Shown: positions 1 through 25,753 of the stretch, piece after piece | Position numbering within the stretch: the first letter of the stretch is position 1 | How the letters are laid out: each line of letters starts with the position of its first letter | Virus record (IMG/VR): IMGVR_UViG_3300044994_000543 | Location: 1-25,753 of that record | Length of the DNA stretch: 25,753 nucleotides | DNA from: a virus | Strand: one strand, 5' to 3' | Made by a program: the position numbers and the translations under genes | The notes under the pieces: generated by a model | Told to the model about the DNA's origin: nothing | Database searches by the model: none | Seen by the model: only the letters and a program-made list of their open reading frames with translations

Positions 1-341
1 CCACTTGGCACACTGCCTACAATTTCGGCTCTAAACTCACTTTTTGTGGACTTGCTTTGATTGTCTTCTGTGTGCACACGGCTATCGTAGTCTATCTGTG
101 TCGCCGCACGAATGTAGCAAGGGAATGTAAGCCCTGTGGCTGCTGCCAGCTCTCGTATTTTGCCATCGAGGTACACAAGAGCAGGGGAAATACTATTCCC
201 TGTTACCACCCCGCCGCTAATAACTACGCCTTGTGTGTCTTTAAATTGGTCTTCTATTGCTTTATAAAGCTCTGTTTGCTGCAAAGCAAAATCAGAATTA
301 AAAAAAGGCTGCCCACCCGAATTATACTTTATTTGCTTCAT
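1..341 (-). CDS. Tail fibre / baseplate-attached protein, N-terminal part (cut by window edge)
   Basis: An open frame runs from an ATG at 341 off the left edge, giving 113 complete codons without a stop. The N-terminus reads MKQIKYNSGGQPFF. The motif YNSGG followed by a segment of the type 'LQQTELYKAIEDQF' is typical of tail fibre or baseplate-tip proteins at the end of tail operons in Bacteroidota phages, which usually continue with a beta-rich shaft and a receptor-binding end. The ATG lies four bases after the stop of the gp48-like gene, which fits the operon order baseplate J, gp48, fibre. The receptor-binding part is not visible, so its specificity cannot be judged. Confidence 0.72.
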   Translation of the reverse strand, partial: MKQIKYNSGGQPFFNSDFALQQTELYKAIEDQFKDTQGVVISGGVVTGNSISPALVYLDGKIRELAAATGLTFPCYIRAATQIDYDSRVHTEDNQSKSTKSEFRAEIVGSVPS

Positions 342-345
342 AATG

Positions 346-885
346 CTATAAATTTTCTATTTGAAATGATTTTCCTGCAATTTTATACTTATTTACTGTG
401 TTCTGAATTTGCTCAAAAATTGGCGTATTGTTTTGATTCACAATGCTGGTGCTTTGTATATTGCTAAAAATCGTTGCATTGCTGTTGCTAAGCACGAAAA
501 CATTGCTTGTTGCCCCACCAAACAGCTTTACAACAAAATCTACTGTAAAGTTATAATCTACCTCGTCGGCGATGCTAATACTTTGTATATTGCTAAAAAT
601 CGTTGCATTGCTGTTGCTAAGCACAAAATAAGCATTAGACGTGTCTTGTAAGAATATTCTTCGCTCTTGTGCATCGTACAAATCGTTCAAAAGCGTCTCC
701 AGCCTACCTACTTGCCCAGTCTGCAAAACTTCGCTTCTCGCCTTGCTTACAAAAACCAAAAACGACTCCAAAAGAGTTGAAAACGGCGTAAAAAGCGAGT
801 GCAGCCAAGCCAAATGACGAGGCTTACGAAGCGAAATTGGCGTGTATTGCTCTAAGAGTTTTTTTACATTAAAACTATAAATCAT
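346..885 (-). CDS. Mu gp48-like baseplate/tail protein with internal duplication
   Basis: This 179-residue protein follows the baseplate J-like gene with an ATGA overlap and precedes the fibre gene, the place of Mu gp48, which joins the baseplate wedge to the fibre. The N-terminal half (LRKPRHLAWLHSLFTPF, residues 19-35, then a helical region with GQVGRLETLLND) matches the usual N-terminus of such proteins in Bacteroidota phages. The C-terminal half contains the segment FVLSNSNATIFSNIQS twice, at about residues 87-102 and 130-145, 43 residues apart. The segment between the copies (DYNFTVDFVVKL) resembles the normal C-terminal fold of the family. The assignment rests mainly on position and general resemblance. 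Confidence 0.66.
   Translation of the reverse strand: MIYSFNVKKLLEQYTPISLRKPRHLAWLHSLFTPFSTLLESFLVFVSKARSEVLQTGQVGRLETLLNDLYDAQERRIFLQDTSNAYFVLSNSNATIFSNIQSISIADEVDYNFTVDFVVKLFGGATSNVFVLSNSNATIFSNIQSTSIVNQNNTPIFEQIQNTVNKYKIAGKSFQIENL
452..495. repeat. 44-bp direct repeat, copy 1 (inside gp48-like gene)
   Basis: Identical over 44 bases to 581-624. The two copies are 129 bases apart, exactly 43 codons, so the duplication keeps the reading frame of the gp48-like gene. Perfect nucleotide identity, including silent positions, points to a recent duplication or gene conversion. Confidence 0.9.
581..624. repeat. 44-bp direct repeat, copy 2 (inside gp48-like gene)
   Basis: Second copy of the repeat at 452-495. 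It encodes the segment FVLSNSNATIFSNIQS in the gp48-like protein, the copy nearer to the N-terminus. Confidence 0.9.
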
Positions 886-1643
886 AAGGCTGTCATCACG
901 TAGTTATTTAACACATCTTCTGCATCAAAGCTGTAATATCCGCTTATAGCAGTGTACCTGCCTACAACCGTATCGCCAGAAATCTCTACATTAGCTACAA
1001 GCACGTCTATTACGCCTTGTGGCTGCCTGCACGCTACAATCATATCATTTACTACGAAATCGCCATCAAATGAGATTGATTTTATATAGTTATTGATGGC
1101 TTCTTTTACAGCGTTTTTAGCCTCCTCTTCGCCAATTTGCGAGTAAAATATCTCTATATTTACAAGCACTGTATCGGCAGGCAAATTAACTATATTAACC
1201 CCCACGCCAGCAAATTTTACTTTGCTGATGTAAGCGGCAAAGTTCTGAAGCTCGACTGCACTTAGCTGTACAGGCGGCTCTGATTTAGCTATTTTTATAG
1301 AAACACCCCCCGTGATTTCTCTTACAGAGCATCTTGTAATAATCTGTTTGTTTGCATCTATTACATCGTATTCTCCAAGCGAATTGAGCGTATCGCCGTT
1401 TTGAAAGCTGCGAGCTTTCTGTACGTACCAAGCAAGCGTACCAGGTCGATTTTGAGCGATAAGCCCAAATATTTCTACAGAAAACTTATCAAATAGCTTT
1501 TCTAATACATTGTGCATAAATGCAGTTATCTTTACCCAAAGCCGCCAAATAGCTGTCTGGGATACACTATTAAGCCCTGCAAGCTCTGCCTCTTGGTTCT
1601 TAGCTTGCAGGATTTCTTGCTCTATTTGCCCTATAGTTCTCAT
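882..1643 (-). CDS. Baseplate J-like wedge protein (Mu gp47 type)
   Basis: A 253-residue protein of the baseplate J / gp47 family, the main wedge component of simple contractile tails. The N-terminal helical region (TAIWRLWVKITAFMHNVLEKLFD, in two parts around residues 30-52) is followed by the family's beta-rich core and the C-terminal EEEAKNAVKEAINNYIKS segment typical of J proteins. It is somewhat shorter than Mu gp47, which is usual for the Bacteroidota versions. It lies between the LysM/Ig-like gene and the gp48-like gene and overlaps the latter by four bases, so translation is probably coupled. Confidence 0.82.
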   Translation of the reverse strand: MRTIGQIEQEILQAKNQEAELAGLNSVSQTAIWRLWVKITAFMHNVLEKLFDKFSVEIFGLIAQNRPGTLAWYVQKARSFQNGDTLNSLGEYDVIDANKQIITRCSVREITGGVSIKIAKSEPPVQLSAVELQNFAAYISKVKFAGVGVNIVNLPADTVLVNIEIFYSQIGEEEAKNAVKEAINNYIKSISFDGDFVVNDMIVACRQPQGVIDVLVANVEISGDTVVGRYTAISGYYSFDAEDVLNNYVMTAL

Positions 1644-1648
1644 TAACT

Positions 1649-2785
1649 TTAAAAATTAAAAACTAATCTGATTTCCGCCGCTGTGATAGCCATATAATTA
1701 GTATTCATCTCACCATTTTCAGCTTCTATGCCATTTTTTACTCCAACTACAAAAATGTATAACATGTATTCGTTATAACTATCATGTGCCGGGTTGTAAA
1801 TAGAAGAACTCGCTGTATAAAAATCTTGCGTAATCGTATATTGAGACTCGTTCCCATTAAGTACAATAGGTTCTGAAGAAAAAGATTGCTGTAATATTGT
1901 TGTATAATCAGGATATTCGTTATAAAACTCTCTAATTCTTACATACAAACGTATTTCATCATAAGCATCATTGTTTGTCCAAGAAAATGTTGGATAGACC
2001 CCTTCCGCTTCATAAACTAAATCAAAAATCATTAAACTAGATATTTGGATAGGTGGTGCTTGTAATTCACTAATAGTAATCATAACAGAAGCAGAAGCTT
2101 CATTCCACTGTTCATTACCAGGCTGCAAAGCTGTAATTGTTACAGTACCAACTTTATGTAATGTAAGTTGGTTACCAGAAATGCTTGCAACATCACTATT
2201 TGAGCTTAAAAAACTTACAGGCAACCCACTTGTTGCTGTTGCCACAAGCAACAATGGACTCTCCGAAAGCTCTACATCTAAATCAAGATCACTCCATTCA
2301 ATTGTCTGTTGAAGTTTAGGAACTATCAAGTTCTGGCTTACTGAAACAGGGTAGTAAATATTATCTCCCGCTTGACTTGCAATAATAGTAGCCACACCTC
2401 CAGAAAGCACCGTAAGGGTATTATTTACCACACTTGCTACCGCAGGATTGGTGCTTACAAATAAGACGGGAAGCCCGCTTGTAGCCGTTGCATTAAGCGT
2501 AACAACATCGCCAATTTCTACGCTTCCAATTGGAGCAAATACAATAACTTGCGATTTGTTCGGTCTCGAAATATCAGTCGTAAGCGTAATTTTTCTGTCT
2601 TTGTAGTACCGCACAACCTCGGGCTTATTGGCATTATTTGGCAATACAATCACCTGCCCTGCCTCTATATCAGCCGTAATCTCGATACTATTAAGCATTG
2701 CAAGCTCCACAACAGCACTTGCCTCGCCAAGCTCCTGTAAAGCGATGTCCAATAAAGATTGTCGGTATAGGGCTGTGTAATTCAT
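1649..2785 (-). CDS. Baseplate-associated protein with LysM-like N-terminus and two Ig-like repeats
   Basis: A 378-residue protein with a modular build. Residues 1-55 (SLLDIALQELGEASAV, then ITADIEAGQVIVLP) look like the LysM-like fold of tail protein X. Residues about 78-154 and 157-238 are two bacterial Ig-like repeats sharing the pattern ATATSGLPV, then N-x-x-VAS, then a G-x-x-TI-x-A strand. Residues about 245-378 form a beta-rich, FN3-like end rich in Tyr and Asn. Ig-like modules on phage tails usually bind cell-surface glycans weakly; that role is inferred here. It sits between the spike and the J-like gene and overlaps the spike gene by four bases. Mu has no equivalent at this place. 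Confidence 0.7.
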   Translation of the reverse strand: MNYTALYRQSLLDIALQELGEASAVVELAMLNSIEITADIEAGQVIVLPNNANKPEVVRYYKDRKITLTTDISRPNKSQVIVFAPIGSVEIGDVVTLNATATSGLPVLFVSTNPAVASVVNNTLTVLSGGVATIIASQAGDNIYYPVSVSQNLIVPKLQQTIEWSDLDLDVELSESPLLLVATATSGLPVSFLSSNSDVASISGNQLTLHKVGTVTITALQPGNEQWNEASASVMITISELQAPPIQISSLMIFDLVYEAEGVYPTFSWTNNDAYDEIRLYVRIREFYNEYPDYTTILQQSFSSEPIVLNGNESQYTITQDFYTASSSIYNPAHDSYNEYMLYIFVVGVKNGIEAENGEMNTNYMAITAAEIRLVFNF

Positions 2786-3333
2786 TGCTTTATGGCTGTA
2801 TTTTCTAAATCACTTATCGTTGTTTCCGTAATATCCGCCTGCACGCTTGGCACTACAAAACCCGTTGTCGGTCCTTGTGGGTGCGTATGTGCATGTAATT
2901 TGTAATTATTTAAAAGCTGATTAAACGCCTGCTCTATAACATTTAAACGACTTTTAAGCTTCTCTATCTCTACCATAGGCCCTTTGCTCCCTTCATTGAA
3001 AATAATTTCGCTGGCAGTAATCTTGAGCCTTTCCACACCTTCGAGCTTCCAGCTTATTTCTTCTACTTCTGAGAACATCGCTACAAAATAGCTATCAGAA
3101 TAGTCAATTTTGCCAACAATTACACTGCTTTCAATTTTTGGGAAAAACAGCACGCCATTGTTTTGCTCGCTATCTATCGCTTGCAAACGGACACTTTCAA
3201 GCAAAATTTCTTCGTTTTCGAGCAAAGCAACGCTACAAACCGAATTTTCTTTGCTTACACTTTTCACAATGCCAATTTGAAACACATTTTGTGTAGCAAA
3301 TCTTCTCATTTCTTCTCTTAATCGCTCTATCAT
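2782..3333 (-). CDS. Baseplate central spike protein (Mu gp45 / P2 gpV type)
   Basis: A 183-residue protein with an N-terminal OB-fold-like part (residues about 14-90, 'IGIVKSVSKENSVCSVAL'), a short beta segment (WKLEGVERLKITASEIIF), a predicted helix (EIEKLKSRLNVIEQAFNQL) and a tip region with HAHTHPQGP at residues 147-155. The HxHxH motif is the hallmark of phage spike tips, where His residues of three subunits bind iron. The spike pierces the outer membrane on tail contraction. Here the helix before the HxH motif is longer than in gpV, so the tip may be built differently. The neighbours (gp46-like, hub) support the call. Confidence 0.8.
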   Translation of the reverse strand: MIERLREEMRRFATQNVFQIGIVKSVSKENSVCSVALLENEEILLESVRLQAIDSEQNNGVLFFPKIESSVIVGKIDYSDSYFVAMFSEVEEISWKLEGVERLKITASEIIFNEGSKGPMVEIEKLKSRLNVIEQAFNQLLNNYKLHAHTHPQGPTTGFVVPSVQADITETTISDLENTAIKQ

Positions 3334-3620
3334 AGTTGCTTGTAGCGTGCCTGTATATTTATTTTTGAAGCAAGTTTAAGCTCTGTTACCTCAAGCCCAT
3401 CTTGCTCCAAAGCCTCTTGTATATTCCCCTGAAGTGCCAAAAACGCCCCTTCATCGCTCAAAGCAATGCGTATATTTGCCCCAGTAAAAGGAGCGTATTT
3501 GTATTCTCCTTTTGCTGCAATCAAAATATGCTCGATGTGCTGTGCAGTACTTTCTTTCTGCTCAAAATCGCCATTTTTAAACTGCAAATCATTTGCAAAT
3601 GCTACATCAAAAACATTCAT
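3330..3620 (-). CDS. gp25/gpW-like baseplate protein (Mu gp46 type)
   Basis: A 96-residue protein with the outline of the GPW/gp25 family: a first strand pair (VAFANDLQFKNGDF), a helix (QHIEHILIAAKGEYKYAP), a region matching the usual P-x-x-G turn (FTGANIRIAL) and a C-terminal strand pair. The protein starts sheath assembly on the baseplate. It lies between the hub and the spike, as in other simple myophages, and overlaps both neighbours by four bases. The EPR motif of canonical gp25 is not seen, which is common in the Mu gp46 branch. Confidence 0.72.
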   Translation of the reverse strand: MNVFDVAFANDLQFKNGDFEQKESTAQHIEHILIAAKGEYKYAPFTGANIRIALSDEGAFLALQGNIQEALEQDGLEVTELKLASKINIQARYKQL

Positions 3621-4582
3621 ACTTTTCTTGCTATTTCGATTATCTGCCTGTACCCGCTAGCTCCCCAGCTTGTTTTTACTTTATCTACCAGGTATCCTTG
3701 CCCATTCCGCTCTGCATACCTTTTGTCAAAAAGTAGCACCGTTTCGCCATGTGCCACAACAGGTACACCAAAAGCCTCAAAACTGCCTCTATACCCCTCG
3801 AATTTAAGTTTTTTTAGCTCATTTTCTGCAAGTATCTTCAGCTTGTTTTTGTCGTTTTCTCCATAGAAGTAAAAAGTTTTTTGCTCTCCATCGCTGTCCC
3901 CAACCTCTGCTTCTATTTTTGTATTATTAGAAAGAAAGCTAATTGCTTTCGCCTTTAGACGTATATCGTCTTCTTTTTTGTACTCCAAATTGGAAGACAC
4001 TACATTTTTCTGAAAATCAAATTTATGCCTTCCTTTTACTTCAAAATACTGCAACCCAACATACAGTTTTTTGCCTCTAAAATATGCACAAAGCCCGTAG
4101 GTATCTTTAAGCTGCTTCAAAATTTCAGCTTGTGTAGCTTCTTTTAGTATAAAATTCGTAAGCTTCACGTCTGGCAAGTTGCTATCTATCTCTATCTGCT
4201 CAAAATACATGCTCAAAAGTCCTCTGAGTGTACCCGTAAAGGCTTTATTTATTTTTTTACTTCTTTTTAGCTTATAAATCTCATCTTCGCAAACAATTTC
4301 AAGTGGCAAATTAGGCTTTATCTGAGAAATATATCCCTCAAAAAGCAGAGTATTGTTATTATCATAACCCAGATGCACTTTTACTGCCATGCCTGTTTTA
4401 AACGTTTTCTCAAGATTCAACTCTTCAGTATCCGTGTCGTTTTTCTTCAAAACAGCCTTATTTGGCAAAGAAATAGTGCATTTATCCCCAAGTTCTTGCC
4501 AAGTACTTTCTATTTCTATGTTTTCTGCATAGCGAAATTTAAGTGTATCAATTTCGAGCATGCACGTAAGAAGCAAAGACAT
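3617..4582 (-). CDS. Baseplate hub protein (Mu gp44 / T4 gp27 type)
   Basis: A 321-residue protein of the tail hub family. It opens with strands typical of hub domain 1 (ENIEIESTWQELGDKCTISL), then VKVHLGYDNNNTLLFEGYIS and a lysine-rich EIYKLKRSKKINKAFTG stretch that matches the DxxxxL-K segment of hub proteins. The C-terminal domain carries further beta-strands and a closing VDKVKTSWGASGYRQIIEIA segment. The hub trimer joins the tube to the spike. The ATG shares a base with the stop of the preceding DUF6046 gene. A start at Met8 is also possible, as the family often begins MLEI-like. Confidence 0.78.
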   Translation of the reverse strand: MSLLLTCMLEIDTLKFRYAENIEIESTWQELGDKCTISLPNKAVLKKNDTDTEELNLEKTFKTGMAVKVHLGYDNNNTLLFEGYISQIKPNLPLEIVCEDEIYKLKRSKKINKAFTGTLRGLLSMYFEQIEIDSNLPDVKLTNFILKEATQAEILKQLKDTYGLCAYFRGKKLYVGLQYFEVKGRHKFDFQKNVVSSNLEYKKEDDIRLKAKAISFLSNNTKIEAEVGDSDGEQKTFYFYGENDKNKLKILAENELKKLKFEGYRGSFEAFGVPVVAHGETVLLFDKRYAERNGQGYLVDKVKTSWGASGYRQIIEIARKV

Positions 4583-5211
4583 TATTCTATAATTAAAGTG
4601 TATTCTGTATCGCTCACAGCCTCTATTTCAAAAGGAATTACCGACACATAGCCCTCAAGTTCTGGAAAACTAATGCTCTTAAAAAGCATCTTTTTAATAT
4701 TAAAATAAGAAAGCAGCCTACTTTCTATTACCTCTACCGGTTTTTTTGCTTCAAAAAATCTGCGAATTTGCCGAAGCTCTTTTTCAGGAAACTCCTTACT
4801 ATTCAGCCTGTATTTGTAGCCATTTTGCTCCACATTACCAAATGTGCTTTCTACCAAAAAACCTTTAATGTTTACATTATAGTCGTTTACGCTTACAATT
4901 TCTTTAATAGAGCCGTTTAGCCCAGCCACCACGGTTTCTACTACATTCAGCGAGTTTTGTATGGTACAAATAGGCGGCACTGCAAAGCGAAGCTCTTCTC
5001 CATTAAGCCCAAGTGTAAGCTCAGCCTGCACAGGTCTTCCAGTGCTGCCGCTCGCAAAACTTACCCCTTCTTGCTCTGTACCAAGAAAAAAACCTTTCAC
5101 ACCTCCAGAGTTTCTTGCAAGAAGTTCTGGGAAAGGAAGTCCGCTCCAAACTCTGCCAAAAAGTTCGTTTAAATCAAAAGAAACTCCTAAAAAACCGCTT
5201 TCCTTTCCCAT
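4582..5211 (-). CDS. DUF6046-like tail protein, between tape measure and hub
   Basis: A 209-residue protein that I recognise as the DUF6046 type found in Bacteroidota myophages directly after the tape measure gene. It has a central beta region (TLGLNGEELRFAVPPICTIQ) and a segment that opens VKGFLVE and closes with a helix (EKELRQIRRFFEAKKPVEV). The place corresponds to the tail-tube/baseplate connector that in Mu and P2 binds the end of the tube. Function is inferred from position only. It overlaps the hub gene start by one base (TAATG). Confidence 0.62.
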   Translation of the reverse strand: MGKESGFLGVSFDLNELFGRVWSGLPFPELLARNSGGVKGFFLGTEQEGVSFASGSTGRPVQAELTLGLNGEELRFAVPPICTIQNSLNVVETVVAGLNGSIKEIVSVNDYNVNIKGFLVESTFGNVEQNGYKYRLNSKEFPEKELRQIRRFFEAKKPVEVIESRLLSYFNIKKMLFKSISFPELEGYVSVIPFEIEAVSDTEYTLIIE

Positions 5212-5227
5212 TTTTTTACTAAATACT

Positions 5228-7300
5228 TTAGGCTTGATATTGATTTGTACTATTCAGCACACGCAAAAGTAACTCTATCATCTGCTTTTCGATGTCTGCC
5301 ACCCCTTCTTTTACGCTCATTGTGTGTACTTCTATTTTATCTTGCAACTTTTGCAAGTTAATTGTAATATTTGTAGCCTTCGAGCCCCCTCCAGATACAC
5401 CATCAAGCCCCTTTTGGGTGCTCGCCTTGCCTTTTGCTGCCCCAAATTCGGGTAGCTTGCTCATTTCTGAGCCCACACCAAAAACATCAGTAACACCTTT
5501 TTCTGTACTTGGAAAAAACTCTGCAACCCCTTTCGTAACGCCTTTTGCCTTTGCATCGACCTCGGCAACAGTAAGCCCAAGCACCTCTCCAAGTCCTTTT
5601 ATTTTATCCCAAAGCCACATTATCTTTTCTTCTACCCAAGAAAAAAAGGTATTTATGCTACTCATTAAGCTTGTGCCAAATACGTAGTCTATCGCTTGTG
5701 CAAGGAGACTAAAAGGATTGAACTTTTTTATAAAATTCCACAAAGATTGCATCATGTTCCCAAAACCTCCGAAGGTTTCCATAAGCCCCCAAAGCACCCC
5801 TATAAGCACCCCTACACCAATTACCACAACGCCAATCGGGTTTGCTGAAAGGGCTATATTAAAAAGCCAAGTACCCGCTGTAGCAGCCCCAAGGCTTACG
5901 AGAAACGAGCCTAATGCCGCTACACCACTTACTACCATTGTGCCTGCCCACCTAGCAAGCCCAAGCATAGCACCAAAAAGACTGTTTTTTTGAAATACAA
6001 GTGCCCCGCTCGTAAAATTAAGCCCTAATCCATAGCGAAACAAAGCCCCTGTTCCAGCCATTAAAAGCGTTTTCATTGTAGAAAAAAGTGGCAATACAGC
6101 ACTTACCCCCGTAGCAAGCTGGCTTGTAAGGGCAATCATTGGCGTGTAAGGCTTTAGACTCTCAAAAGCCGAAATCCCTAAGTCTGTAAAAGCCGATTTC
6201 ATTCTATCCAGCACGCCCTGCGTAGTATTCATAACCACGCCTGCATATGCTGCATTCGCCCCTGTAGCGTTTTGCGTTTTCTTCATTTGCTCTTCAATTT
6301 GAGCAAGATTCATTAAAATTGCTTGCCCGCCCACAAGGTTTTCTTTACCAAAAAACTCCCCCAAAATTGCGTCGTTTTTTGCAATCGGCTTCAAAGCCTC
6401 CATTCTTTCTGCAAAAGTCTTTGTTTTGTCTGTAAGAGTAGAAATATCTACACCCGCCGCTTTTAATAGCTGCAAGGTTTTTTGGGGCATTAGCTCTCCT
6501 TGCCCAAGTTGAGAAAGAGCATTTCTAAGAGCAACACCGCCTTCTGCTCCTACTTTTGCCCCCTTTTGCCCTAGCACCTGCAAAGTAGCAAGCGTTTCAG
6601 AAAGACTTACATTCGCACTGTAGCCGCTTGCTCCGAGTGCCTTCATCGAGGCGGCAAGTGGTTCAACATCTACCGATCCTTCCTTAAAACTTACGGTTAG
6701 CATGTCAGCAATATCAGCCATTTGTTTTGCTGCTTGCTCAGGCTTTGTCATATCAATATTATACGCGTTCATCATTGTGGTAAGGGCATCTGTAGCCCCA
6801 GCCACATCGCCACCCATTCCTTTAGAGAGCATCGCCGTGGTTTTTGCCATATCCGCAAGGGCTTTTTGTCCTTCAGTTGTCCTTGCAAGCTCTGGCGACA
6901 ACTTTGATAAGTTTTGAAGATACACATCTGTAATCTGCTCTGCCGAAAGCCCCATCTCGATAGCAAGCTCTCTTGCTTGCTTTCCCATATCGTCTAAGGC
7001 TTTCCCTGTTACGCCTGTGCCCGCCGAAAGCTCAGCAAGCTTCTTTTCGAAATTTACACCAGGTTGCAAAAAGCCAGTAAGGGCATCGGCAGAGCGTTGC
7101 ATGTTTTCTGCAAAGCTGTTTAGTTTTATGGCTACCTGCCCCATCGAGTCAAAATTTACAGGAGCTTGCAATCGTGCAAAAAAACTATTTGCACGATTTT
7201 GAGATGACAAAAAAAAGTCGCCAACAGTTTTTAAGAGCGTAGAAACTCTTTCTAAACTCTTAAAAGTCTCTCCAAATCTTATCTCAAAACTTTCTACCAT
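5228..7300 (-). CDS. Tail tape measure protein (TP901 family)
   Basis: A 690-residue protein, the longest tail gene, located directly after the frameshifted chaperone gene as in nearly all tailed phages. Residues about 75-400 match the TP901 tape measure core (LAELSAGTGVTGKALDDMGK, MNAYNIDMTKPEQAAKQMAD, and ASGYSANVSLSETLATLQVL segments). Residues about 425-515 hold several strongly hydrophobic segments that could insert in the host inner membrane during DNA entry. The end is helical. By the usual 1.5 angstrom per residue relation the tail would be about 100 nm, but the folded ends make this rough. Its ATG at 7300 lies inside the end of the frameshift extension. Confidence 0.92.
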   Translation of the reverse strand: MVESFEIRFGETFKSLERVSTLLKTVGDFFLSSQNRANSFFARLQAPVNFDSMGQVAIKLNSFAENMQRSADALTGFLQPGVNFEKKLAELSAGTGVTGKALDDMGKQARELAIEMGLSAEQITDVYLQNLSKLSPELARTTEGQKALADMAKTTAMLSKGMGGDVAGATDALTTMMNAYNIDMTKPEQAAKQMADIADMLTVSFKEGSVDVEPLAASMKALGASGYSANVSLSETLATLQVLGQKGAKVGAEGGVALRNALSQLGQGELMPQKTLQLLKAAGVDISTLTDKTKTFAERMEALKPIAKNDAILGEFFGKENLVGGQAILMNLAQIEEQMKKTQNATGANAAYAGVVMNTTQGVLDRMKSAFTDLGISAFESLKPYTPMIALTSQLATGVSAVLPLFSTMKTLLMAGTGALFRYGLGLNFTSGALVFQKNSLFGAMLGLARWAGTMVVSGVAALGSFLVSLGAATAGTWLFNIALSANPIGVVVIGVGVLIGVLWGLMETFGGFGNMMQSLWNFIKKFNPFSLLAQAIDYVFGTSLMSSINTFFSWVEEKIMWLWDKIKGLGEVLGLTVAEVDAKAKGVTKGVAEFFPSTEKGVTDVFGVGSEMSKLPEFGAAKGKASTQKGLDGVSGGGSKATNITINLQKLQDKIEVHTMSVKEGVADIEKQMIELLLRVLNSTNQYQA

Positions 7301-7810
7301 TTTCTTGTTTTTGCTTCTTTGCTTCTTGCTCTCTTACCCAGATTAAATTTTGCCAAGCCTCGCAAATTTCAGCTTCAGAAAGAGCCTTTACCTCACGCAG
7401 CGTCCAGCCGTAATAAAACGAGAGTTGTGCTTCTATTTTCCGCAAAAAGAACGTTTTTTCAGTTATTTTTGCAGCATTTAGTTTTTTTCAAGCACAGCAA
7501 TTTTACTTGTGAGCAATTTGTCCACGATTGGCAACAGGCTTAAAAAAACCTCGCTGTCTTCCAAGTATTCCGAGTTGTTCAAGATGCTGTTTCTTAGCAC
7601 AATTTCAGCATATTTAATCGGATCTTTATCTACGCTAATTGCGTTTTGAGCAAGCCTAAGCGTTTTGAGGTCTATTTTTTTAAAATAAAAAACAAGTTCC
7701 TCTTTGTCTTCGCCTTCGTTGTTATTTACAACTACTTTCTTGATTTTTCCGTATTTTGCCTCCCATTGTGCTATTTGCTCTGCACTGGGAGTGTTTTGGC
7801 TGTTTCCCAT
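7284..7810 (-). CDS. Tail assembly chaperone, -1 frameshift fusion product (G-T type)
   Basis: Reading the 110-codon chaperone frame up to codon AAC and then slipping back one base gives a further 65 codons to a TGA at 7286-7284, a 175-residue fusion protein. The extension begins LNAAKITEKTFF and contains FYYGWTLREVKALSEAEICE and AWQNLIWVREQEAKKQKQ, exactly the style of the T domain of tail chaperones, where a short helical segment binds the tape measure. It has no start codon of its own and fills the otherwise empty stretch between the chaperone stop and the tape measure gene. The long and short forms are needed in a fixed ratio in lambda and Mu-like phages. Confidence 0.88.
7478..7810 (-). 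CDS. Tail assembly chaperone, short form
   Basis: A 110-residue protein between the tail tube and tape measure genes, the position of lambda G and the Mu gp41 equivalent. It has an acidic middle (NNEGEDKEELVFYF) and a helical C-terminal half (LKTLRLAQNAISVDKDPIKY) common in these chaperones, which coat the tape measure before tube polymerisation. The frame ends GAA AAA AAC TAA, which holds an in-phase slippery heptamer immediately before the stop, so this is the unshifted product. Confidence 0.85.
   Translation of the reverse strand: MGNSQNTPSAEQIAQWEAKYGKIKKVVVNNNEGEDKEELVFYFKKIDLKTLRLAQNAISVDKDPIKYAEIVLRNSILNNSEYLEDSEVFLSLLPIVDKLLTSKIAVLEKN
7481..7487 (-). promoter_or_regulatory. Programmed -1 ribosomal frameshift site (A AAA AAC)
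   Basis: On the minus strand the heptamer A AAA AAC lies in the X XXY YYZ phase of the chaperone frame, directly followed by the stop codon TAA. This is one of the most efficient bacterial slippery sequences. The -1 frame stays open for 65 codons after it. I did not identify a clear downstream stem-loop or an upstream Shine-Dalgarno-like stimulator. Confidence 0.87.
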
Positions 7811-7814
7811 TTTG

Positions 7815-8234
7815 TTAGTCGTTTCTAAGATTCAATACAATGTTTCCGATTCGGAGCGGAAGAGTAATCTCCATCATGTCGTCTTCGTTTTTCATCTCTT
7901 TAGAATACTCCGTAAAAGTGCATTCCTCCAAAATATCTGTTACAATCAGTCTTGTAACTTCGTCTAAATAGACAATTACGATGTCGAAAGGGGCTATATC
8001 TAAAAGATCTTGCCCGCTTGGCAAAGAACGAACAATTGCCTCAAATTCACTTTGCGGCAAAGTAAGCTCCCCTTCAAACTCTTTCCTACCTACTACCTCG
8101 GCGTAAGGCGTAGCCCTGCCAAGCACAAACATATTTTTCTTTTCTTGCTTGGCACTGTATTTTATGCCAATTGCTGCGATTTCTCTGCCGAGAAGGGCGA
8201 TTTTACAATCTTTACCCGAATACTCTCTTGCCAT
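7815..8234 (-). CDS. Tail tube protein
   Basis: A 139-residue protein directly after the sheath gene, as expected for the inner tube subunit of a contractile tail. It starts with MAREYSGKDCKIALLGREIA and has alternating beta-strands with one central helix region, plus a strand pair around EFEGELTLPQSEFEAIVRSL that fits the tube fold. The length is typical. It is followed after four bases by the chaperone gene. Hexameric rings of this protein would stack inside the sheath. Confidence 0.83.
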   Translation of the reverse strand: MAREYSGKDCKIALLGREIAAIGIKYSAKQEKKNMFVLGRATPYAEVVGRKEFEGELTLPQSEFEAIVRSLPSGQDLLDIAPFDIVIVYLDEVTRLIVTDILEECTFTEYSKEMKNEDDMMEITLPLRIGNIVLNLRND

Positions 8235-8249
8235 ATTTTTTTAGTTAGC

Positions 8250-9476
8250 TTAGTTAGCAGGGTTAATAAGTTCTACTTGCGTTTCTATTATTCTTGCAAT
8301 ACCGAGTGGCACAATCCGCAAACGAGCTACTATTTTGCCACTCGCAAGTACGTTTTGATTAGGGTCTATCCTTACCGTTGCTCCAGAAATCTCGGCTGGG
8401 CGAGACGGGTCTGGGTTCGTAAGCATCTCTCTTTCTATTGCTTTTTGCAACTCGTTTTGGAGCGTCTGTACCGTAATCGCAGGCAGCCTGCCTGTCGTTT
8501 TATCTACTCTAAACTCGTCTTTAAGCCTAAGCACATACGTCTGCAAGGCAATTCTTGCAGCTTTGTGAGCTGTGCGATTAAGGTAAATATACGCATCTGT
8601 GCGATTTGGCAGAGAGCAGGTGTGGTCATCCACCCAGTACCAGCCGGGCACACCAGGATAGGTATCCATAAAAATATAACCCTTATTGGAGATTATATTC
8701 AAATCCTCGTCCGAAAAGTTTTGGTAAGGGATTTGCCCTCCCGAAAACGATGCAACAGTAACACCTGGTAATGCCCCGTTTAGCACCCTGCCAATGTTTC
8801 TACCCACATGCACACTTGCAATACTACCCAAAATAAGCCCAATTTGTGCGTAATTAGCCGCAAGCGAGCCAATTTCAGTAGCCCTGTTTTGTGCTCTTGC
8901 GACCACTACGCTTACGTTTCCGCTCGCAAGCATACGAAGATCTACAGCGGCAGATGCTGTTCCAGAGAACTTTCTGCCCTCAAAAACAATCTCTATTGGG
9001 CGTAAACGAGTGTACTCTGCTAAACTAAAAAGGTTTGCAAGAGGAATAGCAGCTTGCACATCGGGACTAATAGACGTTGTATAAGATTCTACAGCAGGCA
9101 CAACGCTTACGCCTACGATTTTTATCCTTCCCGCTTTACTTGCAAGATAGTTTTGCAAAAGCGTATTGGCTGCATTGCCAATCGTAAATAAATCTGTTGC
9201 GGTCGCTGTATTAGCTATTCTTAACAAATGCAACTCGCCAAAGGGCTGCATAGTAAAAAAGTCTTTTATATGCTCATACAACAAGAAAGCATTACTAGCG
9301 TCATTTGCTTCGCTAATCCCGGCGGCTTCTACTTGCGACAAAGCAGTAAATACGCTTTCTGTGTACGAATAAGCCGCCGGGGCATTGTGTACAAGCAAGC
9401 ATACTCCATCCTCGGTTGGCAATGTGCCTCCAAGCGTTCCTGCAATGTTTGTAATTTCTATTTGTGGTCTTGGCAT
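8250..9476 (-). CDS. Contractile tail sheath protein (DUF2586 type)
   Basis: A 408-residue protein whose pattern matches the DUF2586 sheath family of Mu-like Bacteroidota phages. It starts MPRPQIEITNIAGTLGG and shows the sheath C-terminal core: GYIFMDTYPGVPGWYWVDDH (residues about 267-286), then CSLPNRTDAYIYLNRTAHKA, and the final beta-hairpin (ARLRIVPLGIARIIETQVEL) that links neighbouring subunits by handshake strands. It establishes that the phage is a myovirus. The upstream gene is the tail terminator-like protein and the downstream gene the tube. Confidence 0.93.
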   Translation of the reverse strand: MPRPQIEITNIAGTLGGTLPTEDGVCLLVHNAPAAYSYTESVFTALSQVEAAGISEANDASNAFLLYEHIKDFFTMQPFGELHLLRIANTATATDLFTIGNAANTLLQNYLASKAGRIKIVGVSVVPAVESYTTSISPDVQAAIPLANLFSLAEYTRLRPIEIVFEGRKFSGTASAAVDLRMLASGNVSVVVARAQNRATEIGSLAANYAQIGLILGSIASVHVGRNIGRVLNGALPGVTVASFSGGQIPYQNFSDEDLNIISNKGYIFMDTYPGVPGWYWVDDHTCSLPNRTDAYIYLNRTAHKAARIALQTYVLRLKDEFRVDKTTGRLPAITVQTLQNELQKAIEREMLTNPDPSRPAEISGATVRIDPNQNVLASGKIVARLRIVPLGIARIIETQVELINPAN

Positions 9477-9486
9477 ATAGGTATCG

Positions 9487-9969
9487 TTAGTATGTTCTTT
9501 GTGGCTCTAAAATTGGCTCTACAAGCAATCTTTCGTCTGCATTTTGCTTACTACTGTCTTGCAGTACGGTAATAAAATCTAATTCAAAGGCAATCATGTT
9601 TGTGTAATTACTGTCAAATCTTGTTGTTTTTCGCTCCAAGGGGCTATAGTCTATCCCTTGCAGGTCTTGCATACACACATAAACTTGCTCTAAGAAGTCG
9701 AGCACTTCTAATGCTTTTTCTTGCGTTTCAGCCCCCTCGAAGCTGTCTGCGTAAATCTCCTGCACAACGTGCATTGTTATTTCTACCCTAAGTTGCTGTA
9801 CGCCGTTTTTGCTTTTCAACACCGTCGCAGTCTTAAATTCCACGAATACGGCTGGCAAAAAAAGCGGGTGCTGCTCGTTTTGTCTGCTTGTCTGCCCATT
9901 CCAAATATCCACGAAACAGCCAAGATTACTTTTTAGCGTGTAGGCAATATCTTTGTAGAGTTGCTTCAT
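9487..9969 (-). CDS. Tail terminator / neck-like protein
   Basis: A 160-residue protein directly upstream of the sheath gene, the place of the tail terminator (gpU-like) or head-tail neck protein in Mu-like phages. The N-terminal helix (MKQLYKDIAYTLKSNLGCFV), a strand (PAVFVEFKTATVL), a strand-helix section (QQLRVEITMHVV) and a helix with ALEVLDFLEQVYVCMQDLQG fit the alpha/beta fold of tail terminators. The C-terminal segment SNYTNMIAFELDFITVL is a further conserved-looking strand pair. No specific motif distinguishes terminator from neck protein. Confidence 0.68.
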   Translation of the reverse strand: MKQLYKDIAYTLKSNLGCFVDIWNGQTSRQNEQHPLFLPAVFVEFKTATVLKSKNGVQQLRVEITMHVVQEIYADSFEGAETQEKALEVLDFLEQVYVCMQDLQGIDYSPLERKTTRFDSNYTNMIAFELDFITVLQDSSKQNADERLLVEPILEPQRTY

Positions 9970-9970
9970 T

Positions 9971-10282
9971 TTATTTTTTAAAAATTCTCCTCAAAAAGCC
10001 TTTTTTTCTTGTTGAACTATCTGTTTTAGTAGTGCTGTCTGTTTTTTGCACAATCGTATTTCCACTCAGAATGCTCGATAAGTCTATATTGCCCCCTCCC
10101 TTGGTTTTTATTTTCTCATTGTTAATTATGAGATTTGTTATATTTGAAGGAGGGCATTCGGGGCATCGCAAATCAGGACACCTTGTGGAAAAAATCTTGT
10201 CTTTGGTAATATACCCAGCAGAAAACCCCAAAAGACTTCCTACAAGCACTAATACGACATTTTTTGATAAAAAACTAAGCAT
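9971..10282 (-). CDS. Small membrane protein, spanin-like, lysis cassette
   Basis: A 103-residue protein with one N-terminal membrane segment (residues 8-25, VVLVLVGSLLGFSAGYIT) followed by a Cys/Pro-rich stretch (CPDLRCPECPP, residues 34-44), a beta-prone middle and a basic end (RKKGFLRRIFKK). Proteins of this style occur next to holin and lysin genes in Bacteroidota phages. It may be the inner-membrane partner of a spanin pair or a holin partner. There is no lipobox, so it is not a classic o-spanin. Function is inferred from the neighbours. Confidence 0.5.
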   Translation of the reverse strand: MLSFLSKNVVLVLVGSLLGFSAGYITKDKIFSTRCPDLRCPECPPSNITNLIINNEKIKTKGGGNIDLSSILSGNTIVQKTDSTTKTDSSTRKKGFLRRIFKK

Positions 10283-10336
10283 CTTTTACAAAATTTTGAT
10301 GTTCTTGATAGGTCTTTGATTTGCCTTGCTGAGTAT

Positions 10337-10543
10337 TTAGGTCTTCGGCGTACCCTTGTCTCCCCCGAGCAGAGCCCCTAATACAGACGACAAAATAAGT
10401 AAGACCGCCGCCCCAACTTCCGCAAACTCTGCTTTTTCGGTTTTTACAACCTCTAGTAGTTGCCAAAACCCCAAAGCCCCAAGAATTACCCCTAAGAGTG
10501 TATAAATCGGGCTTCTCCATATATTTTTCCAATCAAAATTCAT
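10337..10543 (-). CDS. Putative holin (two membrane segments)
   Basis: A 68-residue protein with two hydrophobic segments (residues about 11-30, SPIYTLLGVILGALGFWQLL, and about 42-60, EVGAAVLLILSSVLGALLGG) separated by a short charged loop and followed by a short polar tail. This is the layout of a class II holin, which makes the lysis hole in the inner membrane. It sits in a cluster with a putative endolysin and two other small membrane proteins. The start overlaps the end of the neighbouring coiled-coil gene by four bases. Sequence families of holins are diverse, so the call is by topology and context. Confidence 0.68.
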   Translation of the reverse strand: MNFDWKNIWRSPIYTLLGVILGALGFWQLLEVVKTEKAEFAEVGAAVLLILSSVLGALLGGDKGTPKT

Positions 10544-10779
10544 CTTACGCTATTCCTCTCGAGTTTTAGTTTTACCTCTTCTAAGATTGAAAAGATTTTA
10601 TCTAACTGTTCCCAAATTTTTTCTTTATGCTGCTCAAGCTGAGTAGCCTGCATGTCTATTTCTTTTTGCAGTGCTTCTATTTTTATTTCAGCTTTGAGTA
10701 TGCGTTCCCGTATCACACCCCAAGCCAAAAGCCCCGCCGAAAGCACAGTAACAATCTTCTCTAGTACGACTATCTCCAT
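10540..10779 (-). CDS. N-terminally anchored coiled-coil protein, i-spanin-like
   Basis: A 79-residue protein with one membrane segment at residues about 6-23 (LEKIVTVLSAGLLAWGVI) followed by a continuous amphipathic helix rich in Glu, Lys and Gln (residues 24-75) that should form a coiled coil. The layout (N-in anchor plus periplasmic coiled coil) is that of Rz-type i-spanins. A holin accessory role like that of XhlA-type proteins is the alternative. The ATG touches the stop of the endolysin gene, so the lysis genes form one unit. Confidence 0.58.
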   Translation of the reverse strand: MEIVVLEKIVTVLSAGLLAWGVIRERILKAEIKIEALQKEIDMQATQLEQHKEKIWEQLDKIFSILEEVKLKLERNSVR

Positions 10780-11420
10780 TATTTAAAATCATTTGCGTGT
10801 AAAATAGTGGGCGTAAAAAATACACCCCAAATCTTTACTGCTTGCCTAACAATCGGCATAATTCCACCAAAGAAAGTAGGAGCATCGCTCCCCATACAGC
10901 CCTGAGACCAAGCAGAATGTGTATAGTTTACAAACTTACTTGGAACTCCCATAGGAGACATAGCGTGCCAATGTGTGCTAAAATTCCCTGTCTGTTTAAT
11001 CGCAGTTGTTCTGCTGATTAACCCATCCTTGTCATTATCTCTTAGATAATTGAAGGGGGTATTTTGTGCCAAGTACTCTACAAAAGGGTATCTCCATCCA
11101 TTGTTAATATACTTTAAGCCTCTTCGGTATTGCCCTTCCAAGACTACCGCAGTTCCATCTACACCTGTTCCTGTTTGTGTAGCAGTAAGCGGAGACTTCT
11201 CTCCTCCAAAACCTAATGTTCCAGCCAAGGTTGTAAAAGGGAATCGAGGGGAATGCCACTTACCGTTTTGCTTGTAGATAATATACAAGCTATCAGAAAA
11301 TGTGTTTTCAAAAACATCGTTTTCACGCACAGCGATTAGATTGAGATTGTAATCTCCTTTTTCAAAAAAAACAAAGTTGTTTTTTTGCAAAACAGCACGC
11401 AATTCTTCAAGAGTTCTCAT
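10779..11420 (-). CDS. Putative endolysin, YkuD (L,D-transpeptidase)-like
   Basis: A 213-residue protein resembling a family found beside holins in Bacteroidota phages. Conserved-looking segments are FENTFSDSLYIIY (residues 38-50), TTLAGTLGFGG, AVVLEGQYRRGLKY (residues 91-104), PFNYLRDNDKDGLISR (residues 122-137), THWHAMSPMG (residues 149-158) and WSQGCMGS (residues 171-178). A His followed 20-25 residues later by S-x-G-C is reminiscent of the L,D-transpeptidase catalytic site (HG...SHGC), with His150 or His152 and Cys175 as candidate catalytic pair. There is no signal peptide, so export would depend on the holin. The enzyme type (transpeptidase fold used as a hydrolase) is inferred. Confidence 0.6.
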   Translation of the reverse strand: MRTLEELRAVLQKNNFVFFEKGDYNLNLIAVRENDVFENTFSDSLYIIYKQNGKWHSPRFPFTTLAGTLGFGGEKSPLTATQTGTGVDGTAVVLEGQYRRGLKYINNGWRYPFVEYLAQNTPFNYLRDNDKDGLISRTTAIKQTGNFSTHWHAMSPMGVPSKFVNYTHSAWSQGCMGSDAPTFFGGIMPIVRQAVKIWGVFFTPTILHANDFK

Positions 11421-11422
11421 TT

Positions 11423-11623
11423 TTAGCCTTTTTCTACAGTTTTAACTTCGCATACAAGCCCTCTTTTCTCGAGCTCTTTTTTGTGAGTTTCAGCACTTTG
11501 TTTATCACAGAACACTACACAAGCGTTTTGTGCTACTACCACGTACAGCACACTAAGCGTGTTGTACGCTGCCCAGTAGGGCTTAATATCAAAACCTTCT
11601 ATACTACTCGCTTGCTTCTTCAT
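11423..11623 (-). CDS. Small conserved phage protein, paralogue B
   Basis: A 66-residue protein of unknown function between the capsid and lysis genes. Residues about 11-29 (FDIKPYWAAYNTLSVLYVV) share the pattern D-[LI]-x-x-Y-W-x7-VLY-x-V with the preceding gene, so the two look like tandem paralogues. A short strand-helix region follows with DKQSAETHKKELEKRG, as in small Bacteroidota phage proteins that sit after the capsid gene. It overlaps the end of its paralogue by 20 bases. Confidence 0.6.
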   Translation of the reverse strand: MKKQASSIEGFDIKPYWAAYNTLSVLYVVVAQNACVVFCDKQSAETHKKELEKRGLVCEVKTVEKG

Positions 11624-11801
11624 CTTTCTTTAATTGCTCTTTTTTTACGTGTGTAACTACCGCCTCCCCAATCGATTTTGAGTAATTTTCTGCATAATGC
11701 AGCTCAAAGAAAAACATCTTATCTACCTGATAAAGCACTTTCGCTTCTGGTCTTTGTTGCCAATACTGGCTCAAATCCAAATTTTTCGCTTTCTTTTCCA
11801 T
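11604..11801 (-). CDS. Small conserved phage protein, paralogue A
   Basis: A 65-residue protein of unknown function directly after the capsid gene; its ATG shares a base with the capsid stop (TAATG). Residues 8-26 (LDLSQYWQQRPEAKVLYQV) match the corresponding part of the next gene. The following part (FFFELHYAENYSKS) places an aromatic strand before a helix. The strongly acidic/basic tail (VKKEQLKKDEEASE) is probably disordered. A role in head completion or as a minor virion protein is possible from position but unsupported. Confidence 0.6.
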   Translation of the reverse strand: MEKKAKNLDLSQYWQQRPEAKVLYQVDKMFFFELHYAENYSKSIGEAVVTHVKKEQLKKDEEASE

Positions 11802-12745
11802 TACACGCCTTGTACGATTGCGATTACACCTTCAGCTCCTTTCCTTGTTTTTCTGCCTCCTGCACGCACTAAAGCAGAGTAAATATCGCCATAATACTCA
11901 GGGCGATCTGTTTCATCAAAAACATTCACTGTCCCTAAAGCAAACTCTACTTCATTTTTTTGCCAGCATAGCACAACGTCGTTGTCTGTTGCCGCTCCAG
12001 CCGCTCCCACAGCCTTAATTACAGGTGTAGTGGCATTGTCGTAAGTGGCTACATAGCTACGCTCAAGGATATTAAACCCGTACAGGCGAGCAATAACACC
12101 GTTTTTCATATCCAACTCTAAAGCAGCGTCTCTCTTTTTGAGATCGGGGTCTTGCATCAGCTGGTCGAGCATATCAGAACTCATAAGCACGTATCTATCC
12201 TCTTTGCTTATGTTTCGCTTGTTCATAAGCGTCCTGGCAGCTTGCAAGTCTTCTTTTAAAAATAGCTTTCTGTTGCCGGTTGCTGCGGGCATATGTGCTG
12301 CAACGTTGCCACCTGTTGTGCGAATTACGGTTGCCGCTGCGATTGCAGAAGACGGAGAACCTACGCCAGAAGCAGCAAAGCCGGCAAGCCAATTAAAAAT
12401 CAAGTCGTCTCCAATACTTTCCCTAATTGCTTGCACGTGCTCATCAAGCACAGATGCGAGCTTTTCGGGGCTTTCTTCGTACTTTTCTGCATTCGCTATA
12501 AGTGTAGGGTCGGAGGTGTACTCGTCTAACAAATATACGATGTCTGTATCTGTACGCTTCAAAATTGAAGCAGGAAGCGTGCTTCTATTCTTAATTACAG
12601 TCGGCTTAGCCCCCGCCTGCTGAATGTGCACTACAGCCCCTTGCAGCACAAACTCGTCTGCACGTTTGCAAAAATTCATAAATTCTGCACCTTTGAAAAG
12701 GTTTCCTACGATATACTTAGCCCAAATTTCTTTTTTGATAGCCAT
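11801..12745 (-). CDS. Major capsid protein
   Basis: A 314-residue protein immediately downstream of the protease/scaffold gene, the normal place for the coat gene. It starts MAIKKEIWAKYIVGNLFKG, then has the domain order expected of an HK97-fold coat protein: N-terminal arm, an E-loop-like segment with YLLDEYTSDPTLI, a long spine helix (EKLASVLDEHVQAIRESIGD, residues about 93-112), a helix followed by RYVLMSSDMLDQLMQDP (a classic A-domain strand-helix) and the late strands with VLCWQKNEVEFALGTVNVF and a final YSALVRAGGRKTRKGAEGV. Homologues in Bacteroidota Mu-like phages are of similar length. Whether the N-terminus is cleaved cannot be told. Confidence 0.85.
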   Translation of the reverse strand: MAIKKEIWAKYIVGNLFKGAEFMNFCKRADEFVLQGAVVHIQQAGAKPTVIKNRSTLPASILKRTDTDIVYLLDEYTSDPTLIANAEKYEESPEKLASVLDEHVQAIRESIGDDLIFNWLAGFAASGVGSPSSAIAAATVIRTTGGNVAAHMPAATGNRKLFLKEDLQAARTLMNKRNISKEDRYVLMSSDMLDQLMQDPDLKKRDAALELDMKNGVIARLYGFNILERSYVATYDNATTPVIKAVGAAGAATDNDVVLCWQKNEVEFALGTVNVFDETDRPEYYGDIYSALVRAGGRKTRKGAEGVIAIVQGV

Positions 12746-12809
12746 TTTTTTAAATGTTAGATTTTTAACAAATTAGCAATAACTCTTTTTAAACTCTGCT
12801 CAAACAGGA

Positions 12810-13148
12810 TTATCCTTTTTCTAGCTCTGTGTATTTTTCTGGATGCTTCGCTTTTAACTCTTGCAAAAAACTATTGTCCAAGAACCACCAGTCCGTATAT
12901 TTTCGCTCTGGGTGAGCGGCGAGCTTTTCAAGCAACTTATCTTTTTGTGTTTTCCTTTTTTCCATAAGCTCTATAATATCCTCTGCTTTGAGGATGAGCT
13001 TTTTTTGTTCGTCTGCTTGCGTAAAAGACGCTTGCAAGCTATCTATTTTTTTAGAGATTTCGGCAAGCGTAGCAGTTACTTGCTTGAAACCCTCTTGCAA
13101 TGCCTTTACCTCGCCTGCAAGTGCTTCTGTTTTTTCTGTAACATTCAT
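12810..13148 (-). CDS. Possible nested scaffold protein, in-frame internal start
   Basis: The protease/scaffold frame has an internal ATG at codon 158, exactly where the coiled-coil scaffold begins. On the minus strand it is preceded by AGAGGA ending four bases upstream, an unusually strong Shine-Dalgarno match for this sequence, in which most genes lack one. Translation from here would give a 112-residue free scaffold, as with Mu Z inside I and lambda Nu3 inside C. The call is inference from the ribosome binding site and domain border. Confidence 0.45.
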   Translation of the reverse strand: MNVTEKTEALAGEVKALQEGFKQVTATLAEISKKIDSLQASFTQADEQKKLILKAEDIIELMEKRKTQKDKLLEKLAAHPERKYTDWWFLDNSFLQELKAKHPEKYTELEKG

Positions 13149-13619
13149 ACTGTCCTCTGTTATAAAGTTTTTTAAATCATTAAAAGAAAGCTCCAGAAGC
13201 TCTCCTTGTGCGTTTTTTTGATACAGTTTTACTGCATTTCCGTTGGCGGGCACATCTACGATACTTACTTCCAAAAGCTCGCACTTGGTAATCGTGCCAT
13301 AAGACTGCCCTGGCAACATGATTTCTGGGTCGTTGCTTGTAGCAAGCACTAATATCCCTACACTTGCACTATTCAAATACCCATCTTGCAACTTTCTTTT
13401 TACCTCTTTTGCAAATTCGTCTCCAGCATCGAAATCTGCAGTAGCAATCAGCTTCCCCTCGACTTTTTTGATGTTTTCCCATCTGCCGATCGGAAGCTTG
13501 CTTCTGTCATGATTATAAAACATCACCGGGTTCTTTTTAAAAGAATCAATCTTAATGCCTGCAGTTAGAATCCGTGTTCCATATCTGTTCAACCCTTCAT
13601 CTGATAATGTTATTTCCAT
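12810..13619 (-). CDS. HK97-type prohead protease fused to scaffold domain
   Basis: A 269-residue protein. Residues 1-135 are an HK97-family prohead serine protease: FYNHDR with His37, YLNSASVGI with Ser86 before V-G, and VSIVDVPANGNAV around Asp122, which match the His/Ser/Asp-type active site pattern. Residues about 158-215 form a coiled coil (EKTEALAGEVKALQEGFKQV and following), and the end is helical and charged, as in scaffold proteins. This is the first gene of the structural operon and is followed by the capsid gene, as with Mu gpI. Autocleavage of the scaffold during head maturation is expected from the family. Confidence 0.85.
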   Translation of the reverse strand: MEITLSDEGLNRYGTRILTAGIKIDSFKKNPVMFYNHDRSKLPIGRWENIKKVEGKLIATADFDAGDEFAKEVKRKLQDGYLNSASVGILVLATSNDPEIMLPGQSYGTITKCELLEVSIVDVPANGNAVKLYQKNAQGELLELSFNDLKNFITEDSMNVTEKTEALAGEVKALQEGFKQVTATLAEISKKIDSLQASFTQADEQKKLILKAEDIIELMEKRKTQKDKLLEKLAAHPERKYTDWWFLDNSFLQELKAKHPEKYTELEKG

Positions 13620-13628
13620 ACTTTTTTT

Positions 13629-13644
13629 TTGCTTTGGAAAGCAA
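13629..13644. repeat. Palindrome upstream of the structural operon
   Basis: Arms TTGCTTT and AAAGCAA around a central GG. It lies 9 bases in front of the protease start codon on the minus strand, separated from it by a run of A. It could be an operator or influence initiation of the first structural gene. No promoter of the TTTG/TAnnTTTG type was clear for the minus strand here. Confidence 0.4.
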
Positions 13645-13720
13645 TTTGGCGAGGTTTTTTAGGCTTAACAAAAAAGTCCGAAATGCAACTTTGAAAGAAA
13701 AAAGCTGATAACGAAAAATA

Positions 13721-13752
13721 TTTGAAAAAAACTATTTATTGGCTCATTTTTG
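13721..13752 (+). promoter_or_regulatory. Candidate promoter of the packaging operon
   Basis: TTTG at 13721-13724 and CATTTTTG at 13745-13752 (one mismatch to TAnnTTTG) are 20 bases apart, close to the Bacteroidota sigma-70 spacing. Transcription would start only a few bases before the small terminase ATG at 13761, so the mRNA would be nearly leaderless. If that is wrong, the true promoter may depend on a phage activator. Confidence 0.35.
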
Positions 13753-13760
13753 AATAAAAA

Positions 13761-14210
13761 ATGGCAATGGCAAACGAAAAAACAAAAGATGAGATAGAGC
13801 AAGCCAAAACGATTGCAAAAGACTATTGGCTGTATTCGCCCTACAATCAAAAAGAAATCGCTGAAAAAGTAGGTGTGTCCGTGCAGACAATTATTAAATG
13901 GAGAGAAAAAGGAGGCTGGGATGAACTAAAATCCGATTTGCTAAAAATAGCAGATAAGCGGTTTAGGCATTATACAAAACTCTTAGATTTGCTTACAACA
14001 AAATTAGACGCAGAAAAAATAGATGTGGATGAACTTACAAAACTTTACTCGCTTATAGAAAAAACGCAAGTAAAAAGCACAGAACTAAGTGATATCGAAA
14101 AAACAGGGCTTGCTCTTATCAAATACCTCGACGAAGTAATGCCTGAAAAAAGAGATTTCTACATAAGTTTTTTTAGAAGTTTTGCAGAATGGTACAGTAA
14201 CAGAAGATAA
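13761..14210 (+). CDS. Terminase small subunit
   Basis: A 149-residue protein that begins the rightward operon, 91 bases before the large terminase. Residues about 28-48 (YNQKEIAEKVGVSVQTIIKW) are a helix-turn-helix of the type found in terminase small subunits, followed by the typical REKGGWDELK. The rest is helical with a coiled-coil-like middle (KLLDLLTTKLDAEKIDVDEL) for oligomer formation. The C-terminal RRSFAEW-like aromatic end may touch the large subunit. In Mu-like phages the small subunit recognises the pac site near the phage end. A second in-frame ATG two codons later is an equally good start. Confidence 0.78.
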   Translation: MAMANEKTKDEIEQAKTIAKDYWLYSPYNQKEIAEKVGVSVQTIIKWREKGGWDELKSDLLKIADKRFRHYTKLLDLLTTKLDAEKIDVDELTKLYSLIEKTQVKSTELSDIEKTGLALIKYLDEVMPEKRDFYISFFRSFAEWYSNRR

Positions 14211-14234
14211 GAAGCCCAGAAAAGGTATTTAAAC

Positions 14235-14251
14235 TCGTTTAATTTAAACGA
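14235..14251. repeat. Palindrome between small and large terminase genes
   Basis: Arms TCGTTTA and TAAACGA with a 3-base centre. There is no U-rich tail, so it is not an intrinsic terminator. The core resembles the CGTTTAAACG palindrome at the right border of the prophage (25557-25566), which suggests a shared binding protein or chance in AT-rich DNA. Confidence 0.4.
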
Positions 14252-14301
14252 TAATACACTCGCTAATCTATCACATACCTTATAAAAAAACAACGCTTAA
14301 A

Positions 14302-15873
14302 ATGGCTAAGAAACAAGACTCTCTGCGAAATCTTTTTAATGCACTGGATAAAGCACAAGGCAAAGATGTTACACTACAAATCCCCTTACCCGTGGCAGAT
14401 ATTTCTAAAATGGATTTATCTGCTCCGCAAAGAGCCATTTTAGACACAAAAGAGTCTATTAATTTGTTTTTGGCAGGGCAAGGGGCTGGGAAAACTTTCT
14501 GCATGGGGGTGGTATCTGGAGAGCTAATTAGTAATAACCCCCGCCAAAAGGGTTTAATTGCAGCAAATACTTATTCGCAGCTCTCTGGAAGCACTCTTTT
14601 TAGAATAAGAGAGGTTTGGAGGGATTATTTTGGCTGGCACGAATACAATGAGTACACAAAAAAAGGACACTATACAGTAGGTGTGCAACCTCCTTTAGAG
14701 TTTGACACGAGTACGCACAATTTCGATAGCTACAAAAACATTATTAGCTTTTGTAACGGGACAGTGGTACACTATCACAGTTTAGACAACTACAAGCCAA
14801 TTGACGGAATTGAAATTTCTTGGGCTCTCTTGGACGAAACAAAAGATACAAAACCTGAAGCCATCACGGAGGTGATTTTAGGTAGGCTTCGACAAGTAAA
14901 CACAGAGGACAAAAACAAGCTTTATATATTCTCAAGTCCTTCTAAAAGCTCTTTTCTAAACACTTTTTTCAACTTAGACGCTTTCGAGACGCTTATACAA
15001 TCAAGTATATACGAAGAAGGCGACTTTTTTAAGCAGAAAACAGCAGAAAATAAATTTGTAGTAATCAGCTCCGCTCTGCATAACTTAAAAAACTTGCCAA
15101 AAGGCTTTATTGATCGCCAAAAATCCATTTTGCCTGCACATTTGCACAGCATGCTCATCTTCGGAAATCCTTTTGCAAAAAGTGGAGGAGAGTTTTACAA
15201 GTGCTTCGACCGTGCCTTACATGTAGGCAAGTGCGTGTACGATGCGTCTATAGCCTTGCATATTACTTTCGACTTTAACGTAAACCCATACATAACGCTT
15301 TGCATCTGGCAGATAATAGGCAAGAAGTGCATGCAAATTGGCGAAATATGCCTTGAAAGCCCCCGCAACAATACAGCCGCCGCTTGCAAGGAGTTCAAAA
15401 GAATCTACCAAGGGCACGAAGCAGGCTTGTTTGTGTATGGCGATCCCGCAGGCAAGCACCAAGACACACGCAACCAAAAGGGGTACAACGATTATACGAT
15501 TATACAAAGCCAATTGAAAGACTTCAAGCCTATCTTTCGCGTAGCCCCAAAAGCCCCTGCTGTTGTAATGCGAGCAAATTTTATCAATAGCATTTTGGAG
15601 CAAAAACTGTTTGGAATAGAGATTTGCATTAACGAAAACTGCAAAGAAACTATTAAAGACTACACTTTTATCAAAGAGGCGGCAGATGGTACAAAGTACA
15701 AAGAAAAAACACAAAAAAACGGCATTACTTTCGAAAAATACGGACACCCTTCAGATGCAAACGATTATTTTTTGTGCGAAGCATTTAAGGCAGAATTTTC
15801 GAGATACCTAAGAGGTGATACAGAAAGCAAGCCATGGCTTTTTGGCTTATTTAAGAAAAACGCACACCGATAA
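14302..15873 (+). CDS. Terminase large subunit (Mu gp28 type)
   Basis: A 523-residue packaging motor. ATPase domain: Walker A LAGQGAGKT at residues 57-65 and Walker B WALLDE at 174-179 (Asp178, Glu179), followed by IFSSPSKSSF as coupling motif. Nuclease domain: the RNase H-like acidic residues Asp324 (TFDFNVNP), Asp381 (VYGDPAG) and Asp485 (HPSDANDYFLCEAF). The N-terminal Q43 adenine-binding region (SAPQRAIL) is also present. All catalytic parts are intact and the length is normal. Mu-type phages use it to cut and package DNA from the integrated genome by the headful mode. It sits between small terminase and head genes. Confidence 0.95.
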   Translation: MAKKQDSLRNLFNALDKAQGKDVTLQIPLPVADISKMDLSAPQRAILDTKESINLFLAGQGAGKTFCMGVVSGELISNNPRQKGLIAANTYSQLSGSTLFRIREVWRDYFGWHEYNEYTKKGHYTVGVQPPLEFDTSTHNFDSYKNIISFCNGTVVHYHSLDNYKPIDGIEISWALLDETKDTKPEAITEVILGRLRQVNTEDKNKLYIFSSPSKSSFLNTFFNLDAFETLIQSSIYEEGDFFKQKTAENKFVVISSALHNLKNLPKGFIDRQKSILPAHLHSMLIFGNPFAKSGGEFYKCFDRALHVGKCVYDASIALHITFDFNVNPYITLCIWQIIGKKCMQIGEICLESPRNNTAAACKEFKRIYQGHEAGLFVYGDPAGKHQDTRNQKGYNDYTIIQSQLKDFKPIFRVAPKAPAVVMRANFINSILEQKLFGIEICINENCKETIKDYTFIKEAADGTKYKEKTQKNGITFEKYGHPSDANDYFLCEAFKAEFSRYLRGDTESKPWLFGLFKKNAHR

Positions 15874-15898
15874 TCCCGCAACTAAACCAAAAAAAAAT

Positions 15899-16111
15899 AT
15901 GCAAAGCACTAAATTCAAAATTGATTACAACGAAAGCACAGAGCAACCAGAGCTATGTTTTTTACTAAACACAGCAAGCGAAGACGTGCTAGATAAGCTT
16001 ATGAAACGATTTGTAGAGCTTGCAAACACTACAGGCAAAAAAGTAGCAGCAGAAAAGATTGAAGGCGATACAGGGACAACTAAAATCTTACTAAGTATAG
16101 TAAACATATGA
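15899..16111 (+). CDS. Small protein of unknown function in the packaging operon
   Basis: A 70-residue protein starting with MQSTKFKIDYNESTEQPELC. The frame is open further upstream, but that part overlaps the terminase end, and the ATG at 15899 lies in an A-rich stretch after the terminase stop. It has a strand-helix-strand look (DVLDKLMKRFVELANTTGKK, then EGDTGTTKILLSI). It overlaps the gp36-like gene by four bases. I do not recognise the family. Confidence 0.6.
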   Translation: MQSTKFKIDYNESTEQPELCFLLNTASEDVLDKLMKRFVELANTTGKKVAAEKIEGDTGTTKILLSIVNI

Positions 16112-16518
16112 TTTGGCTCACAGAACAAGATTTTAAAAAGCAAATACGCAATAGTGTGCTTGTGCAGGTAATAGAGCAAGATGCTTCTTTACTTGCCGAA
16201 GCAGAGCTTGCTACACTCGAAGAGATAGAAAGCTACTTGCGTTCTAGGTTCGATGTCTTGCAGATTTGGAACAAGCAAGGCAAAGACAGGAATCAACTTC
16301 TTGTAATGCAAGCAGTAGATATTTTGCTCTATCATTTGCACTCAAGAATCCCGTCGAGTCAGATTCCTGACTTACGTATAAAACGCTACGATAACGCAAT
16401 AGACTGGCTTAAAGCAGTTGCAAAAGGCACATTAAGCCCTAATCTGCCATTGATTGCAAGCGAGAGCGAGCCATCTGCCAAATTTACAATAGGAAGCGAA
16501 CCAAGAAGAAGAAACTAA
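16108..16518 (+). CDS. gp36-like head-tail protein (DUF1320)
   Basis: A 136-residue protein matching the DUF1320 family, named after Mu gp36. It begins MIWLTEQDFKKQIRNSVLVQV, continues with AELATLEEIESYLRSRFDV and the conserved QAVDILLYHLHSRIPSSQIP segment, then RIKRYDNAIDWLKAVAKGTL with its Trp. All of these are the family's marks (helical neck/adaptor fold). The product probably binds under the portal as a head completion protein. In Mu it lies after the capsid gene, whereas here it is between the terminase and portal genes. Confidence 0.85.
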   Translation: MIWLTEQDFKKQIRNSVLVQVIEQDASLLAEAELATLEEIESYLRSRFDVLQIWNKQGKDRNQLLVMQAVDILLYHLHSRIPSSQIPDLRIKRYDNAIDWLKAVAKGTLSPNLPLIASESEPSAKFTIGSEPRRRN

Positions 16519-16528
16519 CCCCACGCCC

Positions 16529-17680
16529 ATGAATTTTTTACAAAAAATACAGCGAGCTTTCTCGCAAGGCAAAGACGAAAAACTGCTTAATGAAATAAAA
16601 AAACTTACAGCACAAAAAGCAATCGCAAAGAAAGATTCTTTTTACAAAACACGTGTTTTTTATGCAGAAAAACACATAAAAGACTGGAAAGACGCAATAA
16701 ACGAAGCAACGTCTTATCCTTACTACAGAAAAACAAACCTCTACGAGCTAATAGAGCAGATTCGCTACGATGGGCAAATAAAAGCACAGGTGCGTACAAG
16801 AAAAAACGGCACACTTGCAGAACCTTTCTTGATAGACGCAGACAACGAAACAAAGAAAATTATCAAGAAAATAATAGATGTAATTCTTGATAGCTTGCTG
16901 TTTTGGGCATCTGCATGCGAAGTAAACCAAGAGGGTGTATTTGTAGTAAAGCCAGAATACTTGTGTATTGAGAAAAACGAGCTTGTGATTGGCTATGAAC
17001 AAGGCGTTCCGTTCTCTTGTTTTGAAGATTTACTTGTTTTCAAAAACCCTTTCGACGACTTAGGGGAGCTAACTTTTGCTGCACAGTACGCAATCTATAA
17101 AAGATTCTCGCTTACGGATTGGAGCAGGCATTCAGAGTTATTTGGTATGCCCTTTTTGAGTCTTCGCACGCCCACTACAGACCCCGTAGAACTAAAAAAG
17201 AAACACAATGCTCTTAGCAATTTTGGCTCTGCTGCATACGTGATATTAGATACCGACGAAGAACTTTCTGCAATCGACACAAAAAATACAACAAGCCCTC
17301 ACGAGATCTACTTAGAAATGATAAAGTTTTGTGACGAGCAAATCAGTAAGATTATTGCTGGTCAGACAGGCACAGCAGACACAAAAGCTTTTGTGGGTTC
17401 AGCCGAGGTGCATGAGAGGATTTTGGATTGGTACGTAGAGTTTGATATGCGACACGTGCAAGAAACAATAAACCATCAAGTATTGCCTTTACTTGAAAGA
17501 AAAGGGCTTGTGAAAAAAGGAGCGATTTTTGAGTTTTCGTATTTTAAAGAAAAAAGAGAGGCTTCTGCAAAAAAAATAATAAGCAAACAAGAAGGGGAAA
17601 CTTCTGCACAGCAACACTCACACAATCATATCGAAAGCGACTACGAAAGCTACCTGCTCTCGTTAAAAAAAAAATGCTAA
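16529..17680 (+). CDS. Portal protein (DUF935, Mu gp29 type)
   Basis: A 383-residue protein with the signatures of the DUF935 portal family: RKTNLYELIEQIRYDGQIKA (residues about 71-90), the aromatic FSLTDWSRHSELFGMPFLSL segment (about 192-211) and CDEQISKIIAGQTGTAD (about 272-288) with GSAEVHERILDW. It forms the dodecameric DNA channel at the head vertex. It is shorter than Mu gp29, mainly because the stretch before residue 120 is reduced, as in other Bacteroidota versions. The end lies in a 10-A run (17665-17674), and the stop TAA overlaps the gpF start in ATGCTAA. Confidence 0.9.
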   Translation: MNFLQKIQRAFSQGKDEKLLNEIKKLTAQKAIAKKDSFYKTRVFYAEKHIKDWKDAINEATSYPYYRKTNLYELIEQIRYDGQIKAQVRTRKNGTLAEPFLIDADNETKKIIKKIIDVILDSLLFWASACEVNQEGVFVVKPEYLCIEKNELVIGYEQGVPFSCFEDLLVFKNPFDDLGELTFAAQYAIYKRFSLTDWSRHSELFGMPFLSLRTPTTDPVELKKKHNALSNFGSAAYVILDTDEELSAIDTKNTTSPHEIYLEMIKFCDEQISKIIAGQTGTADTKAFVGSAEVHERILDWYVEFDMRHVQETINHQVLPLLERKGLVKKGAIFEFSYFKEKREASAKKIISKQEGETSAQQHSHNHIESDYESYLLSLKKKC

Positions 17681-18792
17681 ACTATCTCGTTTTTGATTTT
17701 GATTTCGGGACATTTTGGGAAAACCAAGATGATAGCCTTTTTAATTACTATTTAAACCAGTTTCAAACGCCTATTGAAGACCTTTTAAACAAAGAGGAAT
17801 ACCCTGAGCTTTTTGCAAAATTCAAGCAAAATGCTTACGAATTTGCTCTTGCGAAAGCGAGCACTTTTATAGAAAAAAGCAAAGGAATGAGCAGAGCTGA
17901 AGCAAAAACACTTTTAGAAAAAATGAATAGGCACAACGAAACAGAGAAAATTCAATTTGCTCTTGCCGTGCAGGCAGCACAGGAATGGCAAGAAATACTA
18001 AAAGATGCTGAAACAACACCAAACTTAGAGTACAGGGCAGTATTGGACGAAAACACAAGGGAAAGCCACGCAAGTCTAAACGGTATTATAAAGCCTATAA
18101 AAGACGAGTTTTGGAATAGCTATTTCCCGCCCATCGATTACCGCTGCAGATGCTCGGTTAGGCAGCTAAACAGCAAAGCAAAGATTACACAAACGCTTCC
18201 AGAAAACCTCCCCGCAATCCCGAAAGGACTTGGGCACAACCCGGGTGAAAGCGGACAGGCGTTCAATTTTGCACACACTTATTTTGACAACACTAACGAT
18301 ACAGCTCTCAAAAACGTGCAAAAATATGCGGCATACAGCGAGCAATACAAAAAAGAATACTTCGATATAAAAACTGGCGGATACCTCGTAGTAAACAAAA
18401 AAGCGAACACAAAAACTCTTGAAGCAAATCTTTTAGCAGGGAAAGTACTTGCTAAAAATTGCTACACGGTGGAAGTGAACAAAGAGGAGCTTGCAGGCTA
18501 TACAATAAACGGAAGCCTATCAGAACTAAAAACACCGACCACAAAAAACGCAGAAAAAATAATTTACAATAGCATCAAGAAGGCAAAAGAGCGGAGCGGG
18601 TTAAACGAATGTGTAGTTTTTCTTTCAGCCAAAAAATACAATATCGAAAAACTGCTCTTTGGCTTAGAAAAAGCATTTGAAAGCAAAAAAAGCTTTCAGA
18701 AAATAATTATAATAAGAGGCGAAAAAACCGCAGAGATTACACGGAAAGACTTAGGAAAAGCGAAAAGCAGGCTGCAAGAAGTCTTAAAATAA
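17674..18792 (+). CDS. gpF-like head morphogenesis protein with C-terminal CdiA-like nuclease domain
   Basis: A 372-residue two-part protein. Residues about 1-185 are a MuF / SPP1 gp7 domain (PF04233 type), with the signature YRAVLDENTRESHASLNG at 120-137 and PPIDYRCRCSVRQL at 152-165; this part joins the head and is injected or packaged. Residues about 235-372 form a domain not needed for head building that resembles the tRNA-nuclease-like CdiA C-terminal domain: GYTINGSLSELKTPTTKNA at 275-293 (E284-x-K286), helix IKKAKERSGL, strand ECVVFLSA, and final helix/strand pair. The usual Asp before the NG motif is missing (GYTING). MuF proteins with toxin ends are known. No immunity gene follows. 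Confidence 0.82.
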   Translation: MLNYLVFDFDFGTFWENQDDSLFNYYLNQFQTPIEDLLNKEEYPELFAKFKQNAYEFALAKASTFIEKSKGMSRAEAKTLLEKMNRHNETEKIQFALAVQAAQEWQEILKDAETTPNLEYRAVLDENTRESHASLNGIIKPIKDEFWNSYFPPIDYRCRCSVRQLNSKAKITQTLPENLPAIPKGLGHNPGESGQAFNFAHTYFDNTNDTALKNVQKYAAYSEQYKKEYFDIKTGGYLVVNKKANTKTLEANLLAGKVLAKNCYTVEVNKEELAGYTINGSLSELKTPTTKNAEKIIYNSIKKAKERSGLNECVVFLSAKKYNIEKLLFGLEKAFESKKSFQKIIIIRGEKTAEITRKDLGKAKSRLQEVLK

Positions 18793-18794
18793 AA

Positions 18795-18820
18795 CTGCCC
18801 TGCCGTCTTAGACAGGGCAG
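18795..18820 (-). terminator. Intrinsic terminator at the end of the early/middle operon
   Basis: Arms CTGCCCTG and CAGGGCAG with a 10-base loop form a perfect 8-bp stem. Read on the minus strand the stem is followed by TTTTATTTT, so it terminates the leftward operon after the gpG-like gene. Read on the plus strand it is followed by CCCC, so it should not end the rightward operon. A further CAGGGCA at 18828-18834 can pair with the same left arm, giving an alternative stem. Confidence 0.75.
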
Positions 18821-18879
18821 CCCCTTGCAGGGCATTACAAATATACAGCAATGCTTTGTAAATACAAAATATTGGCAAG

Positions 18880-19341
18880 TTACAATTTATCTAAATTATC
18901 TTTTATTACTTTTACTATTTTCACCCTTAAGGATTTCTCCATTCCTAAGAATTGGCGTTTTGGCATCTTTTCGCCATTATTATGTCGCTTTGCATACGGC
19001 ACATTGCTATAAAAAACTATCTTTGCTTCCTCTATTCTGTATTTCAAACTGCGAGAAAGAACTCCTTTACCTACTAGCGTAGCTCTTGTAGCATCACGGG
19101 GTGTAAAGCCCTTTAGGTAGCCACTTCTTTTTTTAAGAGCTTTCCCGTTTTTATCTACAACCTTGTATTTTTTCGGTCCTTCGGTTTTACGCTTTGGCTC
19201 TACCCATTTTTGCGACTCCCAGTTGTCGCCACCTGCTACAAATTTGTCTTTGTAGTGATTCAAAGCCTCTATCGCCACCTCTTTTTTAATAGAAGTAGCA
19301 ATATTTTTGAATTTTTGCGAAAGTTCAAGTATTTTTCTCAT
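18880..19341 (-). CDS. Virion morphogenesis protein (Mu gpG / phage_tail_S type)
   Basis: A 153-residue protein of the family of Mu gpG and P2 gpS (tail completion). Supporting segments: GGDNWESQKW (the family's W-x-x-L-like motif after the N-terminal helix), LVGKGVLSRSLKYRIEEAKI with G-x-L-x-x-S, VPYAKRHNNGEKMPKRQFLG (the conserved YA-x-x-H-x-x-G then P-x-R-x-F-x-G pattern). These are the defining motifs. In Mu gene G follows F on the same strand. Here G is the last gene of the leftward operon and faces gpF, the two genes ending 87 bases apart. It overlaps the HTH gene before it by 17 bases. Confidence 0.82.
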   Translation of the reverse strand: MRKILELSQKFKNIATSIKKEVAIEALNHYKDKFVAGGDNWESQKWVEPKRKTEGPKKYKVVDKNGKALKKRSGYLKGFTPRDATRATLVGKGVLSRSLKYRIEEAKIVFYSNVPYAKRHNNGEKMPKRQFLGMEKSLRVKIVKVIKDNLDKL

Positions 19342-19561
19342 CTGATAGATCTGCCTGTATATTCTCCTTTCGGATTCTGTTTTCTGTAATATTTACTTCT
19401 TTTACAATCGTGCGTATGTACTCTGTATGCAAGCCTGTTTCAAGCGAGATTTGCTCTAAGATATAGCCTATCCTGTAGCAACGCTTATCTGCAAATTTTT
19501 TAAATTTTGCACGAATAAGCTCGTTTCTCTTAAGGATTCTATTATTTCGCTCTTTACTCAT
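19325..19561 (-). CDS. Small HTH protein, possible Mor/C-like activator
   Basis: A 78-residue basic protein. The ATG at 19561 overlaps the stop of the upstream gene in ATGA; a TTG six bases earlier in frame is a weaker alternative. Residues about 30-55 (YILEQISLETGLHTEYIRTIV) fit a helix-turn-helix after a basic helical N-terminus, a layout seen in short Bacteroidota proteins with the pattern 'RYxxxLxxLaxxxflsxxxixxIv'. In Mu the last early/middle gene is mor or C, an activator of the next operon. Its place before the late gpG gene and the lack of consensus late promoters fit such a role. This is inference. Confidence 0.5.
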   Translation of the reverse strand: MSKERNNRILKRNELIRAKFKKFADKRCYRIGYILEQISLETGLHTEYIRTIVKEVNITENRIRKENIQADLSDEKNT

Positions 19562-19968
19562 TTCCAAACTTGATTTTGTAAATAAGTTTTGGCGTACATC
19601 TGAGCTACGCCGCTTCGGCGTAACTCGTTTTGGTAGACTTCAATATACTTGTAAGCAGCTACCTGCTCTTCGGTTTTGAGCTTTTTCCACTTATCCTCGG
19701 CTCGCTTGCGGTCGAATTTATAATTGTATTTTTCCCAAAACGCATTAAAGTCAATGTTTTCTATACACTCTTTTACTGTATAACCTTGCTTTTTTACAGT
19801 TTGTAGCATTTGCACTGTTGTAAACATATTGCAAGCTACAAATGTAAAAAAATCGGGACTTATCTGCTCGTGAGGCTCGAAGATAATCGCTAAGAGCCTA
19901 TTCGTATTGTCGTAAGACAGCGTGAAAGACACGCTAGTTTTTGGGCTATTGATTTCAAATTTCTGCAT
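19558..19968 (-). CDS. Early protein with replication-initiator-like C-terminal module
   Basis: A 136-residue protein. The N-terminal half (VSFTLSYDNTNRLLAIIFEP) is beta-rich and unknown. The C-terminal half has FNAFWEKYNYKFDRKRAEDK (residues about 75-94) then WKKLKTEEQVAAYKYIEVYQ and MYAKTYLQNQVWK at the end. This arrangement (FW-x-x-Y, KKxA-x-x-W-x-KL, then YA-x-TYL-x-x-x-W) is the tail module of phage replication initiators and helicase loaders, where it helps recruit the host helicase. Mu itself uses host PriA for replisome loading, so such a module in a transposable phage is of interest. It overlaps both neighbours by a few bases. Confidence 0.5.
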   Translation of the reverse strand: MQKFEINSPKTSVSFTLSYDNTNRLLAIIFEPHEQISPDFFTFVACNMFTTVQMLQTVKKQGYTVKECIENIDFNAFWEKYNYKFDRKRAEDKWKKLKTEEQVAAYKYIEVYQNELRRSGVAQMYAKTYLQNQVWK

Positions 19969-20281
19969 ACTTATTTGCTGTTTTGTCAGATATATCTAAT
20001 ACTCTTACGATTTCGGAGTAGTTATTTACTTCGTCTCTTGGCTTCCGAGCTTGCCCAGAGAGACTCGGAGCAGGCTCGAAATCGCTCCGAACAGGCAAAT
20101 AATCTACTGCAAAAGATTTAAAGAGAATATTTACCTCAAAGCTACTTAGGTGCAAGCCGCTATACAATTCTTTAAATTCGTTAAACACTTTTACAAAAGG
20201 CGAAAGCAGCCTTCCGTATCGCTCTTGAAGTTCTTCGTAAATCTCAGAGCATTTTTTAAGTGTATATTTTGAATTTTTCAT
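19955..20281 (-). CDS. Early-region protein of unknown function
   Basis: A 108-residue protein in the second part of the leftward operon. The ATG at 20281 overlaps the stop of the preceding gene (ATGA); an ATG two codons earlier, at 20287, is also possible. It is mostly helical (KCSEIYEELQERYGRLLSPF) with a short C-terminal segment ending in VLDISDKTANKYAEI that looks like a truncated helix-turn-helix. It overlaps the next gene by 14 bases. I do not recognise the family. Confidence 0.5.
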   Translation of the reverse strand: MKNSKYTLKKCSEIYEELQERYGRLLSPFVKVFNEFKELYSGLHLSSFEVNILFKSFAVDYLPVRSDFEPAPSLSGQARKPRDEVNNYSEIVRVLDISDKTANKYAEI

Positions 20282-20703
20282 GTCCATTTTTTTAGTTTTT
20301 TGCGATAATTTTCAGGGGTTTTCTTTGCAATCATATCAAGCCGTAGTAGTATCAAATTTAACTCTTGCTTTGTGTACTCGTTTAACCTATCTACACTCTT
20401 TACCTTCAAACCAACGATACTTCTAATGTATTGCAATACTTCGCCTTCGCTAAGTTTGTCGTCGTGATGAAGCAGCCTTATTTTGCGAATTTGCGAAAAT
20501 ATACGCTTTCGCTGTTTATTAAGACTTTTGGCTTGTACCTCGAGAGCCTCAATGAGTAAAGCGGCTTCATCTTCGCTCATTTCAGCACTTGTGCGTGTAC
20601 GCCCAGCCGTGTACATGCTTACCAAATCAGCTTTATTCTCGATATTATTCGTGGCTGTTATAAGCCAGTGTAGCCGCTTATTTTGCTCGTTTGTTCGTTT
20701 CAT
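20278..20703 (-). CDS. Early-region helical protein, GemA-position, unknown
   Basis: A 141-residue basic, helical protein that opens the second block of the leftward operon, just after an internal terminator. It begins MKRTNEQNKRLHWLITATNN and contains 'VSMYTAGRTRTSAEMSEDEA', as in Bacteroidota phage proteins with the pattern RTN-x-QN-x-x-LH near the N-terminus. Its place in the early region resembles that of Mu gemA (gp16), but I see no firm DUF1018 motif. A DNA-binding or recombination-related role is possible; no domain supports it. Confidence 0.55.
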   Translation of the reverse strand: MKRTNEQNKRLHWLITATNNIENKADLVSMYTAGRTRTSAEMSEDEAALLIEALEVQAKSLNKQRKRIFSQIRKIRLLHHDDKLSEGEVLQYIRSIVGLKVKSVDRLNEYTKQELNLILLRLDMIAKKTPENYRKKLKKWT

Positions 20704-20740
20704 TTTTTTTAGCTTTTTAATGTAAAAACTGTTTTTAAAA

Positions 20741-20771
20741 CCCGCCTCTTGAGCTTACACCAAGAGGCGGG
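20741..20771 (-). terminator. Intrinsic terminator inside the leftward operon
   Basis: A perfect 11-bp inverted repeat, CCCGCCTCTTG at 20741-20751 and CAAGAGGCGGG at 20761-20771, with a 9-base loop. On the minus strand the stem is followed by TTTTAAAAAC, so it terminates leftward transcription after the 109-residue gene. It is the strongest hairpin in the window and divides the operon into an early (A, B, Gam-like) and a later block. Confidence 0.8.
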
Positions 20772-20780
20772 TAAGAAATT

Positions 20781-21110
20781 CTATACCCCCCAAATTCCTA
20801 GGAGTTTAGTAAGTTCAAAAACCATCATTTCTTCCTCTTTATCCCTAAAAAACCCAACAAGTGCAATCGCTTCGCTTGTTTTTATCTTTATTTTTTCAGG
20901 AATAACCAAGGTATTAAAACACCTTACGAACATCTCTCTAAGCACTTGCCGCTCGAGTATTTTTCTGCCAGCAACCTCACCAAAAGCGAGATACTCTACG
21001 AGAAGCGTTTGATAGTACAGAAAATCACTCTTTCCGAAGTGCCAAAAAATATTACCTTGTTTTGTGTTTTTGAAATGCAGTCCTTCTTTTTTTACCAAAT
21101 CGCTACTCAT
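20781..21110 (-). CDS. Early-region protein of unknown function
   Basis: A 109-residue protein, last gene before the internal terminator. The N-terminal half has KNTKQGNIFWHFGKSDFLYY and the middle RKILERQVLREMFVRCFNTL; the C-terminal part includes IALVGFFRDKEEEMMVFELT. It appears helical without membrane segments or metal motifs. It starts one base after the stop of the Gam-like gene, so it is translated from the same transcript. I do not recognise the family. Confidence 0.5.
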   Translation of the reverse strand: MSSDLVKKEGLHFKNTKQGNIFWHFGKSDFLYYQTLLVEYLAFGEVAGRKILERQVLREMFVRCFNTLVIPEKIKIKTSEAIALVGFFRDKEEEMMVFELTKLLGIWGV

Positions 21111-21111
21111 A

Positions 21112-21507
21112 TTAAGCTTTCTTAATACTGTAATAAATGCCTACCTCTACATCAAACTCATCGGACAGGGCGGTTCTTTCGTCTGCTCCCTCCATCATTT
21201 GTATTACTTTCGCTTCGTTTACAGAGACCCTACAAAGCGTCGGGTATTTTTCTTTAAAACTATCAAGGTCAAATTTTTTCGGAAACACGAGCTTTTTGCG
21301 ATACGTAAAGCTCACTTTGTTTAGCCCTATCGTTGCCGTCTGCCCAACGAAAAGTTTTTTATCAATGCAATGTTCTATAATTTTCTTTTCCAGCTCTGCA
21401 TTTTCATCAACAAGAGCTTTAATTGCTTCTTTGTTTGCCCAGAATTTTTCAAGTGTTTCGCTCACGTTTACCGGGTCTTTGTCTGTTTTTTTAAAAACTT
21501 TGAACAT
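21112..21507 (-). CDS. Gam-like early protein (host nuclease inhibitor type)
   Basis: A 131-residue protein third in the early operon. The N-terminal part is a long charged helix (EAIKALVDENAELEKKIIEH), followed by VGQTATIGLNKVSFTYRKKL (a strand pair), the helix FDLDSFKEKYPTLCRVSVNE and a final strand IYYSIK. The order, long helix then a 'GKVSF-x-x-R' hairpin, helix, and closing 'IS-like' strand, resembles Mu Gam, which binds DNA ends and protects them from RecBCD-type nucleases. Mu Gam is longer (about 170 residues), so this would be a short form. A resemblance by eye only. Confidence 0.42.
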   Translation of the reverse strand: MFKVFKKTDKDPVNVSETLEKFWANKEAIKALVDENAELEKKIIEHCIDKKLFVGQTATIGLNKVSFTYRKKLVFPKKFDLDSFKEKYPTLCRVSVNEAKVIQMMEGADERTALSDEFDVEVGIYYSIKKA

Positions 21508-21557
21508 GTTTTTTTGGGTTAGATTGTTGATACTTATTTATATTAAAAAATGATAAC

Positions 21558-22421
21558 CTATGTCGTCGCCATTGCAGCAAGCGTATTTTTTTGCTCAATC
21601 AGGCTTTTGAGTTGTCTCAAATCGCCCTGCCCAAGCTGTATGCAAATCTCCTCTATTGTTTTTACATCAGCTATGCCATTTACCTTGCAAACCTCAGCGA
21701 TGTCTTTTTTGGTAAGGGCAGAGAGATGCACATACTCACGCCCACATCTACTAAGCAGTTCTACGTAGCCAATTTTGTTTTTCTGCACACACTTTCTAAG
21801 CTCTTGCTCGAGTGCAGTCGTGCCACAAAGTACAAAACCACAATAGTCGAGCGTAGCATCGTAAAACGTTTTGAATAAATCAAAAACACCTTTCTTTTCA
21901 AGAACTTTATCGTACTCATCCCAGATAATTAGCGGCTTTTCAACACTTTTGAGTTTGTCAATAATCATGTCTATCATTTCAGCTACAGAGCCTTGTAGAT
22001 TAAGCCCCAAGACACGTCCAAATTTTTGCAAAAACACCTTCTTGGTATAGTGTCTCTCGCATTGCATGTAGTACACGCCCGCCGTAGCTGCTGCAAAAGC
22101 AGTAAGAGCGTAAGTTTTGCCAAAGCCCGCATCAAAAGCGATGATTTTTGCGGTGCTTTGAGCTTTTGCAAAACTGCAAACTCCTTGCACACGCTTGTAG
22201 TTTGTAATCTCTGCCGTTTGCCAGCCCGACACCTGTACTCTCAAATTCGCCGAGACCTTTCGCCAAAGCTCGTCTGAGATGCGTTCCCAGTTGCCCGCCA
22301 AGATTTGGCTAATATTCGCAGAACTTACGCCCGCCTCGGTAGCGATTGCGTTTTGGCTCTTACCGATGTTTTTTAGAGCCAGTATCGCCCCTTGTATTTG
22401 TTGTTTTTGTACAGTATTCAT
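21558..22421 (-). CDS. MuB-like AAA+ transposition protein
   Basis: A 287-residue protein. Residues about 1-65 hold a helix-turn-helix (SQNAIATEAGVSSANISQIL, residues 22-41), as in MuB. The AAA+ core has Walker A FDAGFGKT at 96-103, Walker B LIIWDE at 164-169, a sensor region (FVLCGTTALEQELR) and a possible arginine finger Arg225 (LLSRCGREYV). The P-loop lacks the first Gly of the usual GxxxxGKT, a common change in this family. It binds target DNA as a helical filament, protects the phage from self-insertion and activates the transposase. It follows the transposase gene by 23 bases. Confidence 0.9.
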   Translation of the reverse strand: MNTVQKQQIQGAILALKNIGKSQNAIATEAGVSSANISQILAGNWERISDELWRKVSANLRVQVSGWQTAEITNYKRVQGVCSFAKAQSTAKIIAFDAGFGKTYALTAFAAATAGVYYMQCERHYTKKVFLQKFGRVLGLNLQGSVAEMIDMIIDKLKSVEKPLIIWDEYDKVLEKKGVFDLFKTFYDATLDYCGFVLCGTTALEQELRKCVQKNKIGYVELLSRCGREYVHLSALTKKDIAEVCKVNGIADVKTIEEICIQLGQGDLRQLKSLIEQKNTLAAMATT

Positions 22422-22444
22422 ATCTTTTATTGTTTAGGGTTTAT

Positions 22445-24397
22445 TCAAGCAGTCTTTTTTTTGGTTGCATTGTAAAATTTATCGTAGAAATTAGCATTAC
22501 TATCCTCTTCGTTGTTTTCTGTATTTGCATCAGCCAACACAGAAGCCGATTGCTTCCAGTCTTGCTTCATATCAATAGCCTCCGCTTTGTCTTTTATATC
22601 AGACACAGCCTTATCTAATTTGTATTGATTTTTGTAGAACTTCGCCGCCTTGTCTATGTCTTCTTGTGTTTTTTCTAATTTCGAGACCTGTACCCGCTCG
22701 GCTTCTTCAGCTTTAGCGATAAATTCGCCATCCTGATAGACGTACGCAGTGTTATCCCAAATCTTTACTTCCAAATCAGCATTTTTGAGTCTAGGAAGCA
22801 CGCTATCTATCTCAGAAAAGACCCATCGCTTTTTGCCTGCCTCAAAAAGCCCATTTCTGTAAGTCGTTTTGACAGTTTCAGAAAGATGATAAGCGAGCCT
22901 TTCGGGATTTTTCGAGAGCAAGTTAGGGTGCAAGGGTACTGTTACAGGGTGAGCATCATTATAAGCTGCCACCAGAGCCTCCAAAAAGGCAGGCAAATCT
23001 TTAATGCTTAGCTTTTTGGTCTTACTTTGATCCTCTTTTTCGAGCCTGTACGCCTCACGCCGTGCATAATGCCTACCCTTAAAATACTCTGCAAAACGCT
23101 GGTCTTTTTGCAATACACCGTATTTAAGCGTTCTAATATCCGTTTCTGCGAGCTTACCTATTGGATTTTTGGGTAAAATGCTCACCGCAGCAAACAATTC
23201 TCCTTCCCGAAGCACTCCCGATGCAAGTTGCTTTAATAGATGCGATTCCGATTGCAGTTCATAGGGCATTTTGTCAGAAAATACTGTATTTTTTAGTGTG
23301 TTTTTAAGCCCCGCAAGAAACAACTCTGTGTTTTTAAGATGGCTATACGAATACCCTACGCAATGCCTTGTAGCGGCATCAAAGAACAAATACAGCTTAA
23401 TTTTATTGTAGGTTTTCATCACACCACGCTCGTTTTTAGCCTCGAAGGGCAGCAAATCAACCGGCAAATCCCAGTCATCGCATGTAAGCATACTGCCAAA
23501 GTAGATAGGGCGTTCTCGTTCCAAATACCTGCCGTGCTTTGCTCTATAAGTTAGGTCCGAGCCGTGTATTTGAGCATAGCTTGCCCTAAAAATAGGCTTA
23601 GAGAGTAGCGACTGTACGCTTGCATAACTTAGTTTTTTATAAAAAACAGGATCGAACACCTCGCCAGTTTCGGTACTCACAATAGTCGTTTTGCCTTCTA
23701 CAAAGTCATTATAATACTCCCAAACCTGCATTGCAGTAGGCTTATGTAAGCTCGCCATTATCGAAAGCAATATTTTTTCAGTGCATTCGGTTAGCTTTAG
23801 AGCGTTTTGCTTGCCGTTGCGAGCATCTATGCAACTATCCAAACCTCGCTTATTCCATTTCACAAGCAGTATTTTAAGATACTGCAAATTAGGTCTTCGC
23901 CACTCAAAGCAGTTTTCAGCGTGAATGACCGGTAAAGCTGCCTCCAAAAATGCCGTTTTAGACTTACAGCCAAAGTATTTTTTAATCTCTTGGGACCTAA
24001 TCTCTGCCAAAAACCGAAGCCAAGCAGCACGGCGGGCGTAAATCGTTGCCTTATACAACTTTTCAGCGATAAAGCCCTTATTTTGAAAATACAGAATATC
24101 GCTTGTGTTAGTTTTTACCGCCTCCTTGATAGCGGTCGCCAAATCTTTTTGCTCTATTTGTGCCTTAACAGCTTGCTCTTCTTGCTCAAAACGCTTGACA
24201 GCATCAGCAAATAGAGATTTGTGCTTCATAGACAAACTTGAGTACAAAAACAGCATTTCACGCCCTTTGCCTAAAATTGTAATGTCTGCAAACGACTTAA
24301 CCCTCTGGGAAATACAAGATTTTAACGAATTGAAAGTTACGCCTGCCTGTTCCCAGTCGCTTACACTTATATATATGTCGTTTTCGATACGTTGCAT
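22445..24397 (-). CDS. MuA-like DDE transposase
   Basis: A 650-residue protein. The N-terminal 250 residues, including a helical region with basic WLRFLAEIRSQEIKK, should hold the end-binding domains. The catalytic core has MLTCDDWDLPVDLLPFEAKN (Asp307/Asp308), LYLFFDAATRHCVGYSYSHL (Asp340, conserved support), KMPYELQSESHLLKQLASG (where the second acidic residue is expected, Glu384) and KNPIGKLAETDIRTLKYG (Glu418). The C-terminal region has a Mu-transposase beta-barrel-like part (KIWDNTAYVYQDGEFI) and a disordered acidic tail that may contact MuB. It carries out strand transfer in integration and replication. It follows the Ner-like gene by two bases. Confidence 0.93.
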   Translation of the reverse strand: MQRIENDIYISVSDWEQAGVTFNSLKSCISQRVKSFADITILGKGREMLFLYSSLSMKHKSLFADAVKRFEQEEQAVKAQIEQKDLATAIKEAVKTNTSDILYFQNKGFIAEKLYKATIYARRAAWLRFLAEIRSQEIKKYFGCKSKTAFLEAALPVIHAENCFEWRRPNLQYLKILLVKWNKRGLDSCIDARNGKQNALKLTECTEKILLSIMASLHKPTAMQVWEYYNDFVEGKTTIVSTETGEVFDPVFYKKLSYASVQSLLSKPIFRASYAQIHGSDLTYRAKHGRYLERERPIYFGSMLTCDDWDLPVDLLPFEAKNERGVMKTYNKIKLYLFFDAATRHCVGYSYSHLKNTELFLAGLKNTLKNTVFSDKMPYELQSESHLLKQLASGVLREGELFAAVSILPKNPIGKLAETDIRTLKYGVLQKDQRFAEYFKGRHYARREAYRLEKEDQSKTKKLSIKDLPAFLEALVAAYNDAHPVTVPLHPNLLSKNPERLAYHLSETVKTTYRNGLFEAGKKRWVFSEIDSVLPRLKNADLEVKIWDNTAYVYQDGEFIAKAEEAERVQVSKLEKTQEDIDKAAKFYKNQYKLDKAVSDIKDKAEAIDMKQDWKQSASVLADANTENNEEDSNANFYDKFYNATKKKTA

Positions 24398-24399
24398 AA

Positions 24400-24618
24400 C
24401 TAAGCGACTTTTTGAGTGCGAAAGTTTTTGTTGAGTCGGGCTTTGCGAATAGCAAGACGGGTAACTTCCCTGCCTGCGGCATTTGTATAACTACGCTTGC
24501 CGTCAAGAATTTTACGAACGTACACTTTTGAGTACCCCAAAACACCAGCGATTTCTCTAATATCGCCTTCTATTAAGTAGCTTTTAATAAGCTCTGATTT
24601 TTTCTTGCTAAGTACCAT
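24400..24618 (-). CDS. Small HTH protein, Ner/Cro-like early regulator
   Basis: A 72-residue protein that starts at the ATG of 24618 (MVLSKKKSELIKSYLIEGD). An upstream in-frame ATG at 24702 would make it 100 residues, but that start lies upstream of the predicted early promoter and would run over the operator, so the short form is preferred. Residues 20-40 (IREIAGVLGYSKVYVRKIL) are a helix-turn-helix and are followed by DGKRSYTNAAGREVTRLAI with basic residues. As the first gene of the early operon it takes the place of Mu ner, which turns down early and repressor transcription. Confidence 0.72.
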   Translation of the reverse strand: MVLSKKKSELIKSYLIEGDIREIAGVLGYSKVYVRKILDGKRSYTNAAGREVTRLAIRKARLNKNFRTQKVA

Positions 24619-24649
24619 AATATTTGTATGTTTGTATATTATTATGATA

Positions 24650-24681
24650 CAAAGATTACCGAATTTTTCGGTAATTCCAAA
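24650..24681 (-). promoter_or_regulatory. Early promoter Pe
   Basis: On the minus strand TTTG at 24681-24678 is followed after exactly 19 bases by TAATCTTTG (24658-24650), one base longer than the TAnnTTTG consensus of Bacteroidota promoters. Transcription would start near 24643, giving a leader of about 25 bases to the ATG at 24618. Confidence 0.6.
24655..24675. promoter_or_regulatory. Operator palindrome in the early promoter
   Basis: Arms ATTACCGAA and TTCGGTAAT around three T's form a perfect palindrome of 21 bases. It fills most of the spacer and touches the -7 element of the early promoter, so a bound repressor or Ner-like protein would block transcription of the transposase operon. 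A half-site TTCGGCAAT lies at 24685-24693, allowing a second dimer nearer to the repressor start. Confidence 0.75.
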
Positions 24682-24710
24682 AATTTCGGCAATTATTTTC
24701 AATTATTTTT

Positions 24711-25544
24711 ATGAAAAATTTTATATCTTTGAATTTCAAGTACTTAAGGGAAACAAAAGGCTATAGTCAAGAAGAGTTTGGCAGGCTTATTGGGAAGAAA
24801 AGAAGTGTTGTAGGTAGTTACGAAAGCGGGGTTGCAGAACCAAGCGTACAGGTACTAGATATTGTTGCCGAATTTTTCGGTATAACTATAAATGATATAA
24901 TATACAAAGACCTCTCTAAGAATAGTACAATTCCCGAAAATAATACACTTAACAAATCACTTAACAAATCACTTAATAAATCACTTAACTCGTTGCAAGT
25001 ATCAACCAATATAACAAATACAGATATTAACTTTTCAGGAGAAAAAATCGAGCAAGTTCTTAGAAATAAGGGTCTTAGGGGCAAAAAAGTATTTATTAGC
25101 CCCGAGCCGGCTATGGCAAGCTATCCTGGTAACTATATTACAGAAGAAAACAGCGAGTTAGAGTATTTTTATATGCCATTTTTGCAAGCAAAAGGGTTGT
25201 ATGCCTGCTTTAAGGTACAAGGCAGCAGCATGGAGGAGTATATCGCAAGTGGTTCATGGGTTATTTGCAGGCTTATAGAAGAGAGAATAGAGGTTCGGTC
25301 GGGCAAAATACACCTTATAGCCACACAAAACGAAGGCTTGCTCTTAAAACGCCTACACATAGAGCCAAAAATCAAAAATAAGGGCATTGTGTGCTACTCA
25401 GACAATGCAAAATACCTCCCATTTATCCTCAAAAACGAGGATATAATAAAAATATGGGTTGTGGAGGCTTTTATACAAAGGGAGTTTTTATTTGCCAGCG
25501 AGCGTGCAGAAAACAACTTATTCAATTTTTTAGATAGCCTTTAA
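24711..25544 (+). CDS. Lysogeny repressor, XRE HTH with S24 peptidase-like domain
   Basis: A 277-residue protein transcribed away from the early operon. Residues about 6-65 are an XRE helix-turn-helix (YSQEEFGRLIGKKRSVVGSY), residues 66-112 a polar linker containing NKSLNKSLNKSLNS, and residues 125-255 an S24/LexA-like domain. The Ser-Lys pair is present: VQGSSMEEYIASGSW with Ser173 and GLLLKRL with Lys213. The usual Ala-Gly cleavage site before the domain is not clear; the matching stretch reads EPAMASYPGNYI. It should bind the operator between it and the early genes and keep the prophage silent. Induction by DNA damage through self-cleavage is plausible but not certain. Confidence 0.87.
   Translation: MKNFISLNFKYLRETKGYSQEEFGRLIGKKRSVVGSYESGVAEPSVQVLDIVAEFFGITINDIIYKDLSKNSTIPENNTLNKSLNKSLNKSLNSLQVSTNITNTDINFSGEKIEQVLRNKGLRGKKVFISPEPAMASYPGNYITEENSELEYFYMPFLQAKGLYACFKVQGSSMEEYIASGSWVICRLIEERIEVRSGKIHLIATQNEGLLLKRLHIEPKIKNKGIVCYSDNAKYLPFILKNEDIIKIWVVEAFIQREFLFASERAENNLFNFLDSL
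24946..24990. repeat. 12-bp tandem repeat in the repressor linker
   Basis: Three units of CACTTAACAAAT (the third with one change) and a partial fourth. The unit is 12 bases, four codons, encoding the linker tetrapeptide NKSL. Unit gain or loss changes linker length without breaking the frame. Confidence 0.9.
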
Positions 25545-25566
25545 ATACGTATTAAACGTTTAAACG
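25544..25566. repeat. Overlapping palindromes at the repressor 3' end
   Basis: Three palindromes overlap: AATACGTATT (25544-25553), TTAAACGTTTAA (25552-25563) and CGTTTAAACG (25557-25566). They directly follow the repressor stop. They may be transposase or host factor binding sites near the phage end, or a weak terminator. No U-rich tail follows. Confidence 0.5.
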
Positions 25567-25590
25567 CACTTTATTGCCAATAATTCAAGT

Positions 25591-25615
25591 ATATAGTTTA
25601 CTTTTGCAACTATAT
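25591..25615 (+). promoter_or_regulatory. Inverted repeat with embedded -7-like element
   Basis: Arms ATATAGTT (25591-25598) and AACTATAT (25608-25615) flank TACTTTTGC, which contains TACTTTTG (25599-25606), a perfect TAnnTTTG match. A weak TTG lies about 22 bases upstream. It may be the promoter of the gene at 25717, with the inverted repeat as operator. If it belongs to the host, the phage end lies to its left. Confidence 0.4.
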
Positions 25616-25638
25616 TAACCTGCAAATCAAAAAAGTTA

Positions 25639-25705
25639 ATATCTGTATTTGTTACAAAGTGCCAAATCACGCAAATTTCACGCTTTTTTATTTATATCTG
25701 TATTT
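25639..25705. repeat. 12-bp direct repeat, 55 bases apart
   Basis: ATATCTGTATTT occurs at 25639-25650 and 25694-25705. Repeats of this sort in the last 200 bases of a Mu-like phage could be transposase binding sites, but this stretch may already be host DNA. Confidence 0.4.
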
Positions 25706-25716
25706 ATGCCCCATAT

Positions 25717-25753
25717 ATGGAAACAGCAGACTTAAAAGAGAAAGTTATTGAAA
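25717..25753 (+). CDS. Start of a small gene, probably host (cut by window edge)
   Basis: An ATG at 25717 opens a frame that begins METADLKEKVIE and runs off the window. This start resembles short Bacteroidota antitoxin-like proteins that precede RelE-type toxins, which begin with a similar D-L-[KR]-x-K-V-I-E helix. Only 12 residues are visible, so both the identity and the host or phage origin are open. Confidence 0.4.
   Translation, partial: METADLKEKVIE

What the first reader, a model, noticed from the sequence alone, without database searches (positions are those of the whole stretch)
18376..18792. gpF carries a CdiA-like nuclease C-terminus with no evident immunity gene
After the MuF signature the protein continues with about 140 residues containing NGSLSELKTP (E284-x-K286) and a helix with KKAKER, as in tRNA-nuclease-type CdiA toxin ends. 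A toxin on a protein carried in the virion could act on the new host or on competing phages. The gene ends 87 bases before a convergent operon, and no small gene follows it on the same strand. The usual Asp before the NG motif is absent, so the domain might be altered, inactive, or harmless to its own host.
Basis: partly seen in the sequence, partly recalled or inferred. Interest (0 to 1): 0.7.

Follow-up and report, generated by a model that had tools for sequence, protein, structure and literature searches.

The report
Phage head protein with crippled nuclease
A Mu-like bacterial virus carries, on the end of one of its head proteins, a domain with the fold of a known bacterial tRNA-cutting toxin; in this virus a key cutting residue is gone and neither it nor its relatives keep the usual antidote gene beside it, so it is probably a retired or repurposed weapon rather than a working toxin-antidote pair.

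Summary
Residues 276-349 of the 372-aa gpF (17674-18792, +) match Pfam CdiA_C (PF18451) above its cut-off. An AlphaFold2 model (pLDDT 92.6) matches only one solved structure at E<0.001: 4G6V, the PD-(D/E)XK tRNase CdiA-CT of Burkholderia pseudomallei 1026b. MuF proteins with this toxin type are already known (Jamet 2017, cd13442). Less expected: (1) I found 24 MuF proteins with this domain, mostly from Mu-like phages and prophages of Bacteroidota. Only 1 of 24 is followed by a small same-strand ORF, against 19 of 32 related MuFs with other C-terminal extensions, so the missing antidote gene is a family trait. (2) The window copy lacks the catalytic Asp (D214 of 4G6V is G275 here) and the near-invariant helix Gln, but keeps E284-x-K286. 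Active-site losses occurred at least five times independently. In one dead pair (Peternella / W. psychrotolerans) the domain is under strong purifying selection (dN/dS 0.08), so it keeps a non-catalytic job. (3) Sibling L026 has the same MuF (70% identity) but an unrelated C-terminus followed by a small ORF. Verdict: a real toxin-derived domain, probably catalytically dead in this phage, acting as a virion pseudo-nuclease. Activity was not tested.

The parts
17674..18792 (+). gpF-like MuF minor head protein (372 aa) with C-terminal CdiA_C-type domain
   Evidence: Phage_Mu_F PF04233 residues 90-162; TIGR01641; CdiA_C PF18451 residues 276-349
17941..18159 (+). MuF domain (residues 90-162)
   Evidence: E 2e-13
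18334..18789 (+). C-terminal PD-(D/E)XK-fold domain as modelled (residues 221-372)
   Evidence: AF2 pLDDT 92.6; Foldseek 4g6v_A E 6.3e-5, prob 1.00
18496..18498 (+). codon of G275, at the position of catalytic D214 of CdiA-CT Bp1026b (P-[D/E] in 21 of 24 family members)
18523..18531 (+). codons of E284-L-K286, retained [D/E]-x-K motif
18795..18834 (.). G+C-rich hairpins in the 87-base gap between the convergent genes; possible terminator, no immunity ORF in the gap
   Evidence: z -2.5
16529..17680 (+). Mu-type portal protein, directly upstream; fused to the MuF protein in L004 and other relatives
18880..19341 (-). gpG-like neck / tail completion gene, convergent to gpF; same position but opposite strand in sibling L026
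   Evidence: phrog_26

Best explanation
The C-terminus of gpF is a CdiA_C (Bp1026b-type, PD-(D/E)XK) tRNase-fold domain appended to a virion MuF protein of a Mu-like Bacteroidota phage. It goes into the capsid on gpF and, by analogy with other MuF effectors, may enter the next host with the DNA (inferred). In this clade it is not built as a toxin-immunity pair. In this phage it has probably lost metal-dependent cleavage (G275 in place of the motif I Asp, helix Gln lost, E-x-K left). It most likely survives as a pseudo-nuclease: a domain that binds nucleic acid or a protein in the head or in the newly infected cell, comparable to the inactive RNase-fold end of Mu's own gpF. Shown: fold, family membership by profile, loss of the conserved Asp and Gln, absence of an immunity ORF next to the gene in 23 of 24 family members. 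Inferred: packaging, ejection, loss of activity, binding role, and the host phylum of the window phage (from its relatives).
For: Pfam CdiA_C over cut-off. The family profile hits 4G6V at E 4.9e-5. The AF2 model matches only 4G6V at E<1e-3 in the PDB and MuF / CdiA_C proteins of other phages in BFVD. The motif I acid is present in 21 of 24 relatives but is Gly here; the helix Gln is missing only here. Active-site lesions arose independently at least five times, each beside an intact sister. In the dead pair L003/L005 the domain has dN/dS 0.083 against 0.150 for the rest of the protein: maintained without catalysis. A small same-strand ORF follows 1 of 24 CdiA_C-type genes against 19 of 32 other extended MuFs, Fisher P 1.3e-5, and against 89.4% of MuF toxins in Jamet 2017 (PMC5576092). 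No Imm family among the window ORFs scanned.
Against: E284 and K286 are kept, and nearby acids (E271, E272, just before motif I) could in principle supply the missing metal ligand; I had no model coordinates to measure this. The dN/dS test is on another dead pair, not on the window copy, which has no close enough relative. The domain evolves fast (28% identity to L004 against 72% for the rest of gpF), as expected of an active weapon as much as of a decaying one. The sibling L026 has a different C-terminus in place of this one, as a live polymorphic toxin system would.
Confidence: 0.65

Rival explanations
1. A working nuclease effector carried in the virion. It is made only late in lytic growth, when the cell is doomed, so no immunity gene is needed, and after ejection it cuts tRNA or foreign nucleic acid in the new cell. 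The lost Asp is replaced by another acid.
For: 18 of 24 relatives keep both motifs and yet have no adjacent immunity ORF; E284-x-K286 is kept here; the C-terminus evolves fast and differs between siblings.
Against: D214 -> G275 and loss of the near-invariant Gln. Late production of an active tRNase would also hurt the phage's own translation.
Confidence: 0.17
2. A classical MuF polymorphic toxin with its immunity gene elsewhere in the phage or lost recently.
For: MuF toxins with the Bp1026b-type domain are documented (PMC5576092); sibling L026 has another C-terminus followed by a 77-aa ORF.
Against: No adjacent small ORF in 23 of 24 family members; no Imm family in the scanned window ORFs, although unknown immunity families would be missed.
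Confidence: 0.08
3. A head-binding or decoration domain of unrelated origin that resembles CdiA_C by chance.
For: It sits on a head protein and can be absent: several related MuFs end shortly after the MuF domain.
Against: Independent profile and fold matches to the same single family and intact motifs in 18 of 24 relatives.
Confidence: 0.02
4. A decaying remnant without any function.
For: Two conserved residues lost; very fast divergence from L004.
Against: The reading frame is open over the whole domain and the model is confident; a dead relative pair is under purifying selection.
Confidence: 0.08

Closest known systems
CdiA-CT of Burkholderia pseudomallei 1026b (PDB 4G6V; Pfam CdiA_C PF18451; CDD cd13442)
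   Same: Fold, profile family, the YTING stretch and the 9-residue spacing between the two acid positions
   Different: On a phage head protein instead of CdiA; catalytic D214 replaced by Gly; K at the canonical E-x-K place instead of only the helix K242; no CdiI gene
MuF polymorphic toxins (Jamet et al. 2017, PMC5576092), including the cd13442 type
   Same: MuF N-terminus plus exchangeable C-terminal toxin-type domain in the head gene cluster of a phage with repressor and transposition genes
   Different: No small immunity ORF next to the gene; active site damaged
Bxa of Bacteroides stercoris (PMC11699363)
   Same: MuF toxin of a Bacteroidales prophage
   Different: ADP-ribosyltransferase with two immunity proteins
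Phage Mu gpF (gp30) with inactive PBECR end (PMC5512222)
   Same: MuF head protein with a catalytically dead nuclease-fold end in a Mu-like phage
   Different: BECR RNase fold instead of PD-(D/E)XK
Winogradskyella phage Peternella_1 gpF (L003)
   Same: Homologous C-terminal domain, also without motif I acid
   Different: Also lost the Lys of E-x-K; two tiny ORFs follow the gene

Membership tests
CdiA_C (PF18451), PD-(D/E)XK tRNase type | Profile match above the curated cut-off | tested here: met
   31.9 bits against 26.6
CdiA_C (PF18451), PD-(D/E)XK tRNase type | Fold of 4G6V | tested here: met
   pLDDT 92.6, Foldseek E 6.3e-5, prob 1.00, TM 0.57/0.65
CdiA_C (PF18451), PD-(D/E)XK tRNase type | Motif I acid (D214) | tested here: not met
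   G275
CdiA_C (PF18451), PD-(D/E)XK tRNase type | Second acid (D223) and catalytic Lys | tested here: met
   E284, K286
CdiA_C (PF18451), PD-(D/E)XK tRNase type | tRNase activity | not testable with these tools
   needs protein and assay
MuF polymorphic toxin | N-terminal MuF domain in the head gene cluster of a temperate phage | tested here: met
   MuF, Mu portal, gp36, terminase; S24-type repressor and transposition genes (temperate lifestyle inferred)
MuF polymorphic toxin | C-terminal domain exchanged between close relatives | tested here: met
   L026 70% identical over residues 2-208, then unrelated
MuF polymorphic toxin | Small immunity ORF directly downstream (89.4% of MuF toxins) | tested here: not met
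MuF polymorphic toxin | Toxicity of the C-terminal domain | not testable with these tools
   needs expression assay
PBECR / BECR RNase end of Mu gpF | BECR fold or PBECR profile | tested here: not met
   no PBECR hit, PD-(D/E)XK fold instead

The most novel reading that the evidence does not exclude
Mu-like Bacteroidota phages carry a whole clade of immunity-free CdiA_C-type MuF domains that repeatedly lose catalysis but are kept under selection, so a toxin nuclease has been domesticated as a virion component, for instance to bind tRNA or DNA at genome entry.
Probability: 0.35. Interest if true: 0.65.

Novelty: new variant of a known kind. Interest (0 to 1): 0.45.

Why it matters
It separates two ideas usually taken together for MuF proteins: a toxin-type domain and a toxin-immunity weapon. 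Here the domain is common without an antidote gene next to it and repeatedly inactivated, which makes testable the proposal that such phage nuclease-fold ends (as in Mu gpF) have a non-catalytic role in the virion or at entry.

Tried and rejected
phmmer of the single domain against the PDB gave no relevant hit; the family profile was needed. tblastn of the C-terminus alone against phages and plasmids found nothing, and viral scans with the C-terminus of the window or of L004 found nothing, so there is no close relative for dN/dS on the window copy itself. The swapped C-terminus of L026 has a H-x-H-P-x5-S-x-x-D stretch (JAB/JAMM-like, from memory), but Pfam gives nothing, its single-sequence model is poor (pLDDT 50.6) and Foldseek finds no significant match, so I do not name it; the top rows are not significant and say nothing. 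A relation to Mu's PBECR end was considered and rejected (no PBECR match, different fold). The 53-aa and 85-aa + strand ORFs behind gpF were rejected as immunity genes because they lie largely antisense to the conserved gpG gene.

Full report
Observation. The window is a 25,753-bp virus record. gpF (17674-18792, +) overlaps the portal gene by 7 nt and stops 87 bases before the convergent gene at 18880. Pfam finds Phage_Mu_F at residues 90-162 and CdiA_C (PF18451) at 276-349, both above the curated cut-offs. Around it lie a Mu-type portal, gp36, terminase, prohead protease, capsid, DUF2586 and minor tail proteins, an S24/HTH repressor, and a transposase and DNA transposition protein: a Mu-like phage with the genes of a temperate one.

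What the domain is. CdiA_C is the family of CdiA-CT of B. pseudomallei 1026b, a Mg2+-dependent PD-(D/E)XK tRNase with active residues E187, D214, D223 and K242 (PMC9990079; PMC9086364). A profile of 18 relatives matches 4G6V at E 4.9e-5. The AlphaFold2 model of residues 221-372 has pLDDT 92.6 and pTM 0.87. In the PDB, 4G6V is its only match below E 0.001 (E 6.3e-5, probability 1.00). In BFVD the best matches are MuF, minor capsid and CdiA-type proteins of other phages. Membership by profile and fold is therefore secure.

Active site. 4G6V reads NPDYTINGQVFD, the window LAGYTINGSLSE: same spacing, D214 becomes G275, D223 becomes E284, and K286 sits at the canonical E-x-K place. In 24 MuF proteins with this domain the P-[D/E] acid is kept in 21, [D/E]-x-K in 19, and both in 18. 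The window copy is the only one without the helix Gln (R307/S308; and the rows). Gln belongs to the signature of several REase-fold toxins (PMC3482391). The helix acid E187 aligns with an almost invariant Asn of the phage family, so it cannot be used as a test here. Lesions occur in the window, in L003/L005, L028, L110 and L114, each beside an intact sister in the tree: at least five independent losses.

Selection. In the dead pair L003/L005 the C-terminal domain has dN/dS 0.083 (134 codons, dS 0.45) against 0.150 in the rest of the protein: the domain is maintained without the catalytic residues. For the window copy the only close relative with the same domain (L004) is too distant: 28% identity in the domain, dS saturated.

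Immunity. With a mechanical next-ORF rule, 1 of 24 CdiA_C-type MuF genes has a small (<150 aa) same-strand ORF within 300 bases (Peternella_1, itself a dead copy), against 19 of 32 related MuFs with other extensions and 5 of 18 short MuFs (Fisher P 1.3e-5 and 0.07). The loci are related, so the P value is only a guide, and the rule picks an antisense ORF in a few loci; in most of those the next sensible gene is gpG. L113 has a 61-aa same-strand ORF 17 bases behind its gene that the rule passed over, so the count could be 2 of 24. Jamet et al. report a small ORF behind 89.4% of MuF toxin genes (PMC5576092). Pfam found no immunity family among the window ORFs scanned.

Exchange of the C-terminus. 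Window, L004 and L026 are siblings with about 64-74% DNA identity over the head genes. L004 has the portal and MuF in one protein with an intact CdiA_C-type end. L026 keeps 70% identity over gpF residues 2-208 and then has an unrelated C-terminus and an overlapping 77-aa ORF. Other relatives end in PBECR2, PBECR3, ADP-ribosyltransferase or LPD3 domains, and several have no extension at all. This is the pattern of polymorphic effector ends.

Mechanism. Shown: a toxin-family domain on a MuF head protein; damaged motif; no antidote gene beside it. Inferred from the biology of MuF proteins (PMC5576092, PMC5512222): presence in the virion and delivery with the DNA. My best reading is a pseudo-nuclease that still binds nucleic acid or a partner, as proposed for the inactive PBECR end of Mu gpF (PMC5512222). 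A working effector with a substituted ligand is the main rival.

Known or new. MuF proteins with the Bp1026b-type toxin (cd13442) are in Jamet et al. 2017, and Bacteroidales MuF toxins with immunity genes in PMC11699363. The window is thus a variant of a known kind. The immunity-free clade with repeated active-site loss and selection on a dead copy is the part I did not find described in the papers searched.

Noticed in passing
window 18880-19341; L026 5471-5935; L004 5229-5669: The gpG-like neck gene (phrog_26) is on the - strand, at the end of the run that holds the transposition genes, in the window and L004, but on the + strand directly behind gpF in the sibling L026, while the neighbouring gene keeps its orientation: a single-gene inversion between siblings.
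   Followed up: partly
L026 4634-5194 and 5175-5408: Sibling gpF with an unrelated C-terminus containing HNHP-x5-SxxD (JAB-like from memory) and an overlapping 77-aa ORF, a toxin-immunity-like layout; no family match.
   Followed up: partly
L004 2855-5152 and several other relatives: Portal and MuF are fused in one protein of 765-853 aa in several Bacteroidota Mu-like phages and prophages; in the window they are two genes overlapping by 7 nt.
   Followed up: no
L008, L082, L110: A conserved 220-232 aa gene of unknown family follows the MuF-CdiA_C gene, before the gpG-like gene.
   Followed up: no
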